Source: Blastococcus sp. HT6-4
GTDB lineage: Bacteria; Actinomycetota; Actinomycetes; Mycobacteriales; Geodermatophilaceae
Assembly (NCBI RefSeq): GCF_039679125.1
Contig: NZ_CP155551.1
Coordinates: forward strand, 310,001-374,000
Reading direction: 5' to 3'
Length of the DNA stretch: 64,000 bases
Numbering within the stretch: the stretch's first letter is position 1; every line of letters begins with the position of its first letter. Made by a program: the position numbers and the translations under genes. This document shows positions 1-64,000 of the stretch, one piece after another. The notes below the pieces were generated by a model that was not told the DNA's origin, searched no databases, and saw only the letters and a program-made list of their open reading frames with translations.

Positions 1-208
1 GGCGGCGGTACGCCGGGCCGCCGGGCGCGCCCTGGGATGGGCGCGGCCGGGAACGCAGCCGCGGGCTGCCCCGGATCGGGGGCGGTGGTCACGCACTCGT
101 TCTCGGTCGGGAGCACCGGCGGCTGTAGCTGAACTGCCTGGTCCGTCACCCGTCCGGGGGACCGCCGCCGGGTCGCGGCGCGGCCGGGCAGACGCCACGA
201 TCTTGCGC

Positions 209-445
209 ATGAGTTCAGGGCAGCGGTCCGACCGGCTCCCCGTGACCCGCGCGGGCGGCGACGAGCGGCGCCGGGTGGTGCTGCTGCAGGAGACCGCCGA
301 GGTGCTGGCGGAGCGGGCGCGGCGCGCCGGCGACCCCACCCAGGCACAGGTCCTGCTGCGCCGTTCCGCGCAGCGCCGGGCGCAGGCCGCCCGGCTGGCG
401 GCCGGGGGGCCCGTCCCGGCACCGGACCTGACCGAGCAGGCCTGA
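209..445 (+). CDS. Small hypothetical protein, Arg/Ala-rich
   Basis: This frame encodes about 78 residues, rich in Arg, Ala and Glu, with no membrane segment and no family I recognise. The central part (roughly residues 15-65) looks like one or two amphipathic helices. ATG at 209 is preferred over the in-frame TTG at 203 because neither has a clear Shine-Dalgarno site and ATG is the better codon. The next gene begins 49 bases downstream on the same strand. The coding assignment rests on length and codon-position GC bias only. Confidence 0.45.
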   Translation: MSSGQRSDRLPVTRAGGDERRRVVLLQETAEVLAERARRAGDPTQAQVLLRRSAQRRAQAARLAAGGPVPAPDLTEQA

Positions 446-494
446 GGGCGCGCCCTCGGCGAGGCGCCGGGGCGCGGCTGGCTACGGTCGTCGG

Positions 495-755
495 ATGGTC
501 CGTCGGTTGTGCGCCCTGGTCGTCGCGGCCGTCGTCTCGGGCTTCGCCCTCCTCCTGATCACCGGCGACTACGAGAACGACGGTCCGGTCCTGGTCGCCG
601 TGGGCGGTGGCCACGGCGTGCACGCCGGCGACCTCTTCGTCCTGGCGGGGTGGGCCGCGGCGGTGACGGCCCTGTGGGCACTGGTCGCGCTGCCCGCGCG
701 GCGCCCGGGCCGGGGAGACGCACCCGACGGTGGGCCGGCCCGCGGACGGTCCTGA
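495..755 (+). CDS. Small two-helix membrane protein
   Basis: An 86-residue protein with two predicted membrane helices, at about residues 4-23 and 46-66, joined by an acidic and glycine-rich loop and followed by a basic, proline-rich tail. I do not recognise the family. A TACGGT hexamer lies at 483-488, six bases before the ATG, the arrangement expected of an actinobacterial leaderless transcript, and there is no Shine-Dalgarno sequence. It precedes the formate dehydrogenase operon by 49 bases, but nothing in the sequence ties it to that enzyme. Confidence 0.55.
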   Translation: MVRRLCALVVAAVVSGFALLLITGDYENDGPVLVAVGGGHGVHAGDLFVLAGWAAAVTALWALVALPARRPGRGDAPDGGPARGRS

Positions 756-804
756 TCCGGATGGTGGGTCCGTCGACGCGCCGCGTCGGGCGGCGGGTGG
801 CAGA

Positions 805-3800
805 GTGACGCGCGTGAAGACCTGGCTCGAGAGCTGGCCGGTGTACCGGCAGCTGACCGGCTCGGACCCGCTGGGGCGCGGCAGGGCGGCGCGCAGCAAG
901 GCGACCGAGGCCGTCGTGGCCCGCACCGCGACCGCGGACCGGGTGGTGAAGAGCGTCTGCCCGTTCTGCGCGGTGGGCTGCGCCCAGGACGTCTACGTGA
1001 AGGACGAGAAGATCGTCCAGATCGAGGGCAACCCGGACTCGCCGATCAACCGCGGCCGGCTGTGCCCCAAGGGCAGCGCCAGCAAGCAGCTGGTCACCAG
1101 CCCGTCCCGGGTCACCACGGTGAAGTACCGCCGTCCGTTCGGGACGGAGTGGGAGGACCTCGAGCTCGACACGGCGATGGAGATGATCGCCGACCGCGTC
1201 CTCGAGGCCCGCCGCAAGGGCTGGCAGGACCGCGACGACGAGGGCCGGAAGCTCGGCCGGACCATGGGGATAGCGAGCCTCGGAGGGGCGACCCTCGACA
1301 ACGAGGAGAACTACCTCATGAAGAAGCTCTACAGCGCCATGGGCGCGATCCAGATCGAGAACCAGGCCCGCATATAGCACTCCGCGACGGTGCCCGGTCT
1401 GGGCGCCTCGTTCGGTCGTGGCGGTGCCACGAACACCCAGCAGGACCTCGCGAACGCCGATTGCATCGTCATCGAGGGTTCCAACATGGCCGAGTGCCAC
1501 CCGGTGGGCTTCCAGTGGGTCACCGAGGCCAAGGCCCGCGGCGCGAAGGTCATCCACATCGACCCGCGGTTCACCCGCACCAGCGCGATCGCCGACCTGC
1601 ACGTCCCGCTGCGCATCGGCACCGACATCGCGTTCCTCGGCGGGCTCATCAACCACGTGCTGAGCAACGACCTGTACTTCAAGGAGTACGTGGTCGCCTA
1701 CACGAACGCCGCCGCCCTGGTCGGTGAGGAGTTCGTCGACTCCGACGACCTCGACGGGCTGTTCTCCGGCTTCGACCCCGAGACCGGCACCTACGACGAG
1801 ACCAGCTGGCAGTACGAGCCGGACGAGCCGCCGCACTCCGGTGCCGACGATCCGGCCGAGGCCGCCGAGCAGGACCGCTCCGACGACCTCCCCGCCGTCC
1901 AGGAGTCCGACCGCGCCCAGGCGGCCGGCAGCGGCGGCCCCCCGATCCCGGCCAAGCCGAAGCGGGACGAGACGCTGCAGCACCCGCGCACGGTGTTCCA
2001 GGTCCTCAAGCGGCACTTCGCCCGCTACACGCCGGAGATGGTCTCGGAGGTCTGCGGCATCGAGCCGGAGGTGTTCGAGCAGGTCGCGCGGTGGGTGACC
2101 GAGAACAGCAACCGCGACCGGACGACGGCGTGGGTGTACTCGGTGGGCTGGACGCAGCACAGCGTCGGCGCGCAGTACATCCGCACCTGCTCGATCCTGC
2201 AGCTGCTGCTGGGCAACATCGGCCGCCCGGGTGGCGGCATCCTGGCGCTGCGCGGGCACGCCAGCATCCAGGGCTCCACCGACGTCCCGACGCTGTACAA
2301 CATCCTGCCCGGCTACCTGCCGATGCCCCACGCGCTGCAGCACGGGACGCTCGAGGAGTACGTGGCCGACGCCGCCGGGAAGGCCGGCTTCTGGGGCAAC
2401 AAGCGGGCCTACATGGTCAGCCTGCTCAAGGCCTGGTGGGGCGACGCCGCCACGGCCGAGAACGACTTCGCGTTCGACTACCTGCCCAAGATCGATGGCG
2501 ACCACAGCTCCTACCGCACGATCGCCGACATGATCGAGGGCAAGGTCTCCGGTTACTTCCTGGTCGGGGAGAACCCCTCGGTCGGGCACCCCAACGGCCG
2601 GATGAACCGGTTCGGGCTGGCCAACCTCGACTGGCTGGTCGTCCGCGACCTGCAGATGATCGAGTCGGCGACCTTCTGGAAGGAGGGCCCGGAGCACGAG
2701 ACCGGGGAGCTGTCCCCGGACTCGATCGGCACCGAGGTCTTCTTCATGCCGGCGGCCACGCACGTGGAGAAGGAAGGCACCTTCACCCAGACCCAGCGGG
2801 TGCTGCAGTGGCGGGACAAGGCGGTCGAGCCGCCGAACGAGGCCCGCAGCGACCTCTGGTTCTACTTCCACCTCGGCCGGATCCTGCGGGAGCGGCTGAA
2901 GGACTCCACCGACCCGCGCGACCGGCCGCTGCTCGACCTCACCTGGGACTACCCGACCCACGGCGAGAAGGCCGAGCCGGACGCCGACGCCGTCCTCCGC
3001 GAGATCAACGGCACCGGCCCCGACGGGCAGACGCTGTCGTCCTTCGTGCAGATGAAGGACGACGGCTCGACCACCGGCGGCTGCTGGATCTACTGCGGCG
3101 TCTACGCCGACGGGGTCAACCAGGCGCGGCGGCGCAGGCCGGGCTCGGAGCAGGGGCAGGCCGCGCTCGAGTGGGGCTGGGCCTGGCCGCTCAACCGGCG
3201 GATCCTCTACAACCGCGCCTCCGCCGACCCGGACGGCAAGCCGTGGAGCGAGCGCAAGAAGTACGTGTACTGGGACGAGGCCGCCGGTGAGTGGACCGGC
3301 GCCGACGTGCCCGACTTCGAGAAGCACAAGCGGCCGGACTACGTGCCGCCGGACGGCGCGCGGGCGCAGGACGCGCTCGCCGGCACCGACCCGTTCGTCA
3401 TGCAGGGCGACGGGAAGGGCTGGCTGTACGCGCCGGCCGGGCTGGTCGACGGCCCGCTGCCGACGCACTACGAGCCGGCCGAGTCCGTCGTCGAGAACGC
3501 CCTGTACAAGCAGCAGGCCAACCCGACCCTCGAGCGGATCCCGGGGCCGTGGAACCGGGAGAACCCGTCGCGCTCCGAGGTCTTCCCGTTCCAGGTGACG
3601 ACCTACCGGCTCACCGAGCACCACACGGCCGGCGGGATGAGCCGGACGCTGCCGTACCTGGCGGAGCTGCAGCCGGAGTTCTTCGTCGAGGTCAGCCCGG
3701 AGCTGGCCACGCTCCGCGGGCTGACCCACGGCGAGTTCGCGACGCTGGTCAGCGCCCGGACGGCGATCGAGGCGAAGGTCCTGGTCACCGAGCGGATGCG

Positions 3801-4107
3801 CCCGATCCGGCTGCGGGACGGCACGGTCGTGCACCAGATCGGCATGCCGTACCACTGGTCCTACAGCGGCCTCTCCACCGGGGACACGGCCAACGACCTG
3901 CTGGGGATCGTGCTGGACGCGAACACCCACATCCAGGAGGACAAGGTCAGCACCGCCGACATCGTCGCCGGACGGCGCCCCCGGGGGCCGGCGCTGATCG
4001 ACTTCGTGGAGGAGTACCGGCAACGGGCCGGGGTGGCCTCGGGCCGGGTGGGCGTCAACGGGCGCGATCCGGTCGAGGCGTCGGCCGGCGAGGGGTCCAC
4101 CCCGTGA
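805..4107 (+). CDS. fdhA: Formate dehydrogenase catalytic subunit, selenocysteine read from in-frame TAG
   Basis: This is the molybdenum/tungsten bis-MGD subunit that oxidises formate to CO2. Read through a TAG at 1375-1377 it gives 1100 residues, close to the FdnG/FdhA family. The N-terminal [4Fe-4S] ligands are C52, C55, C59 and C87, with the conserved CPKG just after. Residue 191, coded by TAG, sits in the context ARI-x-HSATV, exactly where FdnG has Sec and other homologues have Cys. The frame then continues to 4107 with typical family sequence. GTG 805 (GGGTGG upstream) or GTG 814 is the likely start; the protein then opens with the family's KTWLESWPVYRQL. No twin-arginine signal is seen. 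A hydrophilic, acidic and proline-rich insert follows at about residues 335-390. The beta and NrfD-type subunits follow downstream. Expression must need a SelB/tRNA-Sec system with a CUA anticodon, which is not in this window. Confidence 0.95.
1375..1377 (+). other. In-frame TAG acting as selenocysteine codon
   Basis: The TAG is flanked on both sides by uninterrupted formate dehydrogenase sequence in the same frame. It occupies the metal-ligand position that is Sec (UGA) or Cys in all homologues I know. Turning TGA or TGC/TGT into TAG takes two base changes, so a single-base sequencing error from a normal codon is unlikely. As I recall, UAG-programmed selenocysteine was demonstrated in Geodermatophilus and Blastococcus, which fits the look of this genome. 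Confidence 0.9.
1377..1427 (+). promoter_or_regulatory. SECIS hairpin immediately downstream of the TAG
   Basis: The apical stem pairs 1389-1395 with 1401-1407 (seven pairs, one U-G) around the five-base loop GGTCT at 1396-1400. This is the same loop as in the Escherichia coli fdhF SECIS, and it lies at the same distance from the codon (loop begins at base 19 after the stop). A lower stem pairs 1382-1388 with 1415-1421 (one G-U), and a basal stem pairs 1377-1380 with 1424-1427, separated by a 7-base bulge and a small internal loop. SelB binds this loop in known systems. Pairing was worked out by eye. Confidence 0.9.
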
Positions 4108-4243
4108 CGACCCGTCCCGACAGCCGCCCCGTGCGCCCGGCGGGGATCAGGTTCCCTGATCATGGCGCCTCCTCCCTCGCGGTGGACGGTGGGGGAGGAC
4201 GCGTTGCGGTGAGGGAGGACGACGGCGTGGGGGAGGGAACGGC

Positions 4244-5305
4244 ATGACGTCGATCAGCTCGGCGAGCCCGGCACTCACCGGGAACGATCAGAAGAACCGG
4301 CTGTTCGGGCCGCTGCCGGACGTGTCGGCGGACGCCGGCTACGTCGAGGAGCACCCCGCGCGGGTCGGGTTCTTCACCGATACCTCGGTGTGCATCGGGT
4401 GCAAGGCCTGCGAGGTGGCCTGCAAGGAGTGGAACACCCTCCCGATGGACGACTCGCACGGCGTGCGCGACACCATGGGCCTGTCGGGCATGAGCTACGA
4501 CAACACCGGTCAGCTGGGCGCCAACTCGTGGCGGCACGTGGCGTTCGTCGAGCAGACCCGCACCGTCGACCTCCCGATGCCCACGTTCGGTCGCCCGGGC
4601 GACGACCGCCAGGGCAGCGGTCCCTCTCCGGCGGCGGGCGGCGGGGCGAGCCTGGCCGACGCGCAGCAGAGCGTGCTCAACGCCGAGGCGCTCAGCGAGT
4701 TCGACCCGCAGACCGGCCAGACCGGCGCGGACAAGCAGATCCGCTGGCTGATGAGCTCCGACGTCTGCAAGCACTGCACGCACGCGGGCTGCCTCGACGT
4801 CTGCCCGACCGGTGCGCTGTTCCGGACCGAGTTCGGCACCGTCGTCGTCCAGCAGGACATCTGCAACGGCTGCGGCTACTGCGTGCCGGCCTGCCCGTAC
4901 GGGGTCATCGACCAGCGCAAGGACGACGGCCGGGTCTTCAAGTGCACGATGTGCTACGACCGGCTGACCGACGGCAAGGCGCCGGCCTGCGCCACCGCCT
5001 GCCCCACCCAGTCGATCCAGTTCGGCGACCTCGACGAGCTGCAGGCCCGGGCCGACGCGCGGCTGGCGACGCTCAAGGAGCAGGGCGTGGAGACCGCCCG
5101 GCTCTACGGCCGGGACGAGAACGACGGCGTCGGCGGTGCCGGGGCGTTCTTCCTGCTGCTCGACGAGCCGGAGGTCTACGGCCTGCCGCCGGACCCGGTG
5201 GTGACCACCCGGGACGTGCCGGCGATGTGGAAGGCCGCCGCCCGGGGCGCGGCGTTGATCATCGGCGTGGCGGTCTCGGCCGTCCTCGGCTCACGGAAGC
5301 GGTAG
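4244..5305 (+). CDS. fdhB: Formate dehydrogenase iron-sulfur (beta) subunit
   Basis: A 353-residue electron-transfer subunit of the FdnH/HybA ferredoxin family. It carries four cysteine clusters for [4Fe-4S] centres: CIGCKACEVAC (from residue 50), CKHCTHAGCLDVC, CNGCGYCVPAC and CTMCY with CATACPT. A single hydrophobic segment near the C terminus (AALIIGVAVSAVLG) would anchor it to the membrane, as in FdnH. ATG 4244 follows a strong GGGGGAGGGAA. It lies 136 bases after the catalytic subunit and only two bases before the membrane subunit, so it should move electrons from the catalytic subunit to the membrane subunit. Its own stop is TAG (5303-5305) with no SECIS-like hairpin noticed, so TAG still terminates in this genome. 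Confidence 0.93.
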   Translation: MTSISSASPALTGNDQKNRLFGPLPDVSADAGYVEEHPARVGFFTDTSVCIGCKACEVACKEWNTLPMDDSHGVRDTMGLSGMSYDNTGQLGANSWRHVAFVEQTRTVDLPMPTFGRPGDDRQGSGPSPAAGGGASLADAQQSVLNAEALSEFDPQTGQTGADKQIRWLMSSDVCKHCTHAGCLDVCPTGALFRTEFGTVVVQQDICNGCGYCVPACPYGVIDQRKDDGRVFKCTMCYDRLTDGKAPACATACPTQSIQFGDLDELQARADARLATLKEQGVETARLYGRDENDGVGGAGAFFLLLDEPEVYGLPPDPVVTTRDVPAMWKAAARGAALIIGVAVSAVLGSRKR

Positions 5306-5307
5306 CG

Positions 5308-6369
5308 ATGACCGAGGGGATCACCACGCCCGGTGCCGGCTGGCGACGGGCGGACGGCCCGGGGGAGCGCAAGCCCCCGAAGCGCCACCGCAGGGGCGGC
5401 GGCCGGCGGCGCCGCTCGGCGGAGGTCGCAATGGTCGACGACGTCGAGTTCACCTCGTACTACGGGCGGCCGATCATCAAGCCGCCGGTGTGGAAGACCC
5501 CCGACGTCCCGCTGTACCTGTTCCTCGGCGGCGCGGCCGGCTCCTCGGCGGTCCTCGCCGCCGTCGCCGATCTGAGCGACCGGCCGGCCCTGACCCGGGT
5601 GGGCCGGCTGGTGGCCGGCGGCGGCTCGATCGCCTCGGTGGGCTTCCTGATCCACGACCTGGGCCGGCCCGAGCGGTTCCTGCACATGCTGCGGGTCTTC
5701 AAGCCGACCTCCCCGCTGTCGGTGGGCACCTACATCCTGTCGCCGTTCAGCGCGGCGGCCGGTGCGACGGCGGCGGTGGAGCTGCTGGGCTGGTTCCCGC
5801 GGCTCAAGCGGTTCGGCGGGGTGGTGTCGGCGCTGTTCGGCGGGCCGATGGCCACCTACACCGCGGTGCTGCTGGCGAACACCGCGGTGCCGTCGTGGCA
5901 CGACCCGCACGAGCAGCTGCCGTTCGTCTTCGCCGGCTCCGCCATGGCCGCGGGCGGCGGGCTGACCATGATCTTCACGCCGGTGGCCGAGGCCGGGCCG
6001 TCGCGGAAGATGGCGATCGCGGGTGCGGCGGTCGAGCTGGCCGCGATGCACAAGGTGGAGAACGACCACGGGATCGTCAGCGAGCCGTACCACGAGGGCC
6101 GGGCCGGGACGCTGATGCGGGCGGCGAAGACCTGCACCGCGGTGGGCGCCGGGCTCACCGCCGTCGCGGGACGCACCCGGATCGGCGCGATCGCCTCGGG
6201 CACGCTGCTGGCCGCCGGGTCGCTGCTCACCCGCTTCGGGGTGTTCGACGCCGGCATGGCCAGTGCCCGCGACCCGAAGTACACCGTCGTGCCCCAGCGC
6301 GAGCGCATGGCCGCCCGGGAGGCCGGCCGGCAGGTCGGCGAGGGCGAGGGCCGCTCCGTCACCCGCTGA
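5308..6369 (+). CDS. NrfD-type membrane subunit of formate dehydrogenase
   Basis: A 353-residue polytopic protein of the NrfD/PsrC family, with an arginine-rich cytoplasmic N terminus (residues 12-36) and about eight hydrophobic helices. Conserved family features include the first helix starting PLYLFLGGAAGSS and the GRPERFLHMLR loop. Such subunits take electrons from the ferredoxin-like partner and pass them to quinone without haem, unlike the cytochrome b gamma subunit of E. coli FdnI. ATG 5308 starts two bases after the beta stop and has GGAAGCGG upstream. The coding frame is open well upstream, but only this start avoids overlapping the beta subunit. Confidence 0.88.
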   Translation: MTEGITTPGAGWRRADGPGERKPPKRHRRGGGRRRRSAEVAMVDDVEFTSYYGRPIIKPPVWKTPDVPLYLFLGGAAGSSAVLAAVADLSDRPALTRVGRLVAGGGSIASVGFLIHDLGRPERFLHMLRVFKPTSPLSVGTYILSPFSAAAGATAAVELLGWFPRLKRFGGVVSALFGGPMATYTAVLLANTAVPSWHDPHEQLPFVFAGSAMAAGGGLTMIFTPVAEAGPSRKMAIAGAAVELAAMHKVENDHGIVSEPYHEGRAGTLMRAAKTCTAVGAGLTAVAGRTRIGAIASGTLLAAGSLLTRFGVFDAGMASARDPKYTVVPQRERMAAREAGRQVGEGEGRSVTR

Positions 6370-6381
6370 GCCGGCCAGGGA

Positions 6382-7179
6382 CTACGCGCCGGGCGGGTGG
6401 GCGATCAGCTCCTCGCGGCGGGACGTCGGCGGCCGCCACCCGGTGGTGTCGCGGCGCGGCGGCGGCAGCGGACGCTCGACCGGTGCGGCCGGCTCGACGA
6501 GGACCCCGCGGGTCGGCGCCAGGTCGGCCGGGTCGACGGTGATGGAGCGGAACACGCCGTGGTCCAGGGCCGGCGCCAGGTCCGGGCGGGCGCCGTAGAC
6601 CTCGGACTCCGCCGTCCGCACGACGAAGACGCAGGGGGTGCTGGCGGGGGAGCCCAGGTAGGGCTGCGAGGTGGCACCCGCCATCGGGTACCAGGGCAGG
6701 CCCATCGCGCGCACCAGCCGGCGCACCCGGTCGTCGAGGATGGTGACCAGGCCGGGGACGCCGCAGTTGCGGGCGTACCGCCAGATGCCGTGGCACAGGG
6801 CGACGCTGACCTCGGCGCCCGCCGCGCCGGCGCGGAACCGGGGGTCCACGGCCAGCGTGCCCACGTCCCACACGGCCGACGGCGCGAGGTCGACGGCGCC
6901 CAGGCTGTCGGCCACGGGCAGGTGCCACGGCGCGCCCGCCACGTCGAGCAGGGTCTTCACCGGGCTCGCGCCGGCGACGATCAGCCGGGCGGTGCCCAGC
7001 GCGGCGCCGCTCGCGTCGTCGATGACCGCGACGAACCGCGACCGCGCCTCGTACGGGCCGTACTCCTCCGCCAGGAGCTCGGGGGTGTTGCCGAAGGCCT
7101 GCAGGAAGACGTCGGCCTCCACCTGGCGTGCGGCGTCCCGCTCCTCGGGGGAGTGCGCCACGAGCAGCCGGAGCGCCAT
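6382..7179 (-). CDS. GNAT-fold acyltransferase, autoinducer-synthase/FeeM-like
   Basis: A 265-residue protein whose first 200 residues resemble the LuxI/FeeM branch of the GNAT fold. They contain the N-terminal RDAARQVEADVF segment, an acidic FVAVIDD strand, a LGTARLI strand, and WDVGTLAVDPRFR followed by an acyl-donor-binding helix. The C-terminal 60 residues are proline-rich and probably disordered. Enzymes of this class move an acyl group from acyl-ACP or acyl-CoA to an amine (homoserine lactone precursor, amino acid). Its ATG lies one base after the stop of the AdoMet-decarboxylase-like gene upstream, so the two are almost certainly co-translated. The substrate is unknown. It could also be a generic N-acyltransferase with no signalling role. 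Confidence 0.62.
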   Translation of the reverse strand: MALRLLVAHSPEERDAARQVEADVFLQAFGNTPELLAEEYGPYEARSRFVAVIDDASGAALGTARLIVAGASPVKTLLDVAGAPWHLPVADSLGAVDLAPSAVWDVGTLAVDPRFRAGAAGAEVSVALCHGIWRYARNCGVPGLVTILDDRVRRLVRAMGLPWYPMAGATSQPYLGSPASTPCVFVVRTAESEVYGARPDLAPALDHGVFRSITVDPADLAPTRGVLVEPAAPVERPLPPPRRDTTGWRPPTSRREELIAHPPGA

Positions 7180-7180
7180 G

Positions 7181-7585
7181 TCAGAAGCCCTTCGCGACGA
7201 CGGTGCCGGCGTCGAAGAAGTCGGCGGTGAAGGCGACGGCGACGTCCGGGTCGAACGCCTTGCAGGTGTAGATGTCGACCGAGAAGAACAGCCGCGGCTG
7301 CTCCCAGGCGTAGAAGTGCGCCCCGGAGGTCTCCCAGTGGATCCAGCCGGCCCAGCCGTACAGGTCGGAGCGGTGCGTCACGGGCTCGAGGAGCTGCACC
7401 ATGTCGACCTCGCGGGACAGCGCCGAGAGGTACGTCCGGATCTGCGCGTCGTCGACGGGTGCGGCCGGGTACCCCTCGATCACCAGGCGCTGCCGGAGGA
7501 TCTCCGGAGCGAGGTCGCGCCAGGCGGCGGGGCGGAAGACCAGGTCAGAGGCGGGGGGGGACAACGTCACCCGCTCATAGTCCAC
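7181..7585 (-). CDS. S-adenosylmethionine decarboxylase-like (SpeD family) protein
   Basis: A 134-residue protein with the SpeD signature in its C-terminal half: the region from T86 to C108 ends in the family's FSVDIYTCK. S87 would be the serine converted to the pyruvoyl group and C108 the catalytic acid. Instead of the usual E-S-H it has E-T-S-G-A-H, so the histidine near the processing site is shifted. GTG 7585 is the first possible start and no strong Shine-Dalgarno site is seen. Classical members decarboxylate AdoMet to supply aminopropyl groups for spermidine, and some relatives have become arginine or ornithine decarboxylases. The coupling to an acyltransferase suggests a specialised product. 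Activity is inferred. Confidence 0.7.
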   Translation of the reverse strand: MDYERVTLSPPASDLVFRPAAWRDLAPEILRQRLVIEGYPAAPVDDAQIRTYLSALSREVDMVQLLEPVTHRSDLYGWAGWIHWETSGAHFYAWEQPRLFFSVDIYTCKAFDPDVAVAFTADFFDAGTVVAKGF

Positions 7586-7669
7586 ACCCGATAGCGCAGG
7601 GTGGTCATCCCGGTCGGCGTGTCGCCCGGTCGTGCGTCACCCCGAGGGCGTCGTCGTGACCCTTCGGAG

Positions 7670-9991
7670 TCAGCCCCGGCTCGTATGCCGGCTGAGCTGC
7701 GGGATCAGCGCTTCGTCGACGAGGCCGGAGTCCGAGGCGGCCAGCCAGCGCAGGAACTCCTCGACCGGCATGGGGCGGCCGATGGCGTACCCCTGGGCCA
7801 CGTCGCAGCCCAGGCGGGCCAGCGTGGCGCTCGTCGCCAGGTTCTCGACCCCTTCGGCCACGAGGCTCAGGCCGAGGGCGTGGGCCAGCGCGACGGTGCT
7901 CTGCACGATGGCCGCCGCCCGGGGATCGCGGTCGACGTCGGCGGTCAGGCTGCGGTCCAGCTTCAGCTCGTCGGCCGGCAGGTGCCGCAGGTAGGCCAGC
8001 GAGCTGTACCCGGTGCCGTAGTCGTCGATCGACGTGCGGACGCCCGATCGGCGCAGGTCGGCGAGGACCGTGCGGCCGCGCTCGGGATCGGCCATGAGGG
8101 TGTCCTCGACCAGTTCCAGCGTGAGCGCCCGCGCGGGCAGCCCGTGCCGGTGCAGCGCCGCGGCGACCTTGCAGGCGAGGTCGAGGTCGGTGACGTTGGC
8201 GGCCGACAGGTTGACCGACACCGGCACCGGGTGGCCGGGCCACCAGCGGGCGGCCGCCTCGAGCGCTAGTTCGAGCACCCGGTCCGTCAGCGGCCGCAGC
8301 AGTCCCGCCTGCTCGGCCGCCGGCAGCAGGTGGGCGGGCGAGAGCAGACCGCGGGTGGGGTGGTTCCACCGGACCAGGGCCTCGGCGCCCACGATCCGGC
8401 CGTCGCGCAGGTCCATCTGGGGCTGCAGGAAGACGACGAGCTCGTCCCCGGCGAGGGCGGTCCGCAACTCCTCCATGGTGCGCAGCCGGCCGCTGCCGGC
8501 GGTACCCGTGACGGGGTCGGGCACGTAGACGTGCACGCCCTCGCGGGCGCGCTTGGCGCTGTACATGGCGACGTCGGCGCAGTGCAGCAGTTCCTCGACG
8601 GTGGTCGCCGGCGCGGGCGTGGTCGCGACGCCGATGCTGACGCCGACGTGCAGCCGGACGCCGGCCACCGTGAACGGCGCGAGCAGCAGGCCGTGCAGCC
8701 GCTCGGCGAGCGTGCGCGCCTCGGCGGTCTCCGCGGCCGGCATCAGGACGGCGAACTCGTCGCCGCCGAGCCGGGCCAGGACGTCCCCGGAGCGCAGGGA
8801 GCTGCGCAGCCGCGGGCCGACCTGGCGCAGCAGGTCGTCGCCGGCGGAGTGGCCGAGGCTGTCGTTGATCTCCTTGAACCCGTCGAGGTCGAGCAGCAGG
8901 AGCGCCGCGGGCCGCGCCGGGGTGGCCGCGGCGACGACACGCTTGGCCCGCTCGAGCAGCGAACGACGGTTGGCGAGCCCGGTCAGCTCGTCGGTCCGTG
9001 ACTCGCGCTTGACCTGGTTGTACCCGCGCACCTCGTGGAAGGTCACGGCGATGCGGACGACGCCGGCCAGCACGCACCCGATGGCCAGCCATCCTGCGAC
9101 GTCGGGGACGGGCTCCGACCACCCCGGGCTCAGCACGGCCAGACTGGCCACGAGGCAGGCGAGCGGTACGGCGAGCAGCCGCCAGCCGATGCGGGTGCCG
9201 GTGGTGTCGGCGGGGGCCGGCCGTTCACCCGCGCCCTCGGCGGCCGCGGAGGCCAGGACGACGGCGGCGAGCCAGCCGAGTTCGAGCGGCCCGCCGTCGA
9301 CGTAGGTGCCCTGCACCTTGAGGGCGAACAGGGCGATGTCGGAGACGGCGATGAGGCCCAGCCCCGCGCCGAGCAGCACGAAGGTGCGGTCGAGGCGCAC
9401 GCCGAGGATGCCGCCGACGGCCATGACCACGGCGATGAGCAGGACCGCCGTGATCGGAGCCACGAGGTCGACGGCGGCCACCGGGATCTCGCCGGGGCCG
9501 GTGCGGAGGTAGGGGCCCAGCACGAAGGCGACCCCGGCGGCCAGGCTGCCGAGGGCCGCCACCACGCCGTCGAGCCACATGCTGGGGTGGAAGCGCGGGA
9601 CCCGGGCGCGGATCAGCACGACGACCGGCACGTACATGACCAGGTAGGCCGCGAGCATGACCACGTGCGCGAGCGCTGATGACGGTTCGTTGCCCTCCAG
9701 GCCGGCGGAGAGCGCGCGCAGCGCGTTGCCGACCGCGCCCAGGACCATCGCGACGGCGAGCGCGGCCCAGGCCGTCCGCTCCGTCCGCACCCGTCGCGCC
9801 GCCAGCACGCATGCCGCCGCAGCGGCGAGGTAAGGGAGGTTGAAGAGGACGACGTCGTACGTGCGGTCCCACGCCGCGCCGGCCGGACGCTGTCCGGTGC
9901 CGGTGGCGAACAGGGCGACCAGGCCGATCGTCAGGAGCAGCGCGCGGCCGGGGCGCCGCCGCGCAGCCGTGTCCCGATGTCGCTGATCCAT
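7670..9991 (-). CDS. Membrane GGDEF-EAL protein (cyclic-di-GMP turnover)
   Basis: A 773-residue protein. About 300 N-terminal residues form seven to nine membrane helices, followed by a GGDEF domain (RTDELTGLANR opening and an intact LGGDEF near residue 407) and a C-terminal EAL domain (intact EALVRW near residue 535, DDYGTGYSS further on). Both active-site motifs are intact, so it could make cyclic-di-GMP, degrade it, or both. The N-terminal membrane part is a probable sensor. ATG 9991 is chosen because upstream codons lack hydrophobic or conserved sequence. It stands alone, 84 bases from the SpeD-like gene. In a region full of exopolysaccharide genes, cyclic-di-GMP control of polymer output is plausible but not shown. 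Confidence 0.9.
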   Translation of the reverse strand: MDQRHRDTAARRRPGRALLLTIGLVALFATGTGQRPAGAAWDRTYDVVLFNLPYLAAAAACVLAARRVRTERTAWAALAVAMVLGAVGNALRALSAGLEGNEPSSALAHVVMLAAYLVMYVPVVVLIRARVPRFHPSMWLDGVVAALGSLAAGVAFVLGPYLRTGPGEIPVAAVDLVAPITAVLLIAVVMAVGGILGVRLDRTFVLLGAGLGLIAVSDIALFALKVQGTYVDGGPLELGWLAAVVLASAAAEGAGERPAPADTTGTRIGWRLLAVPLACLVASLAVLSPGWSEPVPDVAGWLAIGCVLAGVVRIAVTFHEVRGYNQVKRESRTDELTGLANRRSLLERAKRVVAAATPARPAALLLLDLDGFKEINDSLGHSAGDDLLRQVGPRLRSSLRSGDVLARLGGDEFAVLMPAAETAEARTLAERLHGLLLAPFTVAGVRLHVGVSIGVATTPAPATTVEELLHCADVAMYSAKRAREGVHVYVPDPVTGTAGSGRLRTMEELRTALAGDELVVFLQPQMDLRDGRIVGAEALVRWNHPTRGLLSPAHLLPAAEQAGLLRPLTDRVLELALEAAARWWPGHPVPVSVNLSAANVTDLDLACKVAAALHRHGLPARALTLELVEDTLMADPERGRTVLADLRRSGVRTSIDDYGTGYSSLAYLRHLPADELKLDRSLTADVDRDPRAAAIVQSTVALAHALGLSLVAEGVENLATSATLARLGCDVAQGYAIGRPMPVEEFLRWLAASDSGLVDEALIPQLSRHTSRG

Positions 9992-10127
9992 GTCGGGGAC
10001 AACGGCTGCGGAACGGGTGGACTCCACCTGGTGCGGGCCCGGGTCACCCGGACGGGGGAGTCGCGCCGCGGACCGGTCCGTCCGGTACACGGTCACGGGT
10101 GGGCCCGCGACCGCCGATGACGTAGGC

Positions 10128-10505
10128 ATGGAGCGTTCGGTCGGTCAGGACGGGCTGTCGTCGCCGCGGATGACCGGTCCTCGGGCCGACAGGGGGACGG
10201 TGCCGCTGCCGATGACCGCCACGGTCGCCCTGTGCAGCCCGGAGGTCGTGGGATACGGCCGCCACGCCGCGCCGCCGTCGGCCTACGGGCCGGCCGAGCT
10301 CGCCCGCCTGATCCCCGTGTCGCACACCGGCGCTGCGGCGCATGCCGAATCCGGGGACGCGCCGGTGGTGGTGCTCGAGCCCGCGGCCCCGACCGAGGCC
10401 GGCGGCAAGGCCGGCATCGACACCGGCGCCCGGTCGCCGGGCGAGCCCTCGACGAGGTCCACCGGCTTCTGGGCGCGCCTGCGCCTGCTACCCGCAGCGG
10501 CGTGA
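10128..10505 (+). CDS. Doubtful small hypothetical protein
   Basis: A 125-codon open frame running divergently from the GGDEF-EAL gene. It begins at ATG 10128, with a later in-frame ATG at 10213. The product has no membrane segment, is rich in Ala, Pro and Gly, and matches nothing I recognise. Third-position GC is high, as in real genes here, but in this base composition that is weak support. Confidence 0.3.
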   Translation: MERSVGQDGLSSPRMTGPRADRGTVPLPMTATVALCSPEVVGYGRHAAPPSAYGPAELARLIPVSHTGAAAHAESGDAPVVVLEPAAPTEAGGKAGIDTGARSPGEPSTRSTGFWARLRLLPAAA

Positions 10506-11585
10506 CGCCGGGCGGTCGCCGCCTCGACACCTCCGGCGCCGCCGCGGCGCCTGCCGGCGGGACGTCGACCTACGCGACGACTACGCCCGCGTCCGGAACG
10601 TCACCGCCACCGGCTCCCAGTCGAGTTGGTGCCGATGAGGGTCGGTGCCTCCGCGGAGCCGAAGGCGAGGCCGAACAGGCCGTCCCCGGCGGGGCGGGCG
10701 GTGCATGGCCAGTTGCTGCACCATCAGCCAGGTCAATGTCGCGCTGGCGCTGTTCTCCTGGGGTGTGCCGGCGCCCAGCCCACAGGTCGGAGTGGTCGGT
10801 GCAGACGGTCCGGGTGCACACGGTGCACTCACCCATCGCGGGCCTGCCGCAGCGCAGCTGGCGGCGTCGTCATCGCGAGTCTGGATGTAGACGGTGCTGA
10901 AGCGCCGGTTGTCGAACTGTGACGAAAAGTGCAGAGCTCCAACAGGGTTAGCTAGGGCACCGACGAGCTGGTTGACGCGGGGGCCGGCGTCGCACCCCAG
11001 TAGCCGGTCAGGACTTCAGTGCGGGTGGCGTCGCTCCACCGGACGGACAGGGCATGCCCAGAAAGGCAGGAGCGCGGCCGCGGGCCGCGCCGAAACAGCC
11101 TACGTGTCGTCGAACGTGGGCACGTGCGGCATAGCCGCGACGCCAGTTCCCGAAGTGATCGTGACAGCAGCGCACCTCAGTGGCCCTGCTGTCATCACCG
11201 GGCGCGTAGCAGGACGAGGAGATGCGGGCTGGGTGCCCCGGTTCTTGGCAACCAGCATCGTTACCAACGCACGGTCGGATGCATCAGTACGCGTCCGCAG
11301 GCCGGTCCGGACAGGTAGCGGGCCGTCGAAGATCGGAACTGGCCGGGCACCGACGGGCAGTGTCCGCGTGGCATGGTGCGTATGACAGTCCGATCGTGAA
11401 GCAGGGGAGTGCGGCTCGCAAATATCACCAACCGACGCGGGCGACGCGAACACACCATCGGTCACCCCCCGGCGGACCGAAGGTGGAACACTGGGGCTCG
11501 ATGGCTGTCGACCGCAAGGCGGGGCTGCCAGGCCCCACGGGCTCGACCATCCGGCGGGCTCAAGTCGCAACAGCAGAGGGTTCAG
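10506..11585 (+). other. About 1.1 kb without a convincing gene; start of lower-GC region
   Basis: No frame here has a recognisable family. The base composition drifts from the very GC-rich left flank to visibly lower GC after about 10.9 kb. On the minus strand between about 10570 and 10860 there is a hint of a broken small zinc-ribbon gene, listed separately. A few open frames of 80-160 codons on both strands have mixed codon use and look accidental. Confidence 0.5.
10570..10860 (-). pseudogene. Possible frameshifted small zinc-ribbon gene
   Basis: One minus-strand frame reads CGRPAMGECTVCTRTVC followed by DHSDLW, a CxxC-type zinc-ribbon pattern, and then becomes low complexity. The overlapping next frame picks up a more protein-like stretch (SASATLTWLMVQQLAMH, later HQLDWEPVAVTFR). 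A single frameshift near 10780 would join them. No homologue is recognised and both parts are short. Confidence 0.25.
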
Positions 11586-12842
11586 TTGAGACGCCGCCGT
11601 TGGGTTCCCGCCATCGCAGTTGTCACCGTCAGCATGTCGGTGGCTCTCGCCTCCGCGATGGCAGGTGACGGGCGTCGCGATCACGTTGATGCAGGCGCAG
11701 GCGCTGCGCCACGGTCTACGTCGCCTCTGGACGCATCGCGCGGCACAGGCGGGGTCAACACAGACGGAAGCATCGGGTCGTTAGAGCGGGGCGAGGATCC
11801 GAAAGCCGAGGCTAGCCAAGAGCGCGCTTCCGCTCCGAAGAAATCCGACGCCTCCACCAAGGAGTACGCGGAGGGCCCTACTGGGGCTTCCGTCCCGGAA
11901 GCTACGCACTCCCAAGGCCGGACTCGGGATCCGACGACCGCAGGTGGGCGGAATACTGATCCTTCGCCAGGATGGCTGTCTGGTGCGTCTGGACACGGAG
12001 TTGCACCGGGAGAGTTCGGCGTCTGGCGCGGGTCCCCTGTCGAGATCGCGGGCACTTGGGCTGACAGCAATGAGGGGCAACGCCACCTCTGGTCCTTGCA
12101 GCCGGGCGCAGAGTTCGGAAACTGGGACGGCGACCTTGATATTGCTATTGGGGCCATCGACAGGGGGGAAACGTGGTCGGCGGCAGCTGCCGGATCCTAC
12201 GACAGTCGGTGGCGGGAGTCGTTGACGCGCCTTCGCCAATTGTGGGGCCAGCGCTCTGGAACACTCTTCATCCGTTTTGCTCACGAGATGAACGCCGATT
12301 GGTACCCTTGGGCTGTCAACTCCCGAAACTACGTAGACTTCATCTCCGCATGGAAGCGATTCCGGGCCATCCAGCAAGAGGTGTTTCCCGCGGCTCAGCT
12401 GGTCTTCTGTGTGAACCGAGAATCGGTAGGCACAGGCATCGATTGGCGTACGACCTTCCCCGGACGTGAGTACGTCGACGTCATCGGGGTCGACTACTAC
12501 AATCAGTGGCCGTATGTGGACACGGCCGCTGAGTGGAAGGCATCGCTCGACGCTGTCGACGGATACGGCGCCCCCAAGGGTTTGGGCCAGCATGTGAAGT
12601 TCGCCCGCCAGGTCGGTCTTCCTCTGGCGATCCCCGAATGGTCCAGCGTCCCAAGTCAGGGTGATTCAGCCCTTTATGTAGAGCTGTTCAGCAACTTCGT
12701 TCGGGCGAACGCAGGAAGTGGGCCGGGCCAGATCCGCTATGAGATCTTGTTCAACGTCCTGCACACAACCGGCGAAGACTACCGCTTCTATGGAGCGGCC
12801 ACGATGCCTGCGTCTTCGGCGGCATACCGTCAGAACTTCTGA
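11586..12842 (+). CDS. Secreted glycoside hydrolase, GH26-like
   Basis: About 418 residues. A basic N terminus and hydrophobic segment (residues 5-24) form a signal peptide or anchor. A Ser/Thr/Gly-rich linker of about 120 residues follows, then a TIM-barrel domain. RFAHEMNADWYPW places a candidate acid/base at E234, and LAIPEWS a candidate nucleophile at E351, the arrangement seen in GH26 beta-mannanases and related endoglycanases. The start chosen is TTG 11586, preceded by AGAGGG at a good distance and placing the signal peptide at the N terminus; the frame is open further upstream. It converges on the neighbouring polysaccharide operon, so it may trim or process that polymer, as capsule-associated hydrolases often do. 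GC is lower than in the flanks. Confidence 0.75.
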   Translation: MRRRRWVPAIAVVTVSMSVALASAMAGDGRRDHVDAGAGAAPRSTSPLDASRGTGGVNTDGSIGSLERGEDPKAEASQERASAPKKSDASTKEYAEGPTGASVPEATHSQGRTRDPTTAGGRNTDPSPGWLSGASGHGVAPGEFGVWRGSPVEIAGTWADSNEGQRHLWSLQPGAEFGNWDGDLDIAIGAIDRGETWSAAAAGSYDSRWRESLTRLRQLWGQRSGTLFIRFAHEMNADWYPWAVNSRNYVDFISAWKRFRAIQQEVFPAAQLVFCVNRESVGTGIDWRTTFPGREYVDVIGVDYYNQWPYVDTAAEWKASLDAVDGYGAPKGLGQHVKFARQVGLPLAIPEWSSVPSQGDSALYVELFSNFVRANAGSGPGQIRYEILFNVLHTTGEDYRFYGAATMPASSAAYRQNF

Positions 12843-12844
12843 TA

Positions 12845-12860
12845 CCAGCGCGAGCGCTGG
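12845..12860. terminator. Bidirectional hairpin between convergent genes
   Basis: A perfect seven-pair stem (CCAGCGC / GCGCTGG) with a two-base loop lies two bases after the GH26-like stop and 31 bases before the end of the minus-strand glycosyltransferase gene. It has no U-tract, which is usual for actinobacterial terminators. Confidence 0.55.
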
Positions 12861-12891
12861 ACTGGAGGACCAGCAGCGAGTTGGGACGCTG

Positions 12892-14064
12892 CTACCAGCG
12901 CTCCGGCCCCCCAGCCTCCTCGGCCAACCTCTGGATGTGGCGCTCGAACACCTCCACATACGCCCGAACCATTCGATCTTGAGTGAAGCCCCGCGCAACA
13001 TCACGCCCGCGGGAAGCGATCGAAGTGCGGTGGGCGCTGTCTCGCATGAGATCCCCGAGTGCACGGGCGAGGTGGACGGAGGACGGGGCGGTGATACGCG
13101 CGGAAACGCCATCTGCCAGATAGTCACCACCGAAGGCGGTGTTTGTCGTGACGGCGGCGAGGCCCATCGACTGCGCCTCTGGCAGGGCTAGCCCGAAACC
13201 CTCCGATAAAGACGGAAACAGAAATATCGCGTGTTGATTCATGACGTCGATGTGCTCGGACCTCGAGATGCGGCCGAGTATATTGACGCTACCCCGATCG
13301 GCCGGATCGAAATCTCTCAGGAGTTCGGCAGGACCCTTGCCGGTGCCGCCGATGGTGAGCCGTGCGCCAGGGAACTCGCGGCGCAAATCCCGAAAGGCGG
13401 ACGGGACGTAGTACGATCCCTTTCGCGATTCCCATGTGCCGAACCAGAGAATGCTGTGACCGTCACGGCGTTCGATGGGCGCCATCGCGTCGCTGGCAGC
13501 GAGGATATCCGGGTGGACAGACGGTGGCACGAGTTCGACGGCAGTGGTTTCTGGTGCGAAGACGCGGACGTCACCCAGGTCTCGATGGTTCTGCACCACG
13601 GTCAGATCCGACGACAGGACTCCTGCTCTGTCCCACCGCACGGGGAGCGGGCCAGTGATGAGTCGATATGGAACGGATGTCGGCCAGTGGCCGACCTGAG
13701 CCTCGGTGGTGTTGGCGGCGTGGTCGAAGGACGTCAGACCGTGCAGATGGTTGACAAGTAGCGGCCTTCGGCGCCCCAGTCTGCGCAAGCGCCGGAAGAA
13801 CGGGAAACACATCCCTGACGACGACATCACAACGTCATCATCGGCCGCGCGGTCCGCCCAAGCGTTCGCGCTCACGAACTGCGGCAGAGCGAACCTTGTG
13901 AGGATCAGCTGTCCCCGCTGTGATCGTGGGGCCCCCATGTCATCGAGGTGCATGACCCGAACTTCGTGACCTGCCTCCTGCAGGCCGGCCGATAGAACGT
14001 GGTAGACGCGTGAAGCACCCGCATCGGGATTACTAGGCGTGTGGTGGTACAGGGCGATCTTCAC
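12892..14064 (-). CDS. Glycosyltransferase, GT4 family
   Basis: A GT-B fold transferase of about 390 residues, last gene of the minus-strand polysaccharide operon. It opens with the Rossmann-like VKIALYHHTPSNPDAGASR. The C-terminal half has the donor-binding features of GT4: ILWFGTWESRKG, then FLFPSLSEGFGLALPEAQS with the E-x7-E pair. GTG 14064 is preferred because a perfect GAAGGAG lies six bases upstream; an ATG at 14079 is possible. The start lies inside the end of the flippase gene (overlap of 32 bases), suggesting translational coupling. It probably adds one sugar to the lipid-linked repeat unit on the cytoplasmic face. Donor and acceptor cannot be told from sequence. Confidence 0.85.
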   Translation of the reverse strand: MKIALYHHTPSNPDAGASRVYHVLSAGLQEAGHEVRVMHLDDMGAPRSQRGQLILTRFALPQFVSANAWADRAADDDVVMSSSGMCFPFFRRLRRLGRRRPLLVNHLHGLTSFDHAANTTEAQVGHWPTSVPYRLITGPLPVRWDRAGVLSSDLTVVQNHRDLGDVRVFAPETTAVELVPPSVHPDILAASDAMAPIERRDGHSILWFGTWESRKGSYYVPSAFRDLRREFPGARLTIGGTGKGPAELLRDFDPADRGSVNILGRISRSEHIDVMNQHAIFLFPSLSEGFGLALPEAQSMGLAAVTTNTAFGGDYLADGVSARITAPSSVHLARALGDLMRDSAHRTSIASRGRDVARGFTQDRMVRAYVEVFERHIQRLAEEAGGPERW

Positions 14065-15409
14065 GCTGTGCTCCTTCATCCTTGATAGGTTCGTCGCCGC
14101 GTGCCGTAGGCAACCGGCTGTCGATGCTGCCGACCGTTGCTTGCTGCAGCAGCGGCCTCGAGCCCGCCGTAGTGGGCAGCGTCTGCTCCCGACGGCCCAA
14201 TCGCAGTGCCCGAACGAAGAAGAACCATGACGGCCCGAACGCGAGAGCCGCTGCGGCAGCGAAGCCGTACGCAGCACCCGTGGCACCGGCGACGCTGACG
14301 CCAATGGTCGAAAGCAGCACGATCAGTGGTCCGAGAACCAGTGCCATAGCCAAGTTGAACTTCACGCGGTTGAGGGCGCGCATGACTGCAGAAGCACCGG
14401 TGGTGGCTCCTGTAAGACACGCGAAAGCGACCATGGCAGGTAACGCATCCCGAGCTGCTGGCCACGTTTCTCCCAGCAGTGCCACGCCGACATCGTCCGG
14501 TAGAAGCAGTAGTGTGGTGCCCCAAGCGACCGTCACGAGCGCCATGGCGGCCGACAGGCCCACTGCGACCTGCGTCAAACGGCGCCTACTGAGGCTTCGA
14601 CGTACGATCTCCGGAACCGAGAACGAGGCTAGTGCGAAGCCGAGGATGTTCAAGGGGCCTAGCAGAGTCTGCGCCGCTCGAATCGGGCCCACGTCTTCGA
14701 CTGACCCGATGGCTGCGATGAGAAAAAGCGCGATCTGTGTGGTTCCAAGTATTGCGAGTGCGTTGGCCAGAGATGGGACGCTCACCTCACGGTGAGCGGA
14801 GAACCACCATGCCGCACCGCGGAAGCGCGGGCCAACGCCGTGTTGCCAGCAGCCGACTATGGCAGCGACGGCCGCGGATGAGCCCCACGCGACGACATAT
14901 GCGGCGGCGGAATCGACGTCCTGAGCCACCAGTGTGCCGATCGACACCGCCTGCGCAGCTACCCATACGACGTCATTCACGAAGGATCTTACGGGCTTGC
15001 CGTGGGCAATAAACACCGTCCGCCAAGTGTCCTGCAGTACCAGTGCTGGAAGAAGGACGCCGACGGCGAGCAGCACGTCGCCCGGTGGGGCGGCGCCCAG
15101 CACAAGAGACGCGGCGGCGGTTATGCCGGCGCAGGCGCCACCGAGCAAGATCGCCGCGCCACTGGCGGCCGAACCGGCTCGCCTCAGAACTGTCGGAGAC
15201 TCAGCGGAGTATCGAATTACGACGACTTGGCCGCTCACGGATTGCGACATCGCGATGACGAGGCTGTAGACAGCAAAGGCCAACGCGAATGCGCCATATC
15301 CCTCGGCGCTCACAGTTCTGGCCACGACGATGGTCAGTGCAGCGTTGGCGAGGCTGGAGAGCGCCTGGTCGGAAATAACCCAGAACGCCCGCATACGGAG
15401 CCCTCTCAC
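14033..15409 (-). CDS. Polysaccharide flippase, Wzx-like
   Basis: A 458-residue polytopic protein of the MATE/MVF superfamily with twelve or more hydrophobic segments. It opens with DQALSSLANAALTIVVART, the usual first helix of polysaccharide transporters. It should flip the undecaprenyl-diphosphate-linked repeat unit across the membrane. GTG 15409 overlaps the stop of the polymerase gene as GTGA, so that start is favoured over ATG 15394. The last 60 residues are a soluble basic tail. The stop is an ordinary TAG. Confidence 0.85.
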   Translation of the reverse strand: MRGLRMRAFWVISDQALSSLANAALTIVVARTVSAEGYGAFALAFAVYSLVIAMSQSVSGQVVVIRYSAESPTVLRRAGSAASGAAILLGGACAGITAAASLVLGAAPPGDVLLAVGVLLPALVLQDTWRTVFIAHGKPVRSFVNDVVWVAAQAVSIGTLVAQDVDSAAAYVVAWGSSAAVAAIVGCWQHGVGPRFRGAAWWFSAHREVSVPSLANALAILGTTQIALFLIAAIGSVEDVGPIRAAQTLLGPLNILGFALASFSVPEIVRRSLSRRRLTQVAVGLSAAMALVTVAWGTTLLLLPDDVGVALLGETWPAARDALPAMVAFACLTGATTGASAVMRALNRVKFNLAMALVLGPLIVLLSTIGVSVAGATGAAYGFAAAAALAFGPSWFFFVRALRLGRREQTLPTTAGSRPLLQQATVGSIDSRLPTARGDEPIKDEGAQREDRPVPPHA

Positions 15410-16695
15410 AGGTTCCCACCGGCGGCGTTTCTATGGCGGTGCGCGCCTCTTAGGAAGCCGACACCCGCTTCGAAGCGCATAGTCTGCGCCGCAGGCCTGA
15501 GAAGGCCAAGTAGAATGATCGCGAAGGTGGCCAGCGTATATTGGAGGAGCGCGGCATTCACAAAGAAGTATGCGACTAAGATGCCGGCAGCCCACGGACG
15601 GCGGACGCTTGGCGCCCCGAGCGAGTGAAATATGAACAGCAGAAACCCCGCCGTGCCGATGGCCCCGTACTCCACGAGCAGCTTGGCAAGAACCGGCGCC
15701 AGGACGCCCGACGCACCGGTCGCGGCGATGATGTCGTCCGCCACGCCCGCACCCTGACCGAACAGGAACGTCGCCGCATCGGAGATGACGGTTGGCATCA
15801 AGATATCGTACGGCTCCACGAGTCGCTGGCTGGAGCTCGATCCCGGGTCTGCTATCTCGTCCACTCGTTGCACGACGAGTCCTGCGAGCGGCGTGAGTGA
15901 GGCGGCGAGGAAGACTATGCCGCCGAGGATGAGCACCCGGACTGCGTTGCGCCTCTGGCGTCCCAGGAGAGAGGTGGCCAACCCGATGATGATCACTACG
16001 ACGCCGTTTCCCGCAACGGTGGTGGCGACGGCCAAGCCCAGAATTATCAGCTTCCACCCCGGCGCACGCAGGTTGATGCACACAACGAATGCGACGCCGA
16101 CAAAAAGGGAAAGGAACGACGGCTCGACAAAAAGCACACCGTTGGAGCGAATGATATCCGCCCCGTAGCTGATCGGGTCGCCTGTGTTATACCCAGATAG
16201 GAGGAAGGCGGGCGGTACAACTGAGGCCAGCCAGTCGCGACTCTGGATGCCCAAGTATTGCAGTGCAAACTGGCCTACCGCAATAGCGCCTGCCCCGACC
16301 ATGAGGTTGACATAAAGTCGCAGAACGCGGCGTATTGAGCGCTCGGACATGCCGGGGATAGTCAGCGTGGCCGTTGCATACGTCACGAGAAGAAGCCCGA
16401 TAGACGCCAGTGATACCTCGCGCCCTGACCCGATGTGCCAGAGCGAAAGCGCTAGAAGGATGACCATCGACAGCGAGTAGTAACGAAGGCGCTGGCGGTC
16501 TAGGCCGAGCCGGCCCCGCCGGAGGCAAATCAGTGCCGCGACCGCGATCACGGGGAGTGCGAAGGGGATCTGGGCCCCGCCCGTTGGCAGCACGAGCCGC
16601 TGGGTGACTAGGAGGAGCACGAGGGCGGCGGCCGTCAGGCGGAACGCACCTTCCTCGGCCGCACGGACCTCGTACGGGATGGTCGCGGTGCTCAT
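15406..16695 (-). CDS. O-antigen/exopolysaccharide polymerase, Wzy-like
   Basis: About 429 residues with ten to twelve membrane helices and a larger extracytoplasmic loop (around SSSSQRLVEPYDILMPTVI), the topology of Wzy polymerases and O-antigen ligases. The FVEPSFLSLFVGVAFV segment is typical. ATG 16695 overlaps the stop of the upstream Wzz-like gene as ATGA. With Wzx on one side and two Wzz-like genes on the other, polymerase is more likely than ligase. Sequence conservation in the family is low, so the call rests on topology and context. Confidence 0.78.
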   Translation of the reverse strand: MSTATIPYEVRAAEEGAFRLTAAALVLLLVTQRLVLPTGGAQIPFALPVIAVAALICLRRGRLGLDRQRLRYYSLSMVILLALSLWHIGSGREVSLASIGLLLVTYATATLTIPGMSERSIRRVLRLYVNLMVGAGAIAVGQFALQYLGIQSRDWLASVVPPAFLLSGYNTGDPISYGADIIRSNGVLFVEPSFLSLFVGVAFVVCINLRAPGWKLIILGLAVATTVAGNGVVVIIIGLATSLLGRQRRNAVRVLILGGIVFLAASLTPLAGLVVQRVDEIADPGSSSSQRLVEPYDILMPTVISDAATFLFGQGAGVADDIIAATGASGVLAPVLAKLLVEYGAIGTAGFLLFIFHSLGAPSVRRPWAAGILVAYFFVNAALLQYTLATFAIILLGLLRPAAQTMRFEAGVGFLRGAHRHRNAAGGNL

Positions 16696-17468
16696 GTCTT
16701 GGTACCGGTCGGCGTGTCCGGCACATACCAAGTGGGCCGCATGGATGTGGCTTGAAAGAGAGTCAGGAAGATGCCCATCCCCAGCCCGAGAGCCGCGCCT
16801 GTAGTCAGGGTGATCAGCTCATGGTCCCCGGTGGGCATGTTCGGTAGGGAAGGCTGCGACAAGGTCGCCAGGGGGCTAGTCACCTGTCCAGCGCGGAGGC
16901 GTAGGAGCTCCTGTGTAGATACCAGGGCATCAAGAACAACAGCCGAATCTGCGCCCGTATCCCCAAGACCGGCCGCGCTGGCGGCTGCGCGGTCAATAGC
17001 GGGTTGTAGGGCGGCCGCTCTCCGATACAACTCAGTCCGTTCCTGGTGAACAAGCCAGGAATCCGTGCTCGCCACGGCGCTGGATAGCATCCGATGCGCT
17101 TCTCCCGGCGACGCGGCGTGTGCTTCAACGGTGACGGTGTTGCTGACTCGGCTCGCCTGAACCCTGAGGGATGCCGCGAGTCGCTCCTTCGACACGCCGA
17201 GGCCTTCAGCGGCGGACGCGAGAACCGTGTCGGATTGGATGATCGAGGCGACACTGGACACGCGTCGGCTGAGCTCCTGGCCAGAGCCGCTCAGTGGGCC
17301 GCCAAGAACCCGGGCGTCGGTCACCTGGATAGACGCCCGGCTGGTGAAGATGTCGCCCTGCAGGCTGTGGGCGGCGGTCGTCACAAGTCCACCCAGGATC
17401 GTCAGAAGGGCAATGAGTCGCCAATTGCGGCGTATCTCCGCGAACGGCCGAAAGGCGGACTGGCTCAC
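16692..17468 (-). CDS. Wzz-like chain-length regulator, second copy in operon
   Basis: A 258-residue polysaccharide co-polymerase with membrane helices at about residues 17-36 and 220-240 and a periplasmic part between them that includes Ala-rich helical stretches. It lacks any cytoplasmic kinase domain. GTG 17468 has a CGGAG about ten bases upstream. It lies between the other Wzz-like gene and wzy and overlaps wzy as ATGA. It likely forms oligomers that set polymer length. Having two different Wzz-like proteins in one operon may mean a hetero-oligomer or two length modes. Confidence 0.7.
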   Translation of the reverse strand: MSQSAFRPFAEIRRNWRLIALLTILGGLVTTAAHSLQGDIFTSRASIQVTDARVLGGPLSGSGQELSRRVSSVASIIQSDTVLASAAEGLGVSKERLAASLRVQASRVSNTVTVEAHAASPGEAHRMLSSAVASTDSWLVHQERTELYRRAAALQPAIDRAAASAAGLGDTGADSAVVLDALVSTQELLRLRAGQVTSPLATLSQPSLPNMPTGDHELITLTTGAALGLGMGIFLTLFQATSMRPTWYVPDTPTGTKT

Positions 17469-17546
17469 GTCAGTCGTGCTCCGCGAGGGCAGAGGTAGGC
17501 ACTCCCGGAAGCGGATCTCGGCTTGTTGCGGGAGTTGGCAAAGGAG

Positions 17547-18410
17547 TCACCGTCCCGGAGCGGTGTTGGAGGCACTACTGCTGCTGGCCTTGTGTGGCTG
17601 ACTCATGGCCGGCGCTTCAGGACGCTGGCGCACCGCAGTCCACCCGTCCTTGAGCATGGCAAGGAGGCTACCGAGCGCGAGGCCGAGGATGGCGCCGAGG
17701 GAAAGTCCAACGGGCACCCCGATCCCGGAGGCATCCGTAGGGAGGGACGCTTCCGAGAGGACTTCCACCGGCCCTGCGTATGCGGCAGCCGCGGCGCGTA
17801 GCTGCTCCTCTTGGAGGGCGAGCGGGGCGAGTTGGCTCAGCAGCGCAGCGCGGCGGGACTCGGTGACGTTGTCCGCGCCTTCAAGGGCGGCCAACTGCTG
17901 GTTCAACGCTTCAATGCTCGCCACTAAGGCGTCGGCCTGCGCGGACAAGTTCTGGCGACCACGGTCCCGTTGGTGCTCAACGTAGGCGTTGGTTACCGCG
18001 ATGACACGATCCCGCGCGGCCTCGGCAGAAGGGCCGGAGACCCTCAGGCTCAGGAGGTTCGCGTCCGACTCGGTCGCAACGTCAATCGCCCGACGAAGTG
18101 CGGTCGCGTCGACACTCGTCGTTCGTGCCGCGGCCGCGACCACAGCGTCTCCCTGAACGACTTCCGTCTGGGTGTTCAACTCACGGTTGAGATCACCGCT
18201 GCTGGACTGCGACTGAACACCGACCGCGCCAAGTCCAGCGTCCGGGCGCCAGAGGAGGACGGCTTCGCTTTCGTACGTGGAAGGCAGGGCCACAGCGACC
18301 GCTCCCGCGATAGCGGCACCCATGAGGGCGGAGAGCAGCACGAGCACTCGGTGACGGACCGAGGCTGCTATGACATCTGGGAACGATCGTGTACCGGCTG
18401 GATCAACCAC
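17547..18410 (-). CDS. Wzz-like chain-length regulator
   Basis: A 287-residue protein with a membrane helix at about 21-42, the Wzz-type strand YESEAVLLWRPDAG just after it, a long helical coil (residues 125-200, rich in Ala, Gln, Leu) and a second helix near 235-252 (GVPVGLSLGAILGLALG). This is the polysaccharide co-polymerase type 2 plan without a kinase domain. It begins three bases after the stop of the GT2 gene. Its role is to control chain length with the adjacent Wzy. Confidence 0.78.
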   Translation of the reverse strand: MVDPAGTRSFPDVIAASVRHRVLVLLSALMGAAIAGAVAVALPSTYESEAVLLWRPDAGLGAVGVQSQSSSGDLNRELNTQTEVVQGDAVVAAAARTTSVDATALRRAIDVATESDANLLSLRVSGPSAEAARDRVIAVTNAYVEHQRDRGRQNLSAQADALVASIEALNQQLAALEGADNVTESRRAALLSQLAPLALQEEQLRAAAAAYAGPVEVLSEASLPTDASGIGVPVGLSLGAILGLALGSLLAMLKDGWTAVRQRPEAPAMSQPHKASSSSASNTAPGR

Positions 18411-18413
18411 GGT

Positions 18414-19415
18414 TCACCGCCGGCCGATGGCCGCAGAGCCACCGAACCGCACGAGGCCGGCGAGGAGGCCGGCGCCCCAGGAAAGATGGACGATGGGTGT
18501 AACGAGCGCTCCCCGCGAAGGGCTGGCCCCGTCGGTGCGGGCTGCTGCTGCGCCGGACAACATGGCGAACGAAAGATAGACACCGCCGACGGCCAACAGG
18601 GGGCGTCGACCAGCCGCACCGGCTGCGCACATGCCGAGGACCAAGGCCGGCGGCGCCAACTGTCGACTCCTCAGCGATCGCGGGTGCATTAACAGCGTGA
18701 GTGCCTTGTAGTAGCCGTACCGCCACATCTGCTTCGCAAGTGCGCGTGGTGACTCGCGCACGTACCAGGTGGACTTCGCCTCCGGGTTGAGCCATATCGT
18801 CCCTCCCGACTGGGCGACGCGGAGATCCGCCTCGAAGTCTTCATTGGCTAGAAGGCGCTCATCCCAGCCGCCCGCCTCCGCTAACGCAGTCCGTCTGTAG
18901 CAACCAGAGAAAACGTGTTGGATTGGCCCCTCCGTGCCATTGACCCGGTGCCTGGCCCCGCCCAGTCCGAATGGCCTGCGCAGAACCGCTGCGATGGCCA
19001 AGCCCCATGGACCTCTTCCCGCAGTGGCCATGGCGCCCCCCACAGCCTGAACGTCGGCGCGGGTCTCGAGCAGAGTAGCGACCTTCTCGAGATAATTTGG
19101 CGCGTAGTGGGCATGAGTGTCCATGCGAGCGACGAGTTCTCCGGAGGCAGCACTTAACGCTAGATTCAGACCCGCCGGTACTGACTTCCGTCGGTTGTCC
19201 AGAAGCTTAAGCGGAACGCCGGGGATCTTGGCTGCCTGCCACAGTTCCCGGCTCCCGTCCGTTGACATGCCGTCCGCAACTACCACTTCGGTGGGCTGAC
19301 GGGTTTGTGAGGTGATCATCTGCACCACCCGTGCGACATTGCTCGCCTCATTGCGTGAGGGGATCACCACTGTGATGGACATGGGTGGCGGTACTGTCGC
19401 GGCCCTGATTAGCAC
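18414..19415 (-). CDS. Glycosyltransferase, GT2 family (ExoA-like)
   Basis: A 333-residue GT-A fold enzyme. ITVVIPSRNEASNVARVV begins the nucleotide-binding domain, MDTHAHY sits at the DxD position (D-T-H here), and WDERLLANEDFEADLR carries the ED acid/base motif. Two or three C-terminal hydrophobic helices (residues 250-320) resemble succinoglycan ExoA. GTG 19415 is chosen because CAAGGAG lies six bases upstream; the ATG at 19382 has no ribosome-binding site. It begins 118 bases downstream of the GT8-like gene and is followed three bases later by a Wzz-like gene. It likely adds an inner sugar of the repeat. Confidence 0.85.
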   Translation of the reverse strand: MLIRAATVPPPMSITVVIPSRNEASNVARVVQMITSQTRQPTEVVVADGMSTDGSRELWQAAKIPGVPLKLLDNRRKSVPAGLNLALSAASGELVARMDTHAHYAPNYLEKVATLLETRADVQAVGGAMATAGRGPWGLAIAAVLRRPFGLGGARHRVNGTEGPIQHVFSGCYRRTALAEAGGWDERLLANEDFEADLRVAQSGGTIWLNPEAKSTWYVRESPRALAKQMWRYGYYKALTLLMHPRSLRSRQLAPPALVLGMCAAGAAGRRPLLAVGGVYLSFAMLSGAAAARTDGASPSRGALVTPIVHLSWGAGLLAGLVRFGGSAAIGRR

Positions 19416-19533
19416 TTGAACTCCTTGCCCATGTATGACGTCCAGTTCGCAAGTGGGGAAGGCCTAGTCGGCACCGGGTCGCACTCGACTAAGAGCCGGC
19501 CCGATCCCGTCGATCGCGAGTCGATGGGCGGGG

Positions 19534-20439
19534 TCACTCGCTCGCGATACCTGGCTTCGCGTCGGGGCGCTGACTGTACCGAAAGCCGCAGCGGATCTGA
19601 TCACCCGCACGGGTAGGCACGTCGAACAGCTTGGTCTTGGCATCTGCCCCCGCAAGGTGAAGGACGGATATTGCCTCCGCGTCTGCGTGGGGCGTTGTGA
19701 ACAGGCCTGCGGCACCATCCCACACGGGCATCCCCCGCCCGCAGATCCAGTTGAACCGCGGAGGCAGAAGCTTCGCTCCGACCCCGTCGATGAAGATGAT
19801 TTTGTTCAAGGCGAACTGGTCATGGGGTGTGACGTTCCCAGTTCGTGCGATAGCTTCTCGCAGTGCGCGCCGCCAGATCGACCAGTGTGGCGCGTCGGCG
19901 CGCATGCAGAAGATCCCGGCATTCACCAGGTTCCGCCTGAGTCCAAGACGCAGGCCGTTGGTGAAGCCGTAACCAAGGGCGTAGTGCTTCAGCGTCCATC
20001 GGAGCAGCCAGGGCTGCAGCCGATAGCTGTCCTCCTTCTCGTGGCAGATGGCAAGCCCGTGCGTCTCGGCACCAGAAACTAGAGCATCGACCGAGTCCCA
20101 CGTCTGGAGCCATGCGTCGGCGTCGAACCAGAGGTACCGACTGTAGTGAGGAAAGTAGTCGGCAAGATAGAGCCTCGCCAAGTAGCTCAGGTTCCTGTCG
20201 GTCTGTAGCTCCGGAGGCATGTCCATCAAGAATGTGGGGCGGACAACCTGTGCCCCACGAGCCCGAAGCCAGTCGAGTTCATCCTGGGCGAGGCCGAAGT
20301 CGAGGATGCCCATCGGGACATCCTTGCTCTGCGGGAAGCGGATAAATGATTGAACAGCATCTTTCAACAGTGGGAAGTAATTGGAGTCGGATCCGGAAAT
20401 CCAGATCGTGCCTGCTTGTGCGTCCTGGGACCGCATCAT
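19534..20439 (-). CDS. Glycosyltransferase, GT8-like
   Basis: A 301-residue protein with GT8/GT24-like features: an N-terminal TIWISGSDSNYFPLLKDAV strand, YLARLYLADYFP, and a DxD in LWFDADAW near residue 107, followed by NAGIFCMRA. It is the first gene of the minus-strand operon. ATG 20439 (or ATG 20436) has TAGGA a few bases upstream. It probably transfers a hexose or galacturonic-type sugar to the growing lipid-linked unit. Specificity cannot be inferred. Confidence 0.75.
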   Translation of the reverse strand: MMRSQDAQAGTIWISGSDSNYFPLLKDAVQSFIRFPQSKDVPMGILDFGLAQDELDWLRARGAQVVRPTFLMDMPPELQTDRNLSYLARLYLADYFPHYSRYLWFDADAWLQTWDSVDALVSGAETHGLAICHEKEDSYRLQPWLLRWTLKHYALGYGFTNGLRLGLRRNLVNAGIFCMRADAPHWSIWRRALREAIARTGNVTPHDQFALNKIIFIDGVGAKLLPPRFNWICGRGMPVWDGAAGLFTTPHADAEAISVLHLAGADAKTKLFDVPTRAGDQIRCGFRYSQRPDAKPGIASE

Positions 20440-20665
20440 GTCCTACCCTGCGAGCTCGAGATTCCATTGGTGTGCCCGAATCAAAGTGAGTGCGCTGTGT
20501 CGCTGGGCTTAGCCGTGACCGGATACACACCCGTGTCGCTGGGCGGAGCGAGTCTCGGTCGGAAGGTGGCCGTTCGTCAACCTATGACGGGTTCCACCTA
20601 TGGGGATAGGCTCCGCCCCCTGTCAACGATCAACCCGGTTGGCGAGATCTTCCCGAGGGAGTCCG
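20440..20665. promoter_or_regulatory. Divergent promoter region
   Basis: This 226-base gap separates the minus-strand operon from a plus-strand glycosyltransferase, so promoters for both should lie here. No convincing -35/-10 pair or operator was found by eye. GAGGGAG just before 20666 is the ribosome-binding site of the plus-strand gene. Confidence 0.4.
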
Positions 20666-21811
20666 GTGCGGAGTGTAGTGATCGCCAAGTTCGTGCCCTG
20701 GCCGCCCAACAGCGGGGACAAGCGCAGGACCCTGGGCATCGTGCGCGCCCTGGCGGAGCACGGGGAGGTGACGGTTTGCGCCTTCGCCGGCCCGGATGAA
20801 GATGCGACGCCGCTCGAGGCGGAGGGCATCCGGGTGAGACAACTACCTCGACGGGGTAACTTCCTCCGGCACCTCCTGGGCTTCCTCCAGTCGGGGAGCA
20901 TCACGGCAGGTCGCTTCTGGGACCCCCGCCTAGCCGCGGTTGTGCGCGACGCCGTGGGGGCGGAGGAGACTGTGCTCATCGTGGAGCACGTGCAACTCTT
21001 CCCCTATGCCAAGCGGGTGAAGGCTGCTGCGACGGTGCTGGATATGCACAATATCGAGTCGTCGCTTACTGGCCGCCTTGCTCGTGCGCAGCGGGGAGTG
21101 CGCCGAATTGCCCTTCATTTCGAAGCGCGCGCCCTTCGGCGCCTGGAGCGGACAGCGGTCCGAGCGGTGAACGCTGTCGCAGTGGTTAGCGATGTGGACG
21201 AGTTGCTGCTGCGCAACGTGGTCCGGCACCCACACGTCCTCGTCGTGCCGAACGCGTGGGAGAAGCCTGAGCCCCTGCCTCATGGCCGCGATCCCATCGT
21301 CAGTTTCGTAGCACTGATGTCATGGGCGCCCAACGTGGACGCGGCCACGTGGTTCTGTGCTCACGTATGGCCGCGGGTGCGAAGGCAGGTGCCGGACGCG
21401 CAGCTTTGGCTCGTTGGACGAAATCCGAGTGCTGTCTTGCGGGCGTTGGCGGATGAGAGCGTGACTGTGACCGGCACTGTCCCCGATCTCGCACCCTATT
21501 ACGAACGGACGCGCGTTGCGATCGCTCCGCTCCGCGCAGGTGGGGGATCGCGGCTGAAGATTCTGGAGGCGCTAGCCGCTGGAAGGCCGGTTGTTGCCAC
21601 GACAGTTGGGGCGGAGGGCTTGGAGGACCTCATCGGCCGGGGTGTGACGGTGGCCGACGCGCCCAAGGATATGGCGGACGCCATCGTGCTCAGGCTGCGT
21701 GAGCCCGACATCGGCGCGGCGGAAGGGAATGCAGGGGCGCGGGCAGTGGCGGAAGATCATTCGTGGTCGGCAGCTACGAGACCGCTAATAGGCTTCTTGG
21801 AGCGAAAGTAG
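20666..21811 (+). CDS. Glycosyltransferase, GT4 family
   Basis: About 381 residues. The N-terminal VVIAKFVPWPPNSGDKRRT is the usual opening of a subgroup of GT4 enzymes found with exosortase/EpsH-type polysaccharide systems, and the C-terminal half has APLRAGGGSRLKILEALAAG, including the donor-site glutamate region. GTG 20666 is the start because GAGGGAG lies five bases upstream and it aligns with family N termini. It is transcribed away from the main operon but shares its lower GC. The stop is an ordinary TAG. A hairpin at 21895 may end the transcript. The donor is unknown. Confidence 0.82.
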   Translation: MRSVVIAKFVPWPPNSGDKRRTLGIVRALAEHGEVTVCAFAGPDEDATPLEAEGIRVRQLPRRGNFLRHLLGFLQSGSITAGRFWDPRLAAVVRDAVGAEETVLIVEHVQLFPYAKRVKAAATVLDMHNIESSLTGRLARAQRGVRRIALHFEARALRRLERTAVRAVNAVAVVSDVDELLLRNVVRHPHVLVVPNAWEKPEPLPHGRDPIVSFVALMSWAPNVDAATWFCAHVWPRVRRQVPDAQLWLVGRNPSAVLRALADESVTVTGTVPDLAPYYERTRVAIAPLRAGGGSRLKILEALAAGRPVVATTVGAEGLEDLIGRGVTVADAPKDMADAIVLRLREPDIGAAEGNAGARAVAEDHSWSAATRPLIGFLERK

Positions 21812-21894
21812 TGGTGGACTTGCAATCTGCGTAATGCAGTAGGTCGTGAAGTCTTCAGCGTACTGCTGCCCGTCCCGTCGTAGCGTGCCGGTGA

Positions 21895-21920
21895 ACGGGC
21901 GTTCGCGTAGACGCGCCCGT
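21895..21920 (+). terminator. Hairpin downstream of GT4 gene
   Basis: ACGGGCG at 21895-21901 pairs with CGCCCGT at 21914-21920 around a 12-base loop. It lies 84 bases after the stop, has no U-tract, and is only moderately convincing. Confidence 0.35.
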
Positions 21921-22109
21921 GTCGCGCATTCGCATCCTGGCGCTATCGGGTTTCTCTGAAGGTGTTCTGGCGTTCCGCGCACGTCCGTGAGGGCAAGCAT
22001 TGCAGCGGGGTTAGGGGGAGCCGTCGATAATGTGCAGAGATCGACGCTCTCGCGGGCGACTGCGCGCCGTAATTGCTCGCTCGCGGGACATGTACGATGT
22101 ATTGCTGGC

Positions 22110-23010
22110 GTCGTAGACGCGGAATCGACCAGGCGTCAGTGGCTTGATGCGTTGACCGGGACGCGGCTCATTGCGGTGCTTGTCGTGGTGGCGTTGCATA
22201 TCGGCGACCACGTCGTTGAGAGAGGCGTATCGAGGCGCCGACCTACCTGGGCTTCGTGGAAGCGACCTTCTTGTTGGTCGTCTCCGGTTCCGTGCTGACT
22301 TGGTCCCATCGCGGAGGATCGGGTCCACTCTTTTACCGGTGTCAATGCGCACGGATCAGGCCGCCGCACGCTATGACGTGGGTGGCGGGTATCGCGCTGA
22401 CGGCCGCAGGTGGAGCTGCAGCCAGCGTCCCGGGCAACGTTGCAACACTCTTCCTCGTCCAGGGTCGAGATGATGTCGGCGTGACCTCCAGTGTCTACGG
22501 GCCCCGTGGTCCTTGTCGGCTGAGGCATTTCCTGTGCACTGTTCCCGCGGAGCATCGGCGTCGTCGGGGCGATCGAGCGAGCAAGCCACCCTACGGATGC
22601 TTCTTATCGCCTGCGCGCTCTGCGTTACCGCCTTCGTGGGCATACTGACTACCGGTAGCGGCGGTTTCACTTTGCTCTATGTCAACCCGTTGGGGTGCCT
22701 CATTGATTTCGTCGTGGGCATGGCTATCGCCCTTGTCAACCGGGCGACTGCAGCGGATGACGGTCGGACCAGGGCCGGCAGGTTCCCGGCGCGGCCTTGG
22801 TGCGTCGGGTTGGGGGTGTGGTCGTTTAGCCTCTACCTGACTCGTGCGGTAGTGCGCCAGATCGCCGAGCGGGCTCCTGGATCCGTTGCATTGGCCCACG
22901 AGCGGGCGACTCCTCGGTGCCCCTGCGATCGCTGTCGTGTGCGTAGCTGTCTCAGGCTGGCCTACGAGTTGATCGAGGCTCCGCTGGACTTCGCATCACT
23001 GGATAAGCGT
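22110..23010 (+). pseudogene. Broken acyltransferase-3 family gene
   Basis: Three plus-strand frames in succession carry recognisable parts of one membrane O-acyltransferase: RQWLDALTGTRLIAVLVVV and ALHIGDHV (about 22130-22220), LGFVEATFLLVVSG with SVLTWSHR (about 22248-22310), and LLYVNPLGCLIDFVVGMA, SFSLYLTRAVV and AYELIEAPL (about 22675-22990). These are the usual N-terminal, second-loop and C-terminal signatures in the right order, but joined by frameshifts and with the middle scrambled. The total length is shorter than the usual 350-400 residues. It most likely once acetylated the polymer of the adjacent locus. Confidence 0.7.
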
Positions 23011-23353
23011 CACGTTTTCGGCCGGGATCGAGCCGGAGGGGGGCGAAGTCGAGTGTGCATGGCGTTGACTGAAGGTGCCAGGACAGCGCGGGCGGCGGAT
23101 CGCCTATCCGCTTCGAGCGATCACTTCAATAGCGCCTTGTGACGGTCGCCTGACGCCCAGTGACGCCGTCCGCGACAGTGGTGAATGGCACTGTGCCCGG
23201 ACGGATGAATAGAACCTGAGGCCTTCTGCGCGGCATCGTGGACAGGTAGCTTGCCCGTGTCAATTGGCCACTGAAGCTTCGGGGGATGCGCGGTCCTGCG
23301 GGGCGGTCGCTGTCCCAACCACACATCTGCGCACGGGGGGCCGGAGCTTGTCC
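23011..23353 (+). other. Gene-free stretch upstream of phosphoglycosyl transferase
   Basis: No supportable gene is seen. GC rises again within this stretch, marking the right edge of the lower-GC region. The promoter of the following gene should be here, but no clear TANNNT with a matching -35 stands out. Confidence 0.4.
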
Positions 23354-24868
23354 ATGCTCGACGTTGATGCTCAGCCGGTCCGGCCGACTTCTCGGCAGCG
23401 AGATCGTCGTCCGTTGTGGTCGGCGGCGCGGCTTCGCGGCGAGGGCACCGAGGCGAGGCGCGCGTGGCGGGGGTCGTATGTGCGGCGACTCGTCGTTCTC
23501 GACGTCCTCAGCGCGATCATCGCCGGCACCCTCGGGCAGATCGCGGAGACCCAGCCGGTCAGTGGATCGCTGACCCTGGCGGGCAGCCTCGTGACCGTCC
23601 TGGTCGCCTTCCCGCTGCTCTGGTGCGGCGTGATGCTCGCCGCGCGCGCCTACGAGCAGCGCTTCCTCTGGATCGGGTCAGAGGAGTTCCGTCGGGTCTT
23701 CTTCGCCGCGGCGATGCTGCTGGCGACGATCGGCACCGTCTCCTGGGCCTTCCGTCTCGAACTGGCCCGTGGGTTCGCGATTGTCGCGCTGCCGGTGGCC
23801 GCCCTTCTGACCCTCGGTCATCGGTTGGCGCAGCGAGAGTTGCTCCACCGGCGGCGTGCGCGTGGGGCGTTCCAGCAGACGGCCGTCCTCGTCGGGCACC
23901 GCAACGCCGTCGCCGCCCTGCACGAGCAGTTCGTTCGTCAGCCGAAGCACGGCTATCGGGTCATCGGCTGCTGCGTCCCGCAGTCGACGGACGCCTCCGC
24001 TGTGTCCTTCGACGGGCTGCCGGTGCTCGGCTCGTTGGGTGACGTCGTGGATGTCGTCCGGCGCTACGAGGTCGACACGGTCGCGGTACTGCCCTCGCCG
24101 GAGCTCGACGGACCGGCTCTCCGACAGCTGGGCTGGGACCTGGAGAGCACGCAGGCAGAGCTGCTCCTGGCGCCTGCCGTCACCGAGGTCGCCGGCCCGC
24201 GGGTGCGCATCCGGCCCGTCGCCGGTCTGCCGCTGATGCACGTGGAGCGGCCGGAGTTCACGGGCCACCGTCGCCTCGTGAAGAGCCTGTTCGACCGGTC
24301 CGCGGCGCTGCTCGGCATCCTGCTGATCTCGCCCGTCCTCGTCGGCCTCGCCCTGGCGGTGAAGCTGACCAGTCGGGGGCCGGTCTTCTACAAGCACGAG
24401 CGGATCGGTCTGGGGGGCAAGCCCTTCGAGGTCTACAAGTTCCGGAGCATGGTCCCGGACGCCGACAAGCTCGTGGACGCCCTGTTCGAGGAGAGCAACG
24501 AGGGCAACGACGTCCAGTTCAAGATGAAGCGAGACCCGCGGGTCACCCGCGTCGGCGCGGTCATGCGCCGGTTCTCCCTGGACGAGCTCCCGCAGCTGTT
24601 CAACGTGCTCAACGGCAGCATGAGCCTCGTCGGGCCACGCCCCCACGTGACCCGCGAGGTCGAGCAGTACGGCTTCGACATGGCGCGCCGGCTGCTGGTC
24701 AAGCCGGGCATCACGGGCCTCTGGCAGGTCAGCGGCCGCTCGGACCTGTCGTGGGACGACTCGGTGCGCATCGACGTCCGGTACGTCGAGAACTGGACCC
24801 TGACGTTCGACCTGATGATCCTGTGGAAGACGTTCGGGGCTGTTCTCCGCGGGTCGGGCGCCTACTGA
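23354..24868 (+). CDS. Undecaprenyl-phosphate sugar-1-phosphate transferase, copy 1
   Basis: A 504-residue polyprenyl phosphoglycosyl transferase of the WbaP/CpsE type. It has about four membrane helices (residues 45-160), a central CoA-binding-like fold (around [17 protein letters not shown]), and a C-terminal bacterial sugar-transferase domain from about residue 306 with [27 protein letters not shown] and [14 protein letters not shown]. It should transfer a hexose-1-phosphate from a nucleotide sugar to undecaprenyl phosphate, starting repeat-unit synthesis. ATG 23354 has GGAG seven bases upstream. It is closely related to the protein at 31798-33354. The gene is followed by a 32-base perfect palindrome. 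Confidence 0.92.
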
Positions 24869-24936
24869 CGGCCTGTCCGTCCCGTCGCCCGGTCCGAGGC
24901 CGGGCACGTCAGCGCCTGTTCTCCCGGACCGGCCTG

Positions 24937-24968
24937 CTCAGCCGCTCGGCCATGGCCGAGCGGCTGAG
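24937..24968. terminator. 32-base perfect palindrome
   Basis: The two 16-base halves are exact reverse complements (left arm CTCAGCCGCTCGGCCA), so it can form a stem of about 14 pairs with a minimal loop. It lies 68 bases after the phosphoglycosyl transferase stop and before the end of the convergent LCP gene, so a bidirectional terminator is the simplest reading. The rest of 24869-25178 shows no gene. Confidence 0.55.
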
Positions 24969-25178
24969 GCGTTCCCGGGCCCGGCGTACCTCCTGGACCC
25001 CTCGGCGCTGCCGAGTCGGAGGCGCGCCGGTAGGTGATGGTCGGCGCCCCGTGCGCTCCGCGCTGTATGTCGCGGCTGCATCGGGACAGGCCGAGGCAGC
25101 GGCACCCGGCGCAGCGACCGCACAGCGGCGCAGGGAGCGGCTGGAGCGGCTGGGGCTACTGGACGGTCGGCCGCGCTC

Positions 25179-26264
25179 TCAGCGGGGGACCTCGGGGAGG
25201 GCCTCATCGGCGAACTCGGCGGCGTTCTGCGCCAGCGAGTCGTTGCGCAGGTACGCCCACATGCGGTCGGCGGCCACGTCGTCGAGGTAGACGACGCTGG
25301 CCGCCCCCTCCATGCCGAGGCCCATCACCGGCGCGGTGAAGAAATCGACGTCGCCGGGACTCACGCCCCGCATCGAGTAGGCGAGGCCGACCAGGTCGGC
25401 GTTGCTCAGGGTGTCGTCGACGCTCACTGCGCTGGTGACGGCCAGCATCGCCGCGTCGAGCTTCGGTGGGCTGGTGAAGGTCCCGGAGCTGAACAGCTCG
25501 TCGAACATCGCCCGCAGGTACTGCTGCTGCCGCTTGACCCGGTCGAAGTCCCCGCCGGCCAGACCGTAGCGCTGCCCGAGGTACCAGCGGGCCTGGTCGC
25601 CGTCGAGGTGGTTCATCCCCGCGGTGAAGGTGTACGGCCCGTTCGTCGTCGTCTCGGCCACCACCACGTCCACGCCGCCGAGGTCGTCGGTCACCTGGAT
25701 CAGACCCTCGAAGTCGATGGCGACGTAGTGGTCGATGCGCACCTGGGTGAGCTGCTCCACCGTCTGCACCAGCAACGACGGCCCGCCGACGGCGTAGCTG
25801 GCGTTGATCTTGCCCATGCCGTGACCGGGGATGTCCACCCACGAGTCGCGGGGGATGGAGATCACCTGCGCGTGCTGCCGGTCGGCCGAGAGCCGGGCGA
25901 GCATGATCGCGTCGGAGCGGCCGCCGGGGTCGACCCCCTGCTCGCCCGCGCTGCGGGTGTCGGAGCCGACCAGCAGGAAGGTGACCGGCTCCTCGGCCCC
26001 GCTCACGCCGGAGATCGCGGGGGCCGGGCGCGCGTCGTCCTCGATGTCGGCGAAGACACCGGAGACCCGGCCGATGTTGCCGGCCCAGCGGTCGGCCAGG
26101 AGCCAGAGCCCGCCCCCCATGAGCAGGGCGAGCACGAGGCCGAGCGCCCCGAATCCGATCAGGGCCCGGCGCAGCGCGGAGGGCCCTGACCCGGAGGCGC
26201 CCTCGGCGACTCCGCCGGGCCGGCGCCTGCCCTCGGTCACCGGACCGCAGTCGTCCGTGCCCAC
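25179..26264 (-). CDS. LytR-CpsA-Psr (LCP) family cell-wall glycopolymer transferase
   Basis: A 361-residue membrane-anchored enzyme that transfers glycopolymers from undecaprenyl diphosphate to peptidoglycan. A short basic cytoplasmic part is followed by one membrane helix (about residues 33-56) and an LCP domain with FLLVGSDTR, SIPRDSWVDIPGHG and KINASYAVGG. Further conserved parts are RIDHYVAIDF and DFDRVKRQQQYLRAM, including the conserved arginines that bind the diphosphate. GTG 26264 is chosen because GAGGGG lies six bases before it; the frame is open much further upstream but that part is low complexity. It lies among the sugar-initiation genes and may attach one of the polymers made here to the wall. 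Confidence 0.9.
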   Translation of the reverse strand: MGTDDCGPVTEGRRRPGGVAEGASGSGPSALRRALIGFGALGLVLALLMGGGLWLLADRWAGNIGRVSGVFADIEDDARPAPAISGVSGAEEPVTFLLVGSDTRSAGEQGVDPGGRSDAIMLARLSADRQHAQVISIPRDSWVDIPGHGMGKINASYAVGGPSLLVQTVEQLTQVRIDHYVAIDFEGLIQVTDDLGGVDVVVAETTTNGPYTFTAGMNHLDGDQARWYLGQRYGLAGGDFDRVKRQQQYLRAMFDELFSSGTFTSPPKLDAAMLAVTSAVSVDDTLSNADLVGLAYSMRGVSPGDVDFFTAPVMGLGMEGAASVVYLDDVAADRMWAYLRNDSLAQNAAEFADEALPEVPR

Positions 26265-26359
26265 GTCCACCCCCTCAGCCGCGTCCGGGCCGAGCGTAGG
26301 GCGGGTCCGCGCCGGGGAATGCGCCCTCTGACCCGGTCGGGTGACGGCCTCCGCCGGGG

Positions 26360-26698
26360 TCAGTCCGTGCCGGTGCGTCGCCGGGACTGCCTGTGGTGAC
26401 CGGGCCAGTGACGGGCCCTGGGCACCTGCGGCCGGGCGACCGGGATGCCGGGGATCGTCGGCACCCCGTTCTCCGGTAGTTGCGGGCGGTGCTGTGTCAC
26501 CGGGGGTGGGGGGCGGTCGCCCGTCCGGATCTCGTCGACGACGAAGTCGGGCGGCTCGTCCGGCATACCTGGCCACACTCGGGAGTCGCTCGACGAGGTG
26601 GCCCTGCGCTCGGCCAGGTGGATGGCTCGCCCGACGAGCACGGCGATCGGGATGGCCACGGCGGTCCACACCGCCAGGACGACGAGGAAGGTCTCCAC
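26360..26698 (-). CDS. Small single-helix membrane protein
   Basis: A 112-residue protein with one N-terminal helix (residues 4-25, ending VLVGRAIHLAERR) and a long proline- and arginine-rich cytoplasmic tail. GTG 26698 is preceded by a strong GGAGGTGAGG. The helix and the basic, acidic-flanked segment after it resemble the first 45 residues of the larger membrane protein at 30349-31269 (VVIGRGIRMADER). No function is recognised. It lies between the LCP gene and ugd. Confidence 0.6.
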   Translation of the reverse strand: METFLVVLAVWTAVAIPIAVLVGRAIHLAERRATSSSDSRVWPGMPDEPPDFVVDEIRTGDRPPPPVTQHRPQLPENGVPTIPGIPVARPQVPRARHWPGHHRQSRRRTGTD

Positions 26699-26950
26699 GC
26701 GTCCTCACCTCCCCGCTGATCGGTCGCCGCTCCGGCCCGGAGCGGGTGAAGGCCTCGGCCAGGATCTGCTCGACTGACCGGCCTTCATGCCCAGCATCGC
26801 CGCGGCGCATGCGCGGCCGGGCATGGCGGATCCGCATCCGGGGCCCTGAGTGGGGTGACCCGGCCGGCGTTCCCCCGGACCGGTGGACCGCTGCACGTCA
26901 CTCCGCACCGGGGTGGCTCTCGGCGCCTGCGATCCCCTACCGTCCGTTCA

Positions 26951-26973
26951 TGCCCGGCCGTTCGAGCCGGGCA
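26951..26973 (+). promoter_or_regulatory. Hairpin upstream of ugd
   Basis: TGCCCGG (26951-26957) pairs with CCGGGCA (26967-26973) across a nine-base loop, 29 bases before the ugd start. It could be a leader element or a terminator of upstream transcription. The rest of the gap from 26699 to 27002 shows no gene. Confidence 0.3.
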
Positions 26974-27002
26974 GTGGCTTTCCTGCGCGGAACGGAGCAT
27001 TG

Positions 27003-28322
27003 ATGAAGGTATCGGTCATCGGGTGCGGCTACCTCGGGGCCGTGCACGCGGCGTCGATGGCCGAGCTGGGACATGACGTCGTGGGTATCGACGTGGATCA
27101 GCGGAAGATCGACTCGCTGTCGCAGGCGCGGACCCCGTTCTACGAGCCGGGCTTCGAGGAGTTGCTGGGCCGCGCGTTGGCGTCGGGTCGTCTCCGGTTC
27201 AGCTCGGACTTCGCCGATGCGGCAGGTGCGCAGGTGCACTTCGTGTGCGTGGGGACGCCGCAGAAGCGTGGCGAGTACGCCGCGGACATGCGTTACGTCC
27301 AGGCAGCGACGGAGTCGCTGGTCGGCGTCGTCGAGCCGGGCCAGCTCGTGGTGGGCAAGTCGACCGTGCCGGTCGGTACCGCGGCCCGGCTGGCCGAGAT
27401 GGTCACCGGCAAGGTGCCTGGTGCGCTGCTGGCGTGGAATCCGGAGTTCCTGCGCGAGGGCTTCGCCGTGCAGGACACCCTGCACCCGGATCGGCTGGTC
27501 TACGGGCTCCCGGCGGGCGAGGACGGCGTCACCGCGCGTGCCCTGCTGGACGAGGTGTACGCCCCCATCGTGGCGGCGGGAACGCCGCAGGTGGTCAGCG
27601 ACTACGCGACCGCGGAGATGGTGAAGACGGCGGCGAACTCCTTCCTCGCCACGAAGATCTCGTTCATCAATGCGATGGCGGAGCTGTGCGAGGCCACCGG
27701 TGCCGATGTGAAGCTGCTGGCCGACGCGATCGGTTACGACGACCGGATCGGGCGGAAGTTCCTCAACGCCGGGCTGGGTTTCGGTGGCGGCTGCCTGCCC
27801 AAGGACATCCGCGCGTTCATGGCCCGGGCCGGTGAGCTGGGCGCGGATCAGGCGCTGACGTTCCTGCGCGAGGTGGACAACATCAACATGCGCCGGCGGA
27901 TCCGGATGGTGGAGCTGGCCCGTGAGGTCTGTGACGGCTCGTTGCTGGGCAAGCGGGTGGCGGTGCTGGGGGCGGCGTTCAAGCCCGACAGCGATGACAT
28001 CCGGGACTCCCCGGCGCTGAACGTCGCGGCCCAGTTGCAGCTGCAGGGTGCGAGTGTGCGGGTCACCGATCCGGCCGCGGTGGAGAACAGCCGGCGGCTG
28101 TGGCCGCAGCTGGAGTACGCCGACACCGCGGAGGAGGCGGCGGAGCGGGCCGACGCGGTGCTGGTGCTGACGGAGTGGAAGCAGTACCGGGAGCTGGATC
28201 CGGTCGCCTTCGGCAGGGTCGTGCAGCAGAAGCGGGTGCTCGACGGCCGCAACGCCCTCGATCGCGACGCCTGGACCGCGGCCGGCTGGACCTACCGCGC
28301 CCTCGGGCGGCGCGCGGGCTGA
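27003..28322 (+). CDS. ugd: UDP-glucose 6-dehydrogenase
   Basis: A 439-residue cytosolic enzyme that oxidises UDP-glucose to UDP-glucuronate with NAD. The N-terminal Rossmann motif GCGYLG covers residues 7-12. KSTVPVGT and NPEFLREGFAVQD are conserved. The catalytic cysteine is C264 in GFGGGCLPKD, and the C-terminal NAD/UDP domain starts near KRVAVLGAAFKPDSDD. ATG 27003 has CGGAG seven bases upstream. A strong terminator follows. It should supply glucuronate (or xylose or galacturonate precursors) for the polymers. A deleted remnant of a second copy lies at 33519-33710. Confidence 0.93.
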   Translation: MKVSVIGCGYLGAVHAASMAELGHDVVGIDVDQRKIDSLSQARTPFYEPGFEELLGRALASGRLRFSSDFADAAGAQVHFVCVGTPQKRGEYAADMRYVQAATESLVGVVEPGQLVVGKSTVPVGTAARLAEMVTGKVPGALLAWNPEFLREGFAVQDTLHPDRLVYGLPAGEDGVTARALLDEVYAPIVAAGTPQVVSDYATAEMVKTAANSFLATKISFINAMAELCEATGADVKLLADAIGYDDRIGRKFLNAGLGFGGGCLPKDIRAFMARAGELGADQALTFLREVDNINMRRRIRMVELAREVCDGSLLGKRVAVLGAAFKPDSDDIRDSPALNVAAQLQLQGASVRVTDPAAVENSRRLWPQLEYADTAEEAAERADAVLVLTEWKQYRELDPVAFGRVVQQKRVLDGRNALDRDAWTAAGWTYRALGRRAG

Positions 28323-30307
<1,985 letters not shown>

Positions 30308-30348
30308 CCCACCAGCACCACCTGTCACACGAATGGGACGGAATGGTC

Positions 30349-31269
30349 ATGTTCTCTGCCATACCTGTCGATGATCAGAACGTGTGGTGGCTCTGGGTCG
30401 CGGGTGGACTGGTCGTGTGGCTGGCGGTCGCCGCTCTGCTGGCGGTCGTCATCGGCCGCGGGATCCGGATGGCGGACGAACGGTCGCCCGGCACCGGGCA
30501 GCTCCTGACCACCGCCGACCTGGCGACGACGCCGGCCACCGTCGCTCCGGTCGCCGCACGTCGCCGTCGTCGCGCCGTCCCACTGCCCCCGGTGGGTGTC
30601 GGCCTCGCCGCCGCAGCCGTGGGCCTGATGGGCACCGGTCTCGTGCTGCGGCTGAGCGGAACCACCGGTCCCGCGGCACGCGCGCTGGCGATGGACGCGC
30701 CGATGTCCGTGCCCCGTCTGTTCGTGGCCGGCCTCTTCGCCGTCGCGGCCCTCGCGGCCGTCGCCGGGGCCGCCCGCAATCCCGGTCGCCGCACCTGGTG
30801 GCTCGCCGTCGGGCTGGTCGCCGGCGGGATCGCCGTCGTGAAGGCCGGCGGCACCATGCACACCGATGGCCTGGCCGCCGTGACCGCCGCCGTCGGCCAG
30901 CCCGTGGCCGTGGCGATCAGCGCGGTGGCGGCCGTCTCCGTCGTCGGGGTCCTCTTCTTCCTCAGCCGTAGCGAGCGCCGCGACCGGCGCCGGGTGCTCG
31001 GCAGCCTCGCCGGCTACGCCGTCGCCGCCGTCGGCCTGTCCGCCCTGTCCACGGTCGTCCCCGGCTCGCTCACCGCCACCGCCACCTTCGTCGAGGAGTC
31101 CGGTGAGGCGCTGGCCGGCGTGGCGTTCCTCATCGCCGTCCTCATCGGCGTCGCCCCGCGTCTGGTGCTGCCCGCGGAGTGGGCGCTGCGTCGCGTCGCC
31201 GACGAGCAGGGGCTCACCGTGGAGGCGTTCCCGCGGCGCTCGCTGGCCGGCGGACCGGCGGAGAGCTAG
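30349..31269 (+). CDS. Polytopic membrane protein of unknown function
   Basis: About 306 residues with seven or eight hydrophobic helices: one near residues 11-34, then a basic, Thr/Ala-rich cytoplasmic loop (45-85), then six or seven closely packed helices. I recognise no family. The first helix and the following VVIGRGIRMADERS resemble the small protein at 26360-26698. ATG 30349 has GGACGGA at a seven-base spacing; ATG 30343 is closer to it and less likely. It starts 41 bases after rfbD and may be co-transcribed. The stop is an ordinary TAG. Confidence 0.6.
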   Translation: MFSAIPVDDQNVWWLWVAGGLVVWLAVAALLAVVIGRGIRMADERSPGTGQLLTTADLATTPATVAPVAARRRRRAVPLPPVGVGLAAAAVGLMGTGLVLRLSGTTGPAARALAMDAPMSVPRLFVAGLFAVAALAAVAGAARNPGRRTWWLAVGLVAGGIAVVKAGGTMHTDGLAAVTAAVGQPVAVAISAVAAVSVVGVLFFLSRSERRDRRRVLGSLAGYAVAAVGLSALSTVVPGSLTATATFVEESGEALAGVAFLIAVLIGVAPRLVLPAEWALRRVADEQGLTVEAFPRRSLAGGPAES

Positions 31270-31285
31270 CCGGGGCGTCGCCGCG

Positions 31286-31456
31286 TCACAGACCCGGGCG
31301 GACCTCTCCGCAGCGACAGGCGTAGAGGCTCGATCCGCTGAACGGGTCCTCCGCAGACCAGCGGAACCGGTGCACGTGCCGCATCCGGCCGCAGACACTG
31401 CGCAGGAGGGGCGCCAGCCGAGCCGACCCGGGTGAGGGGCCCGGAGAGGTGGACAT
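31286..31456 (-). CDS. Small Cys/His-containing protein
   Basis: A 56-residue product with a patterned C-terminal half: CGRMRHVHRFRW, then LYACRCGEVRPG. The three cysteines and two histidines could bind zinc. No Shine-Dalgarno site precedes ATG 31456, so translation may be leaderless. It is convergent with the membrane protein upstream. Its family is unknown to me. The motif density makes chance less likely than for other short frames here. Confidence 0.5.
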   Translation of the reverse strand: MSTSPGPSPGSARLAPLLRSVCGRMRHVHRFRWSAEDPFSGSSLYACRCGEVRPGL

Positions 31457-31797
31457 GGCGCCATTCTGGCACCCCGGCGTTCCCCGATGCATGCGTCGCG
31501 CGCTCCCGGGGACCGTCGACGCCGGTTCGCCGGCCGTCCGGTCGAGGACGTCGGAGCGGCGAGTGGTGAGCCCGCCGGTCGGCGAGACCGAGACCCTGCC
31601 CACACCGGCCGATCCGGTTCCGGGGCCGCGGCCACCGGACCCGGCGCTTCATCACTCTCCGTGGTCACCCTCGGACCAGAGAGGTGCAGAGGCCGGAAGA
31701 GTCCTCGGGAGATACGGAACTTCTCCCGGTTCCGACTACGCATAGCGACCGAAGTCCGGCTACCTTCACCGGGGCAGGTGAACCGAAGGGGAGTTTT
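31457..31797 (+). promoter_or_regulatory. Intergenic region with candidate promoter
   Basis: No gene is supported here. TACCTT at 31761-31766 fits an actinobacterial -10 box about 32 bases before the TTG start of the second phosphoglycosyl transferase. Its -35 is not clear. GAAGGGGAG just before the TTG is the ribosome-binding site that decides that start. Confidence 0.45.
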
Positions 31798-33354
31798 TTG
31801 ATCAACGTCGATGGTGGCGGGCAGCCGCAGGCCGAGGACGTCCGCACGAGTGGACGCCGGGAGGGGAACGCCACCCGGTCGAGCGAGTCCTCCGGGGCAG
31901 CCCCCCGTCCGGTCCGAGTCGACGCCACCGGGAACGGCACGGTCGCCCGGCAGGCCTGGCGTGGCGCCTACGTCCGGCGGCTCGCCATCACCGATGCCAT
32001 GGCCGCCGCCGTGGCCGCGCTCGTCGGCTTCTCGGTGCGCTTCGGGCCCATGGAGGAGGGGGCAGCCGCTCCTGCCTCGATCTGGGCAGCGGTTCTCATG
32101 CCCGTCATCTGGGTCGCCGTGATGCACGGCGGTCGCACCTACGAGCAGCGCTACCTCTGGGTGGGGGCCGAGGAGTTCCGTCGCGTGTTCATCGCCGCGA
32201 CCATGCTCCTCGCCGCGCTCGGCTCGGTCGCGTGGGCTCTCGACCTCAAGATCGCCCGTGGCTTCATCGTGATCGCGCTCCCGCTGGCGACCGTTCTGAC
32301 GCTGCTGTCCCGGTACGCGCAGCGTCGGCTGCTCCACCGGCGTCGCCAGGCCGGGCAGAACCTGCAGACCACGCTCATCGTGGGGCACCGCAACGCCGTC
32401 GCGTTCCTCCGGAAGGAGCTGGCGCGGGAGGCCTACCACGGCTACGACGCCATCGGGTGCTGCCTCCCGGACGGTGACCAGGGGAACCCTGCGGACTTCG
32501 ACGGACTGACCGTCCTCGGCGGGTTCTCGGACATCGCGGACGTGGTGCGCGCGCACCGCATCGACACGGTCGCGGTGATGCCGTCTCCCGAGCTGGACGG
32601 TGCGGCCCTCCGGCGCCTCGGCTGGGACCTCGAGAAGACGCACGCCGAGCTCCTGCTGGCCCCCGCGATCACCGAGATCGCCGGCCCCCGGGTGCACATC
32701 CGCCCCGTCTGCGGCCTGCCGTTGCTGCACGTCGAGCGGCCGGAGCTGCGTGGCGTCCGCCGCCTGACGAAGGAGACCTTCGACCGCACGGCGGCGGTTC
32801 TGGGGATCCTGGCGTTGCTGCCCGTGTTCGTCGCCATCACCCTCGCCATCCTGCTCACGAGTCGAGGCCCGGTGCTGTTCCGCCAGGTGCGGATCGGACG
32901 TGACGGCCAGGAGTTCTCCATGCTCAAGTTCCGCAGCATGGTCCCCGGCGCCGAGAAGATGCAGCAGGTCCTCGCCGCGGACAGCGACGGCAACGGGGTG
33001 CTGTTCAAGATGCGGCACGACCCCCGCGTCACCCCGGTGGGCCGGGTCCTGCGGCGGTACTCCCTCGACGAGCTGCCGCAGCTGTTCAACGTCCTCCGTG
33101 GGGAGATGTCGCTGGTCGGGCCCCGTCCGCCGCTGTCCTCCGAGGTCGAGCGCTACGGCTACGACATGCGCCGCCGCTTCCTGGTCAAGCCCGGGCTGAC
33201 CGGCCTGTGGCAGGTCAGCGGCCGGTCGAACCTGTCCTGGGACGACTCGGTCCGTGCCGACGTGCGGTACGTGGAGAACTGGTCACTGACCTTCGACTTC
33301 ATGATCCTGTGGAAGACGGTCGGCGCGGTCCTGCGCGGCTCGGGGGCCTGCTGA
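31798..33354 (+). CDS. Undecaprenyl-phosphate sugar-1-phosphate transferase, copy 2
   Basis: A 518-residue paralogue of the protein at 23354-24868, with the same plan: a variable N terminus, four membrane helices, a central CoA-binding-like domain ([15 protein letters not shown]) and a catalytic domain from about residue 320 ([42 protein letters not shown]). The two proteins also share HGYxxIGCC and the block around DTVAVxPSPELDG. TTG 31798 is the chosen start because GAAGGGGAG sits four to five bases upstream. It probably starts a different polymer or uses a different sugar. A deleted ugd remnant follows it. Confidence 0.92.
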   Translation: MINVDGGGQPQAEDVRTSGRREGNATRSSESSGAAPRPVRVDATGNGTVARQAWRGAYVRRLAITDAMAAAVAALVGFSVRFGPMEEGAAAPASIWAAVLMPVIWVAVMHGGRTYEQRYLWVGAEEFRRVFIAATMLLAALGSVAWALDLKIARGFIVIALPLATVLTLLSRYAQRRLLHRRRQAGQNLQTTLIVGHRNAVAFLRKELAREAYHGYDAIGCCLPDGDQGNPADFDGLTVLGGFSDIADVVRAHRIDTVAVMPSPELDGAALRRLGWDLEKTHAELLLAPAITEIAGPRVHIRPVCGLPLLHVERPELRGVRRLTKETFDRTAAVLGILALLPVFVAITLAILLTSRGPVLFRQVRIGRDGQEFSMLKFRSMVPGAEKMQQVLAADSDGNGVLFKMRHDPRVTPVGRVLRRYSLDELPQLFNVLRGEMSLVGPRPPLSSEVERYGYDMRRRFLVKPGLTGLWQVSGRSNLSWDDSVRADVRYVENWSLTFDFMILWKTVGAVLRGSGAC

Positions 33355-33365
33355 CCGCAGTGCGC

Positions 33366-33389
33366 ACGGGCCGGTGCGGGAACGCCCGT
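33366..33389 (+). terminator. Hairpin after phosphoglycosyl transferase 2
   Basis: ACGGGC at 33366-33371 pairs with GCCCGT at 33384-33389 across a 12-base loop, 11 bases after the stop. It is moderately supported. Confidence 0.4.
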
Positions 33390-33518
33390 ACCCGCCTGGC
33401 GTCGCGCTGTTCGTCCTGGGCGCCACGGCGCCGTCCCTGATCGGGCGGCTGAGCAGGTCGCGCCGCACCCGATGCCGCCTGGTGGCCGCAGGGCGCCGCC
33501 GGTGGCCGGGCCGGCCGA

Positions 33519-33710
33519 GCGTCGATGGCCGCCGAGCCGGGACGTGACGTCGTGGGTCGGGCGAGCGGGTGGCGGCGCCGGGGGCGGCGCTCGAGCCCGG
33601 CAGCGATGACGTCCGGGACCTGCCGCCGCTGGATGTCGCGGCCCCGTTGCAGCTGCAGGGCACGGGTGTGCGGGTCGCCGATCCGGCCGCGGTGGGAAAC
33701 AGTCGGCGGG
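33519..33710 (+). pseudogene. Internally deleted remnant of UDP-glucose dehydrogenase
   Basis: Bases 33563-33709 align without gaps to 27951-28097 of the intact ugd and keep its frame: VAAPGAALEPGSDDVRD against VAVLGAAFKPDSDDIRD, and LQLQGTGVRVADPAAV against LQLQGASVRVTDPAAV. Just upstream, 33519-33555 matches 27051-27086, coding MAAEPGRDVVG against MAELGHDVVG. The roughly 860 bases between these parts in the intact gene are missing. So a second ugd copy was deleted internally and then decayed. It lies directly after the second phosphoglycosyl transferase. Confidence 0.85.
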
Positions 33711-33713
33711 CGC

Positions 33714-35204
33714 TCAGCTCTTGGCCGCGCCTCGCCTGCCGACGGCACCGCGCAGGCTCTGGCCGAGATCGAGGACGACCGACCTGGCGATCAAGAAGAC
33801 CACCGCCAGGTAGACCGTGCCACCGAGGAGCGCGACGAAGGCGACGTAGCCCCAGCCGTCCAGCTCCGCCAGCTGCTGGACGCCCAGTACCGCAGCCGTC
33901 GCCACGCCCCCGGCCAGCAGGACGCGCGCGGGCGCCTCGTAGGTGCGTGCCGAGATCTTCAGCAGGCGATGGAGCAGGACGGCGCGCAGTGGCAGGGCGA
34001 ACGCACTCCACGCGGTCAGCACGACAGCCAGGAGCAGCAGGTCGTCGGCGAAGGCGAGCACGAGCCCCAGCTGACCGGCGAGCAGCACCAGGGTGACGAG
34101 CAGCTCGGTCCCCGGGTGGCCCGTCGCCAGGAACGCGGAGCGGCTGAAGGTCGACATGGCCACGACAAGTGACCGCACAGCCATGATGGAAGCGAGAACC
34201 GCGGCCGGTTCCCACTGCTGGCCGAAGACCGCGGGGACCACCTGGCCGCTGGTGAGCGAGAGGCACGCCAGCACCGGGACGAGCACGAGAGCCCCGCTCG
34301 CCTGCGCCGTGCCCAGGGCCCGGGACAGCCGGGGAGGGTCGGTCTGCAGCCGGGCGAACACCGGGTGCGCCACGGTGCTGAACACCGACGTGCACACCTC
34401 CACGATGACCTGCACCAGCCGCTGCGCGACCGTCCAGAGTCCGAGCGCCGTCGTCCCCGCGAGGGCGCCGATGATGAACACCTCGCTCTGCCCACGCATG
34501 GCGTTGGCCAGCTGCGCGCCGAGCGACTTGGCGCCGAAGGCACTCATCACCCGCATCTCCGGGATGGAGAAGGTCCATTGAGGGCGGAACCCGGCCGTGG
34601 CCCACAGCACGATGGTGGAGATGGTCACCCGCACCAGGGTCTGGGCGACGAGCGCCCAGGCGCCGGCCCCCGCGAAGGCCAGGGCGATCGCGACCGCAAC
34701 GGACAGCACGGTCGCGACGACCTGCCGCAGGGCGAGTTCGCGGAACCGCATCTCCTTCTGCATCAGCGCTGCGGGGACGCTGGCGAGGCCGGTGATGAAC
34801 AGGGAGATGGCCAGCGCTGCCAGGATGGGCTGGAGCCGGGGCGTGTCCAGGAGTGCACTGACCGGGCCCGAGAGCGCCGCCAGCAGGACAGCCAGAACGG
34901 CGCCGAGGGCGACGGAGATGTAGAACGCCGTGCTGGCGATCGTGGAGGTCAGCCGTTGCAGCTGCACGAGGTAGGTCGTGAAGCCGGCGTCGCTGACGAT
35001 GGCCAGTATGGTGATGAAGGTCATGGCCAGCGCCACGACACCGAACTCCTGGGGCTCGAGCAGCCGGCCCAGCAGGATGAAGCCGATGAGGGTGCTGACC
35101 CGCACCGACCACTTCTCGAGAGCGGTCCAGAGGACGCCCTGGGTGGCGCGCTGACGCAGGCTCCCGCCCGGTTCCGGGCTCGGCGATGCGATATCGGTCG
35201 ACAC
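33714..35204 (-). CDS. Polysaccharide flippase, Wzx/WzxC-like
   Basis: A 496-residue polytopic protein with about fourteen hydrophobic helices, related to WzxC/AmsL-type lipopolysaccharide exporters. It opens with RATQGVLWTALEKWSVRVST and has LLGRLLEPQEFGVVALAMTF, a very typical first segment. GTG 35204 follows GGAGGAGG. It is clearly different from the flippase at 14033-15409. It should export the lipid-linked repeat built by the glycosyltransferases downstream. Confidence 0.88.
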   Translation of the reverse strand: MSTDIASPSPEPGGSLRQRATQGVLWTALEKWSVRVSTLIGFILLGRLLEPQEFGVVALAMTFITILAIVSDAGFTTYLVQLQRLTSTIASTAFYISVALGAVLAVLLAALSGPVSALLDTPRLQPILAALAISLFITGLASVPAALMQKEMRFRELALRQVVATVLSVAVAIALAFAGAGAWALVAQTLVRVTISTIVLWATAGFRPQWTFSIPEMRVMSAFGAKSLGAQLANAMRGQSEVFIIGALAGTTALGLWTVAQRLVQVIVEVCTSVFSTVAHPVFARLQTDPPRLSRALGTAQASGALVLVPVLACLSLTSGQVVPAVFGQQWEPAAVLASIMAVRSLVVAMSTFSRSAFLATGHPGTELLVTLVLLAGQLGLVLAFADDLLLLAVVLTAWSAFALPLRAVLLHRLLKISARTYEAPARVLLAGGVATAAVLGVQQLAELDGWGYVAFVALLGGTVYLAVVFLIARSVVLDLGQSLRGAVGRRGAAKS

Positions 35205-35562
35205 GTGCCTCCTCCTGCACCCGGGTCGAAGACGTGCGCGTGGCCCGTGGACCGGCGCACCGACGACCCCGGAGCCGGGCAAGGCTACCCAGTTCCTCCG
35301 GTGCGGTCGTGGACCGTACCTCAGCCCGCCCGAGGGTGGCGATCGGCCGCGGCCCGGGTGACGGCTCCCGGGCCGGCGGGAGCGGAGTCGTGCCCCCGGC
35401 GGTGAGGTGTGGCGCGGCCGGTGCCGCCGCGGTGCCCGGTGGAGCCTCCGTGCGCTCGACGGGGTCCGGCTCCGGCCGAGTAGGTAGGGTCCGGTTCTGG
35501 CCGAGTGTGCACCTGTCCGGACGCGCGCTCCGCCGTCAGGAGCGATCACGGAGAGGTCAGGA
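35205..35562. promoter_or_regulatory. Divergent promoter region
   Basis: These 358 bases lie between the minus-strand flippase and the plus-strand GT61 gene, with no gene inside. TAGGGT at 35485-35490 fits a -10 box for the GT61 operon. AGAGGTCAGGA before 35563 is its ribosome-binding site, and GGAGGAGG at about 35207-35216 (read on the minus strand) serves the flippase. Confidence 0.4.
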
Positions 35563-36753
35563 GTGCTGCGACAGATTCGGATCGCGGTCGGGCGTCGCTG
35601 GCGCCAACCCGTGCAGGCGGCCGTCGACCACGGGATGCCGGCGAGGTGGACCGGTCACCGGTTCGTGCGGCGCGAGACCGTGCCCGAGCACGTCGCACGA
35701 CTCGCCCGCGCGGGTGAGGTCTACCCGTACGAGGTGATCCACCCGGAGACGGTGGCCCACAACCCGTTGCCGAGGAACGTGCCGCGGCGCGACGAGCTCC
35801 CCGACGACGCCGGCTGGTGGGGGTACTCCTTCCGCGACGTCCCGGAGCGGCGCAGCGCCCCGACCTTCCTCGCGACGTTGCCCGACTGCCGCATCGTGAG
35901 CTATCGGGATCCGGCGCTCCAGGACGACTACTACCCCGCGATCCTCGCCTCGGACGACACCTCGATCGAGATGCGCGAGATCCGGTTCCGGCCGCCGCAC
36001 GCCCGGGCCCTGCGCACCTCGGGGCCGCCGGTCCGCCTGCAGAGGGCGACCTGGGTCGTGGAGCGTGTCTTCCACAACCACTCGCACTGGTTGTCCGCCC
36101 ACCTACCGAAGCTCCTGATGCTCGCCGAGCGGGACGCCCTGGAGGACGTGCTGCTGCCGGCCGACCTCGCACCCGCGATCGAGCAGTCCCTGAGGCTCGT
36201 CGGGCTGGACCCCGACGGCTTCCGCCGGTTCGACGAGTCGCGCCCCCTGCAGGTGGCCGAGCTGACCGTCGTCGGGACCGACCGCTTCCGCCCGGAGCTG
36301 CTCCGGCTCGCGCAGCGGGCGTCCGGTGCGCTGGAGGGGGAGCGGCCCACCCGACGCGTGTTCATCAGCCGGGCCAAGGCGACGCGGCGGCGTCTGATCA
36401 ACGAGGACGAGGTCTGGCCGCTGCTCGCCGACGCCGGCTTCGAGCGGACGGTCATGGAGGACCTGTCGTTCGACGACCAGGTGCGCCTCATGCACCAGAC
36501 GGCCGTCCTCTTCGCACCTCACGGGGCCGGGCTCACCAACATGGTGTTCTGCCCGCCCGGCACACAGGTGGTGGAGGTGGCGGACCTCTCCTTCCCCAAC
36601 CCGAACTTCTACGCGACGGCGGCGGCTGTCGGCCATGACTACTGGCTGCTGAAGGCCACCTCGGTCGGCGACGTCCATCCCCTGGAACGGGACCTGCACG
36701 TCGATCCCGCGGTCGTCCGTGACGCCCTCGACGCCCTGGGTCTGGGGCGATGA
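35563..36753 (+). CDS. Glycosyltransferase, GT61 family (DUF563)
   Basis: A 396-residue member of the GT61 family. VFHNHSHWLSAHLPKLLML and the C-terminal LFAPHGAGLTNMVFCPPGT are its diagnostic blocks, and VFISRAKATRRRLINE is also conserved. Family members transfer xylose, N-acetylglucosamine or other sugars in diverse glycans. GTG 35563 has AGAGGTCAGGA upstream. The gene overlaps the giant glycosyltransferase downstream as ATGA, so the two are translated together and probably work on the same polymer. Confidence 0.88.
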   Translation: MLRQIRIAVGRRWRQPVQAAVDHGMPARWTGHRFVRRETVPEHVARLARAGEVYPYEVIHPETVAHNPLPRNVPRRDELPDDAGWWGYSFRDVPERRSAPTFLATLPDCRIVSYRDPALQDDYYPAILASDDTSIEMREIRFRPPHARALRTSGPPVRLQRATWVVERVFHNHSHWLSAHLPKLLMLAERDALEDVLLPADLAPAIEQSLRLVGLDPDGFRRFDESRPLQVAELTVVGTDRFRPELLRLAQRASGALEGERPTRRVFISRAKATRRRLINEDEVWPLLADAGFERTVMEDLSFDDQVRLMHQTAVLFAPHGAGLTNMVFCPPGTQVVEVADLSFPNPNFYATAAAVGHDYWLLKATSVGDVHPLERDLHVDPAVVRDALDALGLGR

Positions 36754-39700
36754 GGGTCTCGGTCGTCATCCCGTGCTGGAACGCCGAGGCCTACCTCGCG
36801 CAGGCCCTCGGCTCGGTCCTGGAGCAGACGCAGCCGGTGCACGAGGTCGTCGTCGTCGACGACGGCTCGACCGACGCCAGCCTGGAGGTGGCTCAGCGGT
36901 TCGAGGCCGGTCACCCGGAGTTGGTGCGGGTCTTCTCCCAGCGGTCCGGCAACGCAGCCCTGACCCGCAACCTCGGCGCCCAGATCGCGACGGGTGACGC
37001 GCTGCTGTTCCTCGACGCGGACGACGTGCTGGGCCCCGACGCCGTCGCGGGTCTGGTGGAGGCGCTGCGATCCGCGCCGGCCGGCGTCGCGATCGGCCCC
37101 TGGTTCCGGCTCGAGCTGGAGGACGGACGGTGGGTGCGGCGTCCGCCGTCCTGCGCACCCCGTCGACCGGGGCAGTCCCCCCTCAGCGCCTGGCTGGTCG
37201 GCTGGTACCACCCGCCGTGCAGCGTGCTGTGGTCCCGCGACGCCTTCGAGCGGGTCGGGCGCTTCGACGAGCTCAGCACGAACGACGACGGCGACCTCAT
37301 GATGCGCGCGCTGGCCGACGGCGTCCCGCTGGCGGAGGCGACCCGGGGTGCCGGCTACTACCGGCGGATGCCGCAGGGCGAGACGTCGTTCAGCGCGGCG
37401 CGGCTGACGCGCCGGGGTCTGGAGTCCAGGATCCGCACCGTCCTCAAGGTCGTCTCGTGGCTGGAGCGGCGGCAGCAGCTGGACGCTCACCGGGACGCCG
37501 TCAGCAGGGCGCTGGAGATGCTCGCCGACGACGCGGGGACCCACCACCCGGACATCCGTCGGTCGGCCGAGGCCCTCGCGCGGCGGTACGGCTCGCCGGC
37601 CGCCCGGTCGCGTCGCGCCCTGCGGCGGGCATGGCGCGCAGGACCCGGCGCGCAGCAGCCGGTCCGGTCCGCGCTCGCGGCGCTGCGGCGCGGACGGAGC
37701 GGGGTCGCGGGGCGGCCTCCTGGGCGGGCGGACGCGCAGGAGATCCGGTTCGGGCTCACCGCGGCGGAGAAGGTCCTGCCGTCGTCGCCGCCCGCCGCCC
37801 CGCGGCCCGCGCCCGCCGTCCGACGACCGGTCGTGAGCGTCGTCATCCCGACCTACAACCGCGGAACGGTCCTGCGCAGGACGCTGCAGGGCGTCCTCGC
37901 GCAGACGGTGCGGGACCTCGAGGTGCTGGTCGTCGACGACGGGTCCACGGACGGGACCCCGGAGCTGCTCGCCGGCTGCGCCGATCCACGGGTGCGGTAC
38001 CTCCGGCAACCGCGCAACGCCGGTGTGGGGGCGGCGCGGAACCGCGGGCTGCGGGAGGCCCGCGGTGAGTTCATCGCCTTCCTCGACGACGACGACGAGT
38101 GGCTGCCGACGAAGCTGGCCCGCCAGCTGGAGTGCTTCGCGGGACGCCCGGACACCCTCGGCCTCGTGTACACGGGCGTCGAGGACCACGACGGTGCGGG
38201 CGGCGTCGTCGTGCGGACGCCCACGCACCGCGGGCAGATCTACCGCGACATGCTCGTGACCAACGTCCTGCACGGCGCCCCCTCGAGCGCGCTGATGCGC
38301 CGGTGCGTCGTGGCCACGGCCGGCTTCTTCGACGAGGACCTCGTCGCCATCGAGGACTACGACTACTGGGTGCGCGTCACCCGGTTCTTCGACGTCGACC
38401 TCGTCGAGGAGCCGCTCGTGCGCTACCACGATCCCCGGGACGCCGTCCGTCGCTCGGTCGACGCGATCGCGAACCGGGAGGCCCGTGCCGCCTTCTTCGC
38501 GCGGTACGAGGCGGAGATGCGCCGGGCCGGGGTCCGTCACCTGTTCCTGGTGAGGAGCTCCATCCGGCATCTCCAGGACCCGGTGAACCGACGGGGAGCA
38601 CGACGCCTGGCCCTGCGCGCACTCCGCCTGGCGCCCACCGCGTTGACCGTCCATGCGGCGCTGGTGCGGTCCGTGGCGCCGGGCTGGGTGCGCCGGCCGG
38701 CACGACGCACCGCGCAGGTCGGCGCCGGGGGTGCGGACGCTGCGGCCGACGGTCTGGTCGTCCTGCTCTACAGCGCCCAGCCGCGTCTGGACCGGGGCGG
38801 GGTCCAGGACGTGTGCGCGCGGCTGTCGGCGGGTCTCCGCGAACGCGGCCACACCGTGGTGGAGGCGGGTCCCGACGTCGACCAGGTCGCACCACCGCCG
38901 GTCGCCACGCTGGCGCTCGTCCGCCCCCTCAGCCGGCGCTGGCGCGTCGTCCCCCGGCTGCTGGCGATGGCCCGGTCGCTGCTCGCCGTGCACCGGGCCC
39001 TGCGACGGTGGCGTCCGGACGTCGTCAACCTCCACTTCGTCGAGGGACACGCCGCGTACTTCCTGCTGCTGCAGCGGCTGTTCCGCTTCTCCGTGGTGCT
39101 GTCGGCGCACGGCAGCGACCTGCTGCTGCACGCGCGGGGCAGCCGCTCGGTGCCCCGGCTGCTCCCGCGCGCAGACGCCATCACCGCCGTCTCGGAGCCG
39201 GTCGCGGCCCGCGTCGGCGCCTTCCCCGGCGTCGACCCGGACCGGCTGCACCTGATCACGAACGGCGTGGACCTGGACTTCTGGGCCGAGCCCCCGACCG
39301 CGCCGCGCGCAGAGGGCGAGCGGCGGGGCTGCACGGTCGTCACCGTCGGACGACTCCACCCGGTGAAGGGTTTCGACGTGCTGGTCGACGCCATGCGGCT
39401 CGTGCGCGAGCGCGTCCCGACGGCGCGGTTGGTCCTGATCGGCGCCGGGGACCAGGAGCAGGCGCTGAGGGACCAGGTCCGGGCGTCCGGGCTCGACGAC
39501 GCCGTGGTCTTCCGTGGGCACCTGACGAGGGAAGGCGTCCGTGACCAGCTGCGGGACGCCGATGCCTTCGTGCTGCCGTCCAGGAGCGAGGGGATGCCCC
39601 TGTCCCTCCTGGAGGCGATGGCGACCGGGCTGGCTCCCGTGGCCACCTCGGTCGGGGGCGTCCCCGACGTCCTGGTGCCGGGAACGGGCGTGCTCGTGCC

Positions 39701-39893
39701 GCCCGAGGACCCGGTGGCCCTCGCCGAGGCCCTGGCCCCGGTGCTGTCCGACCGTGGTCTGCGCGACGAACTCGCGAGCAGGGCGCAGGACAGGGCACGC
39801 CAGTTCTCCGCCACGTCCATGTACGACGCCTACGAGGAGCTGTTCCAGGGACTCGCCGCCCGCCGCCCGACGGGCGACGGCTCCCCGCGCTGA
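36750..39893 (+). CDS. Triple glycosyltransferase: GT2-GT2-GT4 fusion
   Basis: 1047 residues in three complete catalytic units. Unit 1 (about residues 1-230) is GT2: VSVVIPCWNAEAYLAQAL, VVVDDGSTD and LFLDADDV near residue 89. Unit 2 (about 360-610) is GT2 again: VSVVIPTYNRGTVLRRTL, VVDDGSTDGT, FLDDDDEWL near 447 and EDYDYWVRV. Unit 3 (about 670-1040) is GT4: LDRGGVQDVCARLSAGLRER at its start, VGRLHPVKGFDVLVDAM, and SRSEGMPLSLLEAMATG near 950. Basic, Arg/Ala-rich linkers join them. ATG 36750 overlaps the preceding stop. It should add two or three successive sugars to one acceptor. No frameshift or internal stop is seen and codon use is uniform, so the fusion looks real. Confidence 0.9.
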   Translation: MRVSVVIPCWNAEAYLAQALGSVLEQTQPVHEVVVVDDGSTDASLEVAQRFEAGHPELVRVFSQRSGNAALTRNLGAQIATGDALLFLDADDVLGPDAVAGLVEALRSAPAGVAIGPWFRLELEDGRWVRRPPSCAPRRPGQSPLSAWLVGWYHPPCSVLWSRDAFERVGRFDELSTNDDGDLMMRALADGVPLAEATRGAGYYRRMPQGETSFSAARLTRRGLESRIRTVLKVVSWLERRQQLDAHRDAVSRALEMLADDAGTHHPDIRRSAEALARRYGSPAARSRRALRRAWRAGPGAQQPVRSALAALRRGRSGVAGRPPGRADAQEIRFGLTAAEKVLPSSPPAAPRPAPAVRRPVVSVVIPTYNRGTVLRRTLQGVLAQTVRDLEVLVVDDGSTDGTPELLAGCADPRVRYLRQPRNAGVGAARNRGLREARGEFIAFLDDDDEWLPTKLARQLECFAGRPDTLGLVYTGVEDHDGAGGVVVRTPTHRGQIYRDMLVTNVLHGAPSSALMRRCVVATAGFFDEDLVAIEDYDYWVRVTRFFDVDLVEEPLVRYHDPRDAVRRSVDAIANREARAAFFARYEAEMRRAGVRHLFLVRSSIRHLQDPVNRRGARRLALRALRLAPTALTVHAALVRSVAPGWVRRPARRTAQVGAGGADAAADGLVVLLYSAQPRLDRGGVQDVCARLSAGLRERGHTVVEAGPDVDQVAPPPVATLALVRPLSRRWRVVPRLLAMARSLLAVHRALRRWRPDVVNLHFVEGHAAYFLLLQRLFRFSVVLSAHGSDLLLHARGSRSVPRLLPRADAITAVSEPVAARVGAFPGVDPDRLHLITNGVDLDFWAEPPTAPRAEGERRGCTVVTVGRLHPVKGFDVLVDAMRLVRERVPTARLVLIGAGDQEQALRDQVRASGLDDAVVFRGHLTREGVRDQLRDADAFVLPSRSEGMPLSLLEAMATGLAPVATSVGGVPDVLVPGTGVLVPPEDPVALAEALAPVLSDRGLRDELASRAQDRARQFSATSMYDAYEELFQGLAARRPTGDGSPR

Positions 39894-39901
39894 GCTGCCC
39901 G

Positions 39902-39917
39902 GCTGTCGGTGGACAGC
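39902..39917. terminator. Short hairpin between convergent genes
   Basis: GCTGTC and GACAGC form a perfect six-pair stem around a GGTG loop, eight bases after the triple glycosyltransferase stop and about 90 bases before the end of galE on the other strand. Confidence 0.45.
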
Positions 39918-40008
39918 TGCGAGGTCGGTGACGACCCGCAGCACGCCGTCCACTCGATGCGCAGTCCCCGTGTCGTGCGTGGGGCGGGCGAGCGCGCCGG
40001 GCGCCTCG

Positions 40009-40986
40009 TCAGTCGTGCTTGCTGCGGGCCGGCCATGCGCGCCACGCCGACTCGACGATCTCCCGGAGCCCCAGCCGAGCGCTCCAGCCGAGCGTCTGCC
40101 GGATGCGGGTGACATCCGCGACCACCGTCGCCGGGTCGCCGGGGCGCCGGGGCGCCTGGCGGACCGCGAGCGGACGGCCGGTGACGTCCTCGACGGCCCG
40201 GAGCACGTCGAGGACGGAGGCGCCCGAGCCCGTGCCGACGTTGAAGGTGTCGTATCCGCGGTCGTCCGTCCGCAGATGGTCGAGCGCCGCCAGGTGCGCG
40301 TCGATCAGGTCGTCCACGTGGACGAAGTCGCGGACGCAGGAGCCGTCGGGGGTGTCGTAGTCGGTGCCGAAGACGTCGACGGGCTCGCCACGGGACAGCC
40401 GGTCCAGCACGATGGTCAGCAGGTTGTTCGTCTGCGGGTCGCCGAGGTCGTCGGCGCCGGCCCCGGCCACGTTGAAGTACCGCAGGTTCGCCACACGCAC
40501 CACGCCGGCTCGTGCGGCGTCCCGGGTCAGGAGCTCGCCCACGAGCTTGGTGCGGCCGTAGGGGTTGGCCGGGTCGAGGTGCCGGTCCTCGTCGACGCGC
40601 CCGGCCGGTACGTCGCCGTACACGGCTGCGGACGAGGAGAAGACCAGACGCTGCACGCCCGCGTCCCGCGCGGCTTCCAGGACGGCGATCAGCGAGTCCA
40701 CGTTCTGCCGGTAGTACCAGAGCGGCCGCTCCATCGACTCGGGCACGCTCTTCTTCGCCGCGAAGTGGATGATCCCGTCCACACGGTGCTCGACGAGGAA
40801 CTGGGTGAGCGGGCCCACGCTGCCGGTGGCGGAGAGGTCCAGCCGCAGGGTGGGCGCCCGACCCACGCGCGACTCGTGACCGGTGGAGAAGTCGTCGACC
40901 ACGACGACGTCCTCTCCCGCCGTCGAGAGCCGGCGGACGGCGTTGGCGCCGATGTAGCCGGCGCCACCGGTGATCAGGATAGCCAT
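40009..40986 (-). CDS. galE: UDP-glucose 4-epimerase
   Basis: A 325-residue extended SDR. It has ITGGAGYIGANAVRRL for NAD binding, HFAAKKSVPESMERPLWYY (a classical GalE block), the catalytic VFSSSAAVYG and NPYGRTKLVGE, LRYFNVAGA, and CVRDFVHVDDL. It interconverts UDP-glucose and UDP-galactose, or the corresponding GlcNAc/GalNAc pair, providing galactose-type donors. ATG 40986 has GGAG seven bases upstream. It is transcribed alone, convergent with the glycosyltransferase operon. Confidence 0.93.
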   Translation of the reverse strand: MAILITGGAGYIGANAVRRLSTAGEDVVVVDDFSTGHESRVGRAPTLRLDLSATGSVGPLTQFLVEHRVDGIIHFAAKKSVPESMERPLWYYRQNVDSLIAVLEAARDAGVQRLVFSSSAAVYGDVPAGRVDEDRHLDPANPYGRTKLVGELLTRDAARAGVVRVANLRYFNVAGAGADDLGDPQTNNLLTIVLDRLSRGEPVDVFGTDYDTPDGSCVRDFVHVDDLIDAHLAALDHLRTDDRGYDTFNVGTGSGASVLDVLRAVEDVTGRPLAVRQAPRRPGDPATVVADVTRIRQTLGWSARLGLREIVESAWRAWPARSKHD

Positions 40987-41439
40987 GCAGTTCTCCGCTC
41001 GCTGATGCCATGCCATGCCCGTGGGCCCGGATCGGCGGACCGGCAGCAGTGCGTGGAGCGCCGTGGAGTGGCGTGGGGCTGCCAGTATGGCGGCTGTCCG
41101 AGCGCAGGTTCCGCCAGCCCTGGGGCGCCGGTGATGGCCGGCCGCCTGGGGCCCGGGCTCCGGAGCGCGCCGCCCGGTCGGGCGCGGAAGGCTCCTCGGT
41201 CTGACGATCGGCGTGGTCGTGGTCGGCCCCGCGCCGGTGCCGACGACATGCTGCCGGTCGGCTTCTACGAGGTGGACGGTCACCCGGCCTGATCCGGCGG
41301 AACTCATGGAGTAACGGACGGGCCATTGCGGCCGTGGCTGTGGTATTCCGATTTGGACTGACGCTCCGGATGCAGCAGGCTGGCGCGCAGGTTCCGGGCG
41401 TGTCGGGACGGATGGACACCGAGGAGTGGAGTTCTGCCT
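40987..41439. other. Gene-free divergent intergenic region
   Basis: These 453 bases separate galE (minus) from the acyltransferase gene (plus). No protein frame is convincing. Promoters for both genes should be here. GTAACG, GTATTCC and similar patches near 41310-41350 are relatively AT-rich, but I could not assign a -35/-10 pair. Confidence 0.4.
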
Positions 41440-42603
41440 ATGGTTTTCGGGCGACGGGGGAAGACGCCGGGCGGCGACTCCCGGCCGGTAGGCGCCGACG
41501 CGGTGACCGCCCTGCCCCGGCGCGGCCGGGATGCGTCGATCGAGACGCTCCGCGGCCTTGCCGTGCTGATGCTGGTGGGCGCACACGTCTACGGTCTCGA
41601 CGCCGGCACCGGGATGGCCGTCTCAGGTGACACGGTCGGTCGCTACATCAACGACTCCCTCGAGTACATCCGGATGCCGCTGTTCACGGTGATCTCCGGC
41701 TACGTCTACGCGATGCGCCCGGTGCCCGGCTGGCCGGCCGTGCCCACGTTCCTGAAGGCCAAGACCCGGCGTCTGCTCCTCCCGCTCATCCCGCTCATCG
41801 CGCTCATCGGCCTGCTCCAGATGGTGGGCGGCGGGGCCTCGAACGCCGCTCCGTCGGTGTCGGACATCGCCCGGGGATATCTCTACGGGTACTCCCACCT
41901 CTGGTTCCTCGAGGCGCTGTTCCTGGTGATGACGGTGGTCGCCGTCCTCGACGCGACCCAGCGGCTGGAGAGCCTGCGCGGCTGGGGCGCCACACTGGCG
42001 GCCGGTGTCGTCGTCTACGTCCTCGTCGAGGTGCCCTCGGCGATCGACTTCTTCCGGCTCAGCGGGGCGCTGCTGCTGTTCCCGTTCTTCATCCTGGGGT
42101 ACGGGCTGGCGCGGCACCGTGACGCGCTCACCCCGCGGCCGGTGGTGGCGGTCCTCGTCGCCGCCTTCCTGCTCGGCGCCACCGCCCAGCAGGTGATGCT
42201 CGCCAACGGGATGGACACCTCCCCGTCGACGATCCCCCTGCGGGCGCTCGCCGTGGTCGTCGGTCTCGGGGGCACCGCGTCGCTGTTCTACGTGCGCCGG
42301 CTGCTGGTCAACCGGCCGATGGCCTGGATCGGCGCCTACGCGTTCACGATCTACCTGCTGCACACCATCGCCGCGGCCGGGTCCCGGTTCCTGCTCGACG
42401 CCGGCGGCGTCGACAGCCGGGTCGCCGTGTTCTCCACCGGGATGGTGGCGGCGATCCTGCTGCCCATCGCCTTCGAGCGCCTCTTCGGCCGCTACAACCC
42501 GATCCGGGTGGTCCTGCTGGGGGAGAAGCCGCTGCCACGGCGTGGCGGGCCCACCACTGCCGACAACGCCCCGACCGGCGCCGGGGGCGCCACGAACAGG
42601 TGA
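41440..42603 (+). CDS. Acyltransferase-3 family membrane O-acyltransferase
   Basis: A 387-residue protein with about ten membrane helices. It shows RDASIETLRGLAVLMLVGAH (the family's RxxxxDxLRG-type start with the conserved histidine in the first helix) and MPLFTVISGYVYAMRP, followed by a terminal cytoplasmic tail. Such enzymes move acetyl or other acyl groups across the membrane onto exported glycans. ATG 41440 has a GGAGT about ten bases upstream. It precedes the nucleotide-sugar operon by 84 bases. A broken gene of the same broad family lies at 22110-23010. Confidence 0.88.
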   Translation: MVFGRRGKTPGGDSRPVGADAVTALPRRGRDASIETLRGLAVLMLVGAHVYGLDAGTGMAVSGDTVGRYINDSLEYIRMPLFTVISGYVYAMRPVPGWPAVPTFLKAKTRRLLLPLIPLIALIGLLQMVGGGASNAAPSVSDIARGYLYGYSHLWFLEALFLVMTVVAVLDATQRLESLRGWGATLAAGVVVYVLVEVPSAIDFFRLSGALLLFPFFILGYGLARHRDALTPRPVVAVLVAAFLLGATAQQVMLANGMDTSPSTIPLRALAVVVGLGGTASLFYVRRLLVNRPMAWIGAYAFTIYLLHTIAAAGSRFLLDAGGVDSRVAVFSTGMVAAILLPIAFERLFGRYNPIRVVLLGEKPLPRRGGPTTADNAPTGAGGATNR

Positions 42604-42687
42604 TTCGCGGCCGTCCTTGCCTTCGGACCGGGACTGCGCTCTAGCCTGTCGACCGGAACGGCCGACCACGTCGCAGGAGGAACTGTC

Positions 42688-43503
42688 ATGGAGACCCGGG
42701 ACGTCGCAGCCGCCGACATACCGGTGGTCATCCTCTGCGGTGGTATGGGGACCCGTCTGCGGGAGGCCAGCGAACACCTCCCGAAACCGCTCGTGGACAT
42801 CGGCGGCCGGCCGATCCTCTGGCACATCATGAAGACCTACGGCCATCACGGGTACCGCCGGTTCGTCCTGTGCCTGGGCTACAAGGGCGACATGATCAAG
42901 GACTACTTCGTCGATCACCGGGCCCGGATGAACGACTTCACCCTCAGCCTCCGCGGCGACCACGGCCTGAACTTCCACACGGCGCTGGAGGACGAGGACT
43001 GGGAGATCACCTTCGCCGAGACGGGGCTGACGACGGCCACCGGAGCGCGCATCGCCCGGGTCGCGCAGTACCTCGAGGCGCCGAGGTTCGCCCTGACCTA
43101 CGGCGACGGGATAGGGGCGATCGACCTCTCCGCGGGGCTGCGAGCCCACCGGCGGTCCGGCAAGCTCGCCACGCTCACGGGTGTGCACCCCAGCGGGCGC
43201 TACGGCGAGATGGTCCTCGACGGGGACGACGTGACGCAGTTCAACGAGAAGCAGTCGCAGACGGGATACGTGAACGGCGGCTTCTTCTTCTTCGAGCGCG
43301 AGTTCATCGACAAGTACCTCGACCCGGATGCCACCGACGAGATGCTGGAGCACGCTCCGCTGCAGCGCCTGGCCCGCGACGGTCAGCTCGGGGTCTACCG
43401 GCACGAGGCCTTCTGGATGGGCATGGACACCTTCCGCGACTGGAAGGAGCTCAACGGGCTGTGGGACGACGGCCGGGCGGAGTGGAAGGTCTGGGACGAC
43501 TGA
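42688..43503 (+). CDS. rfbF: Glucose-1-phosphate cytidylyltransferase
   Basis: A 271-residue nucleotidyltransferase that makes CDP-glucose from CTP and glucose-1-phosphate. VVILCGGMGTRLREASEHLP is the nucleotide-binding loop with its catalytic arginine, KPLVDIGGRPILWHIMKTY, LALTYGDGI-type metal site (here FALTYGDGI), NGGFFFFE, and FWMGMDTFRDW near the end. These are specific to the RfbF/DdhA branch rather than dTDP-forming RfbA. ATG 42688 has AGGAGGA upstream. It starts a four-gene set. The usual partner, CDP-glucose 4,6-dehydratase (RfbG), is not recognisable next to it. Confidence 0.9.
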   Translation: METRDVAAADIPVVILCGGMGTRLREASEHLPKPLVDIGGRPILWHIMKTYGHHGYRRFVLCLGYKGDMIKDYFVDHRARMNDFTLSLRGDHGLNFHTALEDEDWEITFAETGLTTATGARIARVAQYLEAPRFALTYGDGIGAIDLSAGLRAHRRSGKLATLTGVHPSGRYGEMVLDGDDVTQFNEKQSQTGYVNGGFFFFEREFIDKYLDPDATDEMLEHAPLQRLARDGQLGVYRHEAFWMGMDTFRDWKELNGLWDDGRAEWKVWDD

Positions 43504-43673
43504 TCCCCCCGCCCGTGCGCGGGCGGCCGGGTGATCCCGGCCCCCGGCTCCGATCAGGCACCTGGTGCGCTCGACGGCCGTTCCGCGGGCTCGATCACGC
43601 ACCGTGACCACCGAGTTCGCCGCTCGGTACGGTCGCACCGACGACACGGACGAAGACGAGGACGAGGACGAGC

Positions 43674-44702
43674 GTGCGAGTACTGGTCACCGGCACCGAG
43701 GGCTATCTGGGCTGCCTCGCGGCGCAGGAACTGCTCCGGGCAGGGCACGACGTCGTCGGGGTGGACGTCGGGTACTACAAGAACGGCTGGCTGTACCCGG
43801 GGCTCGACCGCATCCCCGAGACCCTCGCGCTCGACATCCGGCGGCTGGGCCCCGAGCACCTCGAGGGCGTCGACGCGATCGTGCACATGGCCGAGCTCAG
43901 CAACGATCCGATCGGCGACCTGATCGGCGACGTCACCTACGACATCAACCACCACGGATCGGTGCGCCTCGCCCGGGCGGCCCGGGCGGCCGGGGTGTCC
44001 CGGTTCGTGTACATGTCCTCGTGCAGCGTCTACGGCGTCGCCGAGGGGACGGTCGACGAGAGCAGCCCGGTGTCGCCGCAGACCTCCTACGCCCGTTGCA
44101 AGGCGCTGGTGGAGAGGGACGTCGCCGCCATGGTCACCGACGACTTCTCGCCCACGTTCCTGCGCAACGCGACGGCCTTCGGCGCCAGTCCGCGCATGCG
44201 GTTCGACATCGTGCTGAACAACCTGTCCGGGCTGGCCTGGACGACGAAGCGGATCGCCATGACCAGTGACGGCTCGCCCTGGCGGCCGCTGGTCCACGCG
44301 CTCGACATCGCGAAGGCCATCCGCATGACGCTGGAGAGCCCGCGGGAGCGGGTGCACGGCGAGATCTTCAACGTGGGCAGCGAGAGCAACAACTACCGCG
44401 TCCGGGACATCGCCGAGATCGTCGCCGCGGAGTTCCCGGGCTGCGACCTGACCTTCGGTGACCCGGGCGCCGACAACCGCAGCTACCGGGTCGCCTTCGA
44501 CCGCATCCGGGCGGTGCTGCCCGGCTACGAGACCGACTGGGACGCGAGCGCCGGCGCCGCTCAGCTCCGCAGCATCTTCGAGGCCATCGACCTGGACGAG
44601 GCCACGTTCACCGGCCGGGGGCACACCCGGCTCAAGCAGATCGAGTACCTGATGCGCACACAGCAGGTCGACCCGCAGCTCTACTGGAAGGCCGCGCGGT
44701 GA
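43674..44702 (+). CDS. NAD-dependent sugar epimerase/dehydratase (extended SDR)
   Basis: A 342-residue extended SDR. It has VLVTGTEGYLGCLAAQELL at the NAD site, VHMAELSNDPIGDLIGDVT, the serine in MSSCSVYGVAEG, and the catalytic tyrosine and lysine in SYARCKALVE. Its FLRNATAFGASPRMRFD and NVGSESNNYRV blocks are typical of a branch often found with RfbF-like genes. It may act on a CDP- or other nucleotide-hexose as epimerase, dehydratase or reductase. GTG 43674 follows a purine-rich GAGGACGAG repeat. It overlaps the next gene as GTGA. Confidence 0.82.
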   Translation: MRVLVTGTEGYLGCLAAQELLRAGHDVVGVDVGYYKNGWLYPGLDRIPETLALDIRRLGPEHLEGVDAIVHMAELSNDPIGDLIGDVTYDINHHGSVRLARAARAAGVSRFVYMSSCSVYGVAEGTVDESSPVSPQTSYARCKALVERDVAAMVTDDFSPTFLRNATAFGASPRMRFDIVLNNLSGLAWTTKRIAMTSDGSPWRPLVHALDIAKAIRMTLESPRERVHGEIFNVGSESNNYRVRDIAEIVAAEFPGCDLTFGDPGADNRSYRVAFDRIRAVLPGYETDWDASAGAAQLRSIFEAIDLDEATFTGRGHTRLKQIEYLMRTQQVDPQLYWKAAR

Positions 44703-45268
44703 AGTACACGCCCCTGGGGGTCGACGGCGTCCACCTCGTCGAGATGACCCCGTTCACCGACGAGCGCGGGGGCTTCGCCCGCTCCTTCGACACCGCCGAG
44801 TTCGAGGCGCACGGGATGCGGCCCGAGGTGGCCCAGTGCAACGTCTCGTGGAACCACCGCGCCGGCACTCTCCGGGGGATGCACCTGTCCCTGCCGGGCC
44901 ACCCGGAGTCGAAGTTCATCCGCTGCACCCGGGGCGCGATCGTCGACGTCGCCGTCGACGTCCGCCCGGACTCGCCGACCTACCTCCAGCACGTCCAGGT
45001 CGAGCTGTCCGCGGAGAACCGGCTCGGGCTGTACCTGCCGCCGCACCTGGCGCACGGCTACCAGACGCTGACCGACGACACCGAGGTGCTGTACATGGTG
45101 AGCGTCCCGTACGCGCCCGGCGCGGAGGTGGGCTACCGCTACGACGACCCCGCCTTCGGCGTCACCTGGCCGCGCGAGGTCACGGTCATCAGTGACAAGG
45201 ACGCCTCCTGGCCGGCCTTCGGCGAGGCAGCCAACACCGAGCGCTTCCGCTCGGGGGTGTCCGCGTGA
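44699..45268 (+). CDS. dTDP-4-dehydrorhamnose 3,5-epimerase family cupin (RmlC-like)
   Basis: A 189-residue cupin of the RmlC family: FTDERGGFARSFDTAEFEA, QCNVSWNHRAGTLRGMHLS with the catalytic histidine, FIRCTRGAIVDVAVDVRPDS, and YLPPHLAHGYQTL. It could be the missing rhamnose epimerase (RfbC) for rfbB/rfbD. Its operon with rfbF suggests instead epimerisation of another 4-keto sugar. GTG 44699 overlaps the upstream stop, and its own stop is overlapped by the next gene. Confidence 0.82.
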   Translation: MKYTPLGVDGVHLVEMTPFTDERGGFARSFDTAEFEAHGMRPEVAQCNVSWNHRAGTLRGMHLSLPGHPESKFIRCTRGAIVDVAVDVRPDSPTYLQHVQVELSAENRLGLYLPPHLAHGYQTLTDDTEVLYMVSVPYAPGAEVGYRYDDPAFGVTWPREVTVISDKDASWPAFGEAANTERFRSGVSA

Positions 45269-46593
45269 CCGTGATCGACTCCCTGCTCCTCCAGCGGCAG
45301 ACCGAGGGCCGCCCGGTCCGCCTCGGCCTGGTCGGTGCCGGCTTCATGGCCCGCGGCCTGGTCAACCAGGTGGTCAACAGCACGCCGGGCGTGCAGCTGA
45401 CCGTCGTCTGCAACCGCACGCCCGCCAAGGCCGCCGCCGTGGTCACCGAGGCCGGCGCGACGGCGGTCGCCGCGGAGTCCCCGGCCGACGTCGTGCGGAT
45501 CGCCGGTGCGGGCGACGTCGCGGTCACCGACGACATCGCACTGGTGTCCGGCAGCGACGCCGTGGACGTCGTCGTGGACGCCACCGGTGCCGTGGGCTTC
45601 GGCGCGGAGCTGGCCCTGGCCTGCATCGCCGGTGGCAAGCACCTGGTGCTGCTGAACGCAGAGGTCGACGCCACGCTCGGCCCGCTGCTCGCCACCAAGG
45701 CCGACGCGGCCGGCATCGTCTACTCCGGCGCGGACGGCGACCAGCCGGCCGTCCAGATGAACCTGCTCCGGTTCGTCCGGCAGATCGGGCTGCGGCCGCT
45801 GGTCGCGGGCAACATCAAGGGCCTGCAGGACCCCTACCGCAACCCCACGACGCAGGAGGGCTTCGCCAGGCGCTGGGGGCAGGACCCGTGGATGGTCACC
45901 AGCTTCGCCGACGGGACCAAGGTCAGCGTCGAGCAGGCCCTGGTGGCCAACGCGGCCGGGTTCACCGCGCCGAAGCGGGGCCTGTACGCCATGGACCACA
46001 CCGGGCACGTCGACGAGCTCACCCAGCGGTACGACGTCGACGAGCTGCGGAACCTCGGCGGCGTCGTCGACTACGTGGTGGGCGCCAGGCCCGGCCCGGG
46101 CGTGTACGTCATGGCCGAGCACGACGACCCCAAGCAGCGGCACTACCTGGAGCTGTACAAGCTGGGCAGCGGGCCGCTGTACAGCTTCTACACGCCCTAC
46201 CACCTGTGCCACTTCGAGGTCCCGACCACCGTCGCCCGGGTGGCGCTGCTGGGCGACCCGGCCATCCGCCCGCTGGGCGCCCCCCAGGTCGACGTCGTCA
46301 CGCTGGCCAAGACGGACCTGCCGGCGGGGACGGTGCTCGACCGGCCGGGGGGCTACCACTACTACGGCGAGGCGGAGCGGGCCGACGTCACCCACGCCGA
46401 CCGGCTGCTGCCCGTGGGGCTGGCCGAGGGCTGCCGGCTGCGGCGCGACGTGCGGAGGGACGAGGTCATCGGCTACGCGGACGTGGAGCTCCCGTCCGGG
46501 CGGCTGGTCGACCGGTTGCGAGCCGAGCAGGACGAGCGGTTCTTCGGGGAGCCGGCCGCGCATCCGGCGGGAGCCAGCGCCGGGACGGGGTGA
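45265..46593 (+). CDS. Homoserine-dehydrogenase-like NAD(P) oxidoreductase with C-terminal SAF-like domain
   Basis: A 442-residue protein. The N-terminal part has a Rossmann motif (LGLVGAGFMARGLVNQV) and VVDATGAVGFGAELAL, as in homoserine dehydrogenase and Gfo/Idh-type enzymes. Residues from about 345 to 420 look like a small SAF/AFP-like domain (ADRLLPVGLAEGCRLRRDV, DEVIGYADVEL). Proteins of this build occur in surface-polysaccharide operons, but I know of no assigned reaction. Its position as the last gene after RfbF, an SDR and an RmlC-like enzyme suggests oxidation or reduction of a CDP- or dTDP-sugar. GTG 45265 overlaps the upstream stop. A hairpin follows. Confidence 0.7.
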   Translation: MTVIDSLLLQRQTEGRPVRLGLVGAGFMARGLVNQVVNSTPGVQLTVVCNRTPAKAAAVVTEAGATAVAAESPADVVRIAGAGDVAVTDDIALVSGSDAVDVVVDATGAVGFGAELALACIAGGKHLVLLNAEVDATLGPLLATKADAAGIVYSGADGDQPAVQMNLLRFVRQIGLRPLVAGNIKGLQDPYRNPTTQEGFARRWGQDPWMVTSFADGTKVSVEQALVANAAGFTAPKRGLYAMDHTGHVDELTQRYDVDELRNLGGVVDYVVGARPGPGVYVMAEHDDPKQRHYLELYKLGSGPLYSFYTPYHLCHFEVPTTVARVALLGDPAIRPLGAPQVDVVTLAKTDLPAGTVLDRPGGYHYYGEAERADVTHADRLLPVGLAEGCRLRRDVRRDEVIGYADVELPSGRLVDRLRAEQDERFFGEPAAHPAGASAGTG

Positions 46594-46603
46594 CGGGGCG
46601 CAT

Positions 46604-46620
46604 CCTGGCCGTGGGCCAGG
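46604..46620 (+). terminator. Hairpin closing the nucleotide-sugar operon
   Basis: CCTGGCC and GGCCAGG form a seven-pair perfect stem with a three-base loop, ten bases after the stop at 46593. Confidence 0.55.
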
Positions 46621-46754
46621 TGCCGACTCCACGTCGGGCCGCGTACGGTGATCAGGAGGACGACGCCCTCCTGTCCGTCATCGGGGCCGCGGAGGTCCGC
46701 GGTCGTCGTCGCCAGGCGCATCACTGGCCACCGAGTCGCAGGGGAGGTCCGACC

Positions 46755-47702
46755 ATGTCACACACCATCGATCGCGCCGAGCCCTCGTCGCCGTCGTCGG
46801 CCCCGCGGGCCGGCGCTCGCGGCCGCCGGTGGCTGGTGGTGCTCGTGGTCATCGCGGTGATCGGGATCGGCGGGTACCTCCTGCAGGTGGCCCTCGGCCC
46901 GTCGAGCAACCGGAATCCTGCCATCCTCCCGCCGGACGCACCGGTCGCCGACGAGGGCGCTCGGCTGACCTGGGCCCCTCCGGCCCTGGAGGCGCCGGAG
47001 GTCATCAACGTCACCGAGGACGACACGTCCCTGCGCCTCGAGGACGATCAGGACTACTGGATAGTCCTGCCCGACGAGCCCCTCGTCTCCGACCGCGGGC
47101 TGACCATCAAGGGCGGAGAGGACGTCGTCCTCATCGGTGGGCGGATCGAGGCCGAGGACCGGGCCCTGTACCTGATCGACCAGACCGGGACGCTGCACAT
47201 CGAGGGACTGTCCCTCGGAGGTGAGGACCTGCGGGAGGGCATCAACCTCGACCAGCGCGAGGGCGCGACGGTGCAGCTGCAGAACATCTCCGTCGACATG
47301 GTCACCGGCACGGCGGACGGCCACCACGCCGATCTGCTGCAGACGTGGGCGGGCCCCGAGCGCCTGCGGATCGACGGCTTCACGGGGACCACCGGCTACC
47401 AGGGCTTCTTCCTGCTGCCGCGGCAGTTCGGCGACGAGGACCCGGAGGAGTGGGACTTCCGCCGGGTGGTCCTGACCGGGGACGAGGACGCCGCCTACCT
47501 GCTGTGGACGCACGACGACGCGCCCTGGCTGTCCACGACCGACGTCCACGTCGTGCCCTCCGAGGACAAGGCTCGCCGGTACGTCCTGGAAGGGGACCTC
47601 GACGACGTGGCGGTCGGGCCCCCGCCCACCACGGTGCAGATGCCGGCGGGTGAACCGGGGGTCGGCTACGAGTCGCCGGGATACGTGGGCGCGGACGACT
47701 GA
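46755..47702 (+). CDS. Membrane-anchored beta-helix-like protein, paralogue A
   Basis: A 315-residue protein with one N-terminal membrane helix (about 26-46) and an exported domain. The domain shares long blocks with the protein at 49740-51176: LTWAPP, SLRLEDDQDYWIVLPD, GLTIKGGEDVVLIGGRIEA, EGINLDQREGATVQLQNI, HHADLLQTWAGPERLRIDG and YQGFFLLP. The regular short strands with Gly/Asn/Asp turns suggest a right-handed beta-helix, the fold used by many polysaccharide lyases, epimerases and depolymerases. Catalytic residues are not identifiable. ATG 46755 has GGGGAGG eight bases upstream. It is transcribed toward the Alg14/Alg13-like gene. Confidence 0.65.
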   Translation: MSHTIDRAEPSSPSSAPRAGARGRRWLVVLVVIAVIGIGGYLLQVALGPSSNRNPAILPPDAPVADEGARLTWAPPALEAPEVINVTEDDTSLRLEDDQDYWIVLPDEPLVSDRGLTIKGGEDVVLIGGRIEAEDRALYLIDQTGTLHIEGLSLGGEDLREGINLDQREGATVQLQNISVDMVTGTADGHHADLLQTWAGPERLRIDGFTGTTGYQGFFLLPRQFGDEDPEEWDFRRVVLTGDEDAAYLLWTHDDAPWLSTTDVHVVPSEDKARRYVLEGDLDDVAVGPPPTTVQMPAGEPGVGYESPGYVGADD

Positions 47703-47717
47703 CCGCGCCCGCGGGAC

Positions 47718-47760
47718 CGCTGGCCCGCCGGTGCGGTGCCGGGTGCGGCGGGGGTCAGCG
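47718..47760. terminator. Hairpin between convergent genes
   Basis: CGCTG plus CCCGCCG (47718-47730) pairs with CGGCGGG plus CAGCG (47746-47760), with a small internal loop and a 15-base terminal loop. It sits between the stops of two convergent genes and could serve both. Confidence 0.5.
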
Positions 47761-48702
47761 TCCGGGGCGGAGCCGGAACGGCGGGGGAGCCGGGATCCGG
47801 GCCGTCCGTCCCGAGGCCGCCTCGAGCAGCGCCGCGTGGTCGACGTCCTCCGCCTCGCGGTGGACCGCGAGACCGCGCCGGGCCAGCTCGCCGGCGATCT
47901 GGGTCTGGTGGTCGTCCACGTGCTCGCCGTGCGCGACCCGGCGGGGGACCAGGAGCGGCTTCTTGCCCTGCTCCAGGGCCGTGATGGCGGCTCCTGTGCC
48001 GGCGTGCGAGATGACGACGTCCGCCTCGGCGACCGCGGCGGCCAGCTCGTGGTGCGGCACCTGCTCCCGCCCGGCCACCGGGAGCCCGGTCACGTCGGTC
48101 GCGCCCGTCTGCCACGTCACCTCGCAGCCGTCGAGCAGGGGGACGAGTTGCTCGACGAGGCGGCGGAAGCCGAAGGACTCCGCGGTTCCCAGGCTCACGA
48201 CGGCGGAGCGGATCGTCGCGCGGGGGGTGGGGGAGTCGCTGCGGTAGGCGTCGAAGACCGAACCCCCGTAGCTCCATCCGTCCGACGCCCACGCCGGGTA
48301 CTGGGTGTAGGTCCGTACACCGGGCGTGCGGGCCATGATCCGCCCGGTGAGCGACGGTCCGTCGGCCCGGGCAGCCGTCTCGATGTAGTGGCTCGGCACG
48401 CCCCGCAGCGCGGTCTGCACCAGGTAGGAGACGGCGGGGCTGGCGCCTGTGCTGACCGCCATGCTGAACCGCCGACGGCGCAGCAGGCCCGCAGCCTGGA
48501 CGGCGTTGCGGAGGATGTTCGCCGCATCCCGGGGAACGGCGTGCCGCGCGTACACGACGTCTTCATCGGCGAGGAGGCTCCGGCTGAGCCCACCGTCGAA
48601 GGTCACCCACAGACGGGGAAGGCCCTCGATGCCCAGCCGCGGGACCAGTTCGTGCAGCTGCTTGAGGTGTCCACCACCCGAGCAGGCCAGGAGGACCGTC
48701 AC
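47755..48702 (-). CDS. Alg14-Alg13-like fused glycosyltransferase (PssD-PssE type)
   Basis: A 315-residue protein. Its first half resembles Alg14/PssD (VLLACSGGGHLKQLHELVP, VSTGASPAVSYLVQTAL, HYIETAARADGPSLTGRIM) and its second half Alg13/PssE (VVSLGTAESFGFRRLVEQL, ISHAGTGAAITALEQGKKPLL, GEHVDDHQTQIAGELARRG). In most bacteria these are two genes whose products form a GT28-like transferase, often for glucuronate or glucose in exopolysaccharide. Here they are one chain. GTG 48702 starts 43 bases after the GT2 gene upstream. A related fusion lies at 57620-58600. Confidence 0.85.
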   Translation of the reverse strand: MTVLLACSGGGHLKQLHELVPRLGIEGLPRLWVTFDGGLSRSLLADEDVVYARHAVPRDAANILRNAVQAAGLLRRRRFSMAVSTGASPAVSYLVQTALRGVPSHYIETAARADGPSLTGRIMARTPGVRTYTQYPAWASDGWSYGGSVFDAYRSDSPTPRATIRSAVVSLGTAESFGFRRLVEQLVPLLDGCEVTWQTGATDVTGLPVAGREQVPHHELAAAVAEADVVISHAGTGAAITALEQGKKPLLVPRRVAHGEHVDDHQTQIAGELARRGLAVHREAEDVDHAALLEAASGRTARIPAPPPFRLRPGR

Positions 48703-48745
48703 TCCGGCCCCTGGTGGCGGGCCGGCGGGACGCAGCCCCGGCCGT

Positions 48746-49654
48746 TCACGAGCCCACCGTCGTCTCCGCGGGCCGGCGCCACGGACGCGAGGGCCCCTTG
48801 CGGGGGGACCGTGTCGGCCGCAGGCCGTGGGCCAGGAAGAACTTCACCGCCGACCGCACGTGGACGCGGGCCATCTGGTTCGTGAGCAGGGCCCGGGGTC
48901 CCTTTCCGCGGCTCGCCCGCCCGTAGGTGTGGAAGGCCTCGGCACCCGGGACGACGGCGACCCGGCATCCGGCGTGCCACATGCGCAGGCACCAGTCGAC
49001 GTCCTCGAAGTACATCCAGTACCGGGTGTCGGGCGGGCCCACCTCCTCCAGTGCCGCCCGGCGGACCATCATGGCGGCTCCGAGGACCCAGTCGGTCTCC
49101 ACCGGGGCGGCCTCCGGATCGCCGATCGCCCGCTCGACGACTCGGGAAGGTTCGGTGAACTTCCGGAGCGCCGCCCGGCCCCAGGCCGTCCCTCCGACCA
49201 TCGTGCGGCGGTGCAGGATCGTGGTCGGCCGGTGGAACCGGAAGGCCGAGTCCTGCAGGGCCCCGTCGTCGTAGCGCAGGATCGGTGCGACGAGCCCGAG
49301 CGACGGGTCCGCCTCCAACGCCGCGACCAGTTTCTCGACGGTGCCCTCGGCGATGCGCACGTCGGCGTTGATGACCAGCACGTACGGCGCGCTCGTCGCC
49401 TGGATGCCTGCGTTGACCGAGACGGCGTATCCCACGTCGTCGGCGAACCCGATGAAGTTCGTCCCGGGCAGGATCGCCCGCACGGCCTCCTCGGTGCCCG
49501 GCTGGACCTCGGAGTCGGCCACCACCACCTCGGTCCGGCCCGGATCCGCGACGTCGCGGATGGCGACCAGCGATGCCTCGAGCGCCGGGACGGACTTGTA
49601 GTGGGTGACGATGATGGCCACGTGGGCCGTCTCGCCTGCCGTCCTCTGACTCAC
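48746..49654 (-). CDS. Glycosyltransferase, GT2 family (rhamnosyltransferase-like)
   Basis: About 302 residues. HVAIIVTHYKSVPALEASL begins the GT-A fold, DVGYAVSVNAGIQATSAPYV and VLVINADVRI carry the DxD-type site (N-A-D), and YFEDVDWCLRMWHAGCRV is the acceptor-side motif common in WbbL/RfbF-type rhamnosyltransferases. GTG 49654 is chosen because GAGGTG lies just upstream. It forms an operon with the Alg14/Alg13-like gene. With dTDP-rhamnose genes in the window, rhamnose is a plausible donor. Confidence 0.85.
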   Translation of the reverse strand: MSQRTAGETAHVAIIVTHYKSVPALEASLVAIRDVADPGRTEVVVADSEVQPGTEEAVRAILPGTNFIGFADDVGYAVSVNAGIQATSAPYVLVINADVRIAEGTVEKLVAALEADPSLGLVAPILRYDDGALQDSAFRFHRPTTILHRRTMVGGTAWGRAALRKFTEPSRVVERAIGDPEAAPVETDWVLGAAMMVRRAALEEVGPPDTRYWMYFEDVDWCLRMWHAGCRVAVVPGAEAFHTYGRASRGKGPRALLTNQMARVHVRSAVKFFLAHGLRPTRSPRKGPSRPWRRPAETTVGS

Positions 49655-49739
49655 GCTGCACCTCGCTAGACGGGTTCGGGTTCGAGTCGAACGTCTACCA
49701 GACCAACCGCTCCCCGGCACGGTCGGTCATCCCCGCGGG

Positions 49740-51176
49740 TTACGAGGCGTAGCCAGGGCTGACGTAGGAGAGCCCCGGAGTTCCGAGGAGGGGGCTCGGC
49801 GTCGCCGAACCGCCGTCGACCACCTCGTTCCAGGACCCCATCTGGGAACGCAGGACGTACTTGGGGAAGCCCTTGGACGGATTCCGCGCCACGGTCACGT
49901 TCTCCGTCGAGATGGGGAACCGGCCGGACTGCCACAGCAGGTAGGCGCTGGTCCTCCCGGAGTCCCGGAGCACGACGTTCCGGAAGTCGAACAGGGTGGG
50001 CGCCCGGTCGAGGAACTTCTTCGGGTCGAGGAAGAAGCCCTGGTAGGTGGTGGAACCCTCGAGGCGGTCGACCCGCAGGACGTCCGGGCCGGCCCAGGTC
50101 TGCAGGACGTCGGCGTGGTGTCCGGCGTAGGAGCCCCGGACGGTCCCCACCCCGATGTTCTGCAGCTGGACGGTGGCGCCGCGCCGCTGGTCCAGGTTGA
50201 TCCCCTCGGTCGCGCGGTCACCGGAGAGGCGCAGCCCTTCGACGTGGACGGTGCCGGTCTGGTCCTTGAGGTAGAGGCCGCGGGCGGCACCCTTCGCCGT
50301 CTCCCGCGCCTCGATGTGACCGCCGATCAGGACGACGTCGCGCCCGCCGGTGATCGTCAGGCCGTTCACGGTTCGCAGGACCGTGTCGGGCATGTCGATG
50401 AGGTAGTCGCGGTCGTTGTCCAGGCGCAGAGTGCTCTTGCTGGCCGACACGCGAACGGTGATGGGGTTGTCGAGCCGCGGCGGTGCCCAGGTGAGCCGGC
50501 CGGTCTGGGTGGGACGTGAGTGGCCGGCCGGCACGACCGGCGCATCGGCGGAAGAAGGCTCCCCGCTCGCCAGCGCGGGGGAGGCGCCCGCGTTGCCGGT
50601 CGTCGCCTCGACGGCCGATCCGGCCGTCCCCGCCGGGGCGGGGGAGGAGGGAGCGGCCACGGCGCCCGGAGCCACCTGCGTCCCCGTCCCGCCGGGTTCC
50701 CCGGAGGTGCCGGCAGCCCCGGAGGTGCCGGCAGCCCCGGAGGTGCCGGCAGCCCCGGACGTGCCGGCAGCCCCGGACGTGCCGGCGGTGTCGGACGCGC
50801 CGGCAGGGGCGGCCGCCGGCGCGGCGGGTGCAGCGGGCTGCGAGGGGGTGCCGCCACCCGGAGCGCCGGGGGAGGCCGCGGGCGCCGGGACGACCGGGGC
50901 CACGGAGCCGGCGGGCGCCGGGGCGACGGCGGCCGCGGAGCCGGCGGGCGCCGGCGCAGGGACCGGCGCGGGGGCGGGCGCGGTGGGGTGGACGTTCGTC
51001 GAGGCGACGTCCGGGAGCGGGATCTCCGCGGCGTCCAGCCGGGCCGTCCGCTGGGGCTCGATCGTCGTCGGCGCGGCGAGCGCCGCCGCAACGGCGCACA
51101 CGACCAGCACCGCGGTCATCACGGCGAGGGTGTACAGGCGCCGCACGGCATGCGGACGGGCGGTGGATCGGCTCAT
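49740..51176 (-). CDS. Exported beta-helix-like protein with long Ala/Pro-rich linker, paralogue B
   Basis: A 478-residue protein: a signal peptide or anchor (residues 13-34), about 165 residues rich in Ala, Pro, Gly, Ser and Thr that probably span the wall, and a C-terminal domain (about 220-478). That domain shares LTWAPP, LRLDNDRDYLIDMPD, GLTITGGRDVVLIGGHIEA and EGINLDQRRGATVQLQNI with the protein at 46755-47702, as well as HHADVLQTWAGPDVLRVD and YQGFFLDP. The linker holds a perfect six-residue tandem repeat. ATG 51176 has GGAG eight bases upstream. It ends 85 bases before the start of the GT2 gene on the same strand. A role in binding or cleaving the local polymer is a guess. Confidence 0.65.
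   Translation of the reverse strand: MSRSTARPHAVRRLYTLAVMTAVLVVCAVAAALAAPTTIEPQRTARLDAAEIPLPDVASTNVHPTAPAPAPVPAPAPAGSAAAVAPAPAGSVAPVVPAPAASPGAPGGGTPSQPAAPAAPAAAPAGASDTAGTSGAAGTSGAAGTSGAAGTSGAAGTSGEPGGTGTQVAPGAVAAPSSPAPAGTAGSAVEATTGNAGASPALASGEPSSADAPVVPAGHSRPTQTGRLTWAPPRLDNPITVRVSASKSTLRLDNDRDYLIDMPDTVLRTVNGLTITGGRDVVLIGGHIEARETAKGAARGLYLKDQTGTVHVEGLRLSGDRATEGINLDQRRGATVQLQNIGVGTVRGSYAGHHADVLQTWAGPDVLRVDRLEGSTTYQGFFLDPKKFLDRAPTLFDFRNVVLRDSGRTSAYLLWQSGRFPISTENVTVARNPSKGFPKYVLRSQMGSWNEVVDGGSATPSPLLGTPGLSYVSPGYAS
50701..50790 (-). repeat. 18-base tandem repeat, five copies, inside coding sequence
   Basis: The unit CCGGAGGTGCCGGCAGCC occurs three times exactly, then as a one-base variant (CCGGACGTGCCGGCAGCC) and a final more diverged copy. 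It codes for a GTSGAA-type hexapeptide in the linker of the exported protein. Copy number probably varies between strains. Confidence 0.85.
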
Positions 51177-51217
51177 GGGTCTGCTCCGGCAGGCGAGGGG
51201 AAGTCACGTCCATCCAG

Positions 51218-51232
51218 ATCACAATCTGTGAT
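51218..51232. promoter_or_regulatory. Inverted repeat in divergent intergenic region, possible operator
   Basis: ATCACA and TGTGAT are exact inverted repeats separated by ATC. The site lies 42 bases upstream of the exported-protein start and about 140 bases before the plus-strand GT2 gene, so it could control both. The spacing does not match the CRP consensus. Confidence 0.35.
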
Positions 51233-51370
51233 GGAACAGTCCCGTGCAGTGAAGCCTGTTATCGAACGGGTGACAAGACCGTTGCGGTGAGTTCCGCAAC
51301 TCCGGTTCGGCCGACGGGGCCTGGACCTGCGAGGACCCGTGGCAGACTGCTGCACGTGGGCGGGACGGGT

Positions 51371-52351
51371 GTGAATGGAGTGGCGGAAGGTGAGCCGCTC
51401 ATCTCGGTGCTGCTGCCTACCCACAACCGCCGGGAGTCGGTTCTCGCCTCGATCCGTGCGCTCCTCGCCGAGGATCTCGCCGCCTCCGAGGTCGTCGTCG
51501 TCGACGACGGCAGCTCCGACGGGACGTGGGAAGCGCTCCAGGCGCTGGCCGCGGAGGACGCCCGGGTGGTGCCCCTGCGCCAGGACAACGCGGGCAAACG
51601 GGCCGCCAACGCGGCGGCGGTCGCGCGGGCCCGCGCGCGCGTGCTCCTCTTCCTGGACGACGACGTGCTGCCCGGCCCTGGCCTGCTGGCCGGGCACGTG
51701 GCCGCCCACGAGGCGCGGGACGACCTGGTCGTGGTGGGGTACATGCCGACGGTCGTCCCCTCACCGGCGACCGGGGCGGCGTTCGCGACGATCCTCTACG
51801 CGCAGGAGTACGAGGGGCGCTGCGCCCGGTACGAGACGGATGCGTCGGACGTCCTGCAGCACCTGTGGATGGGCAACGTCTCCATGACCCGCGCCGGCTA
51901 CGAGCGGGCGGGTCTGGGCTCGCTCGGCAGCTTCCGCTTCCGGCACGAGGACCGCGCCATCGGCCTGGCATGCGCGGACGCCGGCCTGACCGGGGTGTTC
52001 GACCGCCGTCTGGGAGCCACCCACCAGCACTCCCGGACGATCCGGCAGTTCGTCCGCGACTCCGTGGAGCAGGGCTCCGGACGCGCCGCTCTGGCGCTCG
52101 CCCATGAGTCCGTCACGGACGCCGAGCTCGACCAGGTGGCGGCCGGCCTGCCCCGGCCCCTGTCCGCGCTCCTGCGGGCCGCCCGGCGGGAACCGGTCCG
52201 GCGACCGCTGACGGCGGTGCTCGTCGGCGCCCTCCGGCTCGCCGTCCGGCTCCGGGACCCGCGCCCCGCGGTGGCCGTGGCGAGGGTGCTGCGCCGCTTC
52301 GAGCACCAGCACGGCATGCTCCTGGTGGCGGCGTCGTCCGGGGGTCGCTGA
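51371..52351 (+). CDS. Glycosyltransferase, GT2 family
   Basis: About 326 residues. LISVLLPTHNRRESVLASI and VVVVDDGSSDGTWEALQAL form the nucleotide-binding part, RVLLFLDDDVLPGPGLL has the DxD, and FRHEDRAIGLACADAGL the acid/base region, followed by THQHSRTIRQFVRDSVEQG. The start is uncertain: GTG 51371 is adopted, GTG 51380 and GTG 51356 are possible, and none has a strong Shine-Dalgarno site. It heads a plus-strand group continuing with Wzz- and Wzy-like genes after a 210-base gap. Confidence 0.85.
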   Translation: MNGVAEGEPLISVLLPTHNRRESVLASIRALLAEDLAASEVVVVDDGSSDGTWEALQALAAEDARVVPLRQDNAGKRAANAAAVARARARVLLFLDDDVLPGPGLLAGHVAAHEARDDLVVVGYMPTVVPSPATGAAFATILYAQEYEGRCARYETDASDVLQHLWMGNVSMTRAGYERAGLGSLGSFRFRHEDRAIGLACADAGLTGVFDRRLGATHQHSRTIRQFVRDSVEQGSGRAALALAHESVTDAELDQVAAGLPRPLSALLRAARREPVRRPLTAVLVGALRLAVRLRDPRPAVAVARVLRRFEHQHGMLLVAASSGGR

Positions 52352-52561
52352 CGGGGGAGCGGGTGCTGCCCTGTCCGGGTGAAGGGTCTGGTCGACCGGC
52401 GCTCCGCCGCCTAAGGTCGGCCCCGGCTGTCGGAGCCGTGCAACGCCGCAGGTAGTCCGTGCGCTCGGCTACCGTGTACGGGGCGGAGTGCGGCGCTCCG
52501 GTCGCTCGGCACGCCTGCAGGGCTGGCGGCAGCCCACTTACGCCGCCGAAGGAGGCCGGTC

Positions 52562-53713
52562 ATCGCTACGAGATCCAACCACCACGTCCTGGGAACCGCG
52601 CTGCGCAGATTCGGTCTGGTGGCGCTGGTGATCGGGATCGGTTTCGCGGTCGTCGCCACGACGTGGCTGCAGACGGTCTCGACCTCGTCCTACACCGCGG
52701 AAGCGGCCCTGATCGTCCCCCTCGAGCCGCCGCTTCCCGACGACGCGGTCGTGACGGTGCCGGACCCGCGGCCCTCGAGCCCCTACGACGCCGAGCGCAC
52801 CGCCAGGAACTACGCCGTCCTCCTCACCCAGGACCGGCAGTTCCTGGAGGCCCTCAGCGCGCAGACCGGGATCCCGGTGGACGAGCTGGTGGAGAACAGC
52901 GACGCGGTGAATCTCCCGAGCAGCGCGGTGGTCCGGGTGACCTACACCTCGTCCGACGAGCTCGAGGTCCGCTCCTACTTCGACGCGCTGGCCGACGTGC
53001 TCGTCGCACCGGTCAGCCCGAGCCCCAACCTGCCCGCCGGGACCCTGCTGCCGCTGCGGCTCCCCGAGACGATCGAGGAGCAGCCCGGCCTCTCGCCGGC
53101 TGCCCCGTACATCGGTGCCGCGGCCGGCCTCCTGCTGGGCCTCGCCACGGCGGTGCTGCTCGAGCGGCTGCTCACCCAGGTGCGGTCGGCCGCGGACATC
53201 CGGGCTCTGGTTCCGTGGCCGGTCCTCACCCTGCCCAGGAACGTCTCGCCCGAGCGCTACGAGACCATCGTGCTGCGCGTGCTGGAGAGCGCCCTGTCCG
53301 TCGGCGTGGTGGGCATCGTCACCGCGGGCGGAGGCTCGGCCGACGCCTCCGCGCGGTTCGCCGGCCACCTGCGGGAAGCCGAAGCGCGCCTGCGGCAGTC
53401 CGGCCGGCTGAACCCCCAGGACGCCCCGGTGTCCTGGCAGCCGCTGGGGCGGATCCCGGACGACGGCAGCAGCGAGCGTGCCCTGCAGGACGCCGACGCG
53501 GTCGTCCTCGCGCTGCCGCGGCGCCCGCTGCTGCGGCCGGTGACTCTCGCGATCCAGCGGCTGGAGACGCTCGCCGTCGGTCCGGCCCTCGTCGTCCTGG
53601 GCGTGGCCGAGGGGCGCCGCCTCCGGTCGCTCTCGTCGCAGGCGGGGCAGGAAGAGCCGCCGCCGGTCGTCGCGGATGCCGAGGAGCGCGAGACCCAGGC
53701 GCAGCTGAGGTGA
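52562..53713 (+). CDS. Wzz-like chain-length regulator with unusual start
   Basis: About 383 residues from ATC 52562, or 364 from GTG 52619. A membrane helix (LVALVIGIGFAVVATTWLQ) is followed by the Wzz strand SYTAEAALIVPLEPP, a periplasmic part, and a second helix near AAPYIGAAAGLLLGLATAV, then a cytoplasmic tail of about 165 residues that resembles a degraded tyrosine-kinase fold without a Walker A motif. A perfect AGGAGG (52550-52555) sits six bases before ATC 52562, but no ATG, GTG or TTG is in frame there. GTG 52619 has no ribosome-binding site and would leave only two residues before the helix. It overlaps the downstream polymerase as GTGA. Confidence 0.75.
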   Translation: MATRSNHHVLGTALRRFGLVALVIGIGFAVVATTWLQTVSTSSYTAEAALIVPLEPPLPDDAVVTVPDPRPSSPYDAERTARNYAVLLTQDRQFLEALSAQTGIPVDELVENSDAVNLPSSAVVRVTYTSSDELEVRSYFDALADVLVAPVSPSPNLPAGTLLPLRLPETIEEQPGLSPAAPYIGAAAGLLLGLATAVLLERLLTQVRSAADIRALVPWPVLTLPRNVSPERYETIVLRVLESALSVGVVGIVTAGGGSADASARFAGHLREAEARLRQSGRLNPQDAPVSWQPLGRIPDDGSSERALQDADAVVLALPRRPLLRPVTLAIQRLETLAVGPALVVLGVAEGRRLRSLSSQAGQEEPPPVVADAEERETQAQLR

Positions 53714-55272
53714 CGACCGCCCCCGGGGCCGAGCGCACTGCGAATCCGGCCGAGCTCCGGGGCGAGAGCCGGCTTCCCGCGCCGGTGATCACCGCCGCCG
53801 TGCTGCTGGGCCTCGCGGCCCTCGCGTTCATCGTGGGAGCGTCCGCGGCCACCAAGCCGTTCGCTCCCCTCGCGCTGACCGGCGGTCTGCTGCTCGGGGT
53901 GGCCATCTGGTGGCGGCCGTTGGTGGGTGTCGTCGTCGTCGCCGCGATCTCTCCGGCTTTGGCGGGTCTGTCGCGGGGCATCGGCCTGCCAGGGCTGAAG
54001 CTGTCCGAACTGCTGGTGATCGTGGCGGCGGCCGCGCTCTTCATCCGCCGGCCGCCACGGTGGCGCCGGACGACCGGGGTCGACTACGCGCTCGCCGCCT
54101 TCGCGATCACCTCGGTGGGGTTCGGCCTCTACCACATCACCGTGGGCAACATCCCCCTCCTCGAGGGGAGGAACCTGGGTGACGCCTTCCTCGTCACCGT
54201 GCAGCCGACGTTCCTGTTCCTCGCCTGGTGGGCGGCATCCCGCGGTGTGCAGCAGCGGTCCGACGTGTTCGCGGTGTTGCGCTGGGTCCTCTACGTGAGC
54301 CTGGTGCCCGCCGTCCTCGGCATCATGCAGTACTTCGACATCCCCGGGATCCGCGACTTCCTCATCGTCCTCACCGGCAACGCCGGGCTGGTGGGCGAAT
54401 CGGCCGGCGCAGGGGCCGCGGTACCCGAGAGCTTCCGGGTCACCGGCCCCTTCCCGATCTGGCACTCGTTCGGCGGCTACCTGCTGCTCCCCATGGTGAC
54501 CGCCACGGTGATGCTCCTGCGCGGCGACCGCACCGCTCTCCCGACCAGCCATCTGCTCGTCGTCCTGCTGATCGACGCGGCGGCGCTCGTCCTCGCGGTG
54601 ACGGTGACCCTCCTGCTGTGGCTGCCGATCGCCGTCATCGTCGCCGCGCTGTTCGCGCGCCGGCTGATCTCCGCGGTCGTCGTCCTCGCCGTCCTGGCGA
54701 CGATGGCGCTGCTCCTCTTCCCCGAGGCGATCGCCGACCGTGCCGAGCAGCAGACCTCGGAGTCCGCGGTGACGGCAGGGCTGGGAGGGCCGGACATCGG
54801 CTTCCTGCAGACCCTGCAGTACCGCTTCCTGGTCTGGGAGCGCGACTACCTCCCCGTGGTCGCCAGTGCGGCTCCGGTGGGCCTGGGTACCGAACGGGTC
54901 CCGGGTGCCCTCTTCGACGCCACGGAGAACCAGAACCTGTCCTACCTCCTGCGCGGCGGGATCGGACTGGTCGTCGCAGCGTGGGTGGCGATGGGGGCGA
55001 TCGCCGTGCGCGCCCTGCGCCACGGGCTCGCGCGGACGAACGTCGCCCGGTCAGGAGCCCTCGCGATCGTCGGGGTCATGTCCTTCCTGCCCGCGGCGGC
55101 CCAGGTCTGGCCCTACGTGAGCAACGCCGGCCTGTCCTACGCGCTGGTGCCGATCGCCGGCGCCGTGCTGGCGATCGAGCCACGACGTGCCCGTACCGAC
55201 CGGTGGGGGGACGCCGAGCCCGATGTGGACGCGTCCCTCGTCCGACCCGGGGTTCCCGCCGCGCAGGCCTGA
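53710..55272 (+). CDS. O-antigen polymerase/ligase-like membrane protein (second Wzy)
   Basis: A 520-residue protein with about twelve membrane helices. It opens with a short soluble N terminus, then AAVLLGLAALAFIVGAS. The region after the eighth helix holds a long extracytoplasmic loop (about residues 355-400, with TLQYRFLVWERDYLPVV), as expected for O-antigen ligase/Wzy_C proteins. GTG 53710 overlaps the Wzz-like stop as GTGA. Given the Wzz neighbour it is more likely a polymerase than a ligase. It converges on the GT4 gene at 55295. Confidence 0.82.
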   Translation: MTTAPGAERTANPAELRGESRLPAPVITAAVLLGLAALAFIVGASAATKPFAPLALTGGLLLGVAIWWRPLVGVVVVAAISPALAGLSRGIGLPGLKLSELLVIVAAAALFIRRPPRWRRTTGVDYALAAFAITSVGFGLYHITVGNIPLLEGRNLGDAFLVTVQPTFLFLAWWAASRGVQQRSDVFAVLRWVLYVSLVPAVLGIMQYFDIPGIRDFLIVLTGNAGLVGESAGAGAAVPESFRVTGPFPIWHSFGGYLLLPMVTATVMLLRGDRTALPTSHLLVVLLIDAAALVLAVTVTLLLWLPIAVIVAALFARRLISAVVVLAVLATMALLLFPEAIADRAEQQTSESAVTAGLGGPDIGFLQTLQYRFLVWERDYLPVVASAAPVGLGTERVPGALFDATENQNLSYLLRGGIGLVVAAWVAMGAIAVRALRHGLARTNVARSGALAIVGVMSFLPAAAQVWPYVSNAGLSYALVPIAGAVLAIEPRRARTDRWGDAEPDVDASLVRPGVPAAQA

Positions 55273-55294
55273 CCCGGCCCGCGTCCGGGGCAGG

Positions 55295-56356
55295 TCACCC
55301 GGCCGGACGGGCGGACCGGCCTTCATTCGCGTCGCCTCCGACGCCGCGCCGCGGCCCCCGGGCGATCGCCTGACGGAGCGCCGCGAGCTGCGACTGCCAG
55401 CGGGCCTGCTGGGTGGCGTGGGCGCGGTCGAGCGGTTCGGGGTCGCCCGCCGTCGACAGCGCCCGGCGCAGCGCGTCGGCGACCGCGTCAGCGGTGTTGC
55501 TGGTGTGCACGGCGGCGGGGAAGACCTCCCGGAGCACCGGGGTGTCCGACACCACCAGGGCGCGGCGGGCGTAGACCGCTTCGTAGCCGGCGCGCACGAC
55601 CGACGTCGGCTCCGTGGTCAGGACGAGGAGCACGTCCGCCTCCTCGACCGCCCGGCGGTAGTCCGCGGGACCGAGGAACCCGGTCAGGACGACGTTGGAC
55701 GGGAGGGACGCCTGCAGGGGCGCCGGGCAGCGTGCAGGGTCCCCGGTGACGTGCACCTCCACGTCGGGGAGCCGGCGGGCGGCGTCCATCACCACGTCGA
55801 CCGGTTCATCGGATCCGAAGACGCCGACGAAGAGGACCCGCGGGCGCCGCCCGCCGGGATCCGGCCGGCTCGAGACGGTCCACGCCGGCGGGGCCTCGTG
55901 GACGACGATGCCGCGGGCGCCCCAGCCCTCGACCACCCGCACCCAGTGCTCGGTGGTCACCATGACGGCGGCGGCGCGGCGTGCCATCGCGCGGTGCACC
56001 GGGAGCAGGCGCTGCGACATCGCGTGGTCCTTGGCCCCGAATGACGTCGGGTGGCTGTCGAGCACGACCGGACGCCCGGTGAGCTGGCCGTACACCGTGC
56101 TGATCAGGCCCGGCACGACCGGCGGGTTGGTGACGAGGACGGCTCGGGGGCGCCGGACCACCAGGTGCGCCGCGGTCGCCAGCGCGGAGAGGGCGTAGCG
56201 CCCGAGGTTGCGGGCCACGCCGGAGGTGAGGCCGGGGTAGTAGACGTGGACGGCCTCGCCACCGAGCGCGGCGGCCATCTCCTCGGCGCGACCGGCGTGC
56301 CGCTGCCACGTCACGACGGAGACCGCCGGCCTCCGATCACCCGCGCGGTTGCGCAT
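55295..56356 (-). CDS. Glycosyltransferase, GT4-like
   Basis: About 353 residues. The N-terminal half has SVVTWQRHAGRAEEMAAAL and VLVTNPPVVPGLISTVYGQ, and the C-terminal half VLFVGVFGSDEPVDVVMDA and VLLVLTTEPTSVVRAGYEAV, where E-x7-E is partly kept. Its first gene-half motifs resemble glycosyltransferases of mannose- or amino-sugar type, but the donor is not clear. ATG 56356 has AGAGGA seven bases upstream and overlaps the end of the HAD gene by 20 bases. It is the third gene of a coupled phosphoribosyltransferase-HAD-glycosyltransferase operon. Confidence 0.75.
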   Translation of the reverse strand: MRNRAGDRRPAVSVVTWQRHAGRAEEMAAALGGEAVHVYYPGLTSGVARNLGRYALSALATAAHLVVRRPRAVLVTNPPVVPGLISTVYGQLTGRPVVLDSHPTSFGAKDHAMSQRLLPVHRAMARRAAAVMVTTEHWVRVVEGWGARGIVVHEAPPAWTVSSRPDPGGRRPRVLFVGVFGSDEPVDVVMDAARRLPDVEVHVTGDPARCPAPLQASLPSNVVLTGFLGPADYRRAVEEADVLLVLTTEPTSVVRAGYEAVYARRALVVSDTPVLREVFPAAVHTSNTADAVADALRRALSTAGDPEPLDRAHATQQARWQSQLAALRQAIARGPRRGVGGDANEGRSARPAG

Positions 56357-57005
56357 CGTCCGTCCTCTCGTCGAGGGGGTGCTGCCCCGTCTCCGGCAGG
56401 GAGCGCTCCTCCTGCCGGTGCAGTTCCCGCACGACCCCGGAGGGCTCCACCACCAGGCGGCGGGCGGCGAGCGCCAGGAGGGGGCCGTCGACGACGAGGT
56501 CGTCGGTGATCGCGCAGTCCAGGGGCGAGCCGAGGACAGCCTGAAGGCGCTCGGCCTTCGCCGCGTGGACGTTCTCGACGTACCCACGGCCGTCGACGAA
56601 CTCGCTGCCCTGGACCGTCGTGAAGCCCGACAGCTCGCCGAAGAGATCGGCGTACAGCGCCGGGGCGGACGTCGCCAGGACCGTGGGCCCGCGCCACTCC
56701 GCCACGAGGCGGGCCACCTCCGGGTTCAGATCCGCGGCGTGGACACGGGACACCCAGGCGTCGATGTCGGCCGGGTGCAACCGCTCACCGACCCGGTGCA
56801 CGGTCGCCTTCAGCCGCTCGTGCGGTCCGCGGAAGACCTTGCGCGCGACCAAGGCCGACACCAGCCGGGCCGCGGACACGAGCCGCCCCCGGACCACCGA
56901 CCGGCGCAGGGCCATCCGGACGAAGGAGGGGAAGGTGTTCGACCGCAGCAGCGTGCCGTCCAGGTCGACGGCGAGGACGGGCCGCTCAAGCCGGTGGGGT
57001 GGCAT
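56337..57005 (-). CDS. HAD-superfamily phosphatase
   Basis: A 222-residue HAD hydrolase: AVDLDGTLLRSNTFPSFV carries the nucleophile DxDGT, VLATSAPALYAD the conserved serine/threonine of motif II, and CAITDDLVVDGPLLALA the motif IV aspartates. A helical cap lies between residues 25 and 110. It overlaps the phosphoribosyltransferase gene upstream by 20 bases, so the two are translated together. A likely job is to remove the 5-phosphate from a newly transferred phosphoribosyl group. A house-cleaning sugar phosphatase is the main alternative. Confidence 0.8.
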   Translation of the reverse strand: MPPHRLERPVLAVDLDGTLLRSNTFPSFVRMALRRSVVRGRLVSAARLVSALVARKVFRGPHERLKATVHRVGERLHPADIDAWVSRVHAADLNPEVARLVAEWRGPTVLATSAPALYADLFGELSGFTTVQGSEFVDGRGYVENVHAAKAERLQAVLGSPLDCAITDDLVVDGPLLALAARRLVVEPSGVVRELHRQEERSLPETGQHPLDERTDDAQPRG

Positions 57006-57585
57006 CCAGGCTCCAGGGCATGCGGAGGAGGGTCCGGTCGAACAGGCAGTGGTCGGCTCGGACCGGAGGATTGCTCCAGGTCGAGGCGAGGACCGCGGTG
57101 CGGACCTCGGCGTCGGGCGCGGTCGCCCGGACTGCGCGGGTGACGCCCGACAGGGTGCGACCGGAGTCGATGGTGTCGTCCACGACGAGGATGCGGCGGG
57201 CAGGCGCTGCGGCAGCGCGCAGTTCGTCGGCCTGAGCCGCCGTGAAGTCGACGACGGCGTCCTCGGCCGGCGTGCGACGCAGTCCGTGCTCCCGGAACTC
57301 GACCTCCACCCAGCGCAGGATGTCGGCGATCCCCCGGGGGAGCCGGGCCACCAGCGCACCGAGGCGGACCTTCTCCTTCACCCGTGTCGCCGGTCTCTGT
57401 GCTCTGACCGCGACGTAGGCCGGGTGACCCAGGCGTGCGAGCATCGCCTCGGCGACGTACGCACCACCGGTCTGGACGCCGACGACGAGATCTGGTCGGA
57501 AGGGGTGGACCTCGCCCGCTAGTGCCTCGCACAACCGGCGGAAGTCGTCGGCGTACACGTCGCGGCGGTCTGGGCGTCGCGGCAT
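56986..57585 (-). CDS. Type I phosphoribosyltransferase
   Basis: About 199 residues. RRILVVDDTIDSGRTLSGV is the PRPP-binding loop with its paired aspartates, and DLVVGVQTGGAYVAEAMLA and HPAYVAVRAQRPATRVKEK match the substrate and flexible-loop regions of the PRTase fold. ATG 57585 has a TACTCT box six bases upstream, indicating a leaderless transcript; the frame is open to ATG 57633, inside the divergent gene's leader. It is unlike housekeeping purine or pyrimidine salvage enzymes in context: it sits in a polysaccharide locus with a HAD phosphatase and glycosyltransferase. Transfer of 5-phosphoribose to a glycan acceptor is suggested. Confidence 0.8.
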   Translation of the reverse strand: MPRRPDRRDVYADDFRRLCEALAGEVHPFRPDLVVGVQTGGAYVAEAMLARLGHPAYVAVRAQRPATRVKEKVRLGALVARLPRGIADILRWVEVEFREHGLRRTPAEDAVVDFTAAQADELRAAAAPARRILVVDDTIDSGRTLSGVTRAVRATAPDAEVRTAVLASTWSNPPVRADHCLFDRTLLRMPWSLDATPPA

Positions 57586-57619
57586 ACCCGGAGAGTAACC
57601 ATCCCGTCCGAAGGGTGCA

Positions 57620-58600
57620 GTGATCAAAGTCATGGCCGGAAGACGCGTCCACCTGATCGCGAGTCTCGGCGGTCACCTGGAACTGCTGCATGCGCTCGCC
57701 CCCGCGCTGGCCGACCACGACCGGACGTGGACGACCAGCGAGGGCTCGCGGGCCGAGGAACTCCGCCGTTCGGGTGAAACCGTGCGGACGCTGCCTCGCC
57801 TGGACCGCGGCAGCGTGCGCATCGCGTCGTTCCTCGCCGGCATCCGGTTGGCGGTGCGCGAGCGGCCGGAACTGGTCATCAGCTCCGGGGCGGGGCTGAC
57901 CGTGCCCTTCGCCATCACCGCCCGGCTGCTCGGCGCCCGGCTGATCTTCGTCGAGACGATGGCCCGCGTGACGAGCGGCAGCCTGAGCGGGCGCATCCTC
58001 TCCCGGCTCGGGGCCGACATGGTCGTGCAGTGGCCCGAGCTGCGACAGGTCTACCCCCGTGCCGCGGTCTGCCGGCCCACGCTGCTCGAGTCCGTCGGTG
58101 AGTCACCGGCACCCGACGGGCGGGGGACCTTCGTCACGGTGGGCTCCCACGACGTCCCCTTCGACCGCCTCCTGGAATGGGTGGACGACGCAGCCGACAG
58201 GGGCTTGCTGCCGGAGCCCATCACCGTTCAGCAGGGCGTCTCGACCCGGGTCCCGCGACACGGTCGCGCGACGCCGTTCGTCAGCCCGGGTGAGTTCGTC
58301 GCCGCGGTACGGGACGCTCGCGTCGTCGTCACCCATGCCGGCGCCGGAGCCATCGCCACGGCGCTGCGGGCCGGGCGGACGCCGTTGGTCATGGCGCGGG
58401 AGGCGGCCCGTGGCGAGCACGTCGACGACCACCAGAAGCAGCTGGTGACCAGGCTGGACCAGATGGGCCTCGTGGTGCTCGTCGACGGGCCGCTCACCCC
58501 GGAACAGCGCGACCGCGCGTGCCGGCCGGCGACGCTCGATCCGGCGTCCTCCGACGCCTGGCCCAGCGTGACCGAGGTGCTGGCCGACCTGTTGCGGTGA
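57620..58600 (+). CDS. Alg14-Alg13-like fused glycosyltransferase, second copy
   Basis: A 326-residue protein with the same two-part plan as 47755-48702. The Alg14-like half has VHLIASLGGHLELLHALAP, VISSGAGLTVPFAITARLL and FVETMARVTSGSLSGRIL, and the Alg13-like half has FVTVGSHDVPFDRLLEWVD and VVVTHAGAGAIATALRAGR, then GEHVDDHQKQLVTRLDQMG. It is diverged enough to act on a different acceptor. GTG 57620 has AAGGG five bases upstream; ATG 57632 is an alternative. It runs divergently from the phosphoribosyltransferase with the two leaders overlapping. Confidence 0.83.
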   Translation: MIKVMAGRRVHLIASLGGHLELLHALAPALADHDRTWTTSEGSRAEELRRSGETVRTLPRLDRGSVRIASFLAGIRLAVRERPELVISSGAGLTVPFAITARLLGARLIFVETMARVTSGSLSGRILSRLGADMVVQWPELRQVYPRAAVCRPTLLESVGESPAPDGRGTFVTVGSHDVPFDRLLEWVDDAADRGLLPEPITVQQGVSTRVPRHGRATPFVSPGEFVAAVRDARVVVTHAGAGAIATALRAGRTPLVMAREAARGEHVDDHQKQLVTRLDQMGLVVLVDGPLTPEQRDRACRPATLDPASSDAWPSVTEVLADLLR

Positions 58601-59029
58601 CCGCGTCCAGAGCGCCGGTCAGCGGTCCACTCCGTCGTGGAGAAGCCGCCTGCGCGGTCGTGTCGACTCACGGACGGGTCAAACGTCCGGATGCTGAGTG
58701 AGATCTCACAACGATGCGTGACGACGACGCACCGCATCCCTGCGCGGACTCTGTGTCCGGGCACGCCCGACGCGCAGGCGCTCCCGTGGGCAGGCAGGTA
58801 GTCCGTCGTCACGGCCCGTCATGCAGCGTGGGCAACGCCTCACCAGCGCGTTCCCGACCGGGTGGCAGTTCCCGCCCACCCCGACGACCGTAGGGATCGA
58901 TCGCACTGGCGCGGTCCGTCGCGGGACAACCGCGGCGCCGCCGGCTGGTACGTCACCTACCTGGATCGATCTCGCAACGCTGCGGCGGGCGGTGACTCGT
59001 GCCCGCCCCTGCTCCGAGTGAGGACGTCC
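58601..59029 (+). promoter_or_regulatory. 429-base gap with two inverted repeats
   Basis: No gene is supported. CGGACG (58671-58676) and CGTCCG (58684-58689) form a six-pair inverted repeat around seven bases, and GTGAGATCTCAC (58698-58709) is a perfect 12-base palindrome. Both lie just downstream of the Alg14/Alg13-like gene and about 320 bases before the DPM-synthase-like gene, so either could be a terminator or an operator. Confidence 0.4.
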
Positions 59030-60292
59030 ATGCCCCCGCTGCTCCGTCGGCGTGCCCGGGAGAGTTCCCGGCGACCGGACCGAGCGTTCGTCGTCACGGG
59101 CAACGCCGTCGCCGACCCCGGCGGGCCGGCGGCCGCACCAGTTCCGGAGCCCCGGCCGGGCAGGTCCGGCGTGGACACGACGGTCATCGTCCCCACGTAC
59201 AACGAAGGCGCGAACGCCGCCGCCCTGGTCGGCCGCCTCGCCGCCGCGCTGCACGGGCGGAGCGCCGAGATCCTGTTCGTCGACGACAGCACCGACGACA
59301 CCCCCGAGGAGATCGCGCGCGTCGCCGCGCACGCCGGCCTGCCGGTGCGGCTGATCCACCGGGGCGCCGGGGAGCGGGTCGGCGGCCTGTCCGGTGCGGT
59401 CACCGCGGGGATCTCCGCCTCTCGCGGTGACTTCGTCGTCGTCATGGACGGCGACCTGCAGCACCCGCCGGAGATGGTGCCCGAGCTCCGCGACGCCGCC
59501 GAGGGGGTGGACCTCGCCGTCGCGTCCCGCTACCGAGGGGGTGGGGACGCCTCCGGACTGAGCAACGTCTACCGCCGCGTGATCTCCAGCGGGAGCACGG
59601 CCGTCGCCCGGGCGTGCTTCCCGCGCCGGGTCGGCCGGGTGTGCACCGACCCGATGACCGGCTTCTTCTGCCTCCGCCGCGCGGCGGTCGACCCGTCGGC
59701 GCTCCGCCCGCGCGGCTTCAAGATCCTGCTCGAGATCCTCGCCCGGCACGACCTGCGGGTGCGGGAACTCCCGTTCACCTTCGGCGAGCGTGCGGCAGGG
59801 GAGAGCAAGGCGTCCTGGCGCAACGGGTTCCGCTTCCTCCGTCAGGTGCTGAGCCTGCGGCTGGGCCGGGTGAGCCGGTTCGCGGTGGTCGGGGCCCTCG
59901 GCACGGTCGTCAACCTCGCCGTCATGGCCCTGCTGATCAGCGGGCCGCTGCCGGTGAACTACGTCGTGGCGGCCGTCATCGCCGCCGAGGTCTCGATCCT
60001 GCACAACTTCCTGCTGCAGGAGCGGTTCGTCTTCCGCGACATGAGCGCCGGCGCCCACGGCCGTGCGCGCCGGCTGGCCCAGCACCTGGTGTTCAACAAC
60101 GCCGAGGCCCTGGTCCGGCTGCCCTTCCTCGTCCTCCTGGTGGAGATCGTGCACCTCTGGCCGATCCTGGCCCAGGCGCTGACCCTCGCCCTCGCCTTCC
60201 TCATCCGGTTCCGCTTCATGTCGCGCGTGGTGTACCGCCCGCGTCGGCAGCAGCCCGCCCCGGCACCCCTCCGAGAGACCGTGGAGGTCTGA
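59030..60292 (+). CDS. Polyprenyl-phosphate glycosyltransferase with C-terminal GtrA domain
   Basis: A 420-residue protein. The GT2 part (about 50-270) has TTVIVPTYNEGANAAALVG, ILFVDDSTDDTPEEI, VVMDGDLQHPPEMVPEL (DxD) and SRYRGGG, as in dolichol-phosphate mannose synthases. The C-terminal part (about 285-400) has four helices of the GtrA family (RFAVVGALGTVVNLAVMAL, NFLLQERFVF). It should charge undecaprenyl phosphate with a sugar and help present it outside. ATG 59030 has GAGGA six bases upstream. It begins an operon with a GT2 synthase and a GT39-like transferase, which could use that lipid-linked sugar. Confidence 0.9.
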   Translation: MPPLLRRRARESSRRPDRAFVVTGNAVADPGGPAAAPVPEPRPGRSGVDTTVIVPTYNEGANAAALVGRLAAALHGRSAEILFVDDSTDDTPEEIARVAAHAGLPVRLIHRGAGERVGGLSGAVTAGISASRGDFVVVMDGDLQHPPEMVPELRDAAEGVDLAVASRYRGGGDASGLSNVYRRVISSGSTAVARACFPRRVGRVCTDPMTGFFCLRRAAVDPSALRPRGFKILLEILARHDLRVRELPFTFGERAAGESKASWRNGFRFLRQVLSLRLGRVSRFAVVGALGTVVNLAVMALLISGPLPVNYVVAAVIAAEVSILHNFLLQERFVFRDMSAGAHGRARRLAQHLVFNNAEALVRLPFLVLLVEIVHLWPILAQALTLALAFLIRFRFMSRVVYRPRRQQPAPAPLRETVEV

Positions 60293-60294
60293 CC

Positions 60295-61596
60295 ATGGCG
60301 ATCCTCTCCGGGCTTCTCGTCCTCGTCGCGCTCACCCTGCTCGTCATCTCCGGCACCACGCTGTGGTGGCAGATGCACGCCTGGATGTCCCCGGGCTCCT
60401 TCGAGTCCGTCGGCTTCCGGGTGCCCGGGAAGGCGAAGTACTCCTTCAGCCTGATCGTGCCCTGCCGCGAGGAGAGCGAGGAGGTGATGACGTCGACCGT
60501 CGAGCGGCTGCTGGCGCAGGACCACCCCGACTTCGAGATCATCTTCTCGGTCGGGCACGACGACGCGAAGCCGATGAGCAACGGCCTGAACACTGTCCAG
60601 ATCGCCGAGAAGCTGGCCCGGCGGTGGCCGACCCGCGTCCGCGTCTCGATCAACTACGACACGGTCAAGAACAAGCCGCGGCAGCTGAACACCTCGCTGC
60701 TGGACTGCACCAAGGACGTCGTCGGCATCATCGACGCGGAGTCGCTCACCCAGCCGGGCCTGCTCCGGCACGTCGACGCGACCTTCCTGGAGACCGACGC
60801 GGACGTCGTCCAGGGTGCGGTCCACCTCATGAACTACCGCGATTCCTGGTTCAGCCTCCGCAACTGCATGGAGTACCGGATCTGGTTCCGCTCCCGGCTG
60901 CACGGCCACGCGCTCTCCGGCTTCATCCCGCTGGGCGGCAACACCGTCTTCGTGAAGCGGGAGCTGATCGAGCAGGTCGGCGGCTGGGACGGCGACTGCC
61001 TCGCGGAGGACTGCGAGATCGGCGTCCGGCTCTCCTGCCTGGGCAAGAAGATCGTCGTCGGCTACGACCCCGCGCTGGCCACCCAGGAGGAGACGCCGGA
61101 GCGCATCCCGCAGCTGATCAAGCAGCGGACCCGCTGGGCACTGGGCTTCATGCAGGTGCTGGCCAAGGGCGAGTGGAAGAAGCTCCCGACGCGCTCGCAG
61201 CGGTTCCACGCCTGGTGGACGCTCGTCCAGCAGCACGCGGTGGCCTTCTCCGGCGTCGTCCTGCCGCTGGCCATCCTCACCGGGTTCATCGCCAGCGTGC
61301 CGCCGCTGGTCGTGCTGATCACCCTCCTGCCGCTCGCGCCGACGATCACCATGCTGGGCTTCGAGATGCTGATCCTGCGCGAGTGGAGCCAGGAGATGGG
61401 GCTCGACGCCCGGTTCCGCGACTACGTCCGCCTCGTCGTCTCGCTGCCCTTCTACCAGCTGCTGCTGGCCGTCGCGGTCCTCCGGGCGATCTGGAAGTAC
61501 GTCACCGGCGACTTCGCCTGGGAGAAGACCGCCCACGCGGGTTCGCACATCACCCCGCAGCTGTCCGTCGTCCGGAACGAGGAGCACGCCGCGTGA
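60295..61596 (+). CDS. Membrane GT2 synthase (QxxRW type)
   Basis: A 433-residue membrane enzyme. One helix at the N terminus (3-24), a GT2 domain with SLIVPCREESEEVMTSTVE, IIDAESLTQPG, GGNTVFVKRELIEQVGGW, AEDCEIGVRLSCLGKKIVV, and the processive signature QRTRW, then three or four C-terminal helices. The arrangement is like cellulose, hyaluronan and poly-GlcNAc synthases, although no PilZ domain is present. ATG 60295 has GGAGG seven bases upstream. It overlaps the next gene as GTGA. With a GH8 gene nearby a beta-glucan-like product is possible. Confidence 0.85.
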   Translation: MAILSGLLVLVALTLLVISGTTLWWQMHAWMSPGSFESVGFRVPGKAKYSFSLIVPCREESEEVMTSTVERLLAQDHPDFEIIFSVGHDDAKPMSNGLNTVQIAEKLARRWPTRVRVSINYDTVKNKPRQLNTSLLDCTKDVVGIIDAESLTQPGLLRHVDATFLETDADVVQGAVHLMNYRDSWFSLRNCMEYRIWFRSRLHGHALSGFIPLGGNTVFVKRELIEQVGGWDGDCLAEDCEIGVRLSCLGKKIVVGYDPALATQEETPERIPQLIKQRTRWALGFMQVLAKGEWKKLPTRSQRFHAWWTLVQQHAVAFSGVVLPLAILTGFIASVPPLVVLITLLPLAPTITMLGFEMLILREWSQEMGLDARFRDYVRLVVSLPFYQLLLAVAVLRAIWKYVTGDFAWEKTAHAGSHITPQLSVVRNEEHAA

Positions 61597-63374
61597 CCAC
61601 CGTCCTCGAACGCACCGACGTCGTCGAGCCCGACCGGGTGTCGGCACCGCGCCGCCCGCGCGGCGCGCTGGGTCGCCGCTCCGAACGCCTGATGCTCGGC
61701 GTCGGGCTCCTGGTCGTGGGGGTGGCGCACTCGCTCAACCTGGCCGGCTGGCCCCGGTACTGGGACGACGAGGGCACGTACTACTCCCAGGCCTGGTCGG
61801 TCGGGAACCTCGGCGCCCTGTCGCCTTACACCTACTGGTACGACCACCCGCCGGCCGGCTGGCTGCAGATGGCGCTGTTCACCTGGCTGCCCGACGCGAT
61901 ACTGGACGGCGCCAACTCCTCGGTGCTCGCCGGCCGGGTCGTCATGGTCGGCTACACGCTGGCGTCGGCGCTGCTCACCTACCTGCTGGCCAGGCGCGTC
62001 GGCATGGCCCGCGGCTGGGCGCTGGCCGCGATGCTCCTCTGGGCGGTCAACCCGCTGGTCATCTACGAGGGCCGCCAGGTGTTCCTGGACAACGTCGCCC
62101 TGCCGTGGCTGATCGGCGCCTTCCTGCTGGTCCTGAGCAGGAACCGGCACCTGGGCCACTACATGGCCGCCGGGCTCTGCTTCGGCGTCGCGGTGCTGAG
62201 CAAGGAGACCACCCTGGTCTTCCTTCCTGCCCTGCTCGTGGCGCTCTGGCAGTCGGCGTACCGCCCGACGCGGCCGTTCGCGGTCATGGGGTTCTCCGCC
62301 ATCGCGGTGATCTCCGGCTCGATGTACCTGCTGTTCGCGCTGATCCGCAGCGAGCTCTTCCCGGGCCCGGACCACGTCTCGGTCTGGGACGCGCTGGTCT
62401 TCCAGCTCGCAGGCCGGGAAGGCTCCGGCTGGCTGCTTGACCCGAACGGCCCGAGCGACGGCGCCTACGACTCCTTCACCGGCTGGCTCCAACTGGACAG
62501 CGGGGTGCTGGTGGTCGGCGGCGTCGCGGCGTCGGTGGCCGCGCTCTTCGTCCGCCGGCTCCGGCCGCTGGCGATCGGCGTCCTGGTCGCCGCGCTGGTG
62601 GCGCTGCGCCCGGCGGGCTACCTCCCGCAGATGTACGTCGTCGCGGTGCTGCCGTTCGCCGCACTGGTCCTCGTCGGGCTGCTCGACGTCTCCTGGAAGT
62701 CGCTCATGCGGGCACGGGCGCTGCCGGTGCGTGCGGTCTCCGGCGCAGCCCTGCTGCTCGTCCTGGCGACGGCCGCGGTGCCGCTCGCGGACTGGCGGTA
62801 CAACTACGCGGCAGCCTGGACGGCGGACACCAACGACGTCCGCGCCGAGGCGATGGAGTTCGCCGAGAACACCCTGCCCCGCGAGTCGACGGTCGTGACG
62901 GACAACGCGTTCTGGAACGACCTCGTGGACGCCGGCTGGGACGCCGAGGACGTCGTGTGGTTCTACAAGGTGGACTCCGACGGCGCCGTCACCGATCAGC
63001 TGGGCGGCGACTACACCGGCATCGACTACCTCGTGTGGTCGGCCGCCGCCGCCAAGAACGCCGGCCCGATCGTGCTCGACGCCTACGAGCACAGCGAACT
63101 GCTCTGGAGCTCCGGCACGGGCGAGGCCGAGGTGGAGGTCCGCCGCATCCGCTCGCTCGCCGAGCAGGCGGAGATCGAGGCGGCGGAGGCCGAGGCCGAG
63201 CGGCAGCGGCTCGAGGCGTTCCTGGCCGCCCCCAGCGCCGAGTACCCCGACCTGACCAACGGGCAGATCGAGGGCATCCTCGTCGACCGCGCCACCATGT
63301 CGGTGCCGGAGATGGCCCGCAAGTACGTCACCACCGAGGAGACGATCACCGCCATCCTCGCGGCGGAGGACTGA
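61593..63374 (+). CDS. GT39/ArnT-like membrane glycosyltransferase
   Basis: A 593-residue protein. About eleven helices follow a basic N terminus, with the first extracytoplasmic loop holding the conserved WPRYWDDEGTYYSQAW (D-D/E catalytic motif of GT-C enzymes) and YTYWYDHPPAGWLQM. The last 190 residues are soluble and end in an acidic coiled coil (residues about 520-550). GT-C enzymes use a polyprenyl-phosphate sugar as donor, which fits the DPM-synthase-like gene two places upstream. GTG 61593 overlaps the upstream stop as GTGA. The acceptor may be a protein, lipid or glycan. Confidence 0.85.
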   Translation: MTTVLERTDVVEPDRVSAPRRPRGALGRRSERLMLGVGLLVVGVAHSLNLAGWPRYWDDEGTYYSQAWSVGNLGALSPYTYWYDHPPAGWLQMALFTWLPDAILDGANSSVLAGRVVMVGYTLASALLTYLLARRVGMARGWALAAMLLWAVNPLVIYEGRQVFLDNVALPWLIGAFLLVLSRNRHLGHYMAAGLCFGVAVLSKETTLVFLPALLVALWQSAYRPTRPFAVMGFSAIAVISGSMYLLFALIRSELFPGPDHVSVWDALVFQLAGREGSGWLLDPNGPSDGAYDSFTGWLQLDSGVLVVGGVAASVAALFVRRLRPLAIGVLVAALVALRPAGYLPQMYVVAVLPFAALVLVGLLDVSWKSLMRARALPVRAVSGAALLLVLATAAVPLADWRYNYAAAWTADTNDVRAEAMEFAENTLPRESTVVTDNAFWNDLVDAGWDAEDVVWFYKVDSDGAVTDQLGGDYTGIDYLVWSAAAAKNAGPIVLDAYEHSELLWSSGTGEAEVEVRRIRSLAEQAEIEAAEAEAERQRLEAFLAAPSAEYPDLTNGQIEGILVDRATMSVPEMARKYVTTEETITAILAAED

Positions 63375-63380
63375 CGGGGA

Positions 63381-64000
63381 TCATTCCTCCAGCGGGGGGC
63401 AGCCGCCGAGCGCGTCGTCGGTCAGCATCAACCGGCCCAGCGCGTTCCAGGCGGCGCCGTAGTAGGTGTCGGTGTCCTCGTCGATCCGCGCGGCGTCGGC
63501 CAGCTCGCGGCGGGCGCGGTCGTCGTCGCCCACTGCTGTGGCCACCGCGGCCTGGGCGATCGCCGCGACCACCGAGTCGTAGTCGACGATCGGCTGCCCG
63601 GCCAGGTCCAGGCGGGCGGCGTCCCCGGCCTGGCGCAGGGGAGCGGCCAGTTCGGCGGCCAGGGCGCGGTCCTCCGGTCGGCAGGACTCGGCGAAGCGCA
63701 CGGGCAGGCGCGCGGCGTCGTAGCCGTACCGGACCTCGTCCACGCCCCCCAGGATCCCGGCGGTCGGCTGCACCGTGCCGTCCTGGGCGACCTGCGCCCA
63801 GTCGGGTGGCAGGGCGCCGTCCTCCAGCAGGGAGGCGGTCACCACCCGGGAGCCGGCGTCCAGCTCGGCCCACCGTGGATCGCCGGACGCCTCGGCGAGG
63901 ACGGCGGTGGCCGCGGGCGAGGCGTAGCTGGGGTTGTAGGCGTACGGCGCCGCGGTCGCCCAGTCGCCGGCCACCAGCACGCGGCCGGCTGCGGTCTGCA
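63381..64000 (-). CDS. GH8-family endoglucanase-like protein, partial (5' end beyond window)
   Basis: The visible C-terminal 206 or so residues match the GH8 fold: VLVAGDWATAAPYAYNPSYA, YGYDAARLPVRFAESCRPED and a final helix. The first of these aligns to the conserved NPSY region used for substrate binding in bacterial GH8 cellulases (BcsZ-like). The gene enters from the right edge, so the signal peptide and the catalytic acid are not visible. It converges on the GT39-like gene with six bases between stops. It may trim the polymer made by the GT2 synthase. Confidence 0.7.
   Translation of the reverse strand, partial: QTAAGRVLVAGDWATAAPYAYNPSYASPAATAVLAEASGDPRWAELDAGSRVVTASLLEDGALPPDWAQVAQDGTVQPTAGILGGVDEVRYGYDAARLPVRFAESCRPEDRALAAELAAPLRQAGDAARLDLAGQPIVDYDSVVAAIAQAAVATAVGDDDRARRELADAARIDEDTDTYYGAAWNALGRLMLTDDALGGCPPLEE

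Follow-up and report, generated by a model that had tools for sequence, protein, structure and literature searches.

We read the formate dehydrogenase (FDH) of this Blastococcus genome as a selenoprotein whose selenocysteine (Sec) codon is UAG, which would be decoded by a tRNASec with a CUA anticodon together with SelA, SelB, SelD, and a SECIS hairpin, and we take this assignment to have been inherited from a single codon switch. We give this reading a probability of about 95%. It draws on features visible in the genomes themselves: the codon, the hairpin, the tRNA, selA, selB, selD, release factor 1, and the conservation and distribution of codon and anticodon. The case is a well-supported instance of an already known code variant and is not new.

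The formate dehydrogenase operon and its in-frame TAG

The window, the whole 64,000-nucleotide stretch of DNA analyzed (G000:C1:310001-374000), belongs to a one-contig genome of 4,297,415 bases. This genome groups with Blastococcus (Geodermatophilaceae); G003, G006, G007, G015, and G022, members of the window's genus (g1), are assigned to Blastococcus. The relevant features are as follows.

814..4107, + strand: FDH catalytic subunit (predicted selenoprotein), read through TAG; NF041513 positions 2-1067, 1911.8 bits (cut-off 1400)
1375..1377, + strand: in-frame TAG, predicted to be read as Sec; coincides with TGA or Cys codons of orthologues
1389..1407, + strand: SECIS apical hairpin, 7-bp stem 1389-1395/1401-1407 with loop GGTCT at 1396-1400; supported by fold, covariation, and decay in Cys orthologues
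4244..5305, + strand: iron-sulphur beta subunit, same operon; TIGR01582 182.3 bits, below the cut-off of 334.7; Fer4 domains
5308..6369, + strand: NrfD-like membrane subunit; PF03916 48.2 bits (cut-off 25.8) on 5437-6369

The iron-sulphur and NrfD-like membrane subunits downstream identify the locus as an FDH operon. The original prediction described a frame that is continuous on both sides of TAG 1375-1377, and this was borne out by a profile search, in which the flanking frames 730-1377 and 1390-4107 matched adjoining parts (2-185 and 192-1067) of the same NCBI model, NF041513, which covers the TAG site. Read from GTG 814 with TAG as a residue, the protein has 1097 residues and reaches the NF041513 family score. 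An alternative start is GTG 805; GTG 814 lies nearer the start of the model. The Sec residue had been numbered 191, which is correct if translation begins at GTG 805; from GTG 814, it is residue 188. The placement of the TAG at the Sec site of FDH agrees with the orthologues, which have TGA or Cys there.

In-frame stops are usually caused by nonsense mutation or sequencing error, and the TAG could in principle mark a decaying gene. We regard this as exceedingly improbable, given that a single TAG is present in 118 of the 119 family matches listed that share at least 60% identity and span the codon (none has TGA), and that the genome carries TAG in both of its FDH copies as well as in its UGSC and AhpC-like genes. 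The position of the TAG was verified in sequence for 39 genes. It is this conservation across the family that settles that the observation is real, as the fold of the hairpin alone is moderately unusual. The lone exception, G079 (genus g8), has lost the stretch with the codon. Both of its FDH copies (L420, L421) lack the Sec codon and the hairpin and have a changed frame, and the losses are unequal; the missing stretch may be a true loss or an assembly error at a strong hairpin.

Three further genes of the genome carry a UAG of this kind. A second FDH (FDH 2) has it at the Sec-type site (match C1:3505777-3506220). A UGSC gene (match C1:2232966-2233391) scores 146.1 when read through, against a UGSC cut-off of 125; among the UGSC matches listed, none has TGA and some have no stop at all. 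The third is an AhpC-like candidate (PF00578 42.5 bits, cut-off 26) with its UAG at C1:117747 and counterparts in G007 and G008, and a hairpin follows this UAG at a somewhat greater distance; an NCBIfam search gave no family name for it. In several genomes (e.g. L352, G008:C1:3436304), UAG-containing UGSC domains lie within far longer open frames, which may represent a fused protein.

A SECIS hairpin that accompanies selenocysteine

The seven-pair apical stem, the GGTCT loop, and the spacing of Escherichia coli fdhF, all part of the original prediction, were found on comparison with the fdhF sequence: the loop begins 19 bases past the TAG codon, and in fdhF, TGA is followed by 18 bases and then GGTCT. 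A lower stem had also been proposed; folds vary among orthologues in this region, and it is unsupported as a conserved part. The fold of the strand has an energy of −31.1 kcal/mol (z −2.28), with 4 of 200 shuffles equally good, so that, taken alone, it is only moderately unusual. When the window was screened loosely for TAG codons in open, GC3-rich frames with a hairpin behind them, four sites including TAG 1375-1377 were returned, and Rfam at gathering thresholds had no match anywhere in the window.

Covariation was evaluated in an alignment of 17 UAG hairpins (12 FDH and 5 UGSC, 16 of them distinct), whose rows were hand-chosen and come from related genomes and hence do not represent independent events. 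In this alignment, 96.4% of cells pair, compared with at most 56.3% when the partner strand is slid by one to three columns. Six of the seven stem pairs have changed on both sides among the 16 distinct rows, a count matched by 3 of 500 shuffles, and no shuffle of 500 reached the covariation score of the stem. The excess of further pair types in the stem over shuffles is weak (32 of 500 as high).

The hairpin also follows the identity of the residue. Six or seven of the seven stem pairs are kept in the 39 TAG and 27 TGA FDH genes inspected, as against three to six in 22 Cys genes (Mann-Whitney P = 1.5 × 10−13 for TAG and 1.2 × 10−9 for TGA); 30 of the 39 TAG rows are the best-scoring family matches and thus not a random draw. 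The Cys set originally held 25 rows, three of which were spurious frames and were left out; two others labeled Cys, L246 and L247, departed from the motif and were inspected separately. The hairpin accompanies Sec irrespective of whether the stop codon is TAG or TGA.

A SECIS model built from the 17 rows was used to search the genome, with 150 of 15,168 candidates scored. It hit FDH 1, FDH 2, and UGSC with E values from 8.5 × 10−14 to 5.5 × 10−11; all three are among the model's own rows, and these hits therefore provide no independent support. The AhpC-like candidate is missing among the matches listed. We rejected a fourth hit at C1:2695302 (E = 5.5 × 10−5), a TAG with no surrounding coding frame, and likewise a similar hit in G007.

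Decoding machinery and termination at UAG

The single tRNASec found in the genome lies at C1:1309686-1309777 and has a CUA anticodon (CTA in the DNA; RF01852 65.7 bits, cut-off 47). The other RF01852 match above the cut-off was discarded as a tRNA-Ser with a TGA anticodon. Upstream of the tRNASec on the opposite strand is selD, and downstream are selA and selB, each above its cut-off: SelA at 423.3 (TIGR00474, cut-off 267.9), SelB at 288.2 (TIGR00475, cut-off 242.25, with an aligned part covering only profile positions 2-340 of 581), and SelD at 387.8 (TIGR00476, cut-off 125). The check suggested at the outset, a search for a CUA tRNASec, selA, selB, and selD, thus recovered every element, with the sel genes beside the tRNA, and the genome is not one that has only a UCA tRNASec or none.

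A UAG codon and a CUA anticodon are equally the hallmarks of pyrrolysine, and ARAGORN labels this tRNA as tRNA-Pyl; weak matches to the PylS model also occur in 92 of the 112 family genomes. Nevertheless, the tRNA fits the tRNASec family and adjoins selA, and PylS exceeds its cut-off in none of the 112 (best 28.3 bits against 178.15). Of 14 control genomes, 13 likewise gave weak PylS matches (one above the cut-off), as expected from related synthetases. Pyrrolysine would also leave the hairpin and its decay in Cys orthologues unexplained, and we consider its probability negligible. ARAGORN gives the name tRNA-Pyl to the CUA tRNASec genes of Geodermatophilaceae in 102 of 102 cases (e.g. L001 1501-1596), which probably gives rise to annotation errors.

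An ordinary amber suppressor tRNA could instead place a common amino acid at UAG. The tRNA search of the genome scored 150 of 976 candidates, which makes a second CUA tRNA formally possible, and an ordinary-type tRNA with this anticodon does exist in a contig of another organism (L212). Against this, the codon occupies a site that is Sec (TGA) or Cys in orthologues, the hairpin is retained in TAG and TGA genes and not in Cys genes, release factor 1 is encoded in the genome, and the next gene of the operon, fdhB, ends in TAG (5303-5305); suppression is accordingly a very improbable explanation. This terminator also indicates that UAG still ends translation. A crude gene call covering the window and L009 gave 35 frames, of which 32 stop at TGA and three at TAG, the Sec codon itself being one of the latter.

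Our preferred reading is therefore Sec insertion at UAG directed by SECIS. SelA, using selenophosphate supplied by SelD, would turn seryl-tRNASec (CUA) into Sec-tRNASec, and SelB would bind Sec-tRNASec and the hairpin and bring the tRNA to UAG, where it would compete with release factor 1. Other UAGs, such as the one at the end of the next operon gene, would continue to act as terminators, since they have no hairpin of this kind behind them. From these elements we infer the insertion of Sec, its efficiency, and the activity of the enzyme.

Distribution and origin of the UAG assignment

A tRNASec was found in 108 of the 112 family genomes, and the four without one are 72-82% complete. ARAGORN anticodons at all 110 places divide these genomes into 101 with CUA and seven with UCA only (genera g5, g6, and g7). 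The anticodon arms of the CUA and UCA tRNAs of the family differ in two positions of the anticodon itself and in the loop-closing pair. Among 298 sampled genomes of the order, the CUA pattern is found in 52, namely 51 Geodermatophilaceae and G230. A scan for CUA tRNAs gave 93 stretches, and the 80 listed, apart from the odd records described below, come from Blastococcus, Geodermatophilus, Modestobacter, Klenkia, Goekera, Trujillonella, other Geodermatophilaceae, and one "Frankiales" MAG. Geodermatophilaceae-type tRNAs are also carried by L171, the 4.8-kb contig of a "Jatrophihabitans" MAG (the same genome as G230), which is probably misbinned, and by L162, an unverified "Bacillus" record that we take to be misbinned or misnamed.

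Two other CUA records were rejected: L212 fits the ordinary tRNA family and not tRNASec, and L219 is a match overlying an ordinary tRNA. The L212 tRNA (2779-2868, on an Erysipelotrichaceae MAG contig) may be an amber suppressor; its contig has a phage-like appearance, judged from the open frames only.

The codon follows a similar pattern. A more distant FDH, carrying TGA at this site, is present in the UCA genomes of genus g7. Across 394 genomes of the class, 114 FDH matches comprise three with TAG, 87 with TGA, and 24 with no stop. Two of the TAG matches are from this Blastococcus genome and one is from another member of its genus, so that the 111 matches outside the genus include none with TAG. 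Of the 24 matches with no stop, 23 have Cys at the site and the remaining one does not extend to it.

We also built a SelA tree of 30 rows, 13 of them CUA, with 11 outgroup genomes picked for their TGA FDH. The 13 CUA rows form a single group (100/100) whose sister is the UCA genus g5 (95/91); g6 and g7 fall outside as a group of their own (100/98). Inner and deeper forks are weak, and G437 and G635 are on long branches. Since the CUA rows are one group with UCA genera around it, UGA is likely ancestral. The best reading is a single inherited switch, in which tRNASec and target codons changed from UGA to UAG once in an ancestor of most Geodermatophilaceae.

The original prediction had instead suggested an independent instance of the variation. 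We found no support for such an origin and judge it highly unlikely: the genome clusters with the family for which UAG-Sec is published, the CUA tRNA is present in 101 of the 108 family genomes that bear tRNASec, and the 13 sampled CUA genomes are one SelA group.

One of the 101 CUA genomes, Geodermatophilus sp. LHW52908 (G058), has a second tRNASec with a UCA anticodon (L088 1169-1263; G058:C17:1173-1263), with transposase genes close by. The first 20 kb of this contig have a lower GC content (0.697). The genome has one SelA and one SelB above cut-offs, both on a different contig from the UCA tRNASec, and no convincing UGA-Sec gene was found within 40 kb of that tRNA. A plasmid search with the 4.4 kb around it returned five records with short matches at the place of the tRNA. 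That this strain uses two Sec codons in one cell is rather doubtful.

Significance and comparison with known systems

UAG-Sec demonstrates that what fixes the Sec codon is the anticodon of tRNASec together with the SECIS element and not UGA itself, which has relevance for the designed placement of Sec at UAG. For annotation, the consequence is that the tRNA is mislabeled as tRNA-Pyl and UAG-Sec genes look broken; the splitting of this gene by automatic annotation, as originally predicted, is plausible. Having UCA genera (g5, g6, and g7) and CUA genera within one family opens the joint change of tRNA and target codons to study, and the survey makes the codon switch, between anticodons that differ at two positions, testable.

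UAG-Sec in Geodermatophilaceae was reportedly described by Mukai et al. in 2016. In our literature search, the matches listed contained no further paper on the Sec codon of this family, and a family-wide anticodon map and the genome with two tRNASec genes were absent among them. The original prediction named Geodermatophilus and Blastococcus as earlier cases of UAG-Sec, and the variant is in print for their family: section 17 of PMC5330540 describes three Geodermatophilaceae genomes with CUA tRNASec, cites FDH and UGSC selenoproteins as reported earlier (its ref. 56), and adds an AhpC with Sec-TAG for Blastococcus saxobsidens DD2. More broadly, recoding to Sec extends in some species to UAG, UAA, and ten sense codons, according to PMC10778597.

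Compared with the family cases in PMC5330540, ours shares the family, the anticodon, and the protein families (FDH, UGSC, and AhpC), with the AhpC-like gene here being a candidate; what is added is one more genome, carrying two FDH copies, together with the 112-genome survey and the genera that bear UCA. Pyrrolysine decoding has UAG and the CUA anticodon in common with this system, which has no PylS above the cut-off and possesses tRNASec, SelA, and SECIS instead. With canonical UGA-Sec, as in E. coli fdhF, it shares selA, selB, selD, tRNASec, and the GGTCT motif 19 bases past the codon, and it differs in that the codon is UAG and the anticodon CUA.
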